From positions 35,788 through 99,787 of the forward strand of contig JAFULR010000017.1 in NCBI GenBank assembly GCA_017483195.1: DNA of 64,000 nt. The letters are read 5' to 3'. Numbering within the stretch: position 1 is the first letter of the stretch; every line of letters starts with the position of its first letter. Below, piece by piece: positions 1 through 64,000 of the stretch. Under the pieces are notes generated by a model that was not told where the DNA came from, searched no databases, and was given only the letters and a program-made list of their open reading frames with translations. Both the position numbers and the translations under genes were made by a program. This DNA comes from Clostridia bacterium (lineage in GTDB: Bacteria; Bacillota; Clostridia; Oscillospirales; CAG-272).

Positions 1-2
1 GC

Positions 3-239
3 GACGGACGTCAGATATACTTTATGGGACACCTTGAATACAGCAAGGAAACGCTTAAGACGGAGTATCTTCGCGACGTTGCAAAGGGCTTGCCGATCGA
101 GCCGCCCAAAAATTACTTTGTGGATGAAACTATGACCGAAATTAATCCCAATTGGTATTCCACCACATCGCTCATCTATTCAAACTGGCTCAATTACTAC
201 GTTTATCAGGTAACGCCTTATAATATTTCACTCATATAA
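3..239 (+). CDS. metA: Homoserine O-acyltransferase MetA, C-terminal fragment
   Basis: The gene enters from the left edge; only the last 78 codons are present, reading in frame from base 3. The fragment opens with [13 protein letters not shown] and ends with [16 protein letters not shown], which match the conserved C-terminal part of MetA (GHLEY box, then [12 protein letters not shown]). MetA acylates the hydroxyl of homoserine, the first committed step of methionine synthesis, in the cytoplasm; clostridial members often use acetyl-CoA. The catalytic Cys and most of the active site lie outside the window, so acyl-donor specificity cannot be judged. A hairpin repeat follows two bases after the stop. 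The family call is secure; the start is not visible. Confidence 0.92.
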
Positions 240-240
240 C

Positions 241-284
241 AAAAAAATCCGAGAGCATTAGCCTCGGGTGCTAAAGGACAGTTT
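241..284 (+). repeat. Left copy of an inverted hairpin repeat flanking the accessory block
   Basis: Bases 241-284 match the reverse complement of 12147-12190 at 35 of 44 positions without gaps. Both fold as CCGAG, bulged A, GC, a 4-nt loop, GC, then CTCGG (here) or TTCGG (right copy), so the changes fall in the loop or keep pairing. Both carry AAGGACAGTTT after the hairpin. Read on the minus strand this copy is a hairpin followed by seven T, a plausible terminator for the minus-strand block. Confidence 0.6.
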
Positions 285-287
285 TAC

Positions 288-327
288 AAGAATACGGTAT
301 ATTTCGTAAGAGATATGCCGTATTCTT
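288..327 (-). other. Long hairpin downstream of the recombinase remnant
   Basis: AAGAATACGGTATAT (288-302) pairs with ATATGCCGTATTCTT (313-327) with a single non-Watson-Crick position and a 10-nt loop. It starts a few bases after the remnant's stop codon on the minus strand. No T-run follows, so it is more likely a 3' stabilising hairpin or recombination-site relic than a simple terminator. Confidence 0.45.
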
Positions 328-330
328 GCT

Positions 331-1214
331 TTAAGCGCTTTTACCACTTTGGATTTCTTGCATCATTTCAAAGAGTTCCTTTTCGTCGGGAAGATTGATC
401 AGACCTACCGCCGTAAAGTAAACGTCAAGGCGCACTCGTTTTTTTCATCGATCTTTTCGCTCTTGCGTACCTTGTAACTGACAAGCGATGTTTTGAAATT
501 CACCGTACATCCCGTATATTGGCGGTTATCCAATATATGCTCGATGGAACTTGTTTACCAAGCGTAATTTCCACGCTCCGAAAACGTATTAGTCGTTTTT
601 CTTCCCACAGAAAGCTGATACGACGTGGGATTCATAAATCCGTCAGCCTCCAAACGACGGGCGATTTTAGTAGGTCCGAGACCTTCAATGCAAAGCTCAA
701 AGATGCGTCTTACAGTCTTTGCCGCAGGCTCATCCACGATCCATTGTTTAGGATTATCCTCGGATTTCTTATACCCGAAAGGCACAGCAGAAGCTACGCG
801 CTCTCCCTTGTCAGCCTTGGATTTCCATACTGCGCGGATCTTCTTGCTCGTCTGCGCGGCATACCACTTGTTGAAGATGTTATTGAACGGCATCATTTCC
901 GTACCGGTGTTCTTCAAAGTATCAGCATTTTCTTGAATTGCTATGAAGCGGATACCTAATGTCGGGTATTTGATCTCCAAGTATTCTCCAACGTCGAGGT
1001 AGTTGCGCCCGAAGCGGCTGAGGTCTTTGACGATGACCACACCGATCTCTCCGTTCTCGATCATCCGCTGCATTCGTTGGAAGTCCGGACGATCAAAGGT
1101 CGTTCCCGATATGCCGTCGTCCACAAAGAATATTGTGTTGTGAAATCCGTTTGCCCTTGCATATTGAGAGAGGATTTCTTTTTGAGACGGATTTGTCAAG
1201 GGGGCTTTCTGCAA
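331..1214 (-). pseudogene. Large serine recombinase (TnpX/resolvase family), decayed
   Basis: This is a relic of the large serine recombinases that move clostridial integrative elements. The readable core (about 219 codons ending at 555) has the resolvase core VIVKDLSRFGRNYLDVGEY and the recombinase-domain motif VPFGYKKSEDNPKQW. The N-terminus with the catalytic Ser is missing: the frame begins at NPSQKEILSQYARANGF, near residue 30 of relatives. A TAA at 555-557 interrupts the frame. The same frame then continues through SIEHILDNRQYTGCTVNFKT, and a shifted frame ends with RLDVYFTAVGLINLPDEKE, the usual C-terminus, stopping at 331-333. It therefore has an N-terminal truncation, a nonsense codon and an internal deletion or frameshift, and cannot make an active enzyme. 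Confidence 0.85.
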
Positions 1215-1294
1215 AAGTTACAGATTGTTCAAGATAATATATATACAAGCCATTTAGAGCAGCCCTCAAAAGTGAGAACTGCTCTAAATGTGTT

Positions 1295-3157
1295 TTACTC
1301 AGTATAATACTGTGCTTGCGCGTGCCAAAGCTCGTAATACTTTCCACTTTCATCAGCAACGAGCGAAGCGTGAGTTCCTTGTTGAATTACCGCGCCCTCG
1401 TGGAACACGGCGATCTCGTCGCAGAACTTACAAGAGGACAGACGATGGGAGATATAGATTGCGGTCTTGTCGCCTGCAATTTTGTCAAACTTTCCGTAGA
1501 TCTCCGCTTCGGCAATCGGGTCGAGAGCTGCGGTAGGCTCGTCAAGGATAATGAACGGAGCGTCCTTGTAGAGCGCACGGGCAATGGCGATTTTCTGTGC
1601 TTCACCACCGGAAACGTCAACGCCATCTTCGGATAGACTCTTATAGATCATCGTATCCAACCCCTTTTCCATAGTCGCAAGGCGTTCTCCAAATCCTGCA
1701 TCCACCAATGCTTTCTGTACACGTTCACGGTCATAGTGCATACTGCCCGCAACATTATTGCCTAAGGGTTGGCTAATCAACTGGAAGTCTTGGAAAACGA
1801 TGGAGAAGATATTCATGTAATCGTCATACTTGTACTTGCGAATATCAATGCCGTTAAGTAGAATTTGACCCTCCTGCGGATCGTACAAGCGACACAGCAG
1901 CTTGATGAAGGTTGTTTTACCGCTTCCGTTTTCACCAACAATGGCAAGTCTTTTGCCGACTTTGAATTTCATATTTACATGACGGAGCGCCCAAATGTCG
2001 GAGCCGGGATACTTGAAAGACACATCCTTGAACTCCACTTCATATCTGCGATCAGCTCTCTTTTCAGTAGTGAGACTACCTTGATACATAGCGTTTGGAA
2101 TATCAAGAAATTCAAATGTTTTATCCAAGTAGCCTGTGTTGGTTTCCAAAATTCCAAACAGACCGGTTAGTGCAAAAATATTGGAGACCATTGCTGTAGC
2201 AGCACCAACGTACTGAGTAATGCTACCTACATCAAATGCACCGCCCCACGCTTTAAGGCAAGTAAAGACATAAATAGAACCGGTAATGAGAGTAGTAATG
2301 CATACACCCAAACTTGCGTATATACCCATTTTGCCTCTCGCTGATTTACCGAAAGGACCATGCACTCCAAAAGAGGAATTTGTATCCCAATAAGCGCTAA
2401 CAAGATTCTGCTGATTATTCATTCGGATGTCTATGCTTCGTTCCTTATCCATTCCGATAAAGCCAAAATGTCCAAACAGACGATTTCCGAAAGTAGCTTC
2501 TTCTGCGAAGTCACTCCAACACTTCGTTGATGCTGCGCTGAATTTTCCTGCAAGGATACTAACACCAACCATAAGAATTGCCAGAGCAATGATAAACAAA
2601 GAATTATTCAACGCAGTTAGCCAACCGGCATCGCCCGGTACAGGAGAGGTAAACAAACTGATTGTCAACGTAATACCGCTTATAATACCAAATATACTTG
2701 TTACTGCACTTACATACGCTTCTTGAATTTTCATCAATCCCCAAGCAGACCAATTTTCGTTTTGCTGAATCTGTATTCGGAGATCATGGTTCTCCTGTTT
2801 ATCGAGTTCTGAAAAATCAAGCGAAAACATTTTGTGGATAAACAGAATCTCTTTTCTTCCCGACAAATCACTATACAATGTGCCGTAACGTCGCTGAAGA
2901 ATAGCGTTCAAAATAGAAGCAACACCAACGCATATCACGCTTGCGATTACCCATTTCCAAAGGATGTCTGCTCTGCGTAAGGTTGCAAGTTCTTTCAGTA
3001 TTTGCGCCGAGAAGAAAACTGTTATGTACGGCGTAACTGCACTGACGATACAATACAAAGTCAAAATCGGAAAGAACTTAGGGGATACTTTATGGAGTTC
3101 CTTAATGCCACGCAAATGCGAAGCAACGGCGTGGCGCATATTTGTTTTTTCTTTCAT
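1295..3157 (-). CDS. ABC exporter, fused membrane and ATPase domains (subunit 2 of a pair)
   Basis: 620 aa. Residues 1-350 form the membrane domain with several hydrophobic spans. The ATPase follows: Walker A GENGSGKTT near 410, signature DVSGGEAQK near 515, Walker B FIILDEPTAALD near 540 with the catalytic Glu, and H-loop YISHRLSS. It follows the other half-transporter (3160-4968) by 2 bases, so the two probably form one exporter. Both ATP sites look intact. Adjacent peptide-sensor-type regulatory genes suggest export of, or resistance to, a peptide or antibiotic, but no substrate is visible. The start ATG lies two codons after the upstream stop in a coupled arrangement. The 80-bp stretch between its stop and the recombinase relic is non-coding. 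Confidence 0.88.
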   Translation of the reverse strand: MKEKTNMRHAVASHLRGIKELHKVSPKFFPILTLYCIVSAVTPYITVFFSAQILKELATLRRADILWKWVIASVICVGVASILNAILQRRYGTLYSDLSGRKEILFIHKMFSLDFSELDKQENHDLRIQIQQNENWSAWGLMKIQEAYVSAVTSIFGIISGITLTISLFTSPVPGDAGWLTALNNSLFIIALAILMVGVSILAGKFSAASTKCWSDFAEEATFGNRLFGHFGFIGMDKERSIDIRMNNQQNLVSAYWDTNSSFGVHGPFGKSARGKMGIYASLGVCITTLITGSIYVFTCLKAWGGAFDVGSITQYVGAATAMVSNIFALTGLFGILETNTGYLDKTFEFLDIPNAMYQGSLTTEKRADRRYEVEFKDVSFKYPGSDIWALRHVNMKFKVGKRLAIVGENGSGKTTFIKLLCRLYDPQEGQILLNGIDIRKYKYDDYMNIFSIVFQDFQLISQPLGNNVAGSMHYDRERVQKALVDAGFGERLATMEKGLDTMIYKSLSEDGVDVSGGEAQKIAIARALYKDAPFIILDEPTAALDPIAEAEIYGKFDKIAGDKTAIYISHRLSSCKFCDEIAVFHEGAVIQQGTHASLVADESGKYYELWHAQAQYYTE

Positions 3158-3159
3158 TC

Positions 3160-4968
3160 TCAGAACTCCTTTCCTTCTTGATAATAACGACTTTGTACTT
3201 CAAAGAGATTTGCGTATTCTCCGCCTAAAGCCAAGAGGCTTTCGTGCGTTCCTTCCTCTTTGATTCCTCCGTCAGCGACAAAAATAATACGATCACAGAA
3301 TCGAGTGGAAGCCAAACGATGTGAGATGAACAGCGAGGTTTTTCCGCTTGTCATTTCACTATATTTCATGTAAATATCGTTTTCTGCGATAGGATCAAGA
3401 GCTGCCGTCGGTTCGTCAAGCAACAGAATCGGACCATTCTTATATAAGGCTCTTGCCAACATAAGACGTTGAGTTTGACCACCGGAAAACAACACGCCAT
3501 CCAAATGGACTTCACGCCCAACGTGAGTTTCAAGTCCTTTGGGCAACTTCTCAATCGTAGAAGTCAGTCCTGCTTTCTCCACGCAATCAGCGATTTTATC
3601 ATAGTCAATATTAACTGTCGTTTGTGCGATTTGCTCTGCAACGGTTACATCCAGTACAGAGAACTCTTGGAACACGGCACTAAATAAGTCATAATAGCTT
3701 CTGCGATTGAAGTCTCTTATGTCCTTTCCGTTTAGCAATACGGCTCCTTCTGTGGGATCTAAAAGACCGCAAAGAAGTTTCACTAATGTTGTTTTACCCG
3801 CACCATTCAAACCAACGATCGCTAATTTCTCGCCCGGACGAACTGTTAAATTCAAGCCGTGAATCGTATCGGTTTCCGCACCGGGATAACGGAAAGAGAC
3901 ATTAACCAATTTCAACTCATAATTTTCTGCCGCAGGAATTTCTTCACCATTTTCAAACTTGAACGGTTCGGGATAATCCAAAAATTCACGGAGACGAGAT
4001 ATGTCCAAACTCTCTTTATGTAATGCGCTCATCTCCTGCAGAATACCCATGACCCACGTAGTAAACGTAGTTACAGCCGTGAAGTAGAGCAAAAACTCTG
4101 AAACGCTCAACCCTTCATTAAGTGCCATGTTGATGAGATAGATGTAGGCAATACCATTACGAGCTACTGTCAGAATCACTTCTGTAATATCAGCAAGCAC
4201 TTCTACACGCTCGCAACGAAGGCTGAAATCCAAATAGAGATTGTGAATTTGATCTAATAGCTCATTGAGCCAGTTTTGCAAGCCAAAAATTCGGATGTCT
4301 TTCGCCATTTCTACGGATTCAGACTTGTTGCGAAGGTAATATTTCTTTTGGAAATACTGTTCTTCTTCATCTCTGCGAGCATAACGCCAGTTGTTGGTGT
4401 ATCGGGATACGAAGAACCCTGCAAAACAAGTGGCAATCACAACAAGCAGGAGTACGGCATCTATCCGAGAGAGAATGGTCAAATAAATAATCAGTCCACC
4501 AATGTTTTTCAGCAACATCGTTAGTGTCTGCCAGATATGCTCTGTCGCTTGATTATTGCCTTCACAAGCGAGATGCGCTTTTTCTCGCATTTTAATAAAG
4601 TCTGCATCCAACGTGTTAGGGTACGAGGTCATGTTGCATTTTTTGGCAACCTTCGCAATAATGGCAGATCGTACATCAATACGAACAAACAGAGTGTTTT
4701 GCTTTACATATTCCTTAAAGCCATTGATTAAAAACAAGGCTACTGTAAATACGCCTATAGTTGTCAACAGCATCCACATCGGAGACTTCTGCTCAACACG
4801 TGCAAGGACTTCGGGAGCGATATAAAGCTGTGTCAAATTCAGCAACACTTCCAGAATTGCGGTCAATATACAGAATAACAAAACTCGTCTTCTGTTTTTC
4901 CACGCTATGTTTACCATCCAACTAATATTTTTGACGGTATTGTATTTCGGTTTTTCTTTGTTTTTCAT
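3160..4968 (-). CDS. ABC exporter, fused membrane and ATPase domains (subunit 1 of a pair)
   Basis: 602 aa half-transporter: hydrophobic spans to about residue 310, then an ATPase with Walker A GLNGAGKTT, signature FSGGQTQRL, Walker B ILLLDEPTAALDP and H-loop FISHRLAS. It shares the LDEPTAALDPIAE Walker B/D-loop with its neighbour but not its membrane domain, as in obligate pairs. The start is an ATG with GAGGTGAG just upstream on the minus strand, after a TATGAT -10 and a run of TTCGTC repeats that may bind the LytTR regulator encoded upstream. Export from the cytoplasm at ATP cost is known for the family; the cargo here is unknown. Confidence 0.88.
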   Translation of the reverse strand: MKNKEKPKYNTVKNISWMVNIAWKNRRRVLLFCILTAILEVLLNLTQLYIAPEVLARVEQKSPMWMLLTTIGVFTVALFLINGFKEYVKQNTLFVRIDVRSAIIAKVAKKCNMTSYPNTLDADFIKMREKAHLACEGNNQATEHIWQTLTMLLKNIGGLIIYLTILSRIDAVLLLVVIATCFAGFFVSRYTNNWRYARRDEEEQYFQKKYYLRNKSESVEMAKDIRIFGLQNWLNELLDQIHNLYLDFSLRCERVEVLADITEVILTVARNGIAYIYLINMALNEGLSVSEFLLYFTAVTTFTTWVMGILQEMSALHKESLDISRLREFLDYPEPFKFENGEEIPAAENYELKLVNVSFRYPGAETDTIHGLNLTVRPGEKLAIVGLNGAGKTTLVKLLCGLLDPTEGAVLLNGKDIRDFNRRSYYDLFSAVFQEFSVLDVTVAEQIAQTTVNIDYDKIADCVEKAGLTSTIEKLPKGLETHVGREVHLDGVLFSGGQTQRLMLARALYKNGPILLLDEPTAALDPIAENDIYMKYSEMTSGKTSLFISHRLASTRFCDRIIFVADGGIKEEGTHESLLALGGEYANLFEVQSRYYQEGKEF

Positions 4969-4989
4969 TTTGCCTCACCTCACAAGCAT

Positions 4990-5053
4990 ATCATAGCACA
5001 AAAATTCGTCCCCGGTTGATTTCGGGGACGAATCGTCATTTTGGGGTGACGAA
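4990..5053 (-). promoter_or_regulatory. Promoter with candidate LytTR operator for the ABC pair
   Basis: On the minus strand TTCGTCACCCC (5053-5043) and TTCGTCCCC (5032-5024) start 21 bp apart, two helical turns. A third copy is inverted at 5005-5013. A -10 TATGAT (4995-4990) follows, with no good -35. LytTR regulators (AgrA, ComE type) typically bind direct repeats about 21 bp apart upstream of a weak -35. A LytTR gene lies about 770 bp upstream. Operator function is inferred. Confidence 0.4.
5000..5033 (-). terminator. Terminator after the kinase gene
   Basis: ATTCGTCCCCG and CGGGGACGAAT pair perfectly over 11 bp with an 8-nt loop, followed on the minus strand by TTTTT. It would end the operon running from 11596 to the kinase. 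It overlaps the candidate operator of the next ABC pair. Confidence 0.7.
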
Positions 5054-5147
5054 TTGCAGCGGAGAGCCTCCGCAGGCAATAAAACAAGGTTCATTTTATC
5101 CCAAATGCGATATCAAGCAATTCCGTTCAAATGAAATCCATTGCGTG

Positions 5148-5810
5148 TTAGACCTGCGGAATGAGGATTTCCGTGGTAAATGCGCCGTCCTCGCTGTTTC
5201 GTGAGAGGTATCCGTCAAGACGCTCAATGATATTGTCTATACGCACCAAGCCGAAGCCGTGTCCGTCACCCTTGGTAGTGTGGAAACGGTTGCCAACCTT
5301 TGCAAGCTTCTTCGTCGCCGTGAAATTGGTAAACGAGATATAAAGCTGTGTGTTTTTCATATCCATATATACACGGATAAGTCTTTGTTCTTCGGGCAAC
5401 GCCATACTTGCATCAATGGCGTTATCGAAAAGGTTTCCGATGATAACGCATAGGTCAAGCTCGCTCATTTTCAGCTTGACAGGAATATGTGCATCTACCT
5501 TTACCGCTATGCCTTTGGATTTCGCAAGTGAGATCTTACTGTTCAGTATCGCATCTGCCATAGCATTGCCGGTCTTTACGACGGTATCGACCGTAGAGAG
5601 ATCGGTGTCGAGCTTATCAAGATAATCCTTGATTGCATCCATATCGCCGTTCGCCGCAAGCACCTTCATCAACTGAATATGATTTCGGTAATCGTGTCGC
5701 CAACCTCGGATTTGCTTATACATTGTTTCGACTTCCTGATAGTGTGTTTCTATCAGTTCTCTTTGATAGGCGGCTATGCGCTTATCTATATGTTTTGAGA
5801 ATATGGACAT
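5148..5810 (-). CDS. GHKL-type sensor histidine kinase without membrane sensor
   Basis: 220 aa, AgrC-like kinase core only. The H-box is RHDYRNHIQLM with the likely phosphorylated His at residue 39; the N-box is IIGNLFDNAIDAS near 125-137, and the G-box GHGFGLVRI follows. Full-length relatives are about 430 aa with six membrane spans at the N-terminus. Here the protein starts about 38 residues before the H-box and has no hydrophobic stretch, so it is predicted cytosolic. It follows the response-regulator gene by 9 bp and would phosphorylate it. What it senses is unclear: a partner protein, a transporter or a cytosolic ligand. Loss of the sensor by truncation is also possible, but no membrane-domain remnant is seen in the 9-bp gap. 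Confidence 0.85.
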   Translation of the reverse strand: MSIFSKHIDKRIAAYQRELIETHYQEVETMYKQIRGWRHDYRNHIQLMKVLAANGDMDAIKDYLDKLDTDLSTVDTVVKTGNAMADAILNSKISLAKSKGIAVKVDAHIPVKLKMSELDLCVIIGNLFDNAIDASMALPEEQRLIRVYMDMKNTQLYISFTNFTATKKLAKVGNRFHTTKGDGHGFGLVRIDNIIERLDGYLSRNSEDGAFTTEILIPQV

Positions 5811-5819
5811 AGCCCCTCC

Positions 5820-6518
5820 TTATGTATGAGATATAATTGCTCGGTTCAACGGCTCGTAAGCCCCTCTCGGCAGAGGAAGAACCGTACCGTCCGAGAGATA
5901 GACGTCTGTTTTCGTCACGCGGCTGATGTAGGTGAGATTGACGATCATAGCTCGTCCTACTCTTGTAAAACGGTCATCAAGGAGCTTTTCGAATTCTCCG
6001 AGAGTGCGCTTTACCGTGTATTCTCCTTTTGAGTGAACCGTAACGTAGTTTTGGTGAACATCGAGATATTTGACCTCGTGCAGAGGAATACGCACCATCT
6101 CACCCGACAAGGTAAGATTGAGGCAACGCTCGTTCTGAATAAGCTTTTCGCAGGCTCGGTCAAGAACGGCGTATAGCTTCTGCTCGTTTACGGGTTTCAT
6201 AAGGTAGTGGAGCGCCGCCACCTCGTAACCCTCGGATATGTAATCGGAGTATCCCGTGATGAACACGATCTGAACGGTCTGATTATCTCGGCGTATCTCT
6301 CGTGCCATTGTAACACCGTCCATTTTTCCCATTTCTATGTCAAGCAGAAGAATATCGTAGGTCTTATCCTCGGCATAGTGAAAGAGGAATGCCTCGGCTG
6401 ACGGAAAGCACTCCGTTTGTATTGCTATTTGATTTTTCTTTGCCCAATTTGTCAGCAACGAAAGCACATATTCTGCATCGCGCTGACTATCGTCGCATAT
6501 TGCTACTCTGTATTCCAT
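5820..6518 (-). CDS. Response regulator, receiver plus LytTR DNA-binding domain
   Basis: 232 aa. The N-terminal receiver has the acidic pair CDD (residues 8-10), phospho-acceptor Asp60 in LLLDIEMGKMDG and the Lys of LMKPVN. The C-terminal half is a LytTR domain (YLDVHQNYVTVHSKGEY, then FTRVGRAMIVNLTYI). Such AgrA-like proteins activate promoters with paired direct repeats. It lies between the methyltransferase (12 bp) and its kinase (9 bp). The TTCGTC repeats at 5005-5053, before the downstream ABC pair, are the nearest candidate target. Confidence 0.92.
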   Translation of the reverse strand: MEYRVAICDDSQRDAEYVLSLLTNWAKKNQIAIQTECFPSAEAFLFHYAEDKTYDILLLDIEMGKMDGVTMAREIRRDNQTVQIVFITGYSDYISEGYEVAALHYLMKPVNEQKLYAVLDRACEKLIQNERCLNLTLSGEMVRIPLHEVKYLDVHQNYVTVHSKGEYTVKRTLGEFEKLLDDRFTRVGRAMIVNLTYISRVTKTDVYLSDGTVLPLPRGAYEPLNRAIISHT

Positions 6519-6530
6519 TGATTTATTTCC

Positions 6531-7331
6531 TTATATTTTTTCTCCCACGAACAGCAAATGATTCGTCATACCAAGCAGTTCCGGCTTTTCGCAGATATAA
6601 AAGTGATAGCGGAGATACTGCGTATAGTCCTCGTCGCTCATTTCATTGATCCTTGCGGCTAAAAGCTCACTTGCACCGTCGGATGCTACCTCATGCAGTA
6701 TGTGAACATTACCGTCTTCAAGAAGTTTTCTCGCAGCACCAACCGTATGGAACACAAACGGAAAGTCATTGAGCTTGAAGGTTTCCTTATCGTAATCGCC
6801 GTTGCTGAAATATTCAACGTCATATCCAAATTCGGTGAGGAATACAAAGTCATTGGAAATGAAAGCAAAGAAGATCTTACCGCCGTCCTTGCAGACACGT
6901 TTTGCCTGGCTGATGCATTTCTGCTTATCTGCATCGTTCTTCAGATGATAAAGAGGACCGAACAAAAGCACAATATCAAATGACTTATCCTCATAGCGAG
7001 ATAAGTCAAGTGCATTGCCTTGAACAAGGTCAATTTTATCCTCGGGGGTTAGTTTCTTTTTGAAAGCGGCGATGTTGGCATCTGCAAGCTCAAGAGCCGA
7101 CACTTCATAACCCTTACGGGCAAAGTAAAGGCTATATTCACCTGCGCCTGCACCGATGTCGAGAATCTTGTCGCCATCCTTCAAATATTTTTATATGTAG
7201 TGAACGGTAGTCAAAAATTCAACCCGTGCGGCTTTTGAATGATTGAGCCTTGCATCCTCGTTAAATATGTCATAGGTTCTGTTTACACGTTCACTTTCGT
7301 TTTCTATTTTTGCAAGTTGTTCAAAGTCCAT
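6531..7331 (-). pseudogene. SAM-dependent methyltransferase interrupted by an in-frame TAA
   Basis: Class I methyltransferase fold. The natural start is ATG at 7331-7329 (MDFEQLAKIENESERVN) with GGAG a few bases upstream. The frame reads to VEFLTTVHYI, meets TAA at 7193-7191, and resumes with KYLKDGDKILDIGAGAGEY, the SAM-binding motif I. Relatives have Glu (GAA or GAG) between YI and KYL, so one base change explains the stop. The downstream part is intact for 217 codons and could restart at TTG 7184, but would lack the N-terminal helix. The substrate is unknown; relatives annotated as small-molecule methyltransferases often sit in resistance cassettes. It may be dead, a sequencing error, or read through. 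Confidence 0.8.
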
Positions 7332-7347
7332 AGTTACTCCTTTCTAT

Positions 7348-8049
7348 TCAAAAGCAAAACGGATTTGCTACATTCTCTGCGCCAAAAACCTTTACCGCCA
7401 TTCGATACATCGCTCTTGCGTGGATTCGGTCGTGCCAAATGAAACGGCGAAGCACCTTGCGAAGTGTCCAATCCTCTCCGTAGCTACCTTCAATAACAGC
7501 ATTTTGAAGAAAATCGGGCTTTGCTTCAAGTATTTCAAATCCACGTTTGCGGCATTCGTATATAGTGCCGCCGTTATCGGCATCAACCGCTATCTCCGCA
7601 AAATAATACTCGTTTACGTTCTTCGTATGCTCATACATTTCATCGGCAGAGCGAGGAACTTGACCGTAAAAAGTTTTGCGCTCCGCTATGACAGTGGCAC
7701 TCTTGTCGGGGATAGAGTTATACAAGGTCAAAAAACCCTTTGCCGATTTTAATGCGAGAGCTTTCAGCTTTTCATATTCATCTGCCGTCAGCGGCACTTT
7801 TTCGCTCTCAAAAAGCACGTCAGAATCGGCATCCTTAATAGCAAGATCCGAGCCTTTTTCCCCGGCGATCACAACTTCCATACTGTCGGAAACATCCTCT
7901 CCCAACCATCTGAAATAAGAAGCAATCTCATCGGGCATCTTTGCCTTTGCTATTTCAAGGCTTTCGCCACGGGTATATGCTCCGATATAATCAACCGCAT
8001 AAAGCAACGTGTCGTTGCCGTTATGTTCCCATACACAGTATATTATCAT
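7348..8049 (-). CDS. Hypothetical protein with DinB-like C-terminal helices
   Basis: 233 aa, soluble, no signal peptide. The N-terminal half (MIIYCVWEHNGNDTLLYAVD) is a small alpha/beta region of unknown type. The C-terminal half has two amphipathic helices ending in RRFIWHDRIHARAMYRMAVKVFG, whose spaced His residues resemble the metal-binding helix of DinB/YfiT-like four-helix bundles. It lies 16 bp upstream of the methyltransferase and 33 bp after an ABC exporter gene on the same strand. DinB-like proteins include thiol-dependent detoxification enzymes, which would suit a resistance cassette, but the match is weak and no function is assigned. Confidence 0.7.
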   Translation of the reverse strand: MIIYCVWEHNGNDTLLYAVDYIGAYTRGESLEIAKAKMPDEIASYFRWLGEDVSDSMEVVIAGEKGSDLAIKDADSDVLFESEKVPLTADEYEKLKALALKSAKGFLTLYNSIPDKSATVIAERKTFYGQVPRSADEMYEHTKNVNEYYFAEIAVDADNGGTIYECRKRGFEILEAKPDFLQNAVIEGSYGEDWTLRKVLRRFIWHDRIHARAMYRMAVKVFGAENVANPFCF

Positions 8050-8082
8050 AAAAATCTTTCCCCTCAGTCATTGATAAATCAG

Positions 8083-9867
8083 TTATGCTCTTTGCACTTT
8101 CGGATATTGACTATTATAAATTCTTGCATACAATCCGTTTTGCTCTAATAATTCAGAATGCTTTCCTTGCTCGACAATATGACCGTTGTCTACAACTAAT
8201 ATTACGTCAGCATTTTCGATGGTTGAAAGTCGGTGAGCAATTACAAAAGCCGTACGTCCCTTCATAAGCTCATCCATGGTTTGCTGTATCAAAAGCTCAG
8301 TACGGGTATCAACGTTACTTGTTGCCTCGTCAAGAATAAGAATAGGTCTATCGGAAAGATATGCTCTTGCAATTGTCAAAAGCTGCTTTTGTCCAGCACT
8401 AATATTGGTACTGTCCTCATTAATTTCGGTATCATATCCGTTAGGAAGAGCATCAATAAAGCTATCTATGTGAGCCTTTCTCGCTGCCTCCATTACCTCG
8501 TCTCGGGTTGCACCTTCTTTTCCGTATGCGATGTTGTCATATACGCTACCCGAAAACAGCATCGTGTCCTGCAATACCATACCGAACATTTCTCTGACAT
8601 CGGTACGGCTCATAGCGGTAATATCCTTGCCGTCAACAAGCACTTTACCGGACTTTGAATCGTAAAAGCGCATCAATATGTTAACGATTGTTGTCTTTCC
8701 ACCGCCCGTAGGTCCTACGATTGCGATCTTTTCTCCGGGATTTACGTGCAGATTTAAGTTTTCAATAAGAGGCTTGTCATCCGTATAAGAGAAGCAAACG
8801 TCAACGAAATCAACTGCTCCTTTGACGGACACATTTCCTTCGGGTTCTATTTCTTCCATCTCCTCACCGTCAAGGTATTCATACACTCTTCTTGCCGAGG
8901 CAATCGTAGATTGTATCATAGACATACCGTTTGCGATGGATTCGAGAGGACCGGAGAAAAGTTTGGTATACATAATAAATGCTACAAGTGCTCCGACGTT
9001 TACGCTACCGTTTATCACGAGGTACGCACCGATAACGCAGATTGCAACGTATGAAAGGTTGTTGATAAGTCCGACAATAGGACTTACAAGCCCCGATACA
9101 AAGTATCCTTTTGCGGAATAGTCTGCATACTTTTTGGTAACGTACTTGTATTTCTCGTTTTGCGCCTTCTCGATAGAGAATATCTTGACGGCATCAAAGC
9201 AAGCCAAGTTTTCCTCGCAAATACTATACAATTTTCCCGATTGGGTACGAGAATCGTTAAAATGCTTTTCACTTTTCGATGCAAGAACTGCGGAGAGCAC
9301 AAGCGAAAGCGGCACAAATACAATAACAGCAACCGCCATAATGGGCTCTTGTGTGAAAATAATCACCGAGATCATTACAAGCTGAATAACGCCGTTAATG
9401 ATAACGCCGAAAATATCGTGTATCGATCCACCCATAATCGAAACGTCATTGGTCATTCTCGATATAAATTCGCCGTTGGGAGTGCTGTCAACTACCTTAA
9501 TAGGAATTCTTGCGATTTTCTCGCTCATTTTGATTCTTATCTTGCAAGTAAAGAAGCTGCTGACAGAGTAATTCATAACCGCCTTGGTCAATGCGCCGAG
9601 AAGTGCTGACAAAAGATATACCACCGCGAGAGTTATAATGCGGTTATTAAACAACGAAGTATCGATTGGTGTTCCAATGTCAAGGAGATCATATATCTGA
9701 TTTGTAAGATTTCCGAGAATTTCGGGCGCTGTCATAGCAAGATACGCTGAACCGATGCTCAAAACAGTAGCAAGGGAAAGCCAATGAATAATGCCAAGCG
9801 AATCCTTCATAATTCTAAGGATTACCTTTGCAGAGCTGAGTCCGTTGCTCTTTTTATTTTTCTTCAT
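8083..9867 (-). CDS. Heterodimeric ABC multidrug exporter, catalytic subunit (BmrD-like)
   Basis: 594 aa from ATG 9867 (MKKNKKSNGLSS), chosen because AGGAGG lies just upstream and the start overlaps the previous gene by 14 bp; a longer frame to 9954 lacks such a site. Six spans fill residues 1-320. The ATPase has Walker A GPTGGGKTT, signature ISAGQKQLL, Walker B ILILDEATSNVD with catalytic Glu, and H-loop IAHRLST. The non-canonical signature with a full Walker B is typical of the active half of heterodimeric exporters such as BmrCD or TM287/288. Its partner is the upstream gene. Drug or lipid export is likely; the substrate is not visible. Confidence 0.9.
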   Translation of the reverse strand: MKKNKKSNGLSSAKVILRIMKDSLGIIHWLSLATVLSIGSAYLAMTAPEILGNLTNQIYDLLDIGTPIDTSLFNNRIITLAVVYLLSALLGALTKAVMNYSVSSFFTCKIRIKMSEKIARIPIKVVDSTPNGEFISRMTNDVSIMGGSIHDIFGVIINGVIQLVMISVIIFTQEPIMAVAVIVFVPLSLVLSAVLASKSEKHFNDSRTQSGKLYSICEENLACFDAVKIFSIEKAQNEKYKYVTKKYADYSAKGYFVSGLVSPIVGLINNLSYVAICVIGAYLVINGSVNVGALVAFIMYTKLFSGPLESIANGMSMIQSTIASARRVYEYLDGEEMEEIEPEGNVSVKGAVDFVDVCFSYTDDKPLIENLNLHVNPGEKIAIVGPTGGGKTTIVNILMRFYDSKSGKVLVDGKDITAMSRTDVREMFGMVLQDTMLFSGSVYDNIAYGKEGATRDEVMEAARKAHIDSFIDALPNGYDTEINEDSTNISAGQKQLLTIARAYLSDRPILILDEATSNVDTRTELLIQQTMDELMKGRTAFVIAHRLSTIENADVILVVDNGHIVEQGKHSELLEQNGLYARIYNSQYPKVQRA

Positions 9868-11596
9868 GTGCACCCTCCTTTCTGCCGCCAAGCTGTGAAT
9901 CGGCAATTTCATGGTATATGGGACAGGATGAAAGAAGCTCTTTGTGTGTTCCAACTCCGATGATTCGACCGTTATCTAACACGTATATGCGATCAGCGCT
10001 CATAGCTGTACTGATACGTTGAGTAGCAACGATTCTGCTTTTTCCTTGAAGGAGATTCGCGTAGTTTTCTTTGATCTCACTTTCTGTAAGGAAATCCAAC
10101 GCGCTGAAGCTGTCGTCGAAGATATACACGTCGGCTTTCTTTATAACCGTCCTCGCCATATTGAGTCTTTGACGCTGACCTCCGCTAACGTTTTGACCGC
10201 TGCCTACCAAAATATAGTCAAGTCCTTCTTCGTGCGAGTCAACGAACTCTGCCATTTTGGAAAGCCCGAGAACTTTGTATACTTCTTCGTCCGTCGCATC
10301 AGGTTTTCCCATTTTGATATTATCGCGCACGGTTCCTTCAAATATCTGTGCTTTTTGCAAAGCCACCGAGAAATGCGAACGAACATCTACCTTTCGCATA
10401 TCCTTGTATGAAGCCCCGCCGATAATTATTTCGCCTTCGCTCGGTTCAAAGAGTCCGGCAAGTAACTTGATAAGAGTGCTTTTTCCGCTTCCCGTACCTC
10501 CAATCAAGGCGATTTGTTCACCTTGTTTTACAGTAAGCGAGAGGTTTTCAAGAACATTTTTGGTTGAGTCGGGATATGTAAAGGAAAGGTTATTGATTTC
10601 AATATCAAAACCGTTTGGTACGTCACCTTCGCCCTCGGGTATCGTTTCTTCGTCGGGGCTTGAATGAATTTCATTCAAACGCCGTATGGATACCTTCACC
10701 TTGGGGAGCCAAGCAAGCGTCCAAGATATGCTGATAACAGCATTGGTAATCATTCCGATGTATTGAAGCACGGCAATAATACCGCCCGTGCTGATGCCCG
10801 AGCCTGCCTGCGCTCTGATACCTCCAAAGTAAATTACAGCAACGGTAGCAAGATTAAGAAGCAACATAGCAAAGGGATCGACCATTCCTCCGCGAGTATT
10901 GGCGCGTATCATATACTTTGCCATTTCCTCGGTTGCAAATTTAGCTCTGCCGTGTTCACGCTTTTCATTGTTGAAGGCTCTGACAACGCGAAGTCCCGAA
11001 AGACGTTCTCTCACGATCTTGTTTTGCATATCCACGTACTTATCCGATTTATCCCACATATCGTACAAAGGACGCATCAGAATAAGCACCAAAATGAGAA
11101 TTGGCGGGATAGATAGCATAAATACAGCCGACAAAACGGGATCTGCCAAAAACGCAAGAACAGCCGAGCCAATAAACATAATGGGAACTGTAAAAAGGGT
11201 ATAAGGTAAGCTCGTTATCGTTCCCTCAACATTCCATATATCATCGGTAGCTCTTGTTAAAAGTCCCGAAGGACCTATTTTTGTGTAATTCGTGTAGGAT
11301 AGCGAATTGATTTTTTCAAAGGTTACACGGCAAAGATCGGATGAATACCCCGCAGAAATAGCGGTGTTGAGCTTCGCAGAAATAATATTTGCTGCAACCG
11401 ATACGATTGCCAACAACACCATTATAACTGCGTATTGCCACACAAAAGGGATATTCTGCTCCGAGATGCCTTTTTCGACTATCTCACTCATAACAAAGGG
11501 CAATAAAAGTGAGCATATCATACCGATACCGTCGATCAAGGCGACTCCTACAAGTTTTTTTCGATAAGGTTTTAATAATTCAAGTAGTTTTTTCAT
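9854..11596 (-). CDS. Heterodimeric ABC multidrug exporter, degenerate subunit (BmrC-like)
   Basis: 580 aa half-exporter: six hydrophobic spans, then an ATPase with Walker A GGTGSGKST and signature VSGGQRQRL. Walker B reads VYIFDDSFSALD, with Asp in place of the catalytic Glu, and the H-loop reads VATQRIST, with Gln for His. Both changes mark the degenerate site of heterodimeric exporters, so ATP hydrolysis depends on the downstream partner. The start ATG has only an A-rich leader and no clear Shine-Dalgarno. The gene is separated from its consensus promoter (11869-11897) by a 23-codon ORF and two terminators, an arrangement like the attenuator of Bacillus subtilis bmrBCD. Confidence 0.9.
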   Translation of the reverse strand: MKKLLELLKPYRKKLVGVALIDGIGMICSLLLPFVMSEIVEKGISEQNIPFVWQYAVIMVLLAIVSVAANIISAKLNTAISAGYSSDLCRVTFEKINSLSYTNYTKIGPSGLLTRATDDIWNVEGTITSLPYTLFTVPIMFIGSAVLAFLADPVLSAVFMLSIPPILILVLILMRPLYDMWDKSDKYVDMQNKIVRERLSGLRVVRAFNNEKREHGRAKFATEEMAKYMIRANTRGGMVDPFAMLLLNLATVAVIYFGGIRAQAGSGISTGGIIAVLQYIGMITNAVISISWTLAWLPKVKVSIRRLNEIHSSPDEETIPEGEGDVPNGFDIEINNLSFTYPDSTKNVLENLSLTVKQGEQIALIGGTGSGKSTLIKLLAGLFEPSEGEIIIGGASYKDMRKVDVRSHFSVALQKAQIFEGTVRDNIKMGKPDATDEEVYKVLGLSKMAEFVDSHEEGLDYILVGSGQNVSGGQRQRLNMARTVIKKADVYIFDDSFSALDFLTESEIKENYANLLQGKSRIVATQRISTAMSADRIYVLDNGRIIGVGTHKELLSSCPIYHEIADSQLGGRKEGAHEEK

Positions 11597-11655
11597 TTTT
11601 CGTTGTTTGTCTTTGTTCTTTTAGATGTGTGGTTGTGTAAACATCCACCTTCCGA

Positions 11656-11696
11656 GAAAAAAGCATAAAGCACCCGTGAGCCGCCACGGGTGCTTT
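11656..11696 (-). terminator. Second leader terminator before the ABC pair
   Basis: AAAGCACCCGTG (11667-11678) pairs perfectly over 12 bp with CACGGGTGCTTT (11685-11696), loop 6 nt. A short ATGC stretch and six T follow on the minus strand. It lies between the leader ORF and the first ABC gene, so the exporter needs read-through or an unseen promoter. Confidence 0.8.
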
Positions 11697-11702
11697 ATAA
11701 AT

Positions 11703-11736
11703 AAAAAATGCCCGAGGCGTACTCATACGCACCGGG
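11703..11736 (-). terminator. First leader terminator, directly after the 23-codon ORF
   Basis: On the minus strand CCCGGTGCGTA and TACGCCTCGGG form an 11-position stem (one mismatch, one wobble) with loop TGAG, then CATTTTTT. Its GAGTACG (11724-11718) is complementary to CGTACTC inside the leader ORF (11791-11785), a possible antiterminator pairing. Confidence 0.75.
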
Positions 11737-11760
11737 AACAATTAAGTATTGAATACCCAA

Positions 11761-11832
11761 TTATGCTTGTATATCCTCGGAGGCGAGTACGATAAAATTG
11801 ATAGAACGATCGTTGTAATTGATGTTAGTCAT
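11761..11832 (-). CDS. 23-aa leader peptide or small bioactive peptide
   Basis: The peptide begins MTNINYNDRS and ends FIVLASEDIQA, 23 codons and TAA. It has an excellent ribosome site (AAAGGAGGAG, 6-7 bp spacing) and lies about 37 bp after a perfect promoter. Two terminators separate it from the BmrCD-like exporter genes. It has no Cys, signal peptide or membrane span. The layout fits a translated leader whose ribosome stalling controls read-through, as for BmrB upstream of bmrCD. The codons CGTACTC overlap a segment complementary to the first terminator. A secreted or intracellular signalling peptide is the alternative. The sequence is not one I recognise. Confidence 0.7.
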   Translation of the reverse strand: MTNINYNDRSINFIVLASEDIQA

Positions 11833-11868
11833 TGTATTCTCCTCCTTTCATAAAAATTTTCAAACGAT

Positions 11869-11897
11869 ATTATACCACAATTTTCCGAGTTTGTCAA
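11869..11897 (-). promoter_or_regulatory. Consensus promoter of the leader ORF and exporter operon
   Basis: Minus strand: -35 TTGACA (11897-11892), 17-bp spacer, -10 TATAAT (11874-11869), both exact. With two terminators downstream, control probably acts after initiation. Confidence 0.9.
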
Positions 11898-11919
11898 TAG
11901 AATGTTGGTTGATTTTTAA

Positions 11920-11997
11920 GGGAAGTTCAAGCAGGGGATAATATTGTTCACCTCTAAGTTCGTAGGTAATTCCGTTTTTCTCAATATACTTTTCTAT
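11920..11997 (-). pseudogene. TnpV fragment (transposon-encoded protein)
   Basis: A 26-codon open stretch reads IEKYIEKNGITYELRGEQY and continues YPLLELP. This matches the N-terminus of TnpV proteins carried by clostridial transposons with large serine recombinases. The usual start codon is ATA here, and similarity stops at LELP, where the leader promoter region begins. AAAGGAGGG remains at the expected ribosome-site position. It is a relic that supports a mobile origin for the block. Confidence 0.7.
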
Positions 11998-12146
11998 TTA
12001 TTGCACCCTCCTTTCTCTTGGGTGCTTTTAGTTTACTATAAAGACGTAAAATATGCAAATGTGCAAAAAAAGAAAAATACGAGAAACACCGAAATGTTCT
12101 CGTATCTTTCTTCACCTTCGCAATGCTCGTTATTCCTAATTATCAG

Positions 12147-12190
12147 AAACTGTCCTTAGGAACCCGAAGCATCTGCTCTCGGATTTCTAT
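12147..12190 (-). repeat. Right copy of the inverted hairpin repeat
   Basis: Partner of 241-284 in opposite orientation; 35 of 44 positions agree and the bulged hairpin is conserved. It begins 8 bp after the stop of the minus-strand lipoprotein gene, as the left copy begins just after metA. The T-rich tail on the outward side is weaker than in the left copy. Confidence 0.6.
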
Positions 12191-12198
12191 TAATTTAA

Positions 12199-12573
12199 TT
12201 ATTTTACCTTTGTAAATGTCGTGCCGTTGATGATGATAACCTTTTCACCGTCAAGCTCACCCTCGGAGTAGGAATATGTTGTTGTATCGTCGCCGAATGT
12301 GAATTTGATTACGAGCTTATCAGCATTTTCTTCGCTTTCAACGATTTCATAAGTACCTGTCTTTGTGTCGTTCTTTTCGAAACCAGCGATACCTGTTGTT
12401 GTTGTCATTGTAACGTCATTGCCCTTGAATTCGTATGTAACGTTACCCTTAACAATACCCCAGTCAACTTCGGAAGTATACTTACCGTTAAGTGTCTTAG
12501 CACAAGCAACGAGTGAAAGAGCGAGCATAGCAATAACCATAACTACTGCAACGAGTTTAATTGTCTTTTTCAT
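12199..12573 (-). CDS. Small secreted lipoprotein of unknown function
   Basis: 124 aa. The signal peptide MKKTIKLVAVVMVIAMLALS leads to the lipobox LVAC, so Cys24 should be lipidated and the protein anchored outside the membrane. The mature part is a Thr-rich beta-strand pattern (GKYTSEVDWGIVKGNVTYEF, then GTYEIVESEENADKLVIKF). Lipocalin-like small lipoproteins of gut Firmicutes look similar, but no specific family is claimed. It has its own consensus promoter (12629-12657) and is probably monocistronic, ending at the repeat at 12190. Confidence 0.8.
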   Translation of the reverse strand: MKKTIKLVAVVMVIAMLALSLVACAKTLNGKYTSEVDWGIVKGNVTYEFKGNDVTMTTTTGIAGFEKNDTKTGTYEIVESEENADKLVIKFTFGDDTTTYSYSEGELDGEKVIIINGTTFTKVK

Positions 12574-12628
12574 AAAAAATTCTCCTTTGATCGTATTAAT
12601 TTGGAGCTACCGCTCCTCTATATGTCGT

Positions 12629-12657
12629 ATTATACCAAAAAGTTAACAAAATGTCAA
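12629..12657 (-). promoter_or_regulatory. Promoter of the lipoprotein gene
   Basis: Minus strand TTGACA (12657-12652), 17-bp spacer, TATAAT (12634-12629), both exact. Confidence 0.85.
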
Positions 12658-12693
12658 TGATTAATCAATAAAAAATAAAATTTCTATCAATAA

Positions 12694-12708
12694 TGATAAT
12701 TATTACTA
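12694..12708 (+). promoter_or_regulatory. Possible Fur box upstream of sufC
   Basis: TGATAATTATTACTA matches 12 of 14 fixed positions of the Bacillus-type 7-1-7 Fur site TGATAATnATTATCA. It lies about 46 bp before the sufC -35. The region is very AT-rich, so chance is a real concern. Confidence 0.3.
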
Positions 12709-12753
12709 TCTATTTTTGTTTAAAATAAATAATGTTCATTATATTAAAAAATA

Positions 12754-12782
12754 TAGACAAAGCATCAATTTTATGATATAAT
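12754..12782 (+). promoter_or_regulatory. Promoter of sufC-sufB
   Basis: TAGACA (12754-12759), 17-bp spacer, TATAAT (12777-12782); the sufC start is 75 bp downstream. Confidence 0.75.
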
Positions 12783-12857
12783 ATATTGTTAAAATGCAAA
12801 ATAATGCAAATTAAGTTAATAATTTACTATATATATTATATTGAAAGGAGCAATTTA

Positions 12858-13583
12858 ATGCTTGAGCTTAAAAACGTGTCCTACGTTGTTAAGGATGAAA
12901 ACGGCGAGGATAAAGCAATTTTAAAGAACATCAATTTAAAAATAGACGAGCGCTTTGTGGCTATTACAGGTCCGAACGGCGGCGGAAAGTCAACGCTTGC
13001 AAAAATAATAGCGGGCATTTATCAGCCCACGGGCGGTCAGATTCTTTTTGACGGTGAGGATATAACCGACTTGTCAATAACAGATAGAGCGAAAAAGGGA
13101 ATAAGCTTTGCTTTTCAGCAGCCCGTTCGTTTCAAGGGACTTACTGTTAAGGATCTCATCACACTTGCCGCAGGCAAGCCCATCAGTGTGGCAGAGGCAT
13201 GCAACTATCTTTCAGAGGTTGGACTTTGCGCCAGAGATTATATCAATCGCGAGGTAAATGCATCTCTTTCAGGCGGTGAGCTTAAGAGGATCGAGATCGC
13301 GCTCATCATCGCGAGAAGCACAAAGCTCTCAGTTTTCGACGAGCCCGAGGCGGGCATCGACCTTTGGAGCTTTAACAATCTTATCAAGGTGTTTGAGAGA
13401 ATGCACGAAAAAACGCAGGGTTCAATCCTCATTATCTCCCACCAGGAGAGGATTTTGAATATTGCGGACAGAATTATCGTAATTGCCGACGGAGAGATCC
13501 GCAAGAGCGGAACCAAGGACGAGATCATGCCCTCGGTTCTCGGAACGGGCGCACCCTGCTCGGTGCTTACGGAAAACATATAA
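12858..13583 (+). CDS. sufC: Fe-S cluster assembly ATPase SufC (SmsC)
   Basis: 241 aa from ATG 12858, which has AAAGGAG 8 bp upstream; the longer frame from 12786 has none. Walker A is GPNGGGKST near residue 38. The signature reads NASLSGGELKRIEIA, Walker B SVFDEPEAGIDLW, and the H-loop SHQ, all typical of SufC. The ATPase binds the SufB-type scaffold and drives its conformational change during cluster assembly. Only one scaffold gene follows and no sufS, sufU, sufD or sufA is adjacent, which matches the minimal two-gene SMS (SufBC-only) systems of anaerobes. A possible Fur site lies upstream. Confidence 0.93.
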   Translation: MLELKNVSYVVKDENGEDKAILKNINLKIDERFVAITGPNGGGKSTLAKIIAGIYQPTGGQILFDGEDITDLSITDRAKKGISFAFQQPVRFKGLTVKDLITLAAGKPISVAEACNYLSEVGLCARDYINREVNASLSGGELKRIEIALIIARSTKLSVFDEPEAGIDLWSFNNLIKVFERMHEKTQGSILIISHQERILNIADRIIVIADGEIRKSGTKDEIMPSVLGTGAPCSVLTENI

Positions 13584-13593
13584 GGAGGCGGCT

Positions 13594-14511
13594 ATGGATC
13601 AGATCAAAAAGAATTTACTTATGCAGGTCGCTGACCTTCACACAGTGCCCGAGGGAGCATATAACATCCGTGAAAACGGCGCGGCGGCAGGAAGAAAAAC
13701 AACTGCAAATATCGACATTGTTTCAAAGACGGACAAGCCCGGCATTGATATCATTGTAAAGCCCGGCACTAAGAGAGAGAGCATCCATATTCCCGTTATC
13801 ATCAGCGAGAGCGGACTTAAGGATTTGGTATATAATGACTTTTATATTGGAGAGGATGCGGACGTAACCATTATCGCAGGCTGCGGAATTCACAACTGTG
13901 GCGATCAGGACTCCGCGCACGACGGTATTCACAGCTTCCACGTTGGAAAGGGCGCGCGCGTTCGCTACGTTGAGCGTCACTACGGCGAGGAAGAGGGAAC
14001 GGGCGAGAACATAATGAACCCCACAACGATCATTGAGATCGACGAGGGCGGATATCTTGAAATGGAGACCACCCAAATAAAGGGCATCGACTCCACCATC
14101 CGAAATACGAACGCAGTTCTTGGTAAGGATGCCACACTTATTGTAAAAGAGAAGATCATGACGCACGGACGTCAGCACGCGGAGACCGTTTTCAACGTTG
14201 ATCTCAACGGTGAAAGGTCAAGCACGAACGTTATCTCTCGTTCCGTTGCAAAGAATGTGTCAACGCAGACCTTCTTGTCAAAGATCAACGGTAATGCTGA
14301 GTGCTACGGTCACACCGAGTGCGACGCAATCATAATGGATAACGCGTCCGTTCGCGCTATTCCCGAAATTACTGCAAACGATATCAATGCAAGCCTTATT
14401 CACGAGGCTGCTATCGGTAAGATCGCAGGCGAGCAGATAATCAAGCTTATGACCTTGGGACTTACCGAGCAGGAGGCAGAGGAGCAGATCGTAAACGGAT
14501 TTTTGAAATAA
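13594..14511 (+). CDS. sufB: Fe-S cluster scaffold SufB/SufD-type protein (SmsB)
   Basis: 305 aa from ATG 13594 (AAGGAGG 7 bp upstream), 10 bp after sufC. It is the short form of the SufBD family: a beta-helix core (GCGIHNCGDQDSAHDGIHSF, then GENIMNPTTIIEIDEGGYLEM), followed by YGHTECDAIIMDNASVRAIP and the C-terminal helices HEAAIGKIAGEQIIKLMTLG. In SufB the cluster forms at the SufB-SufD interface. With no SufD here, a SufB2C2-like complex is expected, as in methanogens and anaerobic bacteria. Length is well below the 450-480 aa of classic SufB. Confidence 0.9.
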   Translation: MDQIKKNLLMQVADLHTVPEGAYNIRENGAAAGRKTTANIDIVSKTDKPGIDIIVKPGTKRESIHIPVIISESGLKDLVYNDFYIGEDADVTIIAGCGIHNCGDQDSAHDGIHSFHVGKGARVRYVERHYGEEEGTGENIMNPTTIIEIDEGGYLEMETTQIKGIDSTIRNTNAVLGKDATLIVKEKIMTHGRQHAETVFNVDLNGERSSTNVISRSVAKNVSTQTFLSKINGNAECYGHTECDAIIMDNASVRAIPEITANDINASLIHEAAIGKIAGEQIIKLMTLGLTEQEAEEQIVNGFLK

Positions 14512-14544
14512 GCGATTTATTATATCAATTACGAGGTATTATTT

Positions 14545-15783
14545 ATGGATAAGCTTATAGGCAACGCAATAGTAGGGCAGTCGGGCGGACCGACTGCGGC
14601 AATAAACGCAACGCTTGCGGGAGTTATACGCGGTGTTCTTGAAAACGTGCATAACGGCGCCATTCCCACGCTTTACGGAATGAGAAACGGTGTAGAAGGG
14701 CTTTTAAAAGAGGATATCGTCAATTTGTCCGAGCTTTTTGCAGATGCTGACAAAATAAAGATTCTTGAGCAAACGCCTGCGGCGGCTCTCGGCTCGTGCC
14801 GAAAGAAGCTCCCGAAAATAGACGAGGGCAGGGATACCTACGAAAAGCTTATCGAGATATTCAAAAAATACGATATAAGGTACTTTTTCTATATCGGAGG
14901 CAACGATTCTATGGATACCGTTGCAAAGCTCTCCGAATATACAAAGGAGTGCGATTACGAAATGAGAGTGATCGGAGTTCCCAAAACCATCGATAATGAC
15001 CTTGTTGTTACAGATCACACCCCGGGCTTCGCTTCAGCGGCTAAATATATCGCAACCACCGTTACCGAATGTATCCGCGACTGCGCGGTATATAAGACCA
15101 AGGCGGTTACGGTTATTGAGATAATGGGACGTGACGCGGGCTGGCTCACGGCTTCTGCGGGTATTCCAAGGGCATTTGGCGGCGAGACTCCCGACCTTAT
15201 CTACCTTCCCGAGAGGGCATTCAATAAGGAGGAATTCTTTGAGGATCTCCGCGCCCTTCTTAATAAAAAGCCCAACGTTGTTGTCGCGGTAAGCGAGGGT
15301 ATAAGGTTTGCCGACGGCACTTACGTATGCGATGGCTTTGGTATTGCCTCTACGGACGTTTTCGGACATAAGCAGCTCTCCGGTACGGGCAAGGCTCTTG
15401 AATATGCGATCAAGGCTGAGCTTGGCTGCAAGGTGCGCTCTGTTGAGCTGAACATCGTACAGAGATGCGCTTCGCATATCGCTTCAAGGGTGGATATAGA
15501 GGAGTCCGTGCGTGTCGGACGCGCTGCTATCAAGGCGGCGAGCGATGGCGTAACGAGACAGATGATGACTATTGAAAGAGTCAGCACAGAGCCTTATTGG
15601 GTTGAAATATCACACCGCGACGTAAGTGAGATCGCGAATAAGGTCAAGCACGTGCCGACGGAATTTATAAACGAGCGCGGAAATCATATTACGGACGAAT
15701 GCGCGAGCTATCTTTTGCCCCTTATTCAGGGCGAGCTTGATGTAAAATACGAAAACGGCATCCCCAAACATATAATTATATGA
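14545..15783 (+). CDS. pfp: Diphosphate-type 6-phosphofructokinase
   Basis: 412 aa. The N-terminal motif GQSGGPTAAINATLAGV and the catalytic motif VPKTIDND are clear. Lys in PKTIDND (Gly in ATP enzymes) and Asp at the fourth position of GGNDS (Gly in the ATP enzymes' GGDGS) indicate pyrophosphate as phosphoryl donor, making fructose 1,6-bisphosphate reversibly. The motif is GGNDS rather than the commoner GGDDS. The substrate-binding MGRDAGWLTA is present. The gene starts 33 bp after sufB and overlaps the next start by 4 bp, so it is probably co-transcribed with a radical SAM gene. PPi dependence is inferred from these residues. Confidence 0.88.
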   Translation: MDKLIGNAIVGQSGGPTAAINATLAGVIRGVLENVHNGAIPTLYGMRNGVEGLLKEDIVNLSELFADADKIKILEQTPAAALGSCRKKLPKIDEGRDTYEKLIEIFKKYDIRYFFYIGGNDSMDTVAKLSEYTKECDYEMRVIGVPKTIDNDLVVTDHTPGFASAAKYIATTVTECIRDCAVYKTKAVTVIEIMGRDAGWLTASAGIPRAFGGETPDLIYLPERAFNKEEFFEDLRALLNKKPNVVVAVSEGIRFADGTYVCDGFGIASTDVFGHKQLSGTGKALEYAIKAELGCKVRSVELNIVQRCASHIASRVDIEESVRVGRAAIKAASDGVTRQMMTIERVSTEPYWVEISHRDVSEIANKVKHVPTEFINERGNHITDECASYLLPLIQGELDVKYENGIPKHIII

Positions 15784-16742
15784 AGATAAAGCAATCGCAA
15801 ATTAATCCTTTTGAAAATAGCGACAGCAATAAAAGATACTATACCTACGACTATTTTTTGAAGAAAACATACGGCGGAAAATGCGCCAAGATTCCGCTTG
15901 ATGCAGGATTTTCCTGTCCAAATATGGACGGAAGATGCGGCGTTGGCGGCTGTATATACTGCTCACCAAGAGGAAGCGGAGATTTCGCAGCGAGCGCGGC
16001 TCTGCCGATAGCGGAGCAGTATGAGATCACACGCGCAAAGCTCTCTGAAAAATGGAGCGTTGAGCGGTGTATTCCGTATTTTCAGGCGAGGACGAACACC
16101 TACGCTCCCCTTGAGAAAATAAAGGAAAAATTTGAGGCGGCTCTGCTTTGTGAGGGCGTTGTGGCGGTGAACGTGGCAACGAGGGCGGATTGCCTTCCGG
16201 ATGATGTGGTGGAGTATCTTTCAGAGCTTGCGGATAGGGTGGATCTTACCGTGGAATTGGGGCTTCAGACCGTTCACGACGGTATTGCTGAGCTGATAAA
16301 CAGGGGACATACCTTTGCGCAATTTGTGGAAGGATATGAAAAATTAAGAAGGGCAAATCCTAAGATAATGATCTGCGTGCATATCATTTTCGGACTTCCG
16401 AATGAAACCGATGAGATGATGCTTCAAACTGCCAAGGTGGTGGGAAAGCTCCTGCCCGATATGGTAAAAATACATCTTTTGCACGTGATTCGCGATACAG
16501 AGCTTGCAAAATGGTACGAAAGTGGGGAATATACCCCTCTTGAACGCGAACGGTACATCGAGCTTACGGCAACGGCATTGCAGTATTTTCATAAGGATAC
16601 GGTCATTGCCCGATTGACCGGCGACGGCGCCTTTGATGACCTGCTCGCGCCCGAATGGTCGCGCAAAAAGGTGACGGTCATCAACGATATCGATAAATAT
16701 CTTTACACCCACAATATGTGGCAGGGAAAATTATTTGAATAA
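15780..16742 (+). CDS. Radical SAM protein, TIGR01212/YhcC family
   Basis: 320 aa. The spaced cysteines in GFSCPNMDGRCGVGGCIYCS fit the family's cluster-binding pattern, and SPRGSGDF follows. The body has TRADCLPDDVVEYL, VELGLQTVHD and HIIFGLPNETDEMM, typical of the YhcC/Elp3-related TIGR01212 family. These enzymes cleave S-adenosylmethionine using a 4Fe-4S cluster; the substrate of this family is not established. The ATG overlaps the pfp stop by 4 bp, which implies coupling. A strong terminator follows. Confidence 0.9.
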   Translation: MKIKQSQINPFENSDSNKRYYTYDYFLKKTYGGKCAKIPLDAGFSCPNMDGRCGVGGCIYCSPRGSGDFAASAALPIAEQYEITRAKLSEKWSVERCIPYFQARTNTYAPLEKIKEKFEAALLCEGVVAVNVATRADCLPDDVVEYLSELADRVDLTVELGLQTVHDGIAELINRGHTFAQFVEGYEKLRRANPKIMICVHIIFGLPNETDEMMLQTAKVVGKLLPDMVKIHLLHVIRDTELAKWYESGEYTPLERERYIELTATALQYFHKDTVIARLTGDGAFDDLLAPEWSRKKVTVINDIDKYLYTHNMWQGKLFE

Positions 16743-16751
16743 AAAACAAAG

Positions 16752-16781
16752 AAAAGACAGGACGCGCGTCCTGTCTTTTTT
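16752..16781 (+). terminator. Terminator after the radical SAM gene
   Basis: AAAAGACAGGAC, loop GCGC, GTCCTGTCTTTT, then more T: a perfect 12-bp stem. Confidence 0.9.
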
Positions 16782-16840
16782 GTATAAATTCTCCTTTTAT
16801 TCGCATACTATATTATAGTGACTATAAAAGGAGGTAAGAC

Positions 16841-18121
16841 ATGAATCCATTTAAAGAAAGAGGGATCGCGCCGGAGAGGGCGCTGCAGAGCTTTTGTGAG
16901 ATGTATCCCGAGTCCTACAACAAAAAGACGGTCGATCCCTACACGAAAACGCGCATAATACTTATGAACGGCACGGAATTTGAGGCAAACTGGTTTTCGC
17001 ATCAATTTGCGCGCCATTGCGGTGACAACGAGCTTCGCCGTGAGATAGCTCTCAGCCGCGAGGTCGAAAAGCAGCAGCAGCTGAAGATCTCACTTTTAAA
17101 GCCCATTAACGAAACTGTGCTTGAGCACACCATCGGTTACGAGCAGCTTGCGGTGGATCTTACCGCGGAGCTTGCAAAGAGGGAGCGGGACTGCAACGTT
17201 AAGCGCGCGCTTGATTTTGCGCTCCTTGAGGACTTTGACCATCTTTACCGTTATTCGGATCTTCTTGAAATGACGGAGGGAACGTCTCCCGAGCATTTAG
17301 TGGGCAGATATACCGAGATAATGCCCGGCAGACCGACGATCGCCCACCACCGCCACCCATTTGACAACGTTCGTAAAAGCATCAATTCCAAGCTCGCAGA
17401 CGTGCAGACCGTTCTTGACACGATGATAATTACCGCCGCAGAGCAGCAGACGATGAATTACTATATGAACGTTACGAACTTTGCCTGCAACGATCTCGCA
17501 AGGCGCTTGTATCAGGAGATCGCGCTCGTCGAGGAGGAGCACGTTACGCATTACGAGGCACTCATGGACCCGAATGCGACTTGGCTTGAAATGCTTTTGT
17601 GGCACGAATACTGCGAGTGCTATCTCTACTGGTCCTGCTATATGACGGAGGGAGATCCTTACGTCAAGAAGCTTTGGGAATGCAATCTTGAAGCGGAGAT
17701 AGGGCATCTTCACAAGGCGGCTGAGCTTTTGCAGAAATACGAGGGCAAATCGTGGGAGCAGATGATACCCTGCGCGGATTTCCCGGCTCCGCTTTCTCTC
17801 CATTCGAATATAGAATACGTGCGCGACGTTCTTGCGAACACCGTTCAATTTACCACGGGGAAGGACAACACCTACGAAAAGGTAGAGCGCTTGCCCGCGG
17901 ACGCGGACTTTTACCGTTTCCAGAAGATAAGTATTCCTACGGTCGATTGCGTTCCGTCGCATAATGTGATAGACGCATATCTGCGCCGCCACCGTACCGA
18001 TTACAGATTTGAGGTGGCAGAAAATCCCATCCCCGCGCTCAGAAACCGCAGATGTGATAACGTCGAGGTCGGACGCGTTCCGCACGCGGCGGAGTCCACG
18101 GATTTTAAATGCAACTGCTGA
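16841..18121 (+). CDS. Ferritin-like protein of unknown function
   Basis: 426 aa, soluble and helical, with an ideal ribosome site (AAAGGAGGTAAGAC). Two stretches look like ferritin-type metal-binding helices. The first has ETVLEHTIGYEQLAVDL (91-107) and LLEDFDHLYRYSDLLEM (128-144). The second has TAAEQQTMNYYM (198-209), LVEEEHVTHYEAL (229-241) and EAEIGHLHKAAELL (284-297). Repeated Glu/His spacing suggests one or two di-metal sites, perhaps by duplication. Cys residues cluster near 258-266 and at the end (FKCNC). It is monocistronic, with terminators on both sides. Rubrerythrin-like oxidative-stress roles are possible but unproven. An alternative is a helical protein without metal. Confidence 0.7.
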   Translation: MNPFKERGIAPERALQSFCEMYPESYNKKTVDPYTKTRIILMNGTEFEANWFSHQFARHCGDNELRREIALSREVEKQQQLKISLLKPINETVLEHTIGYEQLAVDLTAELAKRERDCNVKRALDFALLEDFDHLYRYSDLLEMTEGTSPEHLVGRYTEIMPGRPTIAHHRHPFDNVRKSINSKLADVQTVLDTMIITAAEQQTMNYYMNVTNFACNDLARRLYQEIALVEEEHVTHYEALMDPNATWLEMLLWHEYCECYLYWSCYMTEGDPYVKKLWECNLEAEIGHLHKAAELLQKYEGKSWEQMIPCADFPAPLSLHSNIEYVRDVLANTVQFTTGKDNTYEKVERLPADADFYRFQKISIPTVDCVPSHNVIDAYLRRHRTDYRFEVAENPIPALRNRRCDNVEVGRVPHAAESTDFKCNC

Positions 18122-18220
18122 TTTTCACCCCAAAAATGATCAATTTTTTGCCCGAAAATTGAAAAACCAGGGAAAATCCCCCACCGAAATATTATAGCTG
18201 CGAGAAAAAGTTATAATTTA

Positions 18221-18262
18221 GCCCCAAAGCCCCTCGAAACGATGGGTTTTGGGGCGTTTTTT
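18221..18262 (+). terminator. Terminator after the ferritin-like gene
   Basis: GCCCCAAA (18221-18228) with TTTTGGGGC (18247-18255) plus inner CCC/GGG pairing, followed by GTTTTTTG. It lies about 100 bp after the stop. Confidence 0.8.
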
Positions 18263-18349
18263 GTGGGAAAAGGGCAAAAATTCACAAATTAATGTAATTT
18301 TGTTTACAAAAAATTAATAAATTTTTTCGCAGAAATTTTGAAAAAACTA

Positions 18350-18378
18350 TTGCATTTTTCCCATACATTTAGTATAAT
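18350..18378 (+). promoter_or_regulatory. Promoter of the dcw cluster
   Basis: TTGCAT (18350-18355), 17-bp spacer, TATAAT (18373-18378). About 88 bp of leader precedes mraZ. Confidence 0.8.
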
Positions 18379-18466
18379 AGTGATGCATCGTGGTGGAAAA
18401 GCCCACGAAAGTGTTTAAATGTGGTGAATTTCACGGATTTTACCTCGTTTGGAAAGGAGCAAGGGT

Positions 18467-18889
18467 ATGTTATCAAATAATTTCAGACATAACGTTGACG
18501 CGAAAAACCGTCTCTTCGTTCCCGCGAAATACCGCGAGGAGCTTGGCGAAACATTCATCGTTTCTCAGAGCATCCGCGGAAATTATCTTAAGATATACTC
18601 TCACGAGGAGTGGGAAAAGTACATAGCCCCCATCAAGCTCCTGCCTCGTAAGACGAGCGAAGAGGCACTCCGCTTCCTCATCGGTAATTCTATAGAGGTT
18701 TCACCCGACGGACAGGGAAGAATTATTCTTCCGGGCTCAATGCTTCAGTTTGCTTCTATTACAAAGGGCACGGTTATTATCGGCTGCGGTGATTACGCGG
18801 AAATCTGGGCAGAGGAGTCTTACGAAAGCAATCAGGCAGAGCAGGATATGGAAGCTCTCAGAGCCGCTCTTGAGGATTGCGGACTTTAA
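18467..18889 (+). CDS. mraZ: Transcriptional regulator MraZ
   Basis: 140 aa from ATG 18467 (AAAGGAG 8 bp upstream). Two AbrB-like SpoVT repeats are seen: FRHNVDAKNRLFVPAKYRE (6-24) and IEVSPDGQGRIILPGSM (77-93), each with the D-x-x-x-R-hydrophobic-P pattern. MraZ rings bind repeats in the dcw promoter and tune expression of the cluster; here it is the first gene, as usual. It is followed 9 bp later by rsmH. Confidence 0.95.
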   Translation: MLSNNFRHNVDAKNRLFVPAKYREELGETFIVSQSIRGNYLKIYSHEEWEKYIAPIKLLPRKTSEEALRFLIGNSIEVSPDGQGRIILPGSMLQFASITKGTVIIGCGDYAEIWAEESYESNQAEQDMEALRAALEDCGL

Positions 18890-18898
18890 TTTGAGATT

Positions 18899-19834
18899 AT
18901 GAGTGAATTTTCACATTTTTCGGTGCTTCTTTCGGAGTGCATTGAAAATTTAGATATAAAGCCCGACGGAATATACGTTGACGGTACTGCGGGCGGCGCG
19001 GGACATTCTTCCAAAATCGCGGAACGTCTTGAGCGCGGATTGCTTATCCCGATCGATCAGGATGAGGATGCAATCAAGGTAATAAGCGAGCGACTTGCTC
19101 AATACGGCGAGCGTGTGAGGATAGTAAGAGATAATTTCTCCAATATCAAAAGCATTCTTGACGGCTTAGGGATTGAGAAAATAGACGGACTTCTTCTCGA
19201 CCTTGGCGTTTCATCGTACCAGCTCGATACGGCGGAGCGCGGATTTTCCTATATGGCAGATGCGCCGCTTGACATGAGAATGGATAACAGAGCCGCAAGA
19301 AGCGCATATACCGTTATCAATGAATATTCGGCGGATGAGCTTAAAAAAATCATTTACGATTTCGGCGAAGAAAGATTTGCGCCCAAGATCGTTTCGGGAA
19401 TAATAAACGCAAGAGAGAAAGCGCCCGTTAAGACTACGGGAGAGCTTGTTGAAATAATTAAAAATTCGTTGCCTTCGTTCGCTCGTCGCGAGGAGTGGAG
19501 CTCTGTAAAGAGAGTTTTCCAGGCGGTGCGAATCGAAGTAAATAAAGAGCTTGACGTTATCGCTCCCACCATTGAGGCGGCGGTTAATATGATGAACAAG
19601 GGCGGAAGGATAGTGATAATCACCTTCCACAGTCTTGAGGACAGAATAGTCAAGCAGACGTTTAACGCGCTCGCGAGCGGATGCACTTGCCCAAAGGATT
19701 TTCCCGTTTGTGTGTGCGGCAACAAGCCAAAAATTAAGATACTTACCAAAAAACCGATACTCCCGAGTGAAGCGGAGCTTGCGGTGAATTCACGAAGCAA
19801 GAGTGCGAAGCTCAGAGTGGCGGAAAAAATATAA
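18899..19834 (+). CDS. rsmH: 16S rRNA (cytosine-1402-N4)-methyltransferase RsmH
   Basis: 311 aa, normal length. SAM-binding motif VDGTAGGAGHSSKI (28-41), catalytic region LLLDLGVSSYQLD, then RGFSYMADAPLDMRMD, RVFQAVRIEVNKEL and ITFHSLEDRIVK, all diagnostic. It methylates C1402 in the ribosomal P site. Four Cys near the C-terminus (SGCTCPKDFPVCVCGNKPK) form the family's extension. The ribosome site is weak, so translation may depend on coupling to mraZ. Confidence 0.96.
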   Translation: MSEFSHFSVLLSECIENLDIKPDGIYVDGTAGGAGHSSKIAERLERGLLIPIDQDEDAIKVISERLAQYGERVRIVRDNFSNIKSILDGLGIEKIDGLLLDLGVSSYQLDTAERGFSYMADAPLDMRMDNRAARSAYTVINEYSADELKKIIYDFGEERFAPKIVSGIINAREKAPVKTTGELVEIIKNSLPSFARREEWSSVKRVFQAVRIEVNKELDVIAPTIEAAVNMMNKGGRIVIITFHSLEDRIVKQTFNALASGCTCPKDFPVCVCGNKPKIKILTKKPILPSEAELAVNSRSKSAKLRVAEKI

Positions 19835-19851
19835 ATGAAAGGATTTTCGCG

Positions 19852-20499
19852 ATGAAACAAGTTCAGAACGCTTCATTTGACAACAGAGCGATAGAAGAAC
19901 TTTGCAGACGTTACCGTGATCGCGGAATGAATTACAGCGGCGCGCGAGAGAGTGCGGAGCAGGAGGAGAATGAGATCTGTTCAAGAACGGTAGCTCCTCG
20001 GTCGTACAAAACCTCAAGTGAAGCTGCATATGAAAAATACAAATATAAGAACGGAGTCGAAAACGGTCGAAGATATATGACCGAGGGAGATTTCGTGAAT
20101 TTCTATCGCGCGACGCGCGAGTACGCGCCCACGTATGATGACCGTTTGGATACGGCGGTCATACTTGATAATATAGATCGAAAGAGGTACAAGAAGCACG
20201 TTCCCGACAAGGTGGTTAAAAAGGACGTTAAGGCTCAGCTTAAGGTTGAGGCACAAAAAGCAAACCCAAAACCAAAGCGGACGGCAGAGCAGGATCTTGT
20301 GCAAGCAAATGAGATTCGAAAAGCTCCCTCCAAGATCGATAAAAAAACAAAAAAGGCTGATGTATCACATAAAAAGTCTGACAACGATTTTAAAAACAAT
20401 AACGAGCCTGTGAGTGTTACTTCAATGATTACGTTTGCCGCAGTTGCGCTCTCGTTTATCCTGATAGTTGGCTCGGGTGTGATATTCAGCATTATATAG
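19852..20499 (+). CDS. Membrane-anchored protein at the ftsL position, unknown
   Basis: 215 aa. The first 185 residues are strongly charged and probably disordered, with a basic stretch (KKDVKAQLKVEAQKANPKPK) and no recognisable domain. One C-terminal membrane span (SMITFAAVALSFILIVGSGV) lies five residues from the end, giving a tail-anchored protein with a large cytosolic part. FtsL, usually found here, has an N-terminal span and an extracellular coiled coil, so this is not a normal FtsL. Position between rsmH and the PBP suggests a division role. AAAGGA lies upstream of ATG 19852. It may be lineage-specific. Confidence 0.65.
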   Translation: MKQVQNASFDNRAIEELCRRYRDRGMNYSGARESAEQEENEICSRTVAPRSYKTSSEAAYEKYKYKNGVENGRRYMTEGDFVNFYRATREYAPTYDDRLDTAVILDNIDRKRYKKHVPDKVVKKDVKAQLKVEAQKANPKPKRTAEQDLVQANEIRKAPSKIDKKTKKADVSHKKSDNDFKNNNEPVSVTSMITFAAVALSFILIVGSGVIFSII

Positions 20500-20608
20500 C
20501 CCATTAAACCAAATACCTAAACTGATTTTTGAAGATCAAAAATCATAAAGCCACTCATCATCGAATATGATGAAGAGGGCAGATCTCTTAATTTGCCACA
20601 TTTGAAAA

Positions 20609-20712
20609 ACGGTGAAGAGCAGGTCGGTGTCTTTCGTGGAGGTTAGACACACGGCACGGAGCAAAAGCAACGGCCCATTTGCTTGAATCCGGCTCTCACC
20701 GTTTATTTTTTC
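20609..20712 (+). ncRNA. Candidate structured leader RNA before the PBP gene
   Basis: AACGGTGA (20609-20616), a bulged A and GAGC pair with GCTC and TCACCGTT (20692-20703), closing a domain of about 95 nt; TATTTTTTC follows. Inside are a GTGTC/GACAC stem (20628-20632 with 20646-20650) and an AGCAAA/TTTGCT stem (20660-20665 with 20678-20683). The whole has the form of a three-way junction ending in a T-run: an attenuator or riboswitch-like leader, or a small RNA. I could not match it to a known riboswitch class. The 20523-20545 region just upstream is another perfect 10-bp hairpin. Confidence 0.5.
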
Positions 20713-20743
20713 TAAATCGGTGCAGATTAAGGAGCGTGATGGT

Positions 20744-22999
20744 ATGGGTATTGGTCGTGTGAGCGGCACAACGTTAAAAAGAGCATTAGCGGTCCTTGTG
20801 AGTATGTTGCTGGTATTTGCAATGCTGCTCGGAAGGATATTGATCATACAAACGGTCGATTATGACCGATATTTAAAAAAAGTCATCTATCAGATGAATA
20901 CGCAAAGCACTCTTCAAGCCGAGCGCGGAATTATTTACGATGCTAACGGTGATGTGCTTGCAACAAACGTTACAACATACAGAGTATTTATCTCGCCGTC
21001 ATCGATAAAAGCCAAGCAGAAAAGCGCTGAAGGCGGTGTCCGATATGCCGAGGATATTTCGAAAGGACTTTCCGATATTCTTGGGATCGATTATGACACG
21101 GTTTACAAGCAAACCACCTATACCGCTTATTTGGACAGAACGGTTCAAAAAAATCTCTCTGATGAAAAGGCGGACGAGGTAAGAGCTTTTATCAACGAAA
21201 ACGGCTATCACGATATGGTCTTTCTTGAGGCCACGAGCAAAAGATATTATCCAAACGGATCGCTTGGCTCGGCGGTGATAGGATTTACAAATTCCGATGG
21301 TAAAGGCATATACGGTCTTGAGGCGTTTTACAATGAGGATCTTAGCGGTACAAACGGTTATTACCTTACCGCCAGGGATTCATTTGGTAACCGGATGCCA
21401 CAGGAGTATGACACATATATTCCTGCCGAAAACGGAAGCAACATTACTACTACGATAGATTCATATATACAGCGCGCGCTTGAAGAACAGTTGATTGCAA
21501 CGGTTAACGAAAGCGGAGCGCAGAACAGGGCATGCGGTATAGTGGTGAACGTGAAAACGGGCGCTATACTTGCTATGGCAACGGTCCCCGGCTTTGATCT
21601 TAACGATCCGTGGATTCTTAATGATTATTACAGTGGCTTTCTTTTGAGTGATGGATACGCTCAGGGGAGCGACGAATATAAGAAGGCATATCAGAATTAT
21701 CTATTCGATATGTGGCGGAACAAGGCGGTTTCCGATTCATACATACCGGGATCTACTTTTAAGATCCTGACCTCATCAATGGCACTTAGCGAAAATAAGG
21801 TCAGCCTTTCGGGCGATACGGTATGCTGCGGTGGATCATTAAGGCTTTTTGGCTACACGATACACTGTCATAAGGTCAAGGGACACGGTGTCTTAAGCTT
21901 TGCACAGGGACTTGTTCAATCCTGCAACGTGTGGTTTATGACACTTGGAGAGAGGCTTGGAATAAGCAAATTCTATGAGTATTTCAAATCCTTTGGATAT
22001 CTTGAAAAGACCGGCATTGATCTTCCCGGTGAAGGAAACAGCGTTGTAAAAACCAAAAATGCTATGACAGCTCTCGACCTTGCGATATACGCGTTCGGTC
22101 AGAACTTTAATATAACTCCTATTCAACACATAATGGCGATAGCCGCTGCCGCGAACGGCGGGTATCTTCTTGAGCCTTATCTGGTTGAGAAGGTAACGGA
22201 TCGCGACGGAAACGTTACTTATACTCATCAGGCACAGGTCAAGCGTCGGGTAATAAGTGAAGAAGTTTGCAAAACACTTGCTGAGATACTTGAGGACGGT
22301 GTTTCCGGTGACGGAGGCGCAAAAAACGCCTACGTTGCGGGCTATAAAATAGCCGCTAAAACCGGAACGAGTGAAAAGAAGGGAACGGAGATACGCGTTG
22401 AGGACGTAAAGGCTTACGTTTGCTCTTGCGTTGCGTTTGCCCCTGCGGACGATCCCGAGATCGCGGTGCTTATGATGGTTGATGAGCCTAGCAATGGTGT
22501 GCTTTACGGAAGCGTTATTGCCGCGCCTTACGTTGGAGCTTTTCTTGAAACTGTGCTCCCATATATCGGAGTACAAAGAGATGAGGCTCTTGTGAACGAT
22601 GTGGCGGTTCCGAATTTTGAAGATATGAAGCTTAACGATGCCAAAAAGGCTGCAAGTGAGCTTGGATACAAGGTGAACGTCAAGGGCAATGGCGAGTACG
22701 TAACGAGTCAGATCCCGCGAGCGGAGACCGTGATAGATAAAAATAACAAGATAATAACGTTCTACACGGGAACCTCCCGTGAGGATAAGGGAATCGCAGT
22801 GCCCGAGCTTATCGGAAAAAGCGTTTATGTTGCAAACCGCCTCTTAGCGGATGCGGGCTTGAACGTGAGCATAGTTGGTACCGACAACTATCTTAGCGGT
22901 GGCGGTGCTACCGTTATGGAGCAATCGATACCTGCAGGAACACTCGTTTCCGAGGGAACGGCAATTACTATCAGAATCAGATACTCCGATCCCGACTGA
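20744..22999 (+). CDS. Division-type class B penicillin-binding protein with PASTA domains
   Basis: 751 aa from ATG 20744 (AAGGAG 9 bp upstream). One N-terminal span (LAVLVSMLLVFAMLLGRILI), a dimerisation domain starting at AERGIIYDANGDVLATN, then the transpeptidase: SxxK as STFK (Ser near 336), SxN as SCN near 392, and KTGT near 538. Two PASTA repeats follow, from VPNFEDMKLNDAKKAA and from VPELIGKSVYVANRLL. This matches FtsI/SpoVD-type enzymes that crosslink septal or spore peptidoglycan outside the membrane. Location before murE favours the septal or SpoVD role. A structured RNA candidate lies in its leader. Confidence 0.93.
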   Translation: MGIGRVSGTTLKRALAVLVSMLLVFAMLLGRILIIQTVDYDRYLKKVIYQMNTQSTLQAERGIIYDANGDVLATNVTTYRVFISPSSIKAKQKSAEGGVRYAEDISKGLSDILGIDYDTVYKQTTYTAYLDRTVQKNLSDEKADEVRAFINENGYHDMVFLEATSKRYYPNGSLGSAVIGFTNSDGKGIYGLEAFYNEDLSGTNGYYLTARDSFGNRMPQEYDTYIPAENGSNITTTIDSYIQRALEEQLIATVNESGAQNRACGIVVNVKTGAILAMATVPGFDLNDPWILNDYYSGFLLSDGYAQGSDEYKKAYQNYLFDMWRNKAVSDSYIPGSTFKILTSSMALSENKVSLSGDTVCCGGSLRLFGYTIHCHKVKGHGVLSFAQGLVQSCNVWFMTLGERLGISKFYEYFKSFGYLEKTGIDLPGEGNSVVKTKNAMTALDLAIYAFGQNFNITPIQHIMAIAAAANGGYLLEPYLVEKVTDRDGNVTYTHQAQVKRRVISEEVCKTLAEILEDGVSGDGGAKNAYVAGYKIAAKTGTSEKKGTEIRVEDVKAYVCSCVAFAPADDPEIAVLMMVDEPSNGVLYGSVIAAPYVGAFLETVLPYIGVQRDEALVNDVAVPNFEDMKLNDAKKAASELGYKVNVKGNGEYVTSQIPRAETVIDKNNKIITFYTGTSREDKGIAVPELIGKSVYVANRLLADAGLNVSIVGTDNYLSGGGATVMEQSIPAGTLVSEGTAITIRIRYSDPD

Positions 23000-23039
23000 T
23001 AAAGGAAGTTTAAAGCATTTCAAAATTTTTGGAGGCTTT

Positions 23040-24518
23040 ATGAGGCTTTACGATATCTGCCGCGGAGCAAATATAGAATGTCCCGAGCATCTTAGGGGTG
23101 CGGAAATCGAGGGGATAACCTCGGATTCGAGAAAGGTCAAGAGAAATTATTTGTTCTTCTGCCTTAGCGGAACGAGGAATGACGGTCATCACTATATAGA
23201 AAGCGCTATCGCTAAAGGCGCTTGCGCCGTGGTGATCGAGAATGAGAAATATGTGTGCGAAAAATCCTTATCGGTTGAAAGCACAAGGGCGTCTCTTGCA
23301 AGGGCAATGAACGTTTTTTGCGGTGAGCCCACTAAAAAGCTTAAGTTCATAGGCATAACGGGTACGAACGGTAAAACGAGCGTATCGGTTATGATTAAAA
23401 ATATATTTGATACTTCCAAAAATACTTGTGAGATCATCGGAACGCTGAATTGTTCGTCCTTTTCTGAAAAAACCGATGACTCCACGAAAAATTTCACAAC
23501 GCCCGATCCTGAGGAGCTTTATCCAATGCTCCAAAGGATCTCGGACGCCGGTATCGAATGGGTGGTAATGGAAGCGAGCTCACACGCGTTGAAGCTACAC
23601 AAGCTTGAGCCGATAGAGTTTGAGATTGGGATTTTTACCAATCTTACCGAGGATCACCTTGATTTCCATAGCGATATGGAAGATTATTTCAAATCAAAGC
23701 TCTTGTTATTTGACAAGTGCAGGCTTGGAATAATAAATGTTGACAGCGAATACGGAAAGAAAATTTTTTATCTTGCGAAATGCAAGGTAAAAGCTTGTTC
23801 TTTTTCGGGTTCTGCCGACTATATTGCGAATGATATTAATTATTTCGGTGAGCGCGGAACGAAATATACCTTGAAAACTAAGTCAGAAAGCTTAAACGTT
23901 TTCTGCAGAGTTCCCGCGAGCTTTTCGGTGATGAATTCAATGCAGGCGATAGCCGCGGCGCTTGAGCTTCGAATAGATAAAAACGATATTGAGCGGTCCT
24001 TCGAGAGCTTTTGCGGAGTTCCGGGAAGACTTGAAAAAGCCGAGCTGCCGGAGGGCTGGGGATTTGCGGTCTTTATAGATTACGCTCACACTCCGGATGC
24101 ATTAGAGCAGCTTATCAAAGCTGCGAGGGGCTTTAAAAAAGAGGATGCGAGGATTATTTTGGTCTTTGGATGCGGCGGTGACCGCGAAAAAGAGAAGAGA
24201 GCCAAGATGGGAAGGATAGCAGCTGAGCTTGCGGATATTACGGTCGTTACAAATGACAATCCGCGGAGTGAGGATCCTGACAAAATTATAGACGATATTC
24301 TTTCGGGAATAGACAAAAGCAAGGAATATGCGGTTATTCCAAACAGAAAAAATGCTATCGGATATGCGATGGCTATCGCACGCGAGGGTGACGTGGTTCT
24401 CCTTGCGGGCAAGGGACACGAAAATTACGAAATTAATGCGCGCGGGCGCTTCCATTTTGATGAAAGAGAGATAATCCGCGCTATTGTAGATAAAACTAAA
24501 AGGAGGAATGAGCTATGA
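23040..24518 (+). CDS. murE: UDP-MurNAc-tripeptide synthetase MurE
   Basis: 492 aa from ATG 23040, which has GGAGG 5-6 bp upstream; longer frames run back into the PBP gene. ATP-binding motif GITGTNGKTSVSVM, central EASSHALKL and C-terminal TNDNPRSEDPDKI are clear. DNPR near residue 406 selects meso-diaminopimelate as third amino acid, so the organism probably has mDAP peptidoglycan. The cytosolic enzyme adds it to UDP-MurNAc-L-Ala-D-Glu. Its stop overlaps the murF start by 4 bp. Confidence 0.96.
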   Translation: MRLYDICRGANIECPEHLRGAEIEGITSDSRKVKRNYLFFCLSGTRNDGHHYIESAIAKGACAVVIENEKYVCEKSLSVESTRASLARAMNVFCGEPTKKLKFIGITGTNGKTSVSVMIKNIFDTSKNTCEIIGTLNCSSFSEKTDDSTKNFTTPDPEELYPMLQRISDAGIEWVVMEASSHALKLHKLEPIEFEIGIFTNLTEDHLDFHSDMEDYFKSKLLLFDKCRLGIINVDSEYGKKIFYLAKCKVKACSFSGSADYIANDINYFGERGTKYTLKTKSESLNVFCRVPASFSVMNSMQAIAAALELRIDKNDIERSFESFCGVPGRLEKAELPEGWGFAVFIDYAHTPDALEQLIKAARGFKKEDARIILVFGCGGDREKEKRAKMGRIAAELADITVVTNDNPRSEDPDKIIDDILSGIDKSKEYAVIPNRKNAIGYAMAIAREGDVVLLAGKGHENYEINARGRFHFDEREIIRAIVDKTKRRNEL

Positions 24519-25936
24519 AAATAAGACTTGGTCTTGGACGTCTTGCGGCTGATAAGGTGGCATCGATCTGCGGTGGCACTCTTTATTCCGTTGCGTGCGA
24601 GAATAAAGTGGTTTTTGAATCGGTATGCACCGACTCTCGCGAAGCAGACAACACATCCATGTTCGTAGCCATCCGCGGCGAGAGAGTTGACGGACATTCC
24701 TTCATTTCAAACGTTGTTAAGCAGGGATGCCGTTGCGTTATCGCTGAGAGAATCCCCCTTGACGTTAAGGGAATTGCGGTTATCCTTGTTCAGGACTCTG
24801 TTCGCGCTATTCGTGATATTGCGGAGTACGTTAAGAGCCAGGTTGACATCAAGACCGTTGCAATTACGGGTTCGGTTGGCAAGACCACCACAAAGGAATT
24901 CGTTTCAGCCGTGCTTGACAGAAAATATAAGCTTTATAAGACAGCGGGAAATTTCAACTCCACTATAGGTATGCCCATGAGTATGCTTGAGCTTAGCCAG
25001 AAAAACGACGCGGCAGTATTCGAGATGGGTATGAGCGGCCTTGGTGAGATCGAGTATATGAGCGAGGCTGCAAAGCCCGACGTTGCCATAGTTACGAATA
25101 TCGGCTCCTCACATCTTGAGGCTCTTGGCTCAAGAGAGAACATCTGCAGAGCAAAGATGGAGATCACAGCAGGTCTTAAGGACGGGGGAACACTTTTCTT
25201 GAACGGTGACGAGCCCTTACTTGCAGGTCACAGCAGCGACAGGTACAATACTGTTTATTTCGGTATGAAAAATGAATCCTGCGATTATTTTGCAAGCAAT
25301 ATAAGAAGTGCAGAGCAGGGCATCGTTTTCGATATGAGAACACCCGTTGCTGAATACAAGAATATCGCGATCAACCTTGCGGGAGCGCACAACGTTTACA
25401 ATGCTATGGTGGCATTTTCCGTGGGCCTTAAGATGAATATGAGCGAGGCTCAGATCAGAGAAGGACTTCTTTCATACGTTCCTGCGGGAATGCGTCAGAA
25501 TATATACGAGGTTGGCGGAGTTACCGTCATCGAGGACTGCTACAACGCAAGCCCCGAGTCTATGAACGCTGCTATCAACGTGCTTGGCGACACGGCAAAG
25601 AGAAGTGGCGGCAGAATGATCGCGCTCCTTGGAGATATGAAGGAGCTTGGTGACACAAGCCCTGCGCTTCACGCAGGCGTTGGATCATATCTTGCGCAGC
25701 AGCATCCCGATTTCCTCTTTACCTACGGCGAGCTTTCATCAAAGAATCTTGCTGACGGCGCGGCGGCAAACGGTATGAGCGAAAAGCAGATCTTCAGAAG
25801 CCCCGTAACGGACGCAGAGAGCGTTGGTAAAAAGCTTCTTGGCGTTCTTAAGAGCGGAGACGTGCTTCTCGTTAAAGCGAGCCGCTCCATTGCGGCAGAG
25901 AACGTGCTTAATTACGTTAAGGCACAGTTGGTTTGA
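24515..25936 (+). CDS. murF: UDP-MurNAc-tripeptide-D-Ala-D-Ala ligase MurF
   Basis: 473 aa. N-terminal CTDSREADNTSMFVAIRGE, ATP-binding ITGSVGKTTTKEFV, then EMGMSGLGEIEYM, TNIGSSHLEALGS and DCYNASPESMNAAI, all characteristic of MurF. It adds D-Ala-D-Ala to the UDP-tripeptide, finishing the cytosolic precursor. AGGAGG lies before its ATG inside the murE end. mraY starts 13 bp downstream. Confidence 0.96.
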   Translation: MKIRLGLGRLAADKVASICGGTLYSVACENKVVFESVCTDSREADNTSMFVAIRGERVDGHSFISNVVKQGCRCVIAERIPLDVKGIAVILVQDSVRAIRDIAEYVKSQVDIKTVAITGSVGKTTTKEFVSAVLDRKYKLYKTAGNFNSTIGMPMSMLELSQKNDAAVFEMGMSGLGEIEYMSEAAKPDVAIVTNIGSSHLEALGSRENICRAKMEITAGLKDGGTLFLNGDEPLLAGHSSDRYNTVYFGMKNESCDYFASNIRSAEQGIVFDMRTPVAEYKNIAINLAGAHNVYNAMVAFSVGLKMNMSEAQIREGLLSYVPAGMRQNIYEVGGVTVIEDCYNASPESMNAAINVLGDTAKRSGGRMIALLGDMKELGDTSPALHAGVGSYLAQQHPDFLFTYGELSSKNLADGAAANGMSEKQIFRSPVTDAESVGKKLLGVLKSGDVLLVKASRSIAAENVLNYVKAQLV

Positions 25937-25949
25937 TTAAGAGGACAAA

Positions 25950-26936
25950 ATGATTATTGAGTTTATTACAGTTGCACTTGCCGTATTTTTGGTTACGGTA
26001 ATACTTGAAAAGCTCATAATTCCCATATTGCAGAGCCACAAGGTCGGTCAGAGGATACTTGAGATCGGACCGCGTTGGCACAAGAATAAAGCAGGTACTC
26101 CCACTATGGGCGGCATCTGCTTTATTATGGCAATATTGGTAATTATGGTTATAGTTGCTATTATTTCCGCTATAAAGGGTAAGAATGACGAGCTTATTTC
26201 TCTTGCTTTGGCATTGGGACTTGCGGTCTTTAACGGTATGATCGGATTTTTTGACGATTATACTAAGCTGATAAAAAAGCAGAACGAGGGATTTACCGCA
26301 AAGCAGAAGATCGTTCTTCAGTCCCTTGCGGCGATCCTTTATCTTGCGGCTATGTCGTTGACGGATAATATAAATACCGCTCTCCACATTCCCTTCACGA
26401 GTGTGAGCCTTGAGCTTGGCTGGTTCTATTACGTTTTCGCTTTCGTGCTTATTATCGGCTTTGTAAACAGTGTAAACCTTACGGACGGTATTGACGGTCT
26501 TGCAAGCTCCGTTACCTTGGTGGTGGGATTATTTTTCGGCGTTGTTGCCTTGATAGCAAACGACGTTGCTCTTATGCTTATAGGTGCTGCTCTTGTTGGA
26601 GCTACGGCTGGATTTTTGGTTTATAATTTCTATCCGGCAAGAGTATTTATGGGTGATACGGGCTCTCTCTTTCTCGGCGGTCTTGTGGTTGGTGCGACGT
26701 TCGTTCTTGATGAGCCGATGATTATTTTCCTTGTGGGTATAATCTATCTTATCGAGGCGGCTTCGGATATAATCCAGGTCGGTGTTTTCAAGCTTTCCGG
26801 CAGAAAGATCAGAGTTTTCAAGATGGCGCCAATTCATCATCATTTTGAAAAATGCGGTTGGAGTGAGATAAAGATAGTGATCGTATTTTCACTTGTTACT
26901 CTTTTGTTCTGCGTTGCGGCATTCTTTGGTATATAA
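25950..26936 (+). CDS. mraY: Phospho-MurNAc-pentapeptide transferase MraY
   Basis: 328 aa polytopic membrane protein with about ten spans. Signature residues: TMGGI (near 52), FFDDYTKLIKKQNEGF with the paired Asp, NLTDGIDGLA, and the HHHFE loop near the C-terminus. It transfers phospho-MurNAc-pentapeptide to undecaprenyl phosphate to form lipid I. Length and order (murF-mraY-ftsW-murG) are normal except that murD is missing between mraY and ftsW. Confidence 0.96.
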   Translation: MIIEFITVALAVFLVTVILEKLIIPILQSHKVGQRILEIGPRWHKNKAGTPTMGGICFIMAILVIMVIVAIISAIKGKNDELISLALALGLAVFNGMIGFFDDYTKLIKKQNEGFTAKQKIVLQSLAAILYLAAMSLTDNINTALHIPFTSVSLELGWFYYVFAFVLIIGFVNSVNLTDGIDGLASSVTLVVGLFFGVVALIANDVALMLIGAALVGATAGFLVYNFYPARVFMGDTGSLFLGGLVVGATFVLDEPMIIFLVGIIYLIEAASDIIQVGVFKLSGRKIRVFKMAPIHHHFEKCGWSEIKIVIVFSLVTLLFCVAAFFGI

Positions 26937-26941
26937 TCGCT

Positions 26942-28231
26942 TTGGCAGAAAAGAGATCGCTCAAGAACTATAAAGACTTAAAAAGAAGAATAAATGAATA
27001 TTTTGAATCGAGGCGTGAAAGACTTTACAAAAGGGATATCTCCCGTGTACATCCTATAGCGCCCGACGGTTCCTCCGCCGTTTCGGAGGGGAAGAGTAAA
27101 ACGATTAGTTATAGAAGCGGTGTGGATACGCGCTTTCTTATATACGTAATCGTTTTACTTTGTTTTGGAGCCATAGCGTCACATAGCGCAAGCTACGTTT
27201 ACGCGGAGCAGAAGTACGGCGACGGATATTATTTCACGGTGCGTTATATTATATTTGCTTTTGCTGCGGTTGCGGTTACTATATTTTTTGTTTTGTATGC
27301 CACTCCGCGCTTATGGAAGGGCTTTGGGGCTTGGTTATACGGTATTTCCATAGTATTGCTTGTTCTCGTTATTTTTATTGGAAGTGACGGCGGCGGTGCA
27401 CAAAGGTGGCTTGATCTCGGATTTATAACTCTTCAGCCATCAGAGATAGCAAAGACCGGAGTTGTAATGATGCTGGCTCTTTATATGTCTAAATACTCGG
27501 ATAAGATAACTGATAAAAAATTCGGCGGATCGGATTTTAAGTACGGAGTTTTATATCCTGCGTGCATATTTGGTGCAGTTTGCCTGCTTGTTGCTCTTGA
27601 AAAGCACATTTCAGGTCTTATGATCGTGGGAATGATCGGAATTGCCGTTATGTATATGGGGGGAACGCGCGCCAAGTGGATAGCCCTGATAATAGGAGCT
27701 ATCGCCGCCGCAGGATGCGTTCTGATACTTGTATCCGATTATGCTCAAGAGAGAGTAAACACCTGGCTCTACATTGAGAACGTTGATCCACTGGGACCTG
27801 CGTGGCAGACATTACAGGGGCTTTACGCGATAGGCTCGGGAGGAATTTTCGGTGTTGGACTTGGAAACAGCAGGCAAAAGCACGGGTACGTTTCCCAGCC
27901 GCAGAACGATTTTATATTCACAATAATATGCGAGGAGCTTGGCTTTTTAGGCGCTCTTGCCGTAATGGGATTGTTTTGCATGCTCGTTATCCGCGGATTT
28001 AAAATAGCCGCACGTGCGCCTGACGCATACAGCTCGTTATTGGTTTTCGGGCTTACGTTCAAGGTTGCGCTTCAAACTGTGATGAATATCGCGGTAGTGA
28101 CAAATTCCATGCCGAATACGGGAATATCACTCCCATTCTTCAGCTCGGGTGGTACGTCACTCGCGTTACAAATATTTGAAATGGGAATAATACTGTCCGT
28201 ATCGAAATACAGCTCGGTACGAAAAAAATAG
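26942..28231 (+). CDS. ftsW: SEDS peptidoglycan polymerase FtsW/RodA
   Basis: 429 aa. A charged N-terminal region of about 60 residues precedes ten membrane spans. Typical SEDS segments are GGGAQRWLDLGFITLQPSE, LVALEKHISG (with the catalytic-type Asp position replaced by Glu), QTLQGLYAIGSGG and SLPFFSSGGTS. SEDS proteins polymerise lipid II glycan chains together with class B PBPs. The start given is TTG five bases after the mraY stop with no clear ribosome site, so coupling or a later start is possible. FtsW rather than RodA is inferred from the dcw setting. Confidence 0.92.
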   Translation: MAEKRSLKNYKDLKRRINEYFESRRERLYKRDISRVHPIAPDGSSAVSEGKSKTISYRSGVDTRFLIYVIVLLCFGAIASHSASYVYAEQKYGDGYYFTVRYIIFAFAAVAVTIFFVLYATPRLWKGFGAWLYGISIVLLVLVIFIGSDGGGAQRWLDLGFITLQPSEIAKTGVVMMLALYMSKYSDKITDKKFGGSDFKYGVLYPACIFGAVCLLVALEKHISGLMIVGMIGIAVMYMGGTRAKWIALIIGAIAAAGCVLILVSDYAQERVNTWLYIENVDPLGPAWQTLQGLYAIGSGGIFGVGLGNSRQKHGYVSQPQNDFIFTIICEELGFLGALAVMGLFCMLVIRGFKIAARAPDAYSSLLVFGLTFKVALQTVMNIAVVTNSMPNTGISLPFFSSGGTSLALQIFEMGIILSVSKYSSVRKK

Positions 28232-28246
28232 AAAGGAAGCAAAAAT

Positions 28247-29356
28247 ATGAGAGTTTTAATGACGGGCGGAGGCACCGCGGGACATATAAATCCTGCTCTT
28301 GCCATTGCAAGCACGGTAAAAAAGAATATACCCGATGCACAGATCGAATTTGTTGGAACTGCTCGCGGACTTGAAAATACACTCGTTACAAAGGAAGGCT
28401 ATAAGCTTCATCACGTTAATATTATGGGAATCAGCCGTTCGCTTTCTCCAAGTAACATCAAGGCGGCATTCCTTATGATAAGCTCTCAGATCGAGGCGAA
28501 AAAAATAATAAAGGAATTTAAGCCCGACATCGTAATCGGTACGGGAGGATACGTTTGTTGGCCCGCGTTGAAGGTCGCTTCAAAAATGGGCATTCCCACG
28601 ATCGCACACGAATCCAACGCGCGCCCCGGTCTTGCGATAAAGCAGCTTCAGGGAAGTCTTGACAAGATACTTGTAAATTTCAAGGATACCGAAAAGTACA
28701 TAAAAGCCAAGGAAAAGGTCTTTCATGTTGGCAATCCCCTGCGCGGTGGCTTTGGCGGTCTTGATTATAAGAGCGCAAGAGAAAAGCTCGGTATCCCGGG
28801 CGGCAAGTCATATGTGCTTGCCTTTGGCGGAAGCCTTGGCGCACAGAGAATAAACGAGACGGTCTTTGCGTATATGAAGCACCTTGATAAGCAGGGAGGC
28901 GACGTTATCTGCCATCTCGCGACGGGAAAAAACTATTATGAGGATTTTTCCGCTCAGTTCAAGGCGGCGGGGCTTGATAAGAACGAGGATCTTTGCATGA
29001 TGGAATACATCCACGATATGCACGTGAGAATGAGTGCTGCCGACATAATTATTTGCCGCGCGGGTGCTATGACCATATCGGAGCTTGCTATGATGAAAAA
29101 GGCTTGTGTGATTATTCCGTCTCCGAACGTTGTGGATAACCACCAATATAAAAATGCGAAGGTTTTGTCCGATGCGGGCGCTGCAGTTATGCTTGAGGAG
29201 AGCAGTCTTAACGACGAGAGCTTTGCAAAAGCAGTTGATTCTCTTATTTCTTCACCGGAAAAGAGAAAGGCTATTGAAGCAAACGTGGCTCAGTTTGCAA
29301 GACCGGATGCCAACAAGCTTATATATAACGAGATAATTAAGCTTACAAGTAAATAG
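28247..29356 (+). CDS. murG: Undecaprenyl-PP-MurNAc-pentapeptide GlcNAc transferase MurG
   Basis: 369 aa. N-terminal loop TGGGTAGHINPALAIA, then GTGGYVCWPALKVA, AHESNARPGLA, AFGGSLGAQRINE and CRAGAMTISELAMMKKACVI, matching MurG throughout. It is a peripheral membrane enzyme that adds GlcNAc to lipid I, giving lipid II. AAAGGAAG lies before ATG 28247. It is the last gene before a strong terminator, so ftsZ has its own promoter. Confidence 0.96.
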   Translation: MRVLMTGGGTAGHINPALAIASTVKKNIPDAQIEFVGTARGLENTLVTKEGYKLHHVNIMGISRSLSPSNIKAAFLMISSQIEAKKIIKEFKPDIVIGTGGYVCWPALKVASKMGIPTIAHESNARPGLAIKQLQGSLDKILVNFKDTEKYIKAKEKVFHVGNPLRGGFGGLDYKSAREKLGIPGGKSYVLAFGGSLGAQRINETVFAYMKHLDKQGGDVICHLATGKNYYEDFSAQFKAAGLDKNEDLCMMEYIHDMHVRMSAADIIICRAGAMTISELAMMKKACVIIPSPNVVDNHQYKNAKVLSDAGAAVMLEESSLNDESFAKAVDSLISSPEKRKAIEANVAQFARPDANKLIYNEIIKLTSK

Positions 29357-29361
29357 TTTAT

Positions 29362-29412
29362 AACGGATGTCGGGTATTTTTGGAAAAAAGATACCGAGAC
29401 ATCCGTTTTTTG
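29362..29412 (+). terminator. Terminator after murG
   Basis: AACGGATGTC (29362-29371) pairs with GACATCCGTT (29398-29407), with inner GGTAT/ATACC, followed by T-run. Confidence 0.88.
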
Positions 29413-29464
29413 TTAAAAAAGAAAAAAATCTCTCAAAATTTTATAAAAAATATAAAAAAAACAC

Positions 29465-29493
29465 TTGCTTTTATTCTAAAAATATATTATTAT
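29465..29493 (+). promoter_or_regulatory. Promoter of ftsZ
   Basis: TTGCTT (29465-29470), 17-bp spacer, TATTAT (29488-29493), after a very AT-rich stretch. ftsZ starts about 53 bp downstream. Confidence 0.7.
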
Positions 29494-29545
29494 ATATATT
29501 GGACGAACTTACCATTTATTTTTGTGAAATTTGGAGGATATCATA

Positions 29546-30634
29546 ATGATTTTTGAACATGACGACAGCATGAGCAGTGGCGTTAATATTAAGGTTATTG
29601 GTGTCGGCGGCGGCGGTAACAATGCGGTTAACCGTATGATCAATACAAATATAAAGGGCGTTGAATTCATTGCTATCAACACAGACAGACAGGCACTTAA
29701 GAGAAGTGATGCGTCCGTTCAGCTCGTTATCGGTGAAAAGGTAACAAAGGGCTTTGGCGCAGGTGCTAACCCCGTTATCGGTACTCGCTCTGCTGAAGAG
29801 TCCGTTGACGATATCAAGGCGCTTCTTTCCGGTGCGGATATGTGCTTTATTACAGCAGGTATGGGCGGCGGAACCGGAACAGGTGCGGCTCCCGTAGTTG
29901 CAAGAATCGCAAGAGAGATGGACATTCTCACGGTTGCTATCGTAACCAAGCCCTTCGCTTTTGAGGGTACAAGAAGAATGAACCAGGCAGAGGACGGCAT
30001 TGCTGCTCTTTCTTCCTACGTTGACGCTCTCGTTGTAATTCCCAACGAAAGACTTAAGCAGACATCCGATACAAGAATTACTCTCGCAAACGCTTTTGAG
30101 GCTGCTGACGACGTTCTTCGCCGCGGTGTACAGAGCATTTCCGAGCTTATCAACGTTTCTGCGTTCATCAACCTTGACTTTGCAGACGTTACATCCGTTA
30201 TGAAGGATGCGGGCTACGCTCATATGGGCGTTGGTAACGCAACAGGTAAGGATAAGGCAGAGCTTGCGGCTAAGGCTGCTATCTCCAGTCCTCTTCTTGA
30301 AACATCCATCAAGGGTGCATCCGGCGTGCTTATCAGCATTACCGCTTCTCCCGACGTTGGACTTGAGGACGTTGACATTGCTTCCACAATGATCGCTCAG
30401 GAGGCTAATCCCGATGCGAACGTTATCTGGGGTGTTGCTTTTGATCCCGAGCTTGAGGACGAGATGAGAATTACCATCATCGCTACAGGCTTTGAGAAGA
30501 AGTTTGAGAATCAGGCTGCTCAGGTTGCTAAGAAGGCAGAGGCTCCCAAGAAGGAAGAGAAGAAGGCAGAACCCGCTCCCGCAGAGTCCGACGATCTCGA
30601 CTTTGACGATCTCTTCTCCGTATTCAAGAGATAA
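29546..30634 (+). CDS. ftsZ: Cell division protein FtsZ
   Basis: 362 aa from ATG 29546 (GGAGG about 9 bp upstream). GTP-binding [16 protein letters not shown], tubulin signature [14 protein letters not shown]7 loop [11 protein letters not shown]. The C-terminal linker is Lys/Glu/Pro-rich, and the tail DDLFSVFKR resembles the conserved peptide that binds FtsA and SepF. FtsZ polymerises at midcell as the division ring. No ftsA precedes it; the usual ftsQ-ftsA pair is absent from the cluster. A terminator follows 16 bp later. Confidence 0.97.
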
Positions 30635-30650
30635 TTTTTAAATTACATAG

Positions 30651-30682
30651 AAAATCGCTCACGGCTTGTGAGCGATTTTTTT
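30651..30682 (+). terminator. Terminator after ftsZ
   Basis: AAAATCGCTCAC and GTGAGCGATTTT form a 12-bp stem, then a T-run. Confidence 0.9.
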
Positions 30683-30727
30683 ATATTCGCATATACTGAA
30701 AATAGCGAATACAAAAGGAGATTGTCA

Positions 30728-31318
30728 ATGGATAACAACAGAATTAATAAGCACTTATGTAATAATACGTCGCGTTCCTTTGATAGAGGCTATCAGGGAA
30801 GAATGATGGGCGAAGGAGAAGCAATTGAGAATATTCTTCGCCGTGAGGAGCAGGGATATGACTGCGAGGGTAACATGATAAACAAGAAGCCCGAATGTGA
30901 TAAAAATAAATACTGCAATATGTGTGATCATAGATGTGAAAACGATCACGGTGGAGAAGTATATGTCGCTAATGTGGGAAGAATGGCTTACAGAAATAAT
31001 AGCTACAGAGAGAGCATATGGACGGGCGAATATCTTCAGACCACGCTTATGTCAATTTGTAGAGGTGGAGATATCGGTCTTGAAATACACGAGGACACCG
31101 ACCAATATATTCGAGTTGAGTATGGAAGTGCTATTGCATTAACAGGACATCACGCAAATTGCTTGTGCAATAAATATAAGCTCTGTCAAGGAGATGCAAT
31201 ATATATTCCCGCAGGCACGTGGCATAATATTGTGAATGCAGGTAGATGCGATCTGAAACTTTCTTCAACCTATGCGCCATCCCATCATCCCAGATGTACG
31301 GTGCAAAAGTATAAATAA
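30728..31318 (+). CDS. Cupin-fold protein with Cys-rich N-terminal part
   Basis: 196 aa from ATG 30728 (AAAAGGAG 8 bp upstream). The C-terminal half is a single cupin barrel: GGDIGLEIHEDTDQYIRVEYG is motif 1 (His and Glu/Asp metal ligands) and GDAIYIPAGTWHNIVNAG is motif 2. Residues 50-80 hold several Cys (CDKNKYCNMCDHRCEN), a possible second metal site. Clostridial relatives are annotated as cupin or mannose-6-phosphate-isomerase-like, with no proven reaction. It is monocistronic between two terminators. Confidence 0.85.
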   Translation: MDNNRINKHLCNNTSRSFDRGYQGRMMGEGEAIENILRREEQGYDCEGNMINKKPECDKNKYCNMCDHRCENDHGGEVYVANVGRMAYRNNSYRESIWTGEYLQTTLMSICRGGDIGLEIHEDTDQYIRVEYGSAIALTGHHANCLCNKYKLCQGDAIYIPAGTWHNIVNAGRCDLKLSSTYAPSHHPRCTVQKYK

Positions 31319-31323
31319 AAAAC

Positions 31324-31349
31324 AAAAGGCGTTCGGATGAACGCCTTTT
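31324..31349. terminator. Bidirectional terminator
   Basis: AAAAGGCGTTC, loop GGAT, GAACGCCTTTT between convergent genes; T-rich on both strands, stronger on the minus strand. Confidence 0.88.
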
Positions 31350-31364
31350 GATTTTGAGATTTGA

Positions 31365-32240
31365 TCAGATTGCGAGCCAGGTGCCGAGGGGAGTGAGGTC
31401 GATGACGATTCCTGCGACGATGGAGATCGCGAGGAGTATTCCCACGATGGCGAGGGTGTTCTTTCTCGGTCTGTTGGTTCTGAAAAGTACTGCGAGGGCG
31501 ACGCCGGAGTTTACCAAAAGTCCGGAAATGAGTGCGCCTGCGGAGAGCGTTCCGTCAAGGAAAAGCTCGCTTATCACTACGCTTGACGCGCAGTTGGGGA
31601 TGAGTCCAACGATGGCTGCGAGGATATTTGCTATGACGGGCTTATTGAGAATGAGAAGCGCGATATTGCTTTCACCCACGAAGTAAACGAGGAAGTTAAG
31701 CACGAAGCTGAAAATGAAGATGAAGAGCGTTACCTTGCCCGTGTGGACGAGCGCGGATTTTAAAATATCGTGCTTACAATGACAGTTATCTCTTTCGCAA
31801 AGCTCCTCGATATTCGGTTCGGGAATTATGCCTTTTTTCTTATATATCGCTTTGAGTATAAGGTCGATAGCAAGACCTGCGACAAGCGCAATAACGAATT
31901 TTACCGCAAGAACCTTAAGTATAAGTGTAATGTTTCCGTTTACGATGAAGATGGGAACCATCTCGTCACTTGTTGAAAGAAAAACTGCTATAAGCGTGCC
32001 GACAGAGATAACTCTTGCGCTGTAAAGTCCCGCAGCGGCGGATGAAAAGCCGCACTGGGGAAGGATGCCGAGCGCGCTTCCGATAAGGGAGCCGAACTGT
32101 CCCGAGCGTTTAAGAAATTTCTCCGCAGAACCGCCTGCGCGATGCTCGAGGTACTCCATAAGTATATAGGTCAAAAATAAGAAGGGCAACAGCTTGAGCG
32201 TATCTAAAAGGCTATCGCCGATAAGATCAAAAAATCTCAC
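31365..32240 (-). CDS. ArsP_2-type permease (putative 10-TM metal exporter)
   Basis: About 291 aa from GTG 32240, chosen because AAGGAGAT lies 9 bp upstream; an ATG at 32282 has no ribosome site and sits at the promoter. Two homologous halves each have the pore motif: GILPQCGFSSAAAGLYSARV and GLIPNCASSVVISELFL. STSDEMVPIF follows the first. The central loop carries CERDNCHCKH. This matches the PF11449 family, annotated as putative manganese or arsenic efflux. The inverted-repeat fold and Cys/His loop fit cation transport; the ion is unknown. It has its own promoter at 32286-32314. Confidence 0.85.
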   Translation of the reverse strand: MRFFDLIGDSLLDTLKLLPFLFLTYILMEYLEHRAGGSAEKFLKRSGQFGSLIGSALGILPQCGFSSAAAGLYSARVISVGTLIAVFLSTSDEMVPIFIVNGNITLILKVLAVKFVIALVAGLAIDLILKAIYKKKGIIPEPNIEELCERDNCHCKHDILKSALVHTGKVTLFIFIFSFVLNFLVYFVGESNIALLILNKPVIANILAAIVGLIPNCASSVVISELFLDGTLSAGALISGLLVNSGVALAVLFRTNRPRKNTLAIVGILLAISIVAGIVIDLTPLGTWLAI

Positions 32241-32285
32241 GATTATATCTCCTTGAATTAGTTTACTATGTATTTTTAACAAGTA

Positions 32286-32314
32286 ATTGTATCACATTTT
32301 AGTGAATTTGTCAA
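32286..32314 (-). promoter_or_regulatory. Promoter of the ArsP_2 permease
   Basis: Minus strand TTGACA (32314-32309), 17-bp spacer, TACAAT (32291-32286). Confidence 0.8.
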
Positions 32315-32336
32315 CTGCAAATTTATTTTGATAAGG

Positions 32337-32440
32337 TTGACAAAGTTTGTAGTTTGTGGTATTATAATTATAGGTGGACACATAGTGAAAGTGCCCAAGT
32401 TCCATATTGGCATAGAGAAGGGCATTTGTCCTTCTCTATG
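32337..32440 (+). promoter_or_regulatory. Promoter and leader hairpin of the AT-rich secreted-protein operon
   Basis: TTGACA (32337-32342), 17-bp spacer, TATTAT (32360-32365), with an alternative TATAAT 3 bp later. The leader has CATAGAGAAGG (32411-32421) pairing with CCTTCTCTATG (32430-32440), followed by TTTATTTG: a terminator-like hairpin about 115 bp before the gene. TGCCC at 32388 could also pair with GGGCA in the hairpin loop. The remaining leader holds an inverted ATGTTC/GAACAT. The leader between promoter and gene is about 190 bp. Confidence 0.6.
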
Positions 32441-32556
32441 TTTATTTGATATGGTAAACATATTAAGTGGGGGTGGTATCAATGTTCTAATTTTTTATTG
32501 AACATCTTTATAGGTTAGTAATTGTTTTTGATTATTATAGTAAGAGGAGGAAAATT

Positions 32557-33897
32557 ATGAAAAAAATCGCTGTTATGTTGTTAATTGCTTGTTTGTTACC
32601 AATGTTTGCAACTTCCCCGGTCAATGCCTTAGATAATTCTATAAATAATGTGGTTGTCATTACAAAAGATTCTTTTGCAGAGGTTTTTAATGCTTCCAAT
32701 GTGGATAATGTTTCTTATGATTACTATTTTGAAATTTTTGAAAATGATGAAACGAGAGCAAATTGTAATTTACAAATAGAATTGAGTGTTAAAGGAAAGG
32801 AGTATAATATACTTTCGAATGGAATTGTATCGTTATATTCGTTACCAAATGAAATTTATTTATGGGAAGGACCTCTCAGAGGAGTTGTTTTTATAAACGA
32901 TGAAAGATATGATACGATTATAGGGTTTTCACAATGCGTAAATACAGAAGAGACTATGATTAGTTTGACAATTCAAAAAGACACAACTATGGTGGCACTT
33001 TCATTTGGAAATAATATTTTAAATGGCGAGATCTTAGATTTTTATAATGAAAGATTGTCTCATTCTACAAATAATTCTTCATTAGGAGATTCTATTATAA
33101 ATGTTGATGTTGTAGATGAAACAGGTAATAATGGTATTTCTCCGTGCTTTATTGATCCTAATATTTCAGAAGTGATTTTTGATGGCGGCGGTGGAGGAAC
33201 ATTGAATTTAGGGGAAAATGGAGAATGGGTATATCAAAGTTCTCAATATGCCCAGCATAGTGCTAGTTCGTATAATGCATTAAGATCAAGGGTATATTTT
33301 GATTCTTCAAAAAATGTATTAATGGTGACGCTTAAGCCGTTTTCCAATTCAACTCAAAATTATGTTGAAACATTAGGGTATGATTTTGCGGGATCTAGCC
33401 TTGATCAATTTGGTGTTGAACTCGTACTGGAAGATGCTCCTTATCCTAATTATGCATATATTGCAAATATAACCAAGCCAAACGAAGCTATACAAATAGA
33501 TGGATATTTCGAGGGAACTACAGTTTCGTTATCACCTTTGTTTGAAGATATATTGGGACTTATAGGAATTCCAACAAGTACCATTTCAGCCGTATTAGAA
33601 AGTATGAATGGAAAAATAAATATTCAAGAATCTACATTGTTTGCAAGTCTTGATATAGAAAAAGGATTGTTATCTAATTATGAAGAATTAGATAATATTT
33701 CAACAGGTCTACCATTTAGATTTCAACTATCCAAAGGAAATCATAATCTTTACGAAGGAGATACTCCATATACTGTAAATACTTATGCAAGGTATTATGT
33801 ACTTGTGCAGGAAAATGTTTTTCTCTCTGAACCAGCATATTGGCACTTTTACATTAATGTGACTACTACTCACGAAGGTGAGGTGAGCTTGGGATGA
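32557..33897 (+). CDS. AT-rich secreted protein of unknown function
   Basis: 446 aa with AGAGGAGGAAAATT before the ATG. The signal peptide is MKKIAVMLLIACLLPMFAT, with probable cleavage after VNA. The mature protein is acidic, rich in Asn, Ser and Thr with beta-strand character, with a Gly run (DGGGGGTLNLGENG) near 212 and no catalytic motif I recognise. Base composition and codon use (ATA, AAT, TTA) are visibly more AT-rich than all neighbours, which suggests recent transfer. Its stop overlaps the next gene by 4 bp. The C-terminal segment (GLPFRFQLSKGNHNLYEG, then YARYYVLVQE) looks like a globular beta domain. No function is assigned. Confidence 0.75.
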   Translation: MKKIAVMLLIACLLPMFATSPVNALDNSINNVVVITKDSFAEVFNASNVDNVSYDYYFEIFENDETRANCNLQIELSVKGKEYNILSNGIVSLYSLPNEIYLWEGPLRGVVFINDERYDTIIGFSQCVNTEETMISLTIQKDTTMVALSFGNNILNGEILDFYNERLSHSTNNSSLGDSIINVDVVDETGNNGISPCFIDPNISEVIFDGGGGGTLNLGENGEWVYQSSQYAQHSASSYNALRSRVYFDSSKNVLMVTLKPFSNSTQNYVETLGYDFAGSSLDQFGVELVLEDAPYPNYAYIANITKPNEAIQIDGYFEGTTVSLSPLFEDILGLIGIPTSTISAVLESMNGKINIQESTLFASLDIEKGLLSNYEELDNISTGLPFRFQLSKGNHNLYEGDTPYTVNTYARYYVLVQENVFLSEPAYWHFYINVTTTHEGEVSLG

Positions 33898-34568
33898 AAA
33901 ATAGAATAATTTTGGTGGTTATATTTGCCGTAATTTTAGCGACCGCGATAATTATTGTGGCTTTGACCTCGCTTTTTAGCGACGATGCTGAAGGAACTGT
34001 TATCGGAGAGGTTGTAATGCTTTATAAAGAGCATGTGTATATTAAGCCGGTCGGAGATGAGGGGACAAAACAGCTTTTGGAATTTCATATTTTTGAAGAT
34101 ACCGATTTCGCCTCAGGTCATTCTTACAAAGACTTTGAAAACGCACCCGAGCTTCTTGTAGGAACGGTGGTTGAAATAGAATATAAATACGATTCCGATA
34201 CGGCAAAAACAACAGCAAATGGCATAAAGGCGGTTGATCCTAATGATGCTTCTTCCAAATGGTCTGAATTAGAATTTCTTGAAGAAGTTAACGGGTATAA
34301 TTCAAAATTTGAAGGCTATGGATTGGGAACGGTTCAATACATTGTTAGGGTTGATTATCCCCAAAAGGGGTATATAGTGTATCTTGATGAATCCTTGATG
34401 AGCTTGGAAAAATATTGGATAGCAGAAGATAGTATAGTAGCTGACGATAAAGTGATAGAGCTTTTGGAAGAGGGAGAGGTCGGCTTTAAGGTAAAAATGT
34501 CAAAATACGATAATACCGAGCTTAAGGGTATGTGGACCGCTTTTGCGCTTGAATATATTGAAGAATAA
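33894..34568 (+). CDS. Membrane-anchored extracellular protein of unknown function
   Basis: 224 aa, ATG overlapping the previous stop by 4 bp. One N-terminal span (IILVVIFAVILATAIIIVAL) acts as anchor, and the remaining 190 residues are predicted outside. That part is acidic, with alternating strands (GTVIGEVVMLYKEHVYIKPV) reminiscent of small OB-like beta barrels. No motif is recognised. Translational coupling to the secreted protein suggests they work together at the cell surface. Its base composition is closer to the genome average than its partner's. Confidence 0.72.
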   Translation: MKNRIILVVIFAVILATAIIIVALTSLFSDDAEGTVIGEVVMLYKEHVYIKPVGDEGTKQLLEFHIFEDTDFASGHSYKDFENAPELLVGTVVEIEYKYDSDTAKTTANGIKAVDPNDASSKWSELEFLEEVNGYNSKFEGYGLGTVQYIVRVDYPQKGYIVYLDESLMSLEKYWIAEDSIVADDKVIELLEEGEVGFKVKMSKYDNTELKGMWTAFALEYIEE

Positions 34569-34611
34569 TTTAAAGGCACTCTCTCATTAGTGACTAACGA
34601 AAAACTAAATA

Positions 34612-34661
34612 AAACAAGGGCTTGGAGTGATTGTTAACATTACTCGAGCCCCTTTGTTTTA
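34612..34661 (+). terminator. Terminator after the membrane-anchored protein
   Basis: AAAACAAGGGCTTGGAGT pairs imperfectly with ACTCGAGCCCCTTTGTTTT across a 13-nt loop. Confidence 0.75.
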
Positions 34662-34693
34662 AATGTTTTCTTGTAAAGTGAAAAGAGTATTTG

Positions 34694-34722
34694 TTGACTT
34701 TTGTCGCGCGATGAGGTATAAT
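34694..34722 (+). promoter_or_regulatory. Promoter of the PHP gene
   Basis: TTGACT (34694-34699), 17-bp spacer, TATAAT (34717-34722). Confidence 0.85.
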
Positions 34723-34751
34723 AAGATTATAAAGAATATTCAGGAGAAAAG

Positions 34752-35540
34752 ATGTTTTACTACGAATTGCACGCGCACACATGCGTTTCAAGCCTTTGCT
34801 CGATCGTTGAGCCTGAGGAATATATTAAATTCTATATGGACCGCGGATATTCCGGTATGGTTGTGACCGATCATTTTTATTACGGCAACACCGCGATTAA
34901 CCGCAAGCTCCCGTGGGACGTTTTTATTGATGAATACTGCAAGAGCTTTGAGCGAGTTAAAGCCGAGGGGGACAAGCACGGCTTTACTGTTTTCTTTGGC
35001 TTTGAGCAGAAGTTTATGGACGGTACGGATGAGTATATCGTTCTCGGTATCTCTCCCGAATGGTTGAAGGCGCATCCCGAGATCAGGGATATGAAGCGCG
35101 AGCCGTTTTTTAAGACTGTAAGGCAGGCGGGCGGCTTCGTTATTCAGGCGCATCCCTTCAGAGTGTGCTATTATATTTCGGATATCCGTCTTTCGCTTGA
35201 TCACGTGGACGCAGTTGAGGTTCTTAATATAGGTCACAAGGACGTATATTCAAGGCAGGCATACGAATACGCGAAAAATCTCGGTCTTCCAATGACGGGC
35301 GGTACTGATAATCACTCGCTTATTGATCGCGAGGAGGTATCGGGCGTGGCACTTGAGAGAGAAGTGCTCAGTATTGATGAGCTTATCTCGGAGATAAGAG
35401 AGGGCAGGGCGCATCCTTTGCCCCTTGAAAGGTTTGAAAAAATGAGGAACATGCCTCTTGTAAGAGATCTTGAGCTTAATGCATACAAGCTTACGGACGA
35501 GGGTCTTGTTCATACAGACGATCCGTTTTGTGAAAAGTAA
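34752..35540 (+). CDS. PHP-domain phosphoesterase
   Basis: 262 aa. Metal-binding motifs of the PHP barrel in order: ELHAHTCVSS (5-14), VVTDHFYY (36-43), GFEQKF, FVIQAHPFR and GGTDNHSL. The set matches polymerase/histidinol-phosphatase-type trinuclear metal sites that hydrolyse phosphoester bonds; the substrate may be a nucleotide, histidinol phosphate or another small molecule. AGGAGAAAAG lies before the ATG. The gene is monocistronic, with its own promoter and terminator. Confidence 0.88.
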   Translation: MFYYELHAHTCVSSLCSIVEPEEYIKFYMDRGYSGMVVTDHFYYGNTAINRKLPWDVFIDEYCKSFERVKAEGDKHGFTVFFGFEQKFMDGTDEYIVLGISPEWLKAHPEIRDMKREPFFKTVRQAGGFVIQAHPFRVCYYISDIRLSLDHVDAVEVLNIGHKDVYSRQAYEYAKNLGLPMTGGTDNHSLIDREEVSGVALEREVLSIDELISEIREGRAHPLPLERFEKMRNMPLVRDLELNAYKLTDEGLVHTDDPFCEK

Positions 35541-35545
35541 ATTAT

Positions 35546-35577
35546 GATCCACCTTATTAAATGAGGTGGATCTTTGT
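35546..35577 (+). terminator. Terminator after the PHP gene
   Basis: GATCCACCT and AGGTGGATC pair over 9 bp, followed by TTTGTTATT. Confidence 0.78.
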
Positions 35578-35648
35578 TATTATATACAAAAACAAGAGCT
35601 TTAAATTAGCAAAAAACAATGAAAAAAGCGCACTGGGATCAAAAACTA

Positions 35649-35677
35649 TTGCCAATTTTAAAAAAATAATGTAAAAT
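35649..35677 (+). promoter_or_regulatory. Promoter of the pectate lyase gene
   Basis: TTGCCA (35649-35654), 17-bp spacer, TAAAAT (35672-35677), 36 bp before the start codon. Confidence 0.6.
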
Positions 35678-35713
35678 AAAATGAGAAAGTTCGTAAAAAG
35701 AAAGGAAGATATT

Positions 35714-37852
35714 ATGAAAAGATTATTGGCTATAATCATTTTATTCTCTATGATTATGGGGATGCTGATCTCGTGTGATATATTTGATCCCACAGGAAGC
35801 AGTACTTCATCGAGCACATCGGGCTCCACAAGCTCCAATTCGGGAACTACTACGACACCCGGTAGCTCAACTACCTCCTCCACAAGCTCAACTACAACCG
35901 ACAAGGGGGAAGAACCTCCTGTAAAGGGCGCTGTTGAGGTGGTTAATATAGGATATTCCTTTGAAACTGTATTTTTTGAGTGGCTTCCTTATGAAAGTGC
36001 AACCGAATATAACGTTTATTGCGACGGCAAGAGGGTTGACTCGGAGCTTATCAGAAATTATGGCTCTTATTACAGATGCGACGTTCTCGGTATTACTGCC
36101 GGAGAGCATGAAATCGAGCTTGTTCCCGTTAGGGACGGTGTGGAAATGGAGTCCGCAGTAACCTCTTTTAAGGAAACAGCTATAGCTCACGTTAGAGAGG
36201 GATTTGGCTTTGTTGGCGGTAGCGCAAGCGGCGCTTACAATGATGACGGAACGCTTAAAACCGGTGCGCAGGTCATTTACGTAACCGCGGATAATGCGAA
36301 AACCGTGACTGCTACAGTAAACGGCGCGACACAGACGGGACTTCAGACCATCCTTGACGCAAAGCAAAAGGCGAATACGTCAAATGATATTTTGTGTATT
36401 CGTATAATAGGAATGATCACGGCCTCCGACATGGATCATTTTTCAAGCTCCGCTCAGGGAATTCAGATCAAGGGCAGAAGCGCATACACCGATATGAATA
36501 TCACCATTGAGGGCGTTGGAAACGATGCGACCGTTAACGGTTTTGGATTTTTGATCAGAAACTGCAAGAACGTTGAAATTCGAAATATCGGTATTATGAA
36601 CTTTATGGACGACGGTATTTCCGTTGACACCGACAACCGAAATTTGTGGCTTCACAATATAGATTTCTTCTATGGAAAGCCCGGTAGCGATTCCGACCAG
36701 AACAAGGGCGACGGTTCACTTGATATCAAGCATTCTCAGTATATAACCGTTTCGTTCAATCATTTCTTTGATTCCGGAAAGGCTTGCCTTCTTGACGCTT
36801 CAACCGGCGCAAGCGCGGATTATATTTCGTATCATCATAACTGGTTCGACCATTCCGATTCGCGTCATCCGAGAGTGAGAAATGCGAACGTTCACGTTTA
36901 TAATAATTTCTACGACGGAGTAGCTAAATACGGTATAGGCGCAGCCGGCGGCGGAAGCTCCGTATTCTCCGAGGCTAACTATTTTATGAACACTAAATAT
37001 CCCATGCTTACCTCAATGCAGGGAAGTGATATAGCCGGTGACGGAGAGGGCACGTTCTCGGGTGAGGACGGCGGTGTTATCAAGAGCTTTGGTGACTACA
37101 TCGTTGGCGGCACGTTCGTTCCTTACAGCGCGTCCAACAAGGTAGAATACGATGCTTACGTTGCTTCGAGCAGGGATGAGGTGTTGTCCGCCGCTATCAC
37201 CTCAAAGAAGGGTGGACACACATACAGCAATTTCGATACAAGCGATAAAATGTATGATTATAATGCTCAGAGCGCCGAGGATGCCATGAACACGGTAAAG
37301 GCTTATGCGGGACGAGTTCAGGGCGGAGATCTTAAGTGGGAGTTTACGAATTCAGATGACTCCTCCTATTCAATCAATTCAGGATTGAAATCCGCCATAG
37401 CCGCATATAAGAGCTCTCTTGTTTCAACTAACGTGGGTAATAATTCCTCAAGCGGCGGTAATGTTGATGAAGGCGGCGGCGAGGTTACGCCCACGCCAAC
37501 ACCCACACCCACGCCTGAAGGAAGAATAGTACATAACTTCCACACAAGCGGAAAGAATTCTGATTTCTTTAAGATCAACGGAAATCTTTCATCGGGCAAG
37601 GGCACCATTACTTATGACGGCATGAGTCTTACTCAATGTCTTAAAATCGAAAGCTCCACGTCAATTACGTTTACGTTGACGGAGAAGAGAACATTAACGC
37701 TTGTCTTTAAGGAAGTGGGTAAGAATATAAAGATCAATGGAGAAAAATACGCTACCGACGGCAACGGTGTTATTACCGTTGAGCTTGAAGTGGGCAGCTA
37801 TTCGATCACAAAGGCTGATTCGATGAATCTCTATTATATGATTCTTGAATAA
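35714..37852 (+). CDS. Secreted lipoprotein pectate lyase, PL1 family
   Basis: 712 aa from ATG 35714 (AAAGGAAG upstream). Signal peptide ends at lipobox MLISC, so the enzyme is probably membrane-anchored outside. A Ser/Thr linker (residues 28-68) leads to an Fn3-like domain (about 75-165), then the right-handed beta-helix lyase: NGFGFLIRNCKNVEIRNIGI, GDGSLDIKHSQYITVSFNHF and HHNWFDHSDSRHPRVRNANV. Arg in RHPRVR is the likely catalytic base, and acidic residues near DGSLDIKH bind calcium. A TPTPTPTPTP linker leads to a C-terminal beta domain of about 110 residues, perhaps carbohydrate-binding. It indicates growth on plant pectin. Confidence 0.9.
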   Translation: MKRLLAIIILFSMIMGMLISCDIFDPTGSSTSSSTSGSTSSNSGTTTTPGSSTTSSTSSTTTDKGEEPPVKGAVEVVNIGYSFETVFFEWLPYESATEYNVYCDGKRVDSELIRNYGSYYRCDVLGITAGEHEIELVPVRDGVEMESAVTSFKETAIAHVREGFGFVGGSASGAYNDDGTLKTGAQVIYVTADNAKTVTATVNGATQTGLQTILDAKQKANTSNDILCIRIIGMITASDMDHFSSSAQGIQIKGRSAYTDMNITIEGVGNDATVNGFGFLIRNCKNVEIRNIGIMNFMDDGISVDTDNRNLWLHNIDFFYGKPGSDSDQNKGDGSLDIKHSQYITVSFNHFFDSGKACLLDASTGASADYISYHHNWFDHSDSRHPRVRNANVHVYNNFYDGVAKYGIGAAGGGSSVFSEANYFMNTKYPMLTSMQGSDIAGDGEGTFSGEDGGVIKSFGDYIVGGTFVPYSASNKVEYDAYVASSRDEVLSAAITSKKGGHTYSNFDTSDKMYDYNAQSAEDAMNTVKAYAGRVQGGDLKWEFTNSDDSSYSINSGLKSAIAAYKSSLVSTNVGNNSSSGGNVDEGGGEVTPTPTPTPTPEGRIVHNFHTSGKNSDFFKINGNLSSGKGTITYDGMSLTQCLKIESSTSITFTLTEKRTLTLVFKEVGKNIKINGEKYATDGNGVITVELEVGSYSITKADSMNLYYMILE

Positions 37853-37863
37853 AGCAAAAATCA

Positions 37864-37898
37864 AAGGAGAATCCGTTTGGATTCTCCTTGTTTTTTTA
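37864..37898. terminator. Terminator between convergent genes
   Basis: AAGGAGAATCC, GTTT loop, GGATTCTCCTT, then G and a T-run on the plus strand; it reaches the 3' end of the minus-strand hydrolase gene. Confidence 0.88.
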
Positions 37899-38843
37899 TT
37901 TTCCGAATATATTCGCCTCTGTTTCAAAGTCACGAAGAGATTCTACGTATTTACTTTGATTTTGAGGGAAGCCGAGACCGTGTCCCGCACCTTCGATGGT
38001 AACAAGCTTTTTGGGTGCTCTTGTTGCCTCAAAGCATTCAACGCTCATAGAGTGGGGAACAAAATCGTCCTCATCACCGTGAATATAAACAATGGGTGTT
38101 TTTGATCTTGCAACTGCGCTGACGGGATCTGTTTCTTCAATGTCGAATTTTCCGTAGAGCATACCGCCAAGACGAATAAAGGGATAAACAAGCGAAGGGG
38201 GGAGCTTCATCTCGCGAACGACCTTTTTTATTATCTTTTTTGACGAGGAATATCCGCAATCTGCCATCACGCAAGCTACGTTTTTGGGAAGATCTTCACC
38301 TGAAGCCATCATAACCGTTGCCGCTCCCATTGAAACACCGCCAATGATCAGGGGACGGTCCTTGCCGAATTTTCTTGTTGCAAATTTTATCCACTCAAGG
38401 CAGTCAAGACGCTCGTTGATACCGAAGGAGCATATGCGTCCCTCACTCATTCCCGCGCCCCTCTGATCAATAAGAACGGCACTTCTGCCAAGAGCGAAGC
38501 AACGCTCAACACCGCCTGAAAGGTCGCGCTCTGCGTTTCCGCCGTATCCGTGAAATATTAGCTCGAGAGGTGAATCAGGTGAATATTCGTAATAGTAGCC
38601 GCGAAGCTTCAAGCCATCGAAGCTCTCTATCTCAAAAAGCTCGCGTTTCATACCTCTGATGCTGTCTATCCATTCGCGCATTTGAGGATAAAATGGTTCG
38701 TATATATCTCCCGGAGGCAGATCGTATTCTCCTTTACCGAGCTTTTTGCGCTTTGGAGTGCGAAAGACCTTTAAAAAGCAAATGTATGACGTTAGCAGAA
38801 CGATTGCAATTATTGCTGTAAGTACATATATGAATATATCCAT
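37896..38843 (-). CDS. Membrane-anchored alpha/beta hydrolase
   Basis: 315 aa. One N-terminal span (FIYVLTAIIAIVLLTSYICFL), then an alpha/beta hydrolase: oxyanion region IFHGYGGNAERD, LIDQRGAGMSEG, nucleophile elbow IIGGVSMGAATV (Ser), acid in YIHGDEDDFVP and His in EGAGHGLG. The complete triad predicts an active esterase or acyl hydrolase; the substrate is unknown. Relatives are often listed as YhfK/BEM46-like lysophospholipase or cinnamoyl esterase, and the adjacent pectate lyase makes plant-ester removal conceivable. It has its own promoter (38874-38902). Confidence 0.85.
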   Translation of the reverse strand: MDIFIYVLTAIIAIVLLTSYICFLKVFRTPKRKKLGKGEYDLPPGDIYEPFYPQMREWIDSIRGMKRELFEIESFDGLKLRGYYYEYSPDSPLELIFHGYGGNAERDLSGGVERCFALGRSAVLIDQRGAGMSEGRICSFGINERLDCLEWIKFATRKFGKDRPLIIGGVSMGAATVMMASGEDLPKNVACVMADCGYSSSKKIIKKVVREMKLPPSLVYPFIRLGGMLYGKFDIEETDPVSAVARSKTPIVYIHGDEDDFVPHSMSVECFEATRAPKKLVTIEGAGHGLGFPQNQSKYVESLRDFETEANIFGK

Positions 38844-38873
38844 TTTTTTCTCCTTGAGTGATTTAACAAAACT

Positions 38874-38902
38874 ATATTATCACAATTTATCGTTTGAAAC
38901 AA
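38874..38902 (-). promoter_or_regulatory. Promoter of the hydrolase gene
   Basis: Minus strand TTGTTT (38902-38897), 17-bp spacer, TAATAT (38879-38874). Confidence 0.55.
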
Positions 38903-39000
38903 GTGCAAAAGTTAAAAAAACTAAAATTTAAGTAAAAAAGTCGGCATTTTATGAACTAAGTGTAACATATAAAAAATGTTTATGTTTTTTAAACTTTTTG

Positions 39001-39029
39001 TTGCACAGAGTAAAAAAATGTGATATAAT
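39001..39029 (+). promoter_or_regulatory. Promoter of the third ABC exporter pair
   Basis: TTGCAC (39001-39006), 17-bp spacer, TATAAT (39024-39029); AGGGAGG precedes the first ATG. Confidence 0.8.
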
Positions 39030-39064
39030 AAAATTTAGATTTTTTTAGTAAGGGAGGTAATGCT

Positions 39065-40837
39065 ATGGTATTTGGAAAATACATAAATAAGTATTATTTC
39101 AAGCACTTCTTTGCGCTTTTACTCGGTGTGATAGCGCTTGTTGCCGTTGACTTTTTCCAACTTAAGGTACCCGAGTTCTATAACTATATAGTTACCGGAC
39201 TTAATGACGGTTTTGTTGAAGTGGGCGGGGAGCTTTTAAAGTTTGATCTTGACTTTTTGCTTGACAAGATATGCGCTCCTATGATACTTACGATAGTGGT
39301 AATAGCATTCGGCAGATTCTTGTGGAGAATCTGTATGTTCGGTACGGCAATAAAGGTTGAAACGGATCTTCGTGAGAGGATGTTCGATCATTGCAAGGAT
39401 CTTTCGCAGCAGTATTATCAGGTGAATAAGGTCGGCAATATGATGTCGCTCTTTACTAACGATCTTTCCCAGATAAACGAGTGCTTCGGCGACGGTACGC
39501 TTATGCTCGTTGACGCGGTGGCTCTTACTGGAATGGCAGTTTACAAGATGTCCAAGCTTGATCCCATGCTTACTGTTCTTGCGTTTATTCCAATGTTCCT
39601 GCTTTTCGCCGTTGGAGCATTCGTTGGAAAATATATGACCAAAAAGTGGGAAGAAAGACAGGAAAAATTTTCTCAGCTTTCTGATTTCACGCAAGAGAAT
39701 TTCTCAGGAATTGCCGTTATCAAGGCGTTCGTTAAGGAGTTCAAGGAGCTTTGGGCATTCAAAAAGCTCAACAAGGAGAACGAGAATATAAATATTGAGT
39801 TCACAAAGATCTCTACCTTGCTTCAGATTTCTGTTACGTTCTTCGTTCAGTCCGTTGTCTGTGTCATTCTCGGGTACGGCGGATACCTCGTTTTCAGAGG
39901 CGATTTCAAGGTTGGCGAGCTTATTGAGTTTTACGGTTATTTCACCTCTATCATATGGCCCATTATGGCGCTTTCAATGCTTATCGATATGACGAGCCGC
40001 GGTAAAGCCTCGCTCAAGAGAATTTCTGAGCTTCTCGATGCAAAGCCCGATGTGAAGGATTCCGTATCCGTGGAGCAGGTCGATCATATCAGAGGTGATA
40101 TAGAGTTTAAAAATCTCAGCTTTAAGTATCCCGACGGAGATTATGACGTGCTTGAAAACGTCAGCTTCAAGATCAACGCAGGTGAAAACGTTGGTATTAT
40201 CGGCAAGACCGGCTCCGGAAAGACTACAATAGTAGATCTCATTCTGAGAGTTTATAACGTTCCTGAAAATTCATTGTTTATAGACGGAAAGGACGTTAAC
40301 ACTATACCTATCAAGACACTTCGTGATTTTTGCGCGTACGTTCCGCAGGATAACTTCCTTTTCAGCGACACGATAGAAAACAATATCGCATTCTCTCGTG
40401 ATACTTCAAGCTCCGAAGAGGTGGTAAGAGCCGCAAAGCTCTCTGACGTTCACGAGAATATATCGGAATTTCCCGCAAAATACGCGACCATTCTCGGTGA
40501 GAGGGGAGTTACAGTTTCTGGTGGACAGAAGCAGAGAATTTCCATCGCCCGTGCGCTTATGAAGGAAGCTTCCATCCTTATCCTCGATGACTCCGTGAGC
40601 GCGGTTGACACTAAAACCGAAAAGGTGATTATTGACAATCTTCGCGAAAACAGACGCGGAAGAACTACCATTCTTATCGCGCACAGAATTTCAACGGTTG
40701 AAAAAATGGATAAGATCATTTTTGTTGACGACGGTAAAATAGTTGCGGTTGGCGCGCACGATACACTTGTGGAAACGTGCCCCGACTATAAGCTTATGGT
40801 CGAGCTTCAGAAGCTCGAGGAAGAAAGGGGTGAATAA
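39065..40837 (+). CDS. Heterodimeric ABC exporter, degenerate subunit
   Basis: 590 aa half-exporter: six spans, then an ATPase with Walker A GKTGSGKTT and signature TVSGGQKQRI. Walker B is ILILDDSVSAVD, in which Asp replaces the catalytic Glu; the H-loop LIAHRIST keeps His. This marks the non-hydrolysing site of a heterodimer, with the next gene supplying the active site. The pair resembles multidrug exporters of the LmrCD/BmrCD type. It is chromosomal in context, with no regulator or leader peptide visible, unlike the pair at 8083-11596. Confidence 0.9.
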   Translation: MVFGKYINKYYFKHFFALLLGVIALVAVDFFQLKVPEFYNYIVTGLNDGFVEVGGELLKFDLDFLLDKICAPMILTIVVIAFGRFLWRICMFGTAIKVETDLRERMFDHCKDLSQQYYQVNKVGNMMSLFTNDLSQINECFGDGTLMLVDAVALTGMAVYKMSKLDPMLTVLAFIPMFLLFAVGAFVGKYMTKKWEERQEKFSQLSDFTQENFSGIAVIKAFVKEFKELWAFKKLNKENENINIEFTKISTLLQISVTFFVQSVVCVILGYGGYLVFRGDFKVGELIEFYGYFTSIIWPIMALSMLIDMTSRGKASLKRISELLDAKPDVKDSVSVEQVDHIRGDIEFKNLSFKYPDGDYDVLENVSFKINAGENVGIIGKTGSGKTTIVDLILRVYNVPENSLFIDGKDVNTIPIKTLRDFCAYVPQDNFLFSDTIENNIAFSRDTSSSEEVVRAAKLSDVHENISEFPAKYATILGERGVTVSGGQKQRISIARALMKEASILILDDSVSAVDTKTEKVIIDNLRENRRGRTTILIAHRISTVEKMDKIIFVDDGKIVAVGAHDTLVETCPDYKLMVELQKLEEERGE

Positions 40838-40838
40838 T

Positions 40839-42725
40839 ATGTACGAATATTTTCCTCTTTTATTCGTTGGCGGCGTAGTAGGACTTTTCAGTATAATTTT
40901 CGGAATAGCATATCTTACGATAAAAAACAAAAAAGAAGAGATCGGCTTTGACCGTAACATGAAGGATATGGAAATAATGAAGCGTTTGCTTCGTTATGCT
41001 AAGCCCCATATCGGAGAATTCATCATAGTCGGACTCCTTATGGCCTTTTCGATTGCATACAGTGTTGTTTCCCCTCGATTGATGGGCTTTATCATCAAAT
41101 TCCTTGATGAGGATTTTGAGATGAATATGCTATTAGTATATATTGGTATATATGCATTTATTCTTATTACATCCCTTATTTTCCAGTATATTCAAGCGAT
41201 AATGCTTCAGAAGATAGGTCAGAAGATACTTTCCTCGCTTCGTGAGGACGTGTTTACTCATATCGAGAGCCTCTCTCACTCGCAGCTCAATCATATGCCC
41301 GTGGGCAAGCTCGTAACGAGAGTTACGAACGATACGAACGCCATCTCGATGATGTTCACGCAGATTCTGACCAATCTGATCAAGAATATTTTCCTTGTTG
41401 TAGCAATAGTTGTGGCTATGCTTATGCTCAACTATGCGCTAACACTTATGGTGCTTTGCTTTGTGCCGTTCATATTCGTATTTACACTTATATTCAGAAA
41501 GTTCTCAAGAAGAGCCTTCAGAAGAGTTAAGGACGGAACAACCGACATTAATACCTTCCTTTCCGAAAACCTCTCGGGAATAAAGATCATTCAGATCTTC
41601 AACCAGGAGCAGAGAAAGAAGAAGGAGTTTGCAGAGAAGAACAATAAGCTCGGAAAGGCGATGAGGGATCAGATATACGTTTTCAGCGTATTCCGTCCCA
41701 TCATCTATATGCTCTATATTTCAAGCGTTCTTTGCCTTTTCTATTTCTCGGCAAAGGGCTATATCGATGAGGTCAGCTTCTTGGGTCAGGTAATAGGCGC
41801 GGATGTTGTTGTTTCATTCTATATGTACATCCAGACCTTCTTTGATCCCATTCAGAACCTTGCGGATCAGTTTAACAGACTTCAGTCTGCGTTTGCTTCC
41901 GCAGAAAAGATTTTTACGATCATGGATATGAAGCCCGAGGTCGTTGACTCAGAGGGCGCTATCGAGCTTGAGCACGTTGAAGGCAATATCGAATTCAAGA
42001 ACGTATGGTTCGCTTATGAGGGCGAGGAATGGGTGCTTAAGGACGTATCCTTCAAGATAAAGGCTAAGGATACCGTTGCATTCGTAGGATCTACGGGAAG
42101 CGGAAAGACAACTATCCTTTCTCTTATCTGCAGAAACTACGATATCCAGAAGGGACAGATCCTTATTGACGGAATCGACATCAAGGATATCAAGATATCC
42201 TCGCTTCGCCGTCACTTCGGACAGATGCTTCAGGACGTATTCCTTTTCTCCGGAACGATCCGCTCAAATATCGTGCTTCGTGAGGACAGCTTCACGGACG
42301 AGGAGATAATGGCGGCTTGCAAATACGTAAATGCCGATCACTTTATAGACAGGCTCAAGGACGGACTCGACGAGGAGGTTCGCGAGAGGGGTAACAACTT
42401 CTCCGCAGGACAGCGTCAGCTTCTCTCCTTTGCGAGAACGATAATTCACAAGCCAAGCGTTATGATACTTGACGAGGCTACGGCGAATATCGACACGGAG
42501 ACCGAGCTTCTTATTCAGGACTCCCTTGAAAAGATGATGAACATTGGTACGATGCTGATAGTTGCGCACAGACTTTCAACCATTCAGCACGCGGATAATA
42601 TCATCGTTCTTTCGCACGGTGAGATAATAGAGCAGGGCAATCACTTCGAGCTTCTCGCTAAGCGCGGAAGATATTATGATCTCTATATGCTTCAATACCA
42701 GAAGCAGCAGCTTAGGGGTAAATAA
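40839..42725 (+). CDS. Heterodimeric ABC exporter, catalytic subunit
   Basis: 628 aa from ATG 40839 (MYEYFPLLFVGG), one base after the upstream stop; a frame from 40743 would run 95 bp into the previous gene. An extra N-terminal span (residues 5-25) precedes the usual six. The ATPase has Walker A GSTGSGKTT, signature FSAGQRQLL, Walker B VMILDEATANID with the catalytic Glu, and H-loop VAHRLST. It should form one exporter with the upstream subunit, taking drugs, lipids or peptides out of the cell. A terminator follows at 42751. Confidence 0.9.
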   Translation: MYEYFPLLFVGGVVGLFSIIFGIAYLTIKNKKEEIGFDRNMKDMEIMKRLLRYAKPHIGEFIIVGLLMAFSIAYSVVSPRLMGFIIKFLDEDFEMNMLLVYIGIYAFILITSLIFQYIQAIMLQKIGQKILSSLREDVFTHIESLSHSQLNHMPVGKLVTRVTNDTNAISMMFTQILTNLIKNIFLVVAIVVAMLMLNYALTLMVLCFVPFIFVFTLIFRKFSRRAFRRVKDGTTDINTFLSENLSGIKIIQIFNQEQRKKKEFAEKNNKLGKAMRDQIYVFSVFRPIIYMLYISSVLCLFYFSAKGYIDEVSFLGQVIGADVVVSFYMYIQTFFDPIQNLADQFNRLQSAFASAEKIFTIMDMKPEVVDSEGAIELEHVEGNIEFKNVWFAYEGEEWVLKDVSFKIKAKDTVAFVGSTGSGKTTILSLICRNYDIQKGQILIDGIDIKDIKISSLRRHFGQMLQDVFLFSGTIRSNIVLREDSFTDEEIMAACKYVNADHFIDRLKDGLDEEVRERGNNFSAGQRQLLSFARTIIHKPSVMILDEATANIDTETELLIQDSLEKMMNIGTMLIVAHRLSTIQHADNIIVLSHGEIIEQGNHFELLAKRGRYYDLYMLQYQKQQLRGK

Positions 42726-42750
42726 TATAAACAATATACAAAACGCAATG

Positions 42751-42786
42751 GGGCAAATTGTCAAATGTGACAGTTTGCCCTTGTTC
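42751..42786 (+). terminator. Terminator after the third ABC pair
   Basis: GGGCAAATTGTCA (42751-42763) pairs with TGACAGTTTGCCC (42768-42780), then TTGTTC. Confidence 0.8.
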
Positions 42787-42789
42787 ATA

Positions 42790-42818
42790 TTGACAGAGAA
42801 ATAGAAGAATGATATAAT
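42790..42818 (+). promoter_or_regulatory. Promoter of the small-peptide operon
   Basis: TTGACA (42790-42795), 17-bp spacer, TATAAT (42813-42818), both exact. Confidence 0.9.
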
Positions 42819-42850
42819 TTAATTACCAAATAATAAAGGAGGACAAATTT

Positions 42851-42955
42851 ATGAAAAAACACATTGTTTTGTTATGTTCGCTTTTGTTAATAACGGTAGG
42901 TGAGGTAGATGCCTTGCTTCCACAAAGAGATGAAGATTATGTTTTGGAGGCGTGA
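42851..42955 (+). CDS. 34-aa putative secreted peptide precursor
   Basis: The ORF has AAGGAGG 9 bp before its ATG and sits 33 bp after a perfect promoter. It reads MKKHIVLLCSLLLITVGEVD, then ALLPQRDEDYVLEA. Two Lys, a hydrophobic core and a VDA motif look like a signal peptide; cleavage after VDA would release a 13-residue acidic peptide. The ribosome site of the next gene lies inside its last codons, so the three genes form an operon. It could be a secreted signal or toxin-like peptide, or the remains of a longer exported protein. I recognise no family. Confidence 0.6.
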   Translation: MKKHIVLLCSLLLITVGEVDALLPQRDEDYVLEA

Positions 42956-42957
42956 TT

Positions 42958-43380
42958 ATGGGAGAATTTAAAAAAATCAATTTGGTTACTGCTATCATAT
43001 ATACCGTGTGTCTTATCGTTGCTATTGTTATGTATTGGTTTGAGGATGATCCGCTTGGGTGGATATTGATAATTGAGTTCTTTGCTTTGGGAGTATTGAT
43101 CCCGGCAATTTTGAGCGCGATTAACGCATCAAAAAAAGGTGCTAAACCTTCGGTTTTATTGTTGCCTGCGTTATTTGGATTGGGATCGATAGCTTGCTCA
43201 TATTTCACCCAAAATTTGACTTGGTTTAAAAATGCACCTGATGCGTTTGAGCATTTGGTCAACGTACAGTGGGGGAAATTTGTGTTAGGATTTCTTGGCG
43301 GACTTATAGGTACTCTTGTGGGTTTAGCCATCTTTGAAATTAAGAAGAAAAAGAATCAAGCTCGTGCTTTGGATACGTGA
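42958..43380 (+). CDS. Small four-span membrane protein, paralogue 1
   Basis: 140 aa from ATG 42958 (GGAGG 7 bp upstream). Four hydrophobic segments: INLVTAIIYTVCLIVAIVMY, GWILIIEFFALGVLIPAILS, SVLLLPALFGLGSIACSYF and FVLGFLGGLIGTLVGLAIF, with a basic C-terminus. It shares its opening (MGEFKKIN), the AILSA segment and overall layout with the next gene, so the two arose by duplication. Function is unknown. The small peptide gene lies 2 bp upstream in the same operon. Confidence 0.75.
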   Translation: MGEFKKINLVTAIIYTVCLIVAIVMYWFEDDPLGWILIIEFFALGVLIPAILSAINASKKGAKPSVLLLPALFGLGSIACSYFTQNLTWFKNAPDAFEHLVNVQWGKFVLGFLGGLIGTLVGLAIFEIKKKKNQARALDT

Positions 43381-43382
43381 TT

Positions 43383-43811
43383 ATGGGAGAGTATAGAAAG
43401 TTAAATATGATTTCAGGCATTGTTTACGCAGCATGGTTTATATTCAACGTTTTGTATTTTTGGGTGTTTGCCGGTCCTACGGGACTTTTGGATTGTCTTA
43501 TCTGGCAATACCTGATACTGTTTATCCTTGTTCCTGCGATACTTACCGCTTTGCACGTTGCCGTAAAGGGAGCTAATAAGCAGACCGCTCTTCTTCCGGT
43601 CGCTTTTGCTATACTTAATCAGTTGAACTTTTTTGTAACTTGGAATCTGCTTTGGGTAACTCAAAACGGTTATGGAAGGCTGTTTGCCGAATTCGGTACA
43701 GCGATCATTATGACTTTGGTTTCATCCTCTGTTGGATTTGTCATAGGTATTGCTATAAGAGGAGTCAGATGCGCCACAAAAAGAAAAGAAAGCGCAACAG
43801 AGCTTAATTGA
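43383..43811 (+). CDS. Small four-span membrane protein, paralogue 2
   Basis: 142 aa, start ATG 43383 just after the previous stop; both paralogues use the same GTGATTATGGGAGA start context. Four spans align with those of paralogue 1 (for example LILFILVPAILTALHVAVKG with its LGVLIPAILSAINASKKG). The C-terminus is basic. No domain is recognised. Duplicated small membrane proteins could be immunity, permease or signalling partners of the upstream peptide, but nothing in the sequence decides this. Confidence 0.75.
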   Translation: MGEYRKLNMISGIVYAAWFIFNVLYFWVFAGPTGLLDCLIWQYLILFILVPAILTALHVAVKGANKQTALLPVAFAILNQLNFFVTWNLLWVTQNGYGRLFAEFGTAIIMTLVSSSVGFVIGIAIRGVRCATKRKESATELN

Positions 43812-43820
43812 TCAAAGGTC

Positions 43821-43853
43821 AAAGCCGATAATCTTTTGATTATCGGCTTTTTT
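43821..43853 (+). terminator. Terminator after the paralogue pair
   Basis: AAAGCCGATAATC and GATTATCGGCTTT pair over 13 bp, followed by T. The glgB promoter starts 3 bp later. Confidence 0.9.
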
Positions 43854-43855
43854 GC

Positions 43856-43884
43856 TTGACATTGGGTGAAAAAGGGGGTATAAT
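43856..43884 (+). promoter_or_regulatory. Promoter of the branching enzyme gene
   Basis: TTGACA (43856-43861), 17-bp spacer, TATAAT (43879-43884), both exact. Confidence 0.9.
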
Positions 43885-43912
43885 TAGAGTATAAACACAT
43901 ACGGAGGTAATT

Positions 43913-45892
43913 ATGAGCTATAAGATTTTTGACTACGATCCTTCGCTTCTGCCATATGAGAGCGAGATTGAACTCAGAATGGATAATTACTATAAGAAGA
44001 AAAAGGAGCTTGTGGGAGATAGTGGAAGGCTTGTCGATTTTGCGAACGGTCACCACTATTTCGGATTTCACAAAACGGAGAACGGTTGGTTCTACCGTGA
44101 GTGGGCACCCGCGGCGGATGAGGTTTACCTTTTTGGAGATTTCAACGGTTGGAACAGATACAGCCATCGCTTGACAAGGCTTGAGGGCGGTGTTTTTGAG
44201 ATATTTATTGAGGGCAGGGAAACGCTCTTTGACGATTGCCGCGTTAAAGCTATCATAAGAAACGGCGACAGGTGGTTTGAGCGCATACCATCTTATGCAA
44301 AAAGAGTTTTGCAGGATAAGCACGATTATACCTGGTGCGCCGCAGTTGTGGACGAGCCCGAGTATATCTGGGAGAAAAATAATTTCAAGCCACAGAAAAA
44401 TCTCTTTATTTATGAAACGCATATAGGAATGGCGCAGGAATACGAGGGTGTTGGCTCTTACAGAGAGTTTGCGGATAATATCCTCCCGCGCATCAAGGCT
44501 TCGGGGTATAATACGGTACAGATAATGGCCATTATGGAACATCCCTATTACGGCTCCTTCGGCTACCAGGTTTCAAATTTCTTTGCGGCTTCGTCAAGAT
44601 TTGGCAAGTGCAACGATCTTAAATACCTTATCGATACTGCGCACAAGATGGGAATTGCGGTGCTTCTTGACGTTGTGCATTCGCACGCGGTTAGCAATAC
44701 CTCGGAGGGAATTGCTGAGTTTGACGGAACGGTAACGCAATATTTCCACGAAGGGGCGCGAGGCGATCATCCCGCTTGGGGAACCAAGCTCTTTAACTAC
44801 GATAAGAACGAGGTAATTCATTTCCTTCTTTCAAATCTTAAATTCTGGATGGAGGAGTACCGCTTTGACGGCTTCCGCTTTGACGGTGTGACCTCTATGC
44901 TATACCACGATCACGGACTTGGAACGGCGTTTACGGATTATTCAAAGTATTTTTCAATGAATACCGACACCGAGGCTGTTACCTATCTTCAGCTTGCGAC
45001 CGAGCTTATTTATGAGGTAAATCCCAATGCCATCACCATAGCGGAGGATATGTCGGCTATGCCCGGTATGTGCTTACCCATAGAGGACGGCGGTATAGGC
45101 TTCGATTACAGGCTTGCTATGGGCTTGCCCGATATGTGGATAAGGCTGACTAAGGACGTTCGCGACGAGGACTGGAGCATGTGGCACATCTGGTGCGAGC
45201 TTACGGGACGCCGTCCGCACGAAAAGTATATTGGATACGCGGAGTCGCACGATCAGGCTCTTGTAGGTGATAAGACTCTTATTTTCCGTCTTTGCGACGC
45301 GGCTATGTACACCGATATGGGCAAATGGTGTCAGAATCACATCATTGATCGCGGTATGTCGCTCCACAAGATGATCAGGCTCATCACGATGACTCTCGGA
45401 GGCGAGGGATATCTCAACTTTATGGGCAACGAGTTCGGTCATCCCGAATGGATAGATTTTCCGCGCGAGGGTAACGGCTGGTCGCATTTCTACTGCCGCC
45501 GTCAATGGCATCTTGCGGATGACGAGAATCTTAAATATTCCGAGCTTTTGCGCTTTGACAACGAGATGCTGAAGCTTGCCAAGGAATACAAGGTGTTTGA
45601 CGGGGAGCCGCATTGGCTGCAGATCGACGACGATAATAAGATAATGATGTTTGAGCGCAACAATCTTATTTACGTATTCAATTTCAATCCCACGCAGTCG
45701 TTTGTCGGATATAATCTCAAAATGCGCCGCAAGGGAAATTATAAGGTCGTATTCTCTACGGATCGCCGTGAGTTCGGCGGTTGGGAGAGGATCAGCGAGA
45801 CACATGTTTATTCCACCAACGATTTTAAGGAATTTCCCATTTATCTTCCCGCGAGAAGTGCGCTCTGCCTTAAGAGGACACTTAAAAAGTAA
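43913..45892 (+). CDS. glgB: 1,4-alpha-glucan branching enzyme (GH13)
   Basis: 659 aa. N-terminal carbohydrate-binding (CBM48) region with REWAPAADEVYLFGDFNGW (65-83), then the GH13 barrel: DVVHSHAV, FRFDGVTSML with the nucleophile Asp, AEDMSAMPG with the acid Glu, and YAESHDQAL. The C-terminal beta domain ends at residue 659. It cuts and rejoins glucan chains to make alpha-1,6 branches in glycogen. Sequence and length are closer to the eukaryote-like branch of these enzymes than to E. coli GlgB. GGAGGTAATT lies before the ATG. No other glg gene is adjacent. Confidence 0.93.
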   Translation: MSYKIFDYDPSLLPYESEIELRMDNYYKKKKELVGDSGRLVDFANGHHYFGFHKTENGWFYREWAPAADEVYLFGDFNGWNRYSHRLTRLEGGVFEIFIEGRETLFDDCRVKAIIRNGDRWFERIPSYAKRVLQDKHDYTWCAAVVDEPEYIWEKNNFKPQKNLFIYETHIGMAQEYEGVGSYREFADNILPRIKASGYNTVQIMAIMEHPYYGSFGYQVSNFFAASSRFGKCNDLKYLIDTAHKMGIAVLLDVVHSHAVSNTSEGIAEFDGTVTQYFHEGARGDHPAWGTKLFNYDKNEVIHFLLSNLKFWMEEYRFDGFRFDGVTSMLYHDHGLGTAFTDYSKYFSMNTDTEAVTYLQLATELIYEVNPNAITIAEDMSAMPGMCLPIEDGGIGFDYRLAMGLPDMWIRLTKDVRDEDWSMWHIWCELTGRRPHEKYIGYAESHDQALVGDKTLIFRLCDAAMYTDMGKWCQNHIIDRGMSLHKMIRLITMTLGGEGYLNFMGNEFGHPEWIDFPREGNGWSHFYCRRQWHLADDENLKYSELLRFDNEMLKLAKEYKVFDGEPHWLQIDDDNKIMMFERNNLIYVFNFNPTQSFVGYNLKMRRKGNYKVVFSTDRREFGGWERISETHVYSTNDFKEFPIYLPARSALCLKRTLKK

Positions 45893-45898
45893 TATTAA

Positions 45899-45931
45899 AG
45901 ACCGCTTGGATAACCAAGCGGTCTGTTTTTT
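45899..45931. terminator. Terminator between convergent genes
   Basis: AGACCGCTTGG, ATAA loop, CCAAGCGGTCT, then a T-run on the plus strand. Confidence 0.9.
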
Positions 45932-47054
45932 ACCAATCGATATTATCAAATTCCTTTGACGTTTCTTTAAGAAGCTCGCGGATGGGGAGGTGCTGGGGGC
46001 AGCTTTTCTCGCACGCGCCGCATTCTATGCAGGACGAGGGCGCGCCGCCTTCCTTAGTGAGGGATTTATAGTATGAAATATAGTTCCACGCGTTCCAGAT
46101 CTTCTTGCCGTTCATACACGCGAAAAGATCGGGGATCGGAATATTCATGGGGCATCCGTCAACACAGTAACGGCAGGCGGTACATTGGATCGTGCCTTGC
46201 TCCTTTACTATATCAAGGACCTTGTATATCGCTTCAAGCTCTTCGCTATTGAGGGGCTTAAAATCCTTCATATATGATATGTTATCATTCATCATATCCA
46301 TACTTCCCATACCCGAAAGTACCATAAATATGCCCTCAAAGCTTGCGGCAAATCGGATCGCGTAGCTTGCGGGAGTGAGGTCACCGAGGGCGGAGAACAC
46401 AGCCTTAGCCTTATCGGGCAGATTTACGAGATGCCCGCCCTTGACGGGCTCCATAACGATTATGGGCTTATTATGCTTTATGCACACCTCGTAGCATTTT
46501 TTTGATTCAACGGAGGGATCGTCGTAGTCTGCGTAGTTGAACTGTATCTGCACAACTTCTATTTCGGGGTGATCGGTGAGAATCTTATCAAGAAATTCTG
46601 CATTATCGTGGAAGGAGAAACCTACGTGCTTTATCTTGCCCTCCGCTTTCAGCTCCTGCGCTATCTCATAGGCTCTGCAGGACTGATATTTGCCGTAATT
46701 ATTTCTGTTTTGGGAGTGCATCAGATAAAAATCGAAATACTCAACACCGCAAGCTTCAAGCTGACGCTCAAAGGCGGGGCGGATATCCTCCTCTCGCTCA
46801 AAGAGATGGGGAGAGAGCTTATCGGTGAGTATGTAGCTTTCCCTCGGATAACGTGAGTTTAGGCACTCACGAAGGGCGGTCTCGCTTTTTCCGTCAAGAT
46901 ATCCTTGTGCGGTATCAAAATAGTTGAAGCCGTTTTCAAGAAAAGCATCTACCATTTTTGAAAATTCCACGGTGTCAACCTCTTTTTCTATCATCGGCAG
47001 ACGCATACATCCGAAGCCGAAGTTCTTTTTTATTTCGGGAAAATATGAGTTCAT
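45930..47054 (-). CDS. Aldo/keto reductase with ferredoxin-type C-terminal domain
   Basis: 374 aa. An N-terminal TIM barrel (KNFGFGCMRLPMIE, NYFDTAQGYLDGKSE with Asp and Tyr, YFDFYLMHSQNRNN) is followed after residue 300 by two cluster motifs, CTACRYCVDGCPMNIPIP and CIECGACEKSCPQ. This is the common clostridial aldo/keto reductase fused to a 4Fe-4S ferredoxin domain. It probably reduces a carbonyl with ferredoxin-linked electrons; the substrate is unknown. GGAGG precedes the ATG. Monocistronic. Confidence 0.92.
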   Translation of the reverse strand: MNSYFPEIKKNFGFGCMRLPMIEKEVDTVEFSKMVDAFLENGFNYFDTAQGYLDGKSETALRECLNSRYPRESYILTDKLSPHLFEREEDIRPAFERQLEACGVEYFDFYLMHSQNRNNYGKYQSCRAYEIAQELKAEGKIKHVGFSFHDNAEFLDKILTDHPEIEVVQIQFNYADYDDPSVESKKCYEVCIKHNKPIIVMEPVKGGHLVNLPDKAKAVFSALGDLTPASYAIRFAASFEGIFMVLSGMGSMDMMNDNISYMKDFKPLNSEELEAIYKVLDIVKEQGTIQCTACRYCVDGCPMNIPIPDLFACMNGKKIWNAWNYISYYKSLTKEGGAPSSCIECGACEKSCPQHLPIRELLKETSKEFDNIDW

Positions 47055-47138
47055 ATATACCTCCGCAAGTGTTTGTAGATTAATTATATCACATTATTAT
47101 GAATAAATCTACATTATTTTCAAAAAATCGGATAATCA

Positions 47139-47167
47139 TTGACATTTTCTTGCAAAAGGTATATAAT
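47139..47167 (+). promoter_or_regulatory. Promoter of the YwaF-like gene
   Basis: TTGACA (47139-47144), 17-bp spacer, TATAAT (47162-47167), both exact. Confidence 0.9.
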
Positions 47168-47197
47168 CAGGATACATTTCTTGCGTGGAGGTATATG

Positions 47198-47899
47198 ATG
47201 GCACCCCAATTATTTGGAATCGAACACATTTTATATTTGATAATAAGCACCGCCGTTTCAAGTGCCGCGCTTCTTTTGGCAAAGAAATATGCCAAAACAG
47301 AAAAAAGTCAACAAATCTTTCTTAAGGCTGTAGCGGTATTGCTTTTTATTGCTATTGTCACAAACCGCCTCTCACAGGTGTTCAGATATGACGAGGTCAG
47401 ATGGTATCTCATCATTCCGGACAGCTTTTGCGGTATGACGAGCCTTGTATTGGCGCTTGCAGTTCTGTTTGGAAAACGTGATAATAACGTTCTTCATTTT
47501 GTTTGGCTTCTTGGAATATTTGGCGGCGTTTCGAGCAGTATATATGCGTCCTATATTGGACAAGGAGCAACTGTTTTTTATCTGCCAACCATTTCGGGAT
47601 TGTTTCATCACAGCATCTCCGCAACACTTGTGGTAGGGCTTCTTATGTTCGGACAGATAGACATTACATACAAAAAATGGTATTGCACGCTTTTCGGATT
47701 TACCTCCTATCTGACACTTGGCGCATTTATGATGCAGGAATTCGGAATGAGCGACGCTTTTCACATTGCAGAGCCCCTTATTGAGGGAACATTCCTCACG
47801 GCTTGGGGAATGGCACCACTGTATGCGGTTGGGTATGCTTTGATTTTATGGATAGCTGAAATTGTAAAAAAGAGAAGAAAAAAGACGGATGCTTCTTGA
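47198..47899 (+). CDS. YwaF/TMEM164-like integral membrane protein
   Basis: About 233 aa from the second of two adjacent ATGs (47198), 6 bp after GGAGG; 47195 is also possible. Seven hydrophobic segments span the protein. It opens with LFGIEHILYLIISTAVSS and carries LPDSFCGM-type and HFVWLLGIFGG segments, with His pairs near YLPTISGLFHHSISATLV, resembling the TIGR02206/YwaF family. Function of the family is not established. The gene has its own perfect promoter, and the next gene also has one, so it is monocistronic. Confidence 0.78.
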   Translation: MAPQLFGIEHILYLIISTAVSSAALLLAKKYAKTEKSQQIFLKAVAVLLFIAIVTNRLSQVFRYDEVRWYLIIPDSFCGMTSLVLALAVLFGKRDNNVLHFVWLLGIFGGVSSSIYASYIGQGATVFYLPTISGLFHHSISATLVVGLLMFGQIDITYKKWYCTLFGFTSYLTLGAFMMQEFGMSDAFHIAEPLIEGTFLTAWGMAPLYAVGYALILWIAEIVKKRRKKTDAS

Positions 47900-47923
47900 C
47901 AATTGTCGAATAATGTTATATAA
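47895..47923 (+). promoter_or_regulatory. Promoter of the Ca2+/Na+ antiporter gene
   Basis: TTGACA (47895-47900), 17-bp spacer, TATAAT (47918-47923), both exact. It overlaps the end of the YwaF-like gene. Confidence 0.9.
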
Positions 47924-47959
47924 TTAATAAGTTAATAATTTTTATAAAGGAGTAAAAAA

Positions 47960-48982
47960 ATGTTTTCATTCATTCCTGATGAGTATTTTCTTTTAGCATT
48001 TGGATTTATACTGCTTATCAAGGGCGGTGACTGGTTTGTTGATGCGGCAAGCAATATTGCGAAGCGTTTTCATCTTCCCGAGATCCTTATCGGTGCAACA
48101 GTAGTTTCTATTGGTACAACCTTACCCGAGGTTATGACGTCCGCTATGGGAGCTGCATCCGGAAGCGGAGCAGTTGCTTACGGTAATGCCATTGGCTCAA
48201 TTATCTGCAATACTTCTCTTATCGCGGCTATTACAATTGCGATAAAGCCCGGCAAGGCGGATAAAAAGTCCCTTGTATTTCCAGTGTGCTTCTTCTTTGG
48301 CACGGCTGCTTTCTATGCGTTTAACGCATATTTCTTTGGCAAGTTTGATTTGTGGATGGGTATAGCTCTTCTTATTGGATTTGTTGTTTATATGGTTATC
48401 AACGTTATCAATATGAAGAAAAATCCCGCAGAAGCAGAGTCACACGAGGCTTCTGAGGAGATTAAGGCTGAAGGTGACGAGAACAGTTCTAAAGCTGGAC
48501 TTCTCAAGGATATCGGAATGCTTCTTGTTTCCGCATTGGTTATCGCGGTTGGCGCATATCTTCTTGTTGAAAGCGCAACAAAGATTGCTCACGATCTCAA
48601 GGTTCCCGAAACGATCATTTCTCTTACGATTGTTGCTCTCGGAACAAGTCTTCCTGAGCTTGTAACAGCTATTACAGCTCTTATGAAGGGTCACGGCGCT
48701 CTTTCTCTCGGAAATATCATTGGTGCTAACATCTTTAACCTCGTGCTTGTTTCCGGTGCCGCAATTGCTATCAATCCCTTCAAGGTTCCCACAGAGGCAA
48801 CCTTCCTTGGCATGAATGCATCTCTTGTATTCGATATTCCTATTGTGTTCGCGGTTATGGCAATTATGACCTTGCCTCCGCTCTTCAAGGGAAAAATGTA
48901 CAGATGGCAGGGTATAGCTCTTCTTGGAATTTATGCCGCATATTGCGTGCTTCAGTTCGTGGTGCTTCCTAATTTTGCATAA
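47960..48982 (+). CDS. Calcium/sodium antiporter (CaCA family, YrbG-like)
   Basis: 340 aa with about ten spans in two inverted halves. Each half has the ion-binding alpha repeat: ATVVSIGTTLPEVMTSAMGA with NAIGSIICNT, and LTIVALGTSLPELVTAITAL with NIIGANIFNL. The acidic residues of GTTLPE and GTSLPE are the Ca2+ ligands in this family. A central loop (residues 155-175) is rich in Glu and Ala and faces the cytosol. It extrudes Ca2+ in exchange for Na+ or H+. AAAGGAG lies before the ATG. Confidence 0.93.
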   Translation: MFSFIPDEYFLLAFGFILLIKGGDWFVDAASNIAKRFHLPEILIGATVVSIGTTLPEVMTSAMGAASGSGAVAYGNAIGSIICNTSLIAAITIAIKPGKADKKSLVFPVCFFFGTAAFYAFNAYFFGKFDLWMGIALLIGFVVYMVINVINMKKNPAEAESHEASEEIKAEGDENSSKAGLLKDIGMLLVSALVIAVGAYLLVESATKIAHDLKVPETIISLTIVALGTSLPELVTAITALMKGHGALSLGNIIGANIFNLVLVSGAAIAINPFKVPTEATFLGMNASLVFDIPIVFAVMAIMTLPPLFKGKMYRWQGIALLGIYAAYCVLQFVVLPNFA

Positions 48983-48996
48983 TCAATAAAATACAT

Positions 48997-49025
48997 AAAC
49001 CGCTCGGATTTCCGAGCGGTTTTTT
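48997..49025. terminator. Bidirectional terminator
   Basis: AAACCGCTCGG and CCGAGCGGTTT with a short loop between convergent genes, T-run on the plus strand. Confidence 0.9.
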
Positions 49026-49692
49026 AGATTTTTTTGATTATATTATCTGTGCTTTTAACAATGCAATCCGCAGGATACACTCCGCGAAGGGAGGTGAGCG
49101 GATATACCGCGGTGTTTTTGCCGACCACGGTTCCGGGATTCAGGACGGAATTGCATCCGATATCCGAGCCGTCGCCGAGGAAAGCTCCCACCTTTCGCAG
49201 ATCGGTATGGTGATCTGCCTCACCGTGGATCACGACGTCGGATCTATCGCTCTTAAGATTTGAACAGATGACTCCCGCGCCTGTGTGCGCCCTGTTTCCG
49301 AGGATCGAGTCGCCTATGTAGTTATAGTGGGGCGCCTGCACGCCGTCGAGCAGGATGCAGTTCTTCAGCTCCGTGGAATTACCTATAACGCAGTTGCTTC
49401 CGATGATAACGTTTCCTCTGATATACGCGCCGGGACGGAGCTGTGTGCCGTGACCTATAACGGCGGGTGGCTCGATCGTTGCGTTCTTTGATATTTTTAC
49501 GTTTTCTCCGATGAGGATACCCTCGGCATACAAGGTATAACCCGGAAGTCCTTCCTCAGTAAGCTTTTTGGCGAGCTCCTTTATTTTAGGGAGTATGTGC
49601 CAAGGGTACTCACATTCATCAAAAAGGGAAGTGAGATGGGGTATGGAGCAATCGAAAAGCTCCTTTGTTTTTACAAGCTTATTCAATCGCAT
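49024..49692 (-). CDS. Left-handed beta-helix acyltransferase, GlmU C-terminal-like
   Basis: 222 aa. After 45 helical residues the protein is hexapeptide repeats (LIGENVKISKNATIEPPAVI, then IIGSNCVIGNSTELKNCILL) with an insertion loop DGVQAPHYNYIGDSILGNRA like the acetyl-acceptor region of GlmU and sugar-1-phosphate acetyltransferases. No N-terminal uridyltransferase domain is present. The start overlaps the XRE-GlmM stop by 14 bp. Together they could turn GlcN-6-P into GlcN-1-P and then GlcNAc-1-P, on the way to UDP-GlcNAc. That pathway role is inferred from the pairing; another sugar is possible. Confidence 0.82.
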   Translation of the reverse strand: MRLNKLVKTKELFDCSIPHLTSLFDECEYPWHILPKIKELAKKLTEEGLPGYTLYAEGILIGENVKISKNATIEPPAVIGHGTQLRPGAYIRGNVIIGSNCVIGNSTELKNCILLDGVQAPHYNYIGDSILGNRAHTGAGVICSNLKSDRSDVVIHGEADHHTDLRKVGAFLGDGSDIGCNSVLNPGTVVGKNTAVYPLTSLRGVYPADCIVKSTDNIIKKI

Positions 49693-51271
49693 AGCCTCCT
49701 TCCGTGACCGCTATTGCTACGGTATCGGCATATTCGCGGCATTTTTCCTCGCTCTCGCATTCTATCATAATGCGGATGAGCGGCTCGGTTCCGCTTGGAC
49801 GGAGAAGCACGCGTCCGTTACCAGCTATAAGAGCCTCGACCGATTTTACGCTTTCGAGAACGTTTTTGTCGTTCATTGCAGCGTCCTTGTCGGTAACCCT
49901 TACATTTTTGAGATATTGGGGATAAACAGTTACGTCCTCGACGAGTCTTGAAAGGGAGGATTTGCTATCGCAGATCTCCTCGCAGACCATAATGGCGGTC
50001 AAAAGTCCGTCGCCTGTGGTGGCGTATTTTTTGAGGATTATATGTCCCGATTGCTCGCCGCCGATGGAGTAATCGCCCTCCTGCATACACTCGTAAACGA
50101 AACGGTCGCCGACCTTTGTCTGAATACACTTGATGCCGAGCTTATCAAGGCTTGCAACAAAGCCGCTGTTTGACATTACCGTTGCAACAAGAGTGTTATC
50201 GTTAAGCATTCCGCGTGATTTCAAGCGCTTTGCAAGAAGGTACATAATTTTATCGCCGTCCACCACGTTGCCCTTTTCGTCCACCGCAAGACAGCGGTCG
50301 CAGTCGCCGTCAAAGGCAAATCCCATATCAAGGTGCTTTTCGCGGACGAGCTTGACAAGATTTTCAAGGTGAGTTGAGCCGCAATTTTTATTGATATTCA
50401 TACCGTCGGGCTCGTCGCCTATAACGTAGAGCTGAGCGCCGAGCGCTCCGAATACCGCTCTTGCGATCGACCAGGATGCGCCGTTTGCACAGTCAAGACC
50501 GATGCGGAGCTTCTTATAGGAATTTGAAGCAAGGGAGATGAGATATCCGATGTATCTGTTTCTGCCGCTCACGTGGTCGTGTATGGAGCCTATGCGCTCG
50601 CCGGTCGGGAGGGGAAGATCTCCCTCGGTAATTCCGAGATAGGCGAGATCGCCGTCAAGATAAGCCTCAATAAGCGAGGTGGTATGATCGTCGAGCTTTT
50701 CGCCGTAACGGTTTATTACTTTAATGCCATTATCGTAAAATGGGTTGTGGGATGCGGTGATCATAACTCCGCAGTCAAATCCGTCGAGTCTTGTGACGTA
50801 TGAAACACTTGGCGTTGTGGTGACGTGAAGGATGTACGCATCGCCACCGCTTGCGGCAATACCGGAGGCTATTGCGTATTCAAGCATATAGCTTGAGCGA
50901 CGGGTGTCCTTGCCTATAACAATTCGCGGGCGAGCACTCTCTCTTTGATAGTACCAGCCCAAGAATCTGCCGACCTTATATGCGTGCATTGAGGTAAGCC
51001 CAACGTTTGATTCACCGCGGAAGCCGTCCGTTCCGAAATATTTACCTGCCTGTCTTTTAGCATCCTTGATTTCAATATCTTCTCTGAGCAGAGCATCGCA
51101 GGAGACGTGAAAAATATCGGCTATTTGCAGTATCTTATCGATCTGCGGAACTGCCTGATCCATCTCCCATTTGGAAACGGATTGGCGCGAAACACCGAGC
51201 ATATCCGCAAGCTTTTCCTGGGAAATTCCCACACCGTTTCTGAGCAGAGTAATTTTTGATCCTATTGTCAT
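49679..51271 (-). CDS. XRE helix-turn-helix domain fused to phosphoglucosamine mutase (GlmM-like)
   Basis: 530 aa. Residues 1-60 are a Cro/CI-type helix-turn-helix (ISQEKLADMLGVSRQSVSKW, then the usual VPQIDKILQIADIFHVSCDAL). From about residue 76 (AGKYFGTDGFRGESN) the rest is a full hexose-phosphate mutase: catalytic Ser in MITASHNPFYDNGIK, metal loop FDGDCDRC, GGEQSGHI and RPSGTEPLIRIM. Normal GlmM has about 450 aa and no HTH. The fusion is continuous and in frame. A dyad just after its -10 box (51297-51312) is a likely operator, so it may sense amino-sugar phosphate and control its own operon. The regulatory role is inferred; catalysis is well supported. Confidence 0.88.
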   Translation of the reverse strand: MTIGSKITLLRNGVGISQEKLADMLGVSRQSVSKWEMDQAVPQIDKILQIADIFHVSCDALLREDIEIKDAKRQAGKYFGTDGFRGESNVGLTSMHAYKVGRFLGWYYQRESARPRIVIGKDTRRSSYMLEYAIASGIAASGGDAYILHVTTTPSVSYVTRLDGFDCGVMITASHNPFYDNGIKVINRYGEKLDDHTTSLIEAYLDGDLAYLGITEGDLPLPTGERIGSIHDHVSGRNRYIGYLISLASNSYKKLRIGLDCANGASWSIARAVFGALGAQLYVIGDEPDGMNINKNCGSTHLENLVKLVREKHLDMGFAFDGDCDRCLAVDEKGNVVDGDKIMYLLAKRLKSRGMLNDNTLVATVMSNSGFVASLDKLGIKCIQTKVGDRFVYECMQEGDYSIGGEQSGHIILKKYATTGDGLLTAIMVCEEICDSKSSLSRLVEDVTVYPQYLKNVRVTDKDAAMNDKNVLESVKSVEALIAGNGRVLLRPSGTEPLIRIMIECESEEKCREYADTVAIAVTEGGYAIE

Positions 51272-51296
51272 ATTATCACCTCTTTATAAAAAATGG

Positions 51297-51341
51297 GATA
51301 TATCTTGATATCATTATACTAAATAATATGATAAAAATCAA
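51297..51341 (-). promoter_or_regulatory. Promoter and candidate operator of the XRE-GlmM operon
   Basis: Minus strand -35 TTGATT (51341-51336), 17-bp spacer, -10 TATAAT (51318-51313). Directly downstream GATATCAAGATATATC (51312-51297) joins two small palindromes, GATATC and GATATATC, over the expected transcription start, a classic repressor position for a Cro/CI-type protein. Confidence 0.55.
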
Positions 51342-51606
51342 TAGATTTGAATAAAATAATTACAAAAAATGCAACTTGGAGTTGCAAAATTTCAAAATTA
51401 TACTGCAGAATGCTCGAAAAATAGGGAAAAACGATGGTGATTTCGCACTTGTGGGTTGATTTTTGAAGTGGCGGGGGCTTTGCCCAAGGGCAAAATTATT
51501 CTGCTTGCCGCACTGAAGCGAGCATCGTGCGCTCTGCGCAGAATAAGCGCACTCGATCCTGCTTCGCTTTGCTCGCAGTACGAGTTTGAGTCAATACGCC
51601 ACGGCA
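51342..51606. other. Non-coding stretch between the XRE-GlmM promoter and the tRNA-Pro terminator
   Basis: About 265 bp. The part from 51470 to 51600 is GC-richer than its surroundings and has inverted segments such as ATTCTGC with GCAGAAT (51498 and 51535 regions) and several alternating GCGC/CGAG words. It looks like a degenerate intergenic repeat. No ORF with a ribosome site is seen. Confidence 0.5.
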
Positions 51607-51640
51607 AAAAGGAAAGAGGGTGTACACCCTCTTTCCTTTT
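51607..51640 (-). terminator. Terminator of tRNA-Pro
   Basis: AAAGGAAAGAGGG and CCCTCTTTCCTTT form a perfect stem directly after the CCA end on the minus strand, then TTTTT. Confidence 0.9.
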
Positions 51641-51716
51641 TGGTCGAAGTGGCGGGACTCGAACTCGCGGCCTCCAGTACCCGAAACTGGCGCGCTACCA
51701 CCTGCGCTACACCTCG
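51641..51716 (-). tRNA. tRNA-Pro (anticodon CGG)
   Basis: 76 nt with encoded CCA. The acceptor stem CGAGGTG pairs with CACTTCG (one G-T). The anticodon arm is CCAGT, loop TTCGGGT, ACTGG, giving anticodon CGG. The T arm holds GTTCGAGTC. It reads the proline codon CCG. Confidence 0.95.
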
Positions 51717-51731
51717 TTATTCAACTTATTA

Positions 51732-51760
51732 AATATATCATAAATATATTAAAATGTCAA
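51732..51760 (-). promoter_or_regulatory. Promoter of tRNA-Pro
   Basis: Minus strand TTGACA (51760-51755), 17-bp spacer, TATATT (51737-51732). Confidence 0.8.
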
Positions 51761-51801
51761 GGGAAAATGCAAAAATCAAGTAAGTTTTTCAGAAAAACCT
51801 A

Positions 51802-51830
51802 TTGACAAGCTTTTTGCATTGTGTTAAAAT
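51802..51830 (+). promoter_or_regulatory. Promoter of the lysine transporter operon
   Basis: TTGACA (51802-51807), 17-bp spacer, TAAAAT (51825-51830), upstream of the riboswitch. Confidence 0.8.
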
Positions 51831-51865
51831 ATTTAAGTAAATTAAATATTCGGAATAAAGAATAG

Positions 51866-52022
51866 TTAGAGGCGCGGTTAAAATTACCTCATGTGCGGAT
51901 GCTCAAACATCTATGGCACGTGTGGGAGGTGCGGCCGCCGAAGTTACTTTGCTTTTGAGGGCAAGGTCGCTGGGCAAGTGGGGAATACCTGCTTGACTGT
52001 CACATTTTTGTGGAGTGCTGCT
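51866..52022 (+). promoter_or_regulatory. Lysine riboswitch (L-box)
   Basis: The segment has the hallmark blocks of the lysine aptamer in order: AGAGGCGCGG at the 5' side, GTGGGAGGTGCGGCCGCCGA in the middle, TCGCTGGGC, and ACTGTCACATTTTTGTGGAG at the 3' side. A terminator hairpin at 52054-52074 follows, so lysine binding should end transcription before the transporter genes. It lies between the promoter at 51802 and the binding-protein gene, and it assigns lysine as the regulating, and probably transported, ligand. Confidence 0.9.
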
Positions 52023-52053
52023 TTCGAATTGCTGAAATTTTGCGGATTTTTGC

Positions 52054-52086
52054 GTCGGGGCACTTTGCTCCGACTTATTTTATTTG
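52054..52086 (+). terminator. Riboswitch-controlled terminator
   Basis: GTCGGGGC, ACTTT loop, GCTCCGAC (8 bp with one G-T), then TTATTTTATTT, 43 bp before the first gene. Confidence 0.8.
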
Positions 52087-52116
52087 CAGAAATTTTAGTA
52101 AAAGAGGTAAAAAACC

Positions 52117-53007
52117 ATGAAAAACATCAGACTTATTTCCGTCCTTGCAGTTATCTGCATAATTTTTGGCGCGCTTGCTCTTGTGGCTTGTCCCGAAGAA
52201 AGAACTCCCGTTGATATCAGCGGCGCGACAGATCTTTCCGGCCTTGCTGGCGCAACGATTGCCGCTCAGTCAGGTACCTTCCACCTTGATGCTCTTAATA
52301 CACTTGGTAACGTAAATGTTAAAGAGTATGAGGACTTTTCAAAGCTTCTTGTTGCACTTCAGGCGGGCGCTATAGATGGATACGTTGCAGAGGAACCCAC
52401 AGCTCTTTCAGTAGTTCTCTCCGATCCTACACTCGGCTATATCCCCCTTGTGAATAATTCCACCGGCTTTACTGCTACCGATGCGGATACGGGAATTGCA
52501 GTTGCCTTCAAAACAGGCAGTGATATGGTTGCTAAGGTCAACCCCGTGATTGCGACAATCAGCGCGGAAACACGCTCGGCTCTTATGGCTCAGATCGTTA
52601 CTATGAGCGAGGATACCGACAAGGCACTTGGCGAGGACATTGCTCTTGCAAGCGACAACACAGATACATCAAAAGGCACTCTCAGAATCGCTATGGAGTG
52701 CAACTACCAGCCCTTTAACTGGACACAGACAACTGACGTAAACGGTGCGGTTAAGATCTCAAATGCGTCCGGTATGTATGCAAACGGTTACGACGTTCAG
52801 GTCGCAAAGTATATTGCTGCGGAGCTTGGTATGGCACTTGAGGTTTATGCTGTTGAATGGGACAGTCTTATCCCCGGTCTTCAGGCAGGAACATACGATG
52901 GAATTATCGCCGGTATGAGCCCCACCGCTGACAGAGAAGAGGTCGTTGACTTTACAGACTGCTACTACAATTCAAATCTTGTAATTATTTATAAAAAGGC
53001 TAACTGA
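52117..53007 (+). CDS. Lysine ABC transporter binding lipoprotein, circularly permuted
   Basis: 296 aa. Signal peptide with lipobox LVAC (Cys25). The two parts of a type II (SBP_bac_3) binding protein occur in reverse order. Residues 37-170 are the part normally in the second half: DLSGLAGATIAAQSGTFHLD, LLVALQAGAIDGYVAEEPTA and DTGIAVAFKTGSDMVAKVNP. Residues 194-296 are the normal N-terminal lobe: GTLRIAMECNYQPFNW, GYDVQVAKYIAAELGM, DGIIAGMSPTADREEVVDFT and a stop after VIIYKKAN, exactly where lobe 2 usually follows. All elements occur once, so this is a permutation rather than a truncation. It delivers the ligand to the permease encoded 2 bp downstream. Confidence 0.88.
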   Translation: MKNIRLISVLAVICIIFGALALVACPEERTPVDISGATDLSGLAGATIAAQSGTFHLDALNTLGNVNVKEYEDFSKLLVALQAGAIDGYVAEEPTALSVVLSDPTLGYIPLVNNSTGFTATDADTGIAVAFKTGSDMVAKVNPVIATISAETRSALMAQIVTMSEDTDKALGEDIALASDNTDTSKGTLRIAMECNYQPFNWTQTTDVNGAVKISNASGMYANGYDVQVAKYIAAELGMALEVYAVEWDSLIPGLQAGTYDGIIAGMSPTADREEVVDFTDCYYNSNLVIIYKKAN

Positions 53008-53009
53008 TA

Positions 53010-53786
53010 ATGGATTTTTTTCAAAACGTAATTGACATTTTAACAAAATACCATTCCTATCTGCTTGAGGGACTTGGTTATACGATGCTTATAGCACTTG
53101 TAGGCACGATCCTCGGTCTTGTTATAGGACTTCTTATGGGTATAGTAAAGACTATTCCCGCATCAAAAAACGCATTTTTAAGATTTTTGCAAAAGATCAT
53201 CAATTTTATAATTGCTTGCTACGTTGAAATATTCCGTGGAACGCCCATGATGGTTCAGTCAATGGTTATTTTCTGGGGATATGCGTTTATGAATAACGGA
53301 ACTACACTTCCTCTTATCCCTGCAGGTATATTCATCGTTTCCATCAACACGGGCGCGTATATGACGGAGATCGTTCGAGGCGGTATCATATCCGTTGACA
53401 AGGGTCAGTTTGAGGGCGCTTACAGTGTTGGTATGACGCATTGGCAGACAATGATACACGTTATCATACCTCAGGTTATGAGAAATATTCTTCCGTCTAT
53501 TTCAAATGAGTTCGTTATAAATATTAAGGATACGTCGGTTCTTAACGTTATCGGTGTTATGGAGCTTTATTATATGGCGAACAAGATACAGATGATGACC
53601 TGGGATATTTTTGAAACGTATCTCATCGTTTGTGTTATGTACTTTATTATGACTTTCAGTGTAACAAGAATTCTCCGCCTTTGCGAAAAGAAGCTTGCGG
53701 GCAGCGATTCTTACACGATTTGCGGATCACAGTCCGATCCCGATGCGGAGATCCACGTTAAAAAGGAAGAGAAGGTGTTCAGATGA
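53010..53786 (+). CDS. Lysine ABC transporter permease (HisM/ArtQ family)
   Basis: 258 aa with about five spans. The opening [20 protein letters not shown] and the segment [14 protein letters not shown] are typical of polar amino-acid permeases. The EAA loop [20 protein letters not shown] binds the ATPase. The acidic C-terminal tail ([16 protein letters not shown]) is longer than usual. The stop overlaps the ATPase start by 4 bp. Substrate is inferred as lysine from the upstream riboswitch. Confidence 0.93.
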
Positions 53787-54520
53787 TGGAAAGCGTTATT
53801 ACACTTAAATCCTTGAAAAAAAGCTTTGCGGACCGCGAGATACTTAAGGGTATTGATCTTGAGATAAAGAAAAACGAGGTTATCTCGGTAATCGGTTCAT
53901 CCGGCTCGGGCAAAAGCACAATGCTTCGCTGTATCAATCTTCTTGAGGATGTCACAAGCGGAGATATAACCTTTTACGGCAAGAGCGTTATCGGCGGTGA
54001 TATCGATATCAACGAATACCGATCAAAAATAGTTATGGTATTCCAGCAGTTCAATCTGTTCAATAATATGACGGTGCTTGACAACTGCGTTCGTCCACAG
54101 ACCGTGGTTCTTAAAAGAAGCAAGGAAGAGGCTAAGGAGATAGCAATAAAATATCTTAAAAAGGTTGGAATGGCAGAGTATATCAACGCGCGTCCCGCTC
54201 AGCTTTCGGGCGGTATGAAGCAGAGAGTTGCCATTGCGCGCGCTCTTTCGATGAACCCCGAGGTGATACTCTTTGATGAGCCCACGTCGGCTCTTGACCC
54301 TGAGATGGTAGGAGAGGTTCTTGACGTTATGCGCGAGCTTGCCTCCGAAGGTCTTACTATGATAGTCGTTACCCACGAAATGGCGTTTGCACGTGACGTG
54401 AGCGATAGAGTTATCTTCATTGACGACGGTGTTATTTGCGAGCAGGGGGATCCCAAGGAATTTTTTGCAAGTCCCAAAACAGAGAGAGCGAAAGCATTTT
54501 TGTCAAGATTTTTACAATAA
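53783..54520 (+). CDS. Lysine ABC transporter ATPase (GlnQ/HisP family)
   Basis: 245 aa. Walker [10 protein letters not shown] near 36, Q-loop [16 protein letters not shown], signature [15 protein letters not shown], Walker [15 protein letters not shown] and H-loop [16 protein letters not shown]: a complete, canonical amino-acid importer ATPase. Two adjacent ATGs (53783, 53786) are possible starts inside the permease end. It powers uptake with the permease and the permuted binding protein. Confidence 0.95.
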
Positions 54521-54522
54521 AA

Positions 54523-54557
54523 CAAGAGGACACCGAGGGTGTCCTCTTTAATTTTTT
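54523..54557 (+). terminator. Terminator after the lysine transporter
   Basis: AAGAGGACACC, GAG loop, GGTGTCCTCTT, then T-rich sequence. Confidence 0.9.
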
Positions 54558-54559
54558 TG

Positions 54560-54588
54560 TTGCTATTCATAAATTAATGTGATATAAT
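54560..54588 (+). promoter_or_regulatory. Promoter of the hydrolase gene at 54608
   Basis: TTGCTA (54560-54565), 17-bp spacer, TATAAT (54583-54588). Confidence 0.75.
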
Positions 54589-54607
54589 GGTAAAAAGGGG
54601 TGAAATT

Positions 54608-55348
54608 ATGGAAAATAAACACGTTGAATACAGAAGAATAGTAAAAGGTGCGCGCGTGGCTGTGCTTTGCGTTCACGGGATCATGGGAACGCCAAATCAT
54701 TTTCGCGATCTTGTGCCGCTTATTCCGGATGATTTTTCTGTTCTGAATATAGTAATCGAGGGGCATTGCGGCTCGGTCAGCGATTTTTCTCACGCTTCAA
54801 TGAGAAAGTGGGAGGACTGTGTTGAAAGAGCGGTAAAAGAGCTTCTTGAAACACACGAGGAGATATACGTTCTCGCTCATTCCATGGGTACGCTTCTTAC
54901 GATGGAGCAGGCTATGAAGGAGCCGCGTATCACACGATTGTTTTATCTTTCCGTTCCCATAAAGGTAGGACTTAAGCCGAGATTTTTCGACACTACCGCA
55001 AAAGTGTATTTTAAAAGGGTGCGCCCCTGCGATAAATATGCGCTTGCGGGTGTGGAGTGCTACGGTATTACGGACAGCAAGAATATTTTTAAATATCTTG
55101 GATGGGCACCGAGGTTTATCGATCTTTTCAAAAAGATATCCCGGGTCAGAAAAAGACTTTTGGAGCTGAAAACACCCTGCACGGCATATCAGTCCGCGCT
55201 TGATGAGATGGTATCCCCAAAATCCATTGAAATTTTAAAAAGGGAATCAAACATAAAAGTTGTTACGCTTGAAGGCTCGGGACATTTTTATTATTCTCCC
55301 GAGGATATGGAATTCCTTAAGCAAGAATTCACAGAGTTTTTGAAATAA
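54608..55348 (+). CDS. Alpha/beta hydrolase, carboxylesterase-like
   Basis: 246 aa from ATG 54608 (AGGGGTG upstream). VAVLCVHGIMGTPNHFRDLV gives the oxyanion loop, VLAHSMGTLL the nucleophile Ser, and LEGSGHFYY the His; the Asp is probably in ALDEMVSP. No signal peptide. It resembles monoacylglycerol-lipase or carboxylesterase (Est30-like) proteins; the substrate is unknown. Monocistronic with its own promoter and terminator. Confidence 0.85.
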   Translation: MENKHVEYRRIVKGARVAVLCVHGIMGTPNHFRDLVPLIPDDFSVLNIVIEGHCGSVSDFSHASMRKWEDCVERAVKELLETHEEIYVLAHSMGTLLTMEQAMKEPRITRLFYLSVPIKVGLKPRFFDTTAKVYFKRVRPCDKYALAGVECYGITDSKNIFKYLGWAPRFIDLFKKISRVRKRLLELKTPCTAYQSALDEMVSPKSIEILKRESNIKVVTLEGSGHFYYSPEDMEFLKQEFTEFLK

Positions 55349-55349
55349 G

Positions 55350-55380
55350 CAAAGCTCCGTCGATATGACGGAGCTTTATT
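55350..55380. terminator. Bidirectional terminator
   Basis: AAAGCTCCGTC, GATAT loop, GACGGAGCTTT, followed by TATTTTTT, between convergent genes. Confidence 0.9.
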
Positions 55381-55382
55381 TT

Positions 55383-55727
55383 TTATTCAGTATCAACACC
55401 AACGGCATTTTCAACCGAAACAGCGATTGCTTTTTCCTCTTCCTTGGCGATCCTCTTATCTTCAAGAGCCTTATTGATTTTATATATCTCGGAGCGAACG
55501 ATATCGATCTTTTCAACAAGGATATTCAATTTATAGTCAACGTCTGCTCCGGTTTTTGCCTTCTGGTAAGCTAATCTGCCAAACTGCTCATAAAGATCTG
55601 CAAGAAAGGCTTGCTTGCGTCCAAGCTTTACCTTGAGTGACGCGGTATCGCTGAGGTCACTTGTCTTGGAAATAGCTTTGCATGCAATTTTTTTTGCTCC
55701 GCGGCGTATTTCTCCCCATTTGGACAT
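55383..55727 (-). CDS. Small conserved helical protein, unknown function
   Basis: 114 aa, soluble. A basic N-terminal helix (WGEIRRGAKKIACKAISKTS) is followed by LKVKLGRKQAFLADLYEQFG and a long Lys/Glu helix likely to coil (LNILVEKIDIVRSEIYKINK). GGAGG lies before the ATG. Similar short proteins occur in clostridia without known roles. It is encoded divergently from spoVAC, so a sporulation link is conceivable but unsupported. Confidence 0.75.
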   Translation of the reverse strand: MSKWGEIRRGAKKIACKAISKTSDLSDTASLKVKLGRKQAFLADLYEQFGRLAYQKAKTGADVDYKLNILVEKIDIVRSEIYKINKALEDKRIAKEEEKAIAVSVENAVGVDTE

Positions 55728-55850
55728 ATGTAAATCCTCCTTTATATTTTATATACGCATATATTATACTATTTTTTTAGAAAAAAGTAAATACCTTTAT
55801 TATAATTTTTTTGAAATTTGGAAAAATATATTTTGGAAGGAGTGATGATT

Positions 55851-56297
55851 ATGAATATGGATAAAAATACCTACAAGCGATTTGCGGATGCGCACGCGCC
55901 GAGGTCTCCCATTGGCAAGAACTGTATCAATGCATTTTGCATTGGAGGTCTTATTTGTGCAATAGGGCAGGGGCTTAATGATATTTACCGTCTTGCGCTT
56001 GGATTTTCGGAGGACGATGCGGGGCTTCTTGCATCGGTGACGCTTGTTTTTGCTTCTGCACTACTCACCGCTCTCGGAGTTTTTGACGAGATAGCCAAGG
56101 TTGCGGGTGCGGGTACGCTCGTGCCGATCACGGGCTTTGCGAATGCAGTTGTGTCACCCGCTATCGACTCAAAGAGCGAGGGCTTTATTTTAGGTGTGGG
56201 CGCAAAGATATTTACGGTGGCGGGCCCTGTTTTGCTTTACGGAATATTATCGGGCGTGATATACGGAATTATCTATTATGTGGGACTTATGATATAA
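55851..56297 (+). CDS. spoVAC: Stage V sporulation protein AC
   Basis: 148 aa from ATG 55851, chosen because AAGGAG lies 8 bp upstream; ATG 55845 is too close. Cytosolic N-terminus NTYKRFADAHAPRSPIGKNC, then four spans including NAFCIGGLICAIGQGL and GAGTLVPITGFANAVVSPAI, the latter diagnostic of SpoVAC. With SpoVAD and SpoVAE it forms the inner spore-membrane channel moving dipicolinate. Only spoVAC is here; spoVAD and spoVAE are not adjacent. It supports an endospore-forming host. Confidence 0.92.
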   Translation: MNMDKNTYKRFADAHAPRSPIGKNCINAFCIGGLICAIGQGLNDIYRLALGFSEDDAGLLASVTLVFASALLTALGVFDEIAKVAGAGTLVPITGFANAVVSPAIDSKSEGFILGVGAKIFTVAGPVLLYGILSGVIYGIIYYVGLMI

Positions 56298-56378
56298 TAT
56301 TCAACTCAAAAAAGAGCGACCATATCCCCTTGCATAGCAACGGTGAATGCTCCTCGCCTTTCTATCCCAGCCAAAAAA

Positions 56379-56405
56379 AGAGGACCGCATAGCGATCCTC
56401 TTTTT
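56379..56405 (-). terminator. Terminator of tRNA-Gln
   Basis: AAAAGAGGATCGC and GCGGTCCTCTTTT pair (one mismatch) just after the CCA end on the minus strand, then T-run. Confidence 0.88.
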
Positions 56406-56481
56406 TGGCTGGGATAGATGGATTCGAACCATCGAGATGCCAGAGTCAAAGTCTGGTGCCTTACCGCTTGGCTATATCCCA
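56406..56481 (-). tRNA. tRNA-Gln (anticodon TTG)
   Basis: 76 nt with encoded CCA. The acceptor stem TGGGATA pairs with TATCCCA. The anticodon arm is CCAGA, loop CTTTGAC, TCTGG, giving anticodon TTG. The T loop is GGTTCGAATCC. It reads glutamine codons CAA and CAG. Confidence 0.95.
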
Positions 56482-56498
56482 ATATTCACAACAAAAGA

Positions 56499-56527
56499 AT
56501 TATATCACAAAAGAGGGTGTGTGTCAA
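56499..56527 (-). promoter_or_regulatory. Promoter of tRNA-Gln
   Basis: Minus strand TTGACA (56527-56522), 17-bp spacer, TATAAT (56504-56499), both exact. Confidence 0.9.
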
Positions 56528-56600
56528 TAGATTTTAAATGACTTTTTAATTTACTTTTCTTCGCCATCCGGAGTATTATGAACACGATCGAAAAAAGCTC

Positions 56601-56629
56601 TTTACAAATTTGAAACGATATGGTAAAAT
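56601..56629 (+). promoter_or_regulatory. Promoter of the acyltransferase gene
   Basis: TTTACA (56601-56606), 17-bp spacer, TAAAAT (56624-56629). Confidence 0.6.
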
Positions 56630-56697
56630 AGTTATAATGGCGAATTATGTGGCATTGTGTTTTGCTTGCGTTCGTACTAATGAATATGGAGAATTAT

Positions 56698-57951
56698 ATG
56701 AATAAGGTTTTTAAAAAATTCGATATGAAGGCGCCGCCCATCAGACAAAGACAGTGGTTAAGACCCGTGACCTGGGCGCTTTCGTTCCCAGACGTTTCCG
56801 CTCAGCATACAAAAATAATTAAGACGAATTGCGAGGGACTTAAGCCCCCCTATATTCTTCTTTGCAATCACAACTCTTTTTATGATTTTAAGGTGGCAAC
56901 GCGAGCTATATTCCCACACAGAGCAAATTACGTAGTAGCTATTGACGGATTTTTCGGTTTTCCCTTGAAAAAGTGGATCTTGCGTCAGGTTGGCGGTATT
57001 TGTAAGAGAAAGTTTACAACCGACCTTATGCTTATAAGACATATCAAAAAGGTTGTTAATAACGGTGACGTTGTTGTCCTTTATCCCGAGGCGAGATATT
57101 CTCTTTGCGGAACTCAAAGCGAGCTTCACGAATCGGTAGGTCAGCTTTGCAAGATGATGAAGGTTCCTGTTGTTACCTTTAAATGCGTGGGCAACCATTT
57201 AAGAAATCCCTTCTGGAACACCAAGAACAGAAAGGTTCCTTATACCGAGGGGCATCTTACACAGCTTTTTACCGCTGAGCAGCTCAAGGCGGCGAGCGTT
57301 GGGGAGATCAATGCTAAAATCGGTGAGGCTCTCACCTACGACGATTTTGCTTGGCAGAAGGAGAACAATATTAAAATTGACGTGCCTTACCGTGCAGAGG
57401 GACTTCACAGAGTGCTTTATCAGTGCCCACATTGTAATACTGAATACAAAATGTCAAGTAAGGGTGACACTATAAAATGCAAGAGCTGCGGTAAGTCTTG
57501 GAGAATGACCGAGCTTGGCGAACTTGAGGCTGTGAACGGTGAAACCGAGTTTTCTCACATTCCCGATTGGTATGAATGGATCAGATCGAACGTTCGCAAC
57601 GAGGTGAGAGAGGGAAGATATTATTTTGAGGCAGAATGCCATGTTAAATCAATGCCCGACGGTACGAGATTTTACGATATTGGAAACGGAACCATCATTC
57701 ACGATATTGACGGCTTCAGACTTAAGGGAAGCGGAAAATACGGTGACTTTGAAATGGAAAGAAAGTCCGGCGGACTTGAGGCGTGCCACATCGAATACAA
57801 TTACCTTGGCAAATACGGCGATTGTATTGACCTTAACACTCTTGACGATACGTTCTATATCTATCCTCACGGTGACGATTTTGCGGTTACCAAGATTGCT
57901 CTTGCAACAGAAGAAATATATAGAATGATAAGAGAAAAAAACGCAAAATAA
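56698..57951 (+). CDS. PlsC-type acyltransferase with zinc-ribbon and extra C-terminal domain
   Basis: 417 aa from ATG 56698 (GGAG upstream; an in-frame ATG at 56686 is possible). Residues 1-240 are a glycerolipid acyltransferase: NHNSFYDF is the HxxxxD catalytic box and PEARYS replaces the usual PEGTRS. The family acylates lysophosphatidate on the cytosolic membrane face. Near residue 260 comes a zinc ribbon (CPHCNTEYKMSSKGDTIKCK, then SCGKSW), followed by about 130 residues of beta-rich sequence (EGRYYFEAECHVKSM). PlsC is normally about 240 aa, so the C-terminal half is an unusual addition. Confidence 0.88.
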   Translation: MNKVFKKFDMKAPPIRQRQWLRPVTWALSFPDVSAQHTKIIKTNCEGLKPPYILLCNHNSFYDFKVATRAIFPHRANYVVAIDGFFGFPLKKWILRQVGGICKRKFTTDLMLIRHIKKVVNNGDVVVLYPEARYSLCGTQSELHESVGQLCKMMKVPVVTFKCVGNHLRNPFWNTKNRKVPYTEGHLTQLFTAEQLKAASVGEINAKIGEALTYDDFAWQKENNIKIDVPYRAEGLHRVLYQCPHCNTEYKMSSKGDTIKCKSCGKSWRMTELGELEAVNGETEFSHIPDWYEWIRSNVRNEVREGRYYFEAECHVKSMPDGTRFYDIGNGTIIHDIDGFRLKGSGKYGDFEMERKSGGLEACHIEYNYLGKYGDCIDLNTLDDTFYIYPHGDDFAVTKIALATEEIYRMIREKNAK

Positions 57952-57964
57952 TTTAATTAATGTA

Positions 57965-58002
57965 TAAAAGCCGATGTGGAGTTTTCTGTGTCGGCTTTTT
58001 TA
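57965..58002 (+). terminator. Terminator after the acyltransferase
   Basis: AAAAGCCGA and TCGGCTTTT with an internal partly paired loop, followed by TTATT. Confidence 0.78.
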
Positions 58003-58090
58003 TTAAGCCAAGGCTAATTTGGCTTCGGGAATACGATAAAAACAGCGTTATATATCGATGCTCTTTGAATTTTATTTTAAAATATAAATA

Positions 58091-58192
58091 TTTACCAAAT
58101 TTTACCAATAAATTTTGTTTAATATTTGTTTTTCTTTCATCTTGCAATGATTGGTAAAATATGGTAGAATATTACTGTCAAAATTTACCAAT
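58091..58192 (+). promoter_or_regulatory. spo0A promoter with four TTTACCAAT-type sites
   Basis: -35 TTGCAA (58142-58147), 17-bp spacer, -10 TAGAAT (58165-58170). The 9-mer TTTACCAAT or its first 8 bases occurs at 58091 and 58101 (direct), inverted as ATTGGTAAA at 58150-58158 inside the promoter spacer, and again direct at 58184-58192 near the ribosome site. Spacing and overlap with the promoter suggest an operator set; the binding protein is unknown. Confidence 0.55.
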
Positions 58193-58208
58193 TAAAAGGA
58201 GAAAAGAA

Positions 58209-58979
58209 ATGAATAACACAAAAATACTCATCGCAGATGAGAATCAGACCTCCAGATGCTTGCTCAAGGATGAACTGAAGGAGCTTGGCTATATTAACGT
58301 TTTAGAAGCCTCTAACGGGGAAGAGGCACTTTCGCTTATTGAAAATTCATTGCCCGACGTCGTTCTTATTGACGTACTTCTTTCAAAGCTCGACGGAATC
58401 GGTGTCGTTCGCCAGGTGAAAAGGTCAATGGGTGCGGATGCTCCCGCTTTTATAGTTATGTCACTTGTGGGCAATCACAATATACTGATAGAGGCGAATA
58501 ATGCGGGTGCGTCACTTTGCATGATAAAGCCCGTGAATGCGGAGAGTGTGGCGCATCACATTGAAAATCTTTTGCCCACAAGCTCTTTTGCGCCGTCCAC
58601 ATCCGGTGAGGATTATGCAACCGCCGATCTTGAATCGCAGGTGACGAAGATCATTCATCAGATCGGTGTTCCCGCGCATATCAAGGGATATCAGTATTTG
58701 AGAACTGCAATTCTTCTTACGGTGAATGATGGGGAAATAATAAATTCCGTAACGAAAATTCTTTATCCAACGGTCGCAAAGAAGTATCAGACAACAACGA
58801 GCCGTGTTGAGCGCGCGATCAGACACGCTATCGAGGTTGCGTGGGACAGGGGAGACGTGGATGTTTTGAATTCTTATTTTGGTTATACGATCCAAAATAA
58901 CCGCGGCAAGCCCACGAATTCCGAGTTTATTGCTATGATTGCGGACAATCTCAGACTTAAATATAAAATGTTAGTATAA
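58209..58979 (+). CDS. spo0A: Sporulation master regulator Spo0A
   Basis: 256 aa from ATG 58209 (AAAAGGAG 7 bp upstream). N-terminal receiver: acidic pair in IADEN (Asp10, Glu11), phospho-acceptor Asp55 in [13 protein letters not shown], Lys in MIKPVN. The linker is Ser/Thr-rich. The C-terminal domain is nearly identical to known Spo0[38 protein letters not shown] with the recognition helix, and [14 protein letters not shown]. When phosphorylated it binds 0A boxes and starts sporulation. Its promoter carries repeated sites. Confidence 0.97.
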
Positions 58980-58980
58980 A

Positions 58981-59008
58981 ATATAGCCGCTCTGCTGAGC
59001 GGCTATTT
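58981..59008 (+). terminator. Terminator after spo0A
   Basis: ATAGCCGCTC, TGCT loop, GAGCGGCTAT, then TTATTATTTT. Confidence 0.88.
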
Positions 59009-59036
59009 ATTATTTTAGTAAAAAATCCCGTAGAGA

Positions 59037-59065
59037 TTGACAAAACGATACAATAGATATATAAT
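59037..59065 (+). promoter_or_regulatory. Promoter of the GNAT-MATE operon
   Basis: TTGACA (59037-59042), 17-bp spacer, TATAAT (59060-59065), both exact. Confidence 0.9.
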
Positions 59066-59102
59066 ATGAATGATTTGAACGTTTTAGGGGAGGGCATAAA
59101 TT

Positions 59103-59633
59103 ATGAAGATCATATTTGAAACCGAAAGACTCTTGGTCAGAGAATACGGGCAGAGTGATTTTGACGGCTTGAAGGATATAATTTGTGACCCCGAAACAAT
59201 GAAATACTATGAAAAGCCCTATGATGAAAGGGGCGTTCAAAGGTGGCTTGATTGGTGCATCCGCAGCTATGCGGAGAACGGATTTGGGCTTTGGGCGCTT
59301 GAGCTCAAGAAAAACGGTGAGTTTATAGGTGATTGCGGTATTTCCTTGCAGAATATAAACGGTGAGATCCTTCCCGAGATAGGGTATCATATCAATAAAA
59401 AATATTGGCGGCGCGGCTATGCCAAGGAGGCTGCAAGGGCGGTGCGAGATTGGTTTTTTGAAAATACCGATCACGGGGCTGTTTATTCTTATATGAATAA
59501 AGAAAACCTTGCATCCGTCGCAACTGCGCGCGCAAACGGAATGAAATTTGTTGGCGAATATACGGACGGCTCGGAGACCTTGAGCATTTATTCGATCTCA
59601 CGCGTTGAGCATAGGACACAGGAGAAGGTATGA
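59103..59633 (+). CDS. GNAT-family N-acetyltransferase (RimJ/RimL-like)
   Basis: 176 aa. N-terminal FETERLLVREYGQSDFDGLK and acetyl-CoA motif EIGYHINKKYWRRGYAKEAA (R/Q-x-x-G-x-A type), then NLASVATARANGMKFVGEY. This is the Acetyltransf_3 group, which acetylates protein N-termini, amino acids or antibiotics; the substrate cannot be told. Its stop overlaps the MATE gene start by 4 bp, so acetylation and efflux may serve one resistance function. Confidence 0.9.
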   Translation: MKIIFETERLLVREYGQSDFDGLKDIICDPETMKYYEKPYDERGVQRWLDWCIRSYAENGFGLWALELKKNGEFIGDCGISLQNINGEILPEIGYHINKKYWRRGYAKEAARAVRDWFFENTDHGAVYSYMNKENLASVATARANGMKFVGEYTDGSETLSIYSISRVEHRTQEKV

Positions 59634-61024
59634 GTAAGGAAAAAGATCTGATAAGAAGGGAACGGGTGCTTAACGGTAACCTTGTTCAGGCAATAATCAG
59701 CATTTGCGCTCCCATCTTTTTATATAATTTATTTAATTCATTTTATTCCGTTATCGACGCGGTGGTGGTTGCCCGAATAGACCCCACAAGCGTAAGCGCG
59801 GTTGCTATGCTTTCGCAGATCCAGCATCTGCTTTCCTCACTCGGCTCGGGTGTTGCAGCCGGAGGCGGAATAATAGTAGCCAGAATCTTTGGCGCGGGCG
59901 ATATGGAAAAGGCGAGATTTAACTCAAATCAGGTAATATCGCTATCAACGGTGATCGTTATACTGCTTTTGGCAATATGCTTGCCCCTGGCTTTACCCAT
60001 AATGCGTCTTTCGGGTGTTCCCGATGAGCTTATCGCAATAGGAACGGGCTATTTTATAGTTCAGATCCTCAGCCTTGCCTTTATGTTTTATAATAGCGTA
60101 TTCATGGCTATGCAAAAGGCTAAGGGCAATACTAAAATCATGTTCTGGCTCAATATTCTGGCTATGGTGATAAAGCTTGGCTTGTCATTACTTTTCATAT
60201 GGGTGCTTGACAAAAAAGATATTATGTGGGTTGCGATTGCAACTATGGTGGGGCAGGCTACGATGTTCGTTATTCTGCTTTTGATGATGCTTGAGCGGGA
60301 TAATTTATTGGCTCTTAATTTCAGCGAGTTCAAGCTTGATTTTTCGGTGTGCAAAAAAATTGCCGCCATATCGTTTCCCATTTTTCTTGGCAAATTCATC
60401 TTCTCATTTGGTAAGGTGAGCATCAACAGTATGTGCAAGGCATACGGCCCGCTTGTTGTGGGGGCGCTCGGCGTATCGAATAACGTGAACGGACTTGCAA
60501 CCAATCCCATCAACTCGTTTGAGGAAGGAACTTCCACCATAATCAGCCAGAACCTTGGCGCAGGAAATGAAAAACGAGCCTTAAAAACCTTCAGATATTC
60601 ATTTTTTATGGCAACGGGGCTCGGTATTATAGGATATATCCTTATCCGCTTTATATTGCAGGATGAGATAATCGGTCTTTACAATCAGAACGAGCTTGCG
60701 GAGGGGGCTGCGGAATTTTTGCAGCTGATAAAATCAATACACAAATACGATTCGCTCTCGATACTTGCTCTTGCGGTGAATTCCGCAGTGCTCGGCGTTC
60801 TTTACGGCTACGGAAAAACAAAAATGACCATGATCCTTAACATAAGCCGTGTGTTCGTGTTCAGAATACCCATTCTTTGGTATTTGCAGACCTTTCATAA
60901 GGAGATCGGCGCGGAGGCGGCGGGCTTGTCAATGGGAATCAGCAATATTTGTATAGCGATTGCATCACTTGCTTGCCTTGGCATATTCCTTTGGAGGATA
61001 AGATCGAAAAAAGCGGAAGAATAA
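59630..61024 (+). CDS. MATE-family efflux transporter
   Basis: 464 aa with twelve spans in two related halves (QAIISICAPIFLYNLFNSFY and KIAAISFPIFLGKFIFSFGK begin the bundles). The Gly-rich segments VAAGGGIIVARIFGAGDMEKA and GTSTIISQNLGAGNEKRAL are characteristic. MATE proteins export cationic drugs or metabolites with Na+ or H+. It is translationally coupled to the GNAT gene and followed by a terminator. Confidence 0.93.
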   Translation: MSKEKDLIRRERVLNGNLVQAIISICAPIFLYNLFNSFYSVIDAVVVARIDPTSVSAVAMLSQIQHLLSSLGSGVAAGGGIIVARIFGAGDMEKARFNSNQVISLSTVIVILLLAICLPLALPIMRLSGVPDELIAIGTGYFIVQILSLAFMFYNSVFMAMQKAKGNTKIMFWLNILAMVIKLGLSLLFIWVLDKKDIMWVAIATMVGQATMFVILLLMMLERDNLLALNFSEFKLDFSVCKKIAAISFPIFLGKFIFSFGKVSINSMCKAYGPLVVGALGVSNNVNGLATNPINSFEEGTSTIISQNLGAGNEKRALKTFRYSFFMATGLGIIGYILIRFILQDEIIGLYNQNELAEGAAEFLQLIKSIHKYDSLSILALAVNSAVLGVLYGYGKTKMTMILNISRVFVFRIPILWYLQTFHKEIGAEAAGLSMGISNICIAIASLACLGIFLWRIRSKKAEE

Positions 61025-61066
61025 AAAAGCAGTGTAGGATCTTCTGATCTCTACACTGTTTTTATT
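61025..61066. terminator. Terminator between convergent genes
   Basis: CAGTGTAG (61030-61037) pairs with CTACACTG (61051-61058), T-rich on the plus strand. Confidence 0.82.
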
Positions 61067-62241
61067 TATAAGAATATCATAACCGAAACGGTGAGAATTA
61101 TAAGAAAACCGAAGTTGAATGCTGAGAATAATCCAACATACTGAGCGGTTTTGCCTTTAACGTGCGAGGTGTACTCGCGGAAGGTGATAAGGCTTGCAAG
61201 GGATGAGATGAGCGTTCCGACACCGCCTATGTTTACGCCAAGGAGCAGCTCCTTATAGTTGGTGGTGAATTCCGAGAGAAGAATTGCCGAGGGAACGTTG
61301 CTTATAACCTGGCAGGAAAGAATGCTTGTGAGGAGAGTGTTTTTCTCGAGCAAGGCAGAAAAGAAGGTGTTTACGATTTCTATTCTTGAAATATTGCCTG
61401 CCAAGAGGAAAAAGCACACGAACGTGAGGAGCAGTGGATAATCCACCTTAGTAAGCGCCTTGCGATCGGAGATCATAATAGCTGCAAATATTATAGGAAG
61501 GCAAACGTAATAGGGAATAACTCTGAACACCATAAGTATTGTCATGGCGAACAAAACAAGATAAAAGGTTGCCTTTTTTGTATTTATTTTTTCATCCTCT
61601 TCGTTATTGAGCGTAAGCTCTTCCTTGGGGATGAACAGGCAGCACACGGTGAACAAAATTATTGAAAGGATAAAGGGGAAGATCATTATTCCCATAAACT
61701 CGATTGTGGGGATATTGAACTTTGTGTAGATATAAAGATTTTGGGGGTTGCCAAAGGGCGTGAGCATGCCGCCGAGATTTGCGGCGATATTCTGAATAAT
61801 AAACACGGGCGCCATATATTTTTCCTTGCTTGTTGCGGAGAGGGAAATATAACCGAGGGGCAGAAACGTTAAAAGCGCCATATCGTTTGCAAGGAACATA
61901 GAGCCTATAAAGGTGATATAAACAAGAGCGAGTGAAAGTGTGCGCGTGTTACCGGTAAGGGCGACGATCTTTTTGGCGGTAATGGTGAAAAAATGAATAT
62001 TTTTGAGCGCGCATATTACCGCAAGAGTGCAAAAAAGACAGGTAAGGGTTTTGAAATCGAAATACCCGATATATTGCTCGTCGGGCTTAACGATAAAGCA
62101 GGAGAGAAGCGCGAGAGTGGCGGCAATAACGAGAACTGTATTTTTTGAGATAAAATCAAAGATTTTTGATTTTACCAAGAGTAAATTTTCAAAATTTATA
62201 CGGTGATTGTCGCGTTGCTTGGTTACAGAAATTGAATTCAT
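61066..62241 (-). CDS. SLC13/ArsB-like anion permease
   Basis: 391 aa with about eleven spans in two halves. The first ends with AANLGGMLTPFGNPQNLYIY, the second with SNVPSAILLSEF and NIGGVGTLISSLASL, matching the paired ion-binding loops of the ion transporter superfamily (ArsB, CitMHS, SLC13). Family members move arsenite, citrate, dicarboxylates or sulfate; none is favoured by context. The charged N-terminal 30 residues are cytosolic. A consensus promoter lies at 62288-62316. Confidence 0.87.
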   Translation of the reverse strand: MNSISVTKQRDNHRINFENLLLVKSKIFDFISKNTVLVIAATLALLSCFIVKPDEQYIGYFDFKTLTCLFCTLAVICALKNIHFFTITAKKIVALTGNTRTLSLALVYITFIGSMFLANDMALLTFLPLGYISLSATSKEKYMAPVFIIQNIAANLGGMLTPFGNPQNLYIYTKFNIPTIEFMGIMIFPFILSIILFTVCCLFIPKEELTLNNEEDEKINTKKATFYLVLFAMTILMVFRVIPYYVCLPIIFAAIMISDRKALTKVDYPLLLTFVCFFLLAGNISRIEIVNTFFSALLEKNTLLTSILSCQVISNVPSAILLSEFTTNYKELLLGVNIGGVGTLISSLASLITFREYTSHVKGKTAQYVGLFSAFNFGFLIILTVSVMIFL

Positions 62242-62287
62242 AAATACCTACCGAAAAACATAAATTTATTAAACAAACCAAATACGG

Positions 62288-62316
62288 ATTATATCACTAA
62301 AATTATATTTTGTCAA
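62288..62316 (-). promoter_or_regulatory. Promoter of the ArsB-like permease
   Basis: Minus strand TTGACA (62316-62311), 17-bp spacer, TATAAT (62293-62288), both exact. Confidence 0.9.
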
Positions 62317-62340
62317 TATGAAAAATGCTTAAAAAACGAA

Positions 62341-62373
62341 AAAAATCATCGGCAAAACGACCGATGATTTTTT
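62341..62373. terminator. Terminator-like hairpin in a non-coding stretch
   Basis: AAAAATCATCGG, 8-nt loop, CCGATGATTTTTT. It follows no visible gene on the plus strand and lies upstream of the minus-strand promoter, so its transcript is unknown. Confidence 0.5.
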
Positions 62374-62474
62374 GCTTAAAAAATTAGATTTTTTTGTTGA
62401 AAAAGCGGATTTGTAACGCATTTGTAACACATGGTATAGTATAATAATCGCGCGAAATAGCAAATCGAGTAAAG

Positions 62475-62556
62475 CCCGGTCATCCATTTACCCTAACGTG
62501 GAGGTTAAGAGTGTTCACTCTTTAGGGTAATGGATGAACCAAGTTCACGTTTTTTG
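62475..62556 (+). ncRNA. Candidate small RNA with pseudoknot potential
   Basis: CATCCATTTACCCTAA (62481-62496) pairs with TTAGGGTAATGGATG (62522-62536), 15 bp with one bulge, enclosing a smaller AAGAGT/ACTCTT hairpin (62508-62523). AACGTG (62495-62500) is complementary to CACGTT (62546-62551), and GGTT to AACC just inside, so the first stem and the T-run-proximal pairing would form a pseudoknot or alternate. TTTTTT follows. TTGTAA and TATAGT boxes lie about 60 bp upstream. No matching known RNA family comes to mind. Confidence 0.45.
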
Positions 62557-62608
62557 TTGATTATTTTGCGAAATACGTTAATATTCTTAATTAATTTGAT
62601 ATAGATTA

Positions 62609-62637
62609 TTGACTTTTGCAACAAAAAGTGCTATAAT
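62609..62637 (+). promoter_or_regulatory. Distal promoter toward the signal peptidase gene
   Basis: TTGACT (62609-62614), 17-bp spacer, TATAAT (62632-62637), about 210 bp before the gene. The transcribed leader carries GTATGAACCAAATGTTC, similar to words in the candidate sRNA. Confidence 0.7.
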
Positions 62638-62755
62638 TTTTCCGCAAAAGTTCTCTATTGCCCTGAAGTATGAACCAAATGTTCGTTAATATGCACAAAT
62701 ATTAAAAGATTAATTGTCGAAACGCACAAAATTCAGAAAAAATTGTTGCTTTTTA

Positions 62756-62784
62756 TTGACTTTTGTTTCATATCAATATATAAT
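62756..62784 (+). promoter_or_regulatory. Proximal promoter of the signal peptidase gene
   Basis: TTGACT (62756-62761), 17-bp spacer, TATAAT (62779-62784), 63 bp before the ATG. Confidence 0.8.
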
Positions 62785-62847
62785 ATTTGTTATAAGTTCG
62801 TATTGTGGGGTATAGTATGAACTAAAATCTCCCGAAAGGAAGTTTTA

Positions 62848-63561
62848 ATGATGTTGCAAACTGATAATAATAAGCCAAACAACGTTTCTGCAAACAATAA
62901 AGAAGCTACGAGGCACAAGGTGTTTACCATAATCGGTATAGTATTGTGTGTTATTTTGGTGCCCATGTTAATTGTCAACTGTACGTTGATTATAAAAAGC
63001 TTTATTAACGAGGATGAAGTTCCCGATTTTGCCGGTGTAATTCCGTTAATTGTATTGACCGACTCCATGTATCCTGACATTGCATCGGGAGACCTAATTT
63101 TCACCAAGACGGTTGACGCAAGCGAGGTTAATATTGGAGACACGATCTCCTTTACCGACCCTGACGGTAACGGCACATCAATTGTAACTCACCAAGTTAT
63201 AGATAAATTTGAGCATGAGGGAGTTATCTACTTCCGCACAAAAGGTACTAACAACAATACCGAGGATAAGGCTTCAGTTCCTGAGGACTTGCTGATTGGT
63301 ATTTATACGGGAGTCAGAATTCCCGGCGCAGGTAATGTAGCACTCTTTATGCAAACACTTCCCGGACTTATTATTTGTGTAGTTGTACCTATTCTTTTGT
63401 TCGTTGGTTATGATGTGATCCGCCGCCGCTTGTATGAAAAGAACAATGAAAGCGACGTTGAAAAGCTTAAAGCTGAGCTTGAAGCTCTTAAGGCTGCAAA
63501 GGCAAAGGCAGAAGCCGAAGCCGAGGCAGAGGCAGAGAAGAACGACGAATCAAACGTATAA
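62848..63561 (+). CDS. ER-type (SipW-like) signal peptidase I
   Basis: 237 aa. One span near residues 25-50, then catalytic Ser73 in LTDSMYPDIASGD and His115 in IVTHQVIDKF in place of the Lys of ordinary bacterial enzymes; Asp near 140 in NNNTEDKASVP. Ser-His-Asp signature marks the archaeal/eukaryote-like branch that includes SipW. A second span (TLPGLIICVVVPILLFVGYD) precedes a C-terminal Lys/Glu/Ala coil of about 45 residues. SipW-type enzymes usually process dedicated cargo such as TasA-like fibres; none is in view, though the operon may have ended. Two adjacent ATGs; the first has AAAGGAAG upstream. Confidence 0.9.
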   Translation: MMLQTDNNKPNNVSANNKEATRHKVFTIIGIVLCVILVPMLIVNCTLIIKSFINEDEVPDFAGVIPLIVLTDSMYPDIASGDLIFTKTVDASEVNIGDTISFTDPDGNGTSIVTHQVIDKFEHEGVIYFRTKGTNNNTEDKASVPEDLLIGIYTGVRIPGAGNVALFMQTLPGLIICVVVPILLFVGYDVIRRRLYEKNNESDVEKLKAELEALKAAKAKAEAEAEAEAEKNDESNV

Positions 63562-63565
63562 TAAA

Positions 63566-63600
63566 CGTGCGGGAATGGGTGCATTCCCGCACTTTGCTTT
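63566..63600 (+). terminator. Terminator after the signal peptidase gene
   Basis: GTGCGGGAATG, GGTG loop, CATTCCCGCAC, then TTTGCTTTTT. Confidence 0.92.
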
Positions 63601-63630
63601 TTAATTGATCTTTAGTTGAATTTTAAAAGG

Positions 63631-63763
63631 AACTCCCTCAGTCTCGCATACGCTCGACAGCTCCCTCTGCGGAAGGAGCCTCTGTTAGATATACTTTATT
63701 TCGTAGCCATATAGTTTAAATTTTTAGATATTATATGGTTTTGCTACACTTTGTGGCTACAAA
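63631..63763. repeat. 133-bp direct repeat, copy 1
   Basis: It matches 63868-64000 with about one difference. It starts AACTCCCTCAGTCTCGCATA and holds several dyads, such as CAGCTCCCTCTGCGGAAGGAG and TTTCGTAGCCA with TGGCTACAAA. It looks like a palindromic intergenic repeat of the kind scattered in clostridial genomes. The 104 bp between copies includes another dyad (CCCTCTTCC with AGAAGAGGG) and no gene. Confidence 0.85.
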
Positions 63764-63867
63764 ATGAGGAATATCTCACCGAGCCCTCTTCCGGAGAAGA
63801 GGGTGGACGCGAAGCGGACGGGTGTAGTTCCTCTTGCTTAGCAAAAGAACCTTATAAATCGAAAAGA

Positions 63868-64000
63868 AACTCCCTCAGTCTCGCATACGCTCGACAGCTC
63901 CCTCTGCGGAAGGAGCCTCTGTTAGATATACTTTATTTCGTAGCCATATAGTTTAAATTGTTAGATATTATATGGTTTTGCTACACTTTGTGGCTACAAA
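63868..64000. repeat. 133-bp direct repeat, copy 2, running off the window
   Basis: Copy of 63631-63763 with a 237-bp period; it is cut by the window edge, so the array may continue. Confidence 0.85.

Follow-up and report, generated by a model that had tools for sequence, protein, structure and literature searches.

We found that the gene at 52117-53007 of the window (the whole 64,000-nucleotide stretch of a Clostridia bacterium genome that was analysed) very probably encodes a circularly permuted SBP_bac_3 lipoprotein, a predicted two-lobed clamp likely capturing lysine for the adjoining permease and ATPase. This form has a single origin among canonical lysine-type proteins, and the likeliest route to it is a tandem duplication from which both outer halves were then lost. 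The canonical segment order is absent from this protein, and its chain runs from lobe 2 through the C-terminal segment to the N-terminal half of lobe 1. The features of the locus are listed in Table 1.

The protein scored 78.7 bits against PF00497 (SBP_bac_3), exceeding the cut-off of 26.4, and profile positions 2-93, the N-terminal half, fell on residues 190-295 at the end of the chain. Since only these residues are covered, routine annotation can overlook the permutation. Against AncQR (4zv1), residues 186-296 aligned to chain positions 9-106 and residues 39-146 to 114-215, in reversed order. For the rotation scan, residues 30-296 were cut every 5 residues and scored on a canonical profile of length 247, constructed from 68 relatives from the surveyed loci and six others, with the canonical proteins L138, L141, L142 and L143 left out. 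Re-cutting at 170-185 yielded 288.8 bits in one unbroken match that spans up to profile positions 1-242 of 247, and re-cutting at 165 gave 288.4 bits; the remaining cuts tried all scored lower than that. In the native order, the best piece reached 175.8 bits and the pieces together 276.6 bits. The doubled sequence matched the canonical ortholog L023 straight through with 255 bits, and its halves apart with 154 and 119 bits, respectively. The swapped half order with each landmark present once, as claimed in the sequence-only reading, is thus borne out by Pfam, the 4zv1 alignment and the rotation scan; both lobes occur once each, and the pocket residues are conserved. On the profile, the cut maps to the first lobe crossing, between positions 107 and about 110, and the C-terminus (...LVIIYKKAN) stands right there, where the normal chain was said to cross to lobe 2. 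The lipoprotein signal was likewise correctly placed at the new N-terminus, with the lipobox Cys25 before lobe 2, and this residue is invariant in a 21-row alignment and nearly invariant in a 57-row alignment. The linker between the old termini measures 17-23 residues across the permuted rows.

Table 1. Coordinates and supporting remarks for the features of the permuted locus
Feature	Position	Strand	Remark
Sigma-70-type promoter-like site, 5' of riboswitch	51802..51830	+	11/12 matches
Lysine riboswitch aptamer RF00168	51859..52028	+	87 bits, gathering score 30
Terminator-like hairpin, T-rich tail	52054..52074	+	9 pairs, 6 G-C
Circularly permuted SBP_bac_3 substrate-binding lipoprotein, 296 aa, ATG start	52117..53007	+	
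Signal peptide and lipobox (LVAC, Cys25), residues 1-25	52117..52191	+	from sequence
Lobe 2, residues ~36-122	52222..52482	+	canonical SBP profile; model 32-126 VIA-align match to 5t0w chain 118-208
Strand 126-132, predicted second (now only) covalent lobe crossing	52492..52512	+	AlphaFold2 secondary structure, canonical ortholog alignment
Former C-terminal segment of lobe 1, residues 133-165	52513..52611	+	end point of canonical orthologs
Linker between old C- and N-termini, residues 166-186	52612..52674	+	
N-terminal half of lobe 1, residues 187-296, now C-terminal	52675..53004	+	model 184-286 matches 4prs chain 6-95
Amino-acid ABC permease, BPD_transp_1, cystine/glutamine permease-like, single gene	53010..53786	+	
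ABC ATPase, polar amino-acid type	53783..54520	+	
Terminator-like hairpin 3' of ATPase gene	54524..54548	+	11 pairs

The structure prediction proposed earlier as a check gave an AlphaFold2 model with a pLDDT of 92.9, in which the halves match canonical proteins in swapped order, and the concern that the fold might not close into two lobes is not borne out by this confident model. Among the matches listed (50 structure rows), OpuAC matched the fold best over the full length with the chain order kept; Pfam gave no match of the protein to OpuAC (PF04069) at E 0.001. The 60 sequence matches and the 50 structure rows listed are presumably all type II folds. Residues T54, F55, H56, E92, E93, E194, Y197, W202, W248, A265-P269 and R273 do not vary across 57 rows; in LAO and ArgBP, the corresponding positions are ones that we take to form the lining of the ligand pocket.

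The importer is probably working and lysine-specific, the specificity being read from the riboswitch context and from kinship. The lysine riboswitch, the permease and the ATPase all adjoin the gene, so the operon context of the sequence-only reading is confirmed; both transporter genes stood behind the gene in 24/24 permuted loci examined, some of them clipped by the contig or locus end. In the own genome, no second lysine riboswitch was found besides that of Table 1. The downstream hairpin is likely the expression platform of the riboswitch (6 such terminator-like hairpins were found in the region vs 3.3 expected), and high internal lysine would be expected to stop transcription through the two. 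The promoter-like site is weak taken alone, because 7 sigma-70-type sites were found vs 6.4 expected in shuffles.

A different ligand, such as arginine, ornithine or another cationic amino acid, with the riboswitch merely coupling the operon to lysine status, is possible and rather unlikely. It is favoured by the lack of a match to a curated lysine model (TIGR01096, lysine/arginine/ornithine-binding, was missed with 98.1 vs 256.35 bits, the native, unrotated chain being scored), and the pocket residues by themselves do not fix which side chain is preferred. Against it, the lysine riboswitch was present 5' of 20/20 permuted loci tested (13 + 7) and of 8/8 closest canonical orthologs tested, a set of nine less L024. 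Across canonical loci generally, it was found in 18/33 tested (1/1, 7/13 and 10/19). At L042:1973-2204, a T-box leader stands in place of the lysine riboswitch, and the canonical relative there is fused to the permease.

Among the closest known systems is the canonical lysine-riboswitch SBP_bac_3 type of the same lineage (e.g. L021, L023, L064), which is 45-47% identical to the doubled window protein and shares with it the lysine riboswitch and the kind of downstream permease (61-74% identity). The canonical type is built as lobe 1, lobe 2 and lobe 1 C-segment with two covalent crossings and an anchor on lobe 1, and in this the window protein differs. The halves of 25 permuted and 69 canonical rows were joined in canonical order. 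In the resulting 94-row tree, a single branch (100/98), which sits within canonical lysine-type proteins, separates all the permuted rows from the rest, and therefore one topology switch occurred in the lysine lineage. In half-by-half trees, each half put the permuted rows in the same canonical neighbourhood, so a chimaera of distant paralogs was rejected. Permease identity to that of the window was 61-74% beside the nearest canonical orthologs and 64.5-88.7% beside the permuted ones, so no great permease change went with the topology switch. L072 (G516, own genus) holds a canonical lysine operon whose permease shares 56% identity with that of the window, but the visible 101 residues of its ATPase (to the locus end) share 88%, a pattern as if the binding protein and the permease had been swapped jointly within the operon.

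Genome samples were drawn evenly, and all counts are among the matches listed. Lysine-type permuted proteins occurred in at least 16/196 genomes of the own family (one truncated, in G408; two others of the own genus included) and in at least 3/394 genomes of the order; in the class (391 genomes) and the phylum (398), only the own genome appeared among the matches listed.

As to the route, the lysine-lineage permutant most likely came from a tandem duplication whose outer halves were both lost, a reading that draws on intermediates of a distant branch. That duplication origin, which had been proposed from the sequence, therefore stands in part: tandem and one-and-a-half-copy relatives exist in the distant branch, and none was found in the lysine lineage, either among the 120 matches listed or among the classified loci. 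The latter result speaks for a fission and fusion or a chimaera, in which halves from two genes were joined anew with no tandem ancestor, and so do the five canonical rows that fall inside the permuted group in the lobe-2-only tree and keep the permuted rows there from forming a strict clade. We regard this route as unlikely, since both halves place the permuted rows near the same canonical lysine-type proteins (L020-L025, L064, L066 and L015) and since tandem and one-and-a-half-copy forms occur elsewhere in SBP_bac_3.

For the working of the permuted clamp, the following is proposed. As the sequence shows, the chain is cut at the first lobe crossing and its old ends are joined by a linker of ~20 residues. 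According to the sequence and the predicted model, each lobe is therefore continuous, one covalent strand instead of two runs between the lobes, and the lipid anchor sits on lobe 2 instead of lobe 1. Clamp closure upon lysine binding is probably like that of canonical relatives, because pocket residues from both halves are kept; we infer both this closing and the single-strand hinge. Since there is a single permease gene, the channel would be homodimeric and would accept the clamp whichever lobe is anchored. Pairing of the lobes between two chains, with a domain-swapped dimer as the working unit, is quite improbable: one covalent crossing and a 20-residue linker would make it geometrically conceivable, yet both lobes are confidently predicted from a single chain, and the linker exceeds the 14 residues which, in the available part of PMC8025302, join the two binding domains of GlnPQ.

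The permuted order is a conserved trait of the relatives and not peculiar to this gene. It was found in 120/120 proteins among the matches listed, own included (4789 passed the threshold). The near-identical cluster of P0010 alone covers 18 contigs, the longest of 432 kb, and of 15 loci on genome contigs 13 were permuted, L015 was canonical and L014 a fragment. The frame is intact and under purifying selection: compared with five relatives, dN was 0.14-0.25 and dS 1.5-1.9, and the resulting dN/dS of roughly 0.1 is only approximate because dS is near saturation. The own genome is a fragmented draft (1.34 Mb, 29 contigs, 88.57% complete), which might suggest an assembly error, feared in the sequence-only reading, or a pseudogene; both can be dismissed, the first by the same order on many separate contigs and the second by the intact, selected frame. 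The earlier view that the protein is probably functional gains support from the confident model, the conserved operon and the purifying selection. Two further loci were noted. L012 holds a permuted lysine-type protein of 49% identity in a record labelled Erysipelotrichaceae, by transfer or on a misbinned contig. At G442:C69, a lysine-type binding protein has a 47-residue stretch of the lobe 1 N-terminal half on the opposite strand ~1.3 kb off, possibly through inversion or misassembly.

Beyond the lysine-type permutants (group A), two further groups of permuted SBP_bac_3 proteins were found. Group C consists of distant proteins with the same cut (14 loci: L129-L134, L148-L154 and L157), and in group B the other crossing is the one that is cut (profile positions of about 182 to 197). 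A rotated tree was calculated from 91 rows picked out of a larger set, including 13/25 group A permuted rows, 13/14 group C loci, 17/26 group B loci and the four canonical proteins left out of the canonical profile. Its rows were aligned on the canonical-sequence profile, and the C-segments of group B were cut by fixed offsets. A shared origin of groups A and C costs 315 log-likelihood units (p-AU 7e-63), and holding groups A, B and C together costs 274 (p-AU 2e-47); both were rejected. The groups had been named by chain order beforehand, and the topology tests were run after the tree was seen. The rejection of A with C means that the same cut arose at least two times. At least 7 changes among the permuted-1, permuted-2 and canonical states are counted on this tree, which resolves the interior of groups B and C only loosely owing to the canonical-profile alignment, the fixed-offset cuts and the 44% filling of L132.

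The second SBP_bac_3 gene of the own genome, L016:523-2094 (-) in the region G000:C4:159025-159879, belongs to group B; it is fused to a permease and its protein has the C-terminal segment first. Both SBP_bac_3 genes found in this genome, with its completeness of 88.57%, are therefore permuted, at different crossings. Near-full-length group B matches were detected in 39/196 family genomes (query start <=28, E <=9e-64) and 29/291 class genomes (query start <=25, end >=286, E <=7e-39). By profile, the C-segment stood before lobe 1 in 18/26 group B loci, and 8 were below threshold, including L109 of the own genome. Among the matches listed, the C-terminal piece came first in 110/121 group B proteins (own P0121 among them) and not in 11; members not placed in this way were classed by contiguous group B alignment matches and the 6h30 alignment.

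Forms expected between a tandem and a permuted protein were present in group C. In the INTERMEDIATES set, which comprises the 120 matches listed for the group C protein L130 (own entry included), 88 were permuted, 31 were one-and-a-half-copy proteins (26 + 5) and 1 further was a fragment. The 26 have lobe 2 and the C-segment followed by a full protein (381-404 residues; P0289, P0299, P0318 and P0325 were read), and in the 5 a complete protein comes first and an additional lobe 1 half after it (378-393 residues; P0281, P0283 and P0313 were read, and the odd C-terminus of P0313 may be a frameshift). The end of P0281 coincides with the end of the permuted proteins. Either end of the tandem is thus truncated in the one-and-a-half-copy proteins (378-404 residues), which include P0281, P0283, P0287, P0288, P0289 and P0299 and are known as predicted proteins of the protein database; within a chain, the repeated parts were 50-71% identical (eight examined). 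Tandem SBP_bac_3 proteins, each in one frame, were found as a triple at L155:234-3233 and a double at L156:415-2730, the latter confirmed to end in a permease domain. With P0299 as query, 128 genomes gave no whole-length match, and a 397-residue frame in G110 matched 173-347 only. In different genomes, P0299 was matched via canonical (~172-394), cut 1 (~5-268) and cut 2 (~105-340) stretches.

These group C forms are the series predicted by permutation by duplication, seen in the distant branch only. On balance we favour a wider reading, in which the SBP_bac_3 clamps of Clostridia repeatedly change topology through duplication and loss of halves, being cut at one of the two crossings or close to it. 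Canonical, tandem, 5'- and 3'-truncated one-and-a-half-copy and both permuted end states would all be extant, and the hinge could lose either strand with function kept; the lysine protein of the window would be one independent arrival, and its genome would hold a second at the other crossing. If so, all steps of permutation by duplication would be open to isolation and testing. The one-and-a-half-copy proteins also offer a rare live series of this process, single chains in which two lobe halves could vie for the same partner.

Two or three inter-lobe strands are the usual explanation for how binding proteins move as a clamp. In these seemingly functional importers, one crossing out of two appears to have been dropped in nature, at either position, so natural pairs of ~45-47% identity offer a way to test what each crossing does. 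The natural permutants are also ready-made sensor scaffolds.

Other families are known to include binding proteins with a natural permutation. For SBP_bac_3, no description of a permuted protein was found among the matches listed in the literature searched, subscription papers lying mostly outside it; natural permutation is unmentioned in the available parts of PMC2861598 and PMC9732360, and the sole mention of permutation in that of PMC7683729 is a reference on FRET sensors. According to the available text of PMC4990184, the 'Type Ic' glucose-binding TpMglB-2 (Tp0684) is a naturally circularly permuted ABC-importer lipoprotein which keeps ligand binding and a ligand-induced change, and in its authors' view the permuted part may derive from another gene. 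It is a Type I / Cluster B sugar protein in which the permutation adds a fourth crossing, whereas the window protein loses one of two. Betaine-binding proteins (OpuAC, 2b4l/2b4m), molybdate-binding proteins and CysB form a circular-permutation family (CPSARST, PMC2395249, as far as available); the OpuAC case is a deep structural relation at <24% identity, with intermediates unreported in section 11 of that article. In GlnPQ SBD1-SBD2 (6h30; PMC8025302, available part), two full binding domains are linked to the permease, and a permuted chain is equivalent to the middle stretch of a tandem like this: residues 36-262 of the group C protein L130 align to 6h30 102-324, the best stretch among the matches listed, and 43-275 of the group B protein P0215 to 185-394. 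DNA methyltransferases and saposin/swaposin are the textbook cases of permutation by duplication, for which full-duplicate and half-truncated intermediates are predicted and, for methyltransferases, documented (PMC3320104, available part). These are unrelated folds, whereas in the SBP_bac_3 ligand clamp the hinge itself changes.

Upstream of the operon, the window encodes at 49679-51271 (-) a phosphoglucosamine-mutase-like protein with an N-terminal HTH_3 helix-turn-helix in one 530-residue frame, and this regulator-enzyme fusion overlaps the hexapeptide-repeat protein gene at 49024-49692 by 14 bases.
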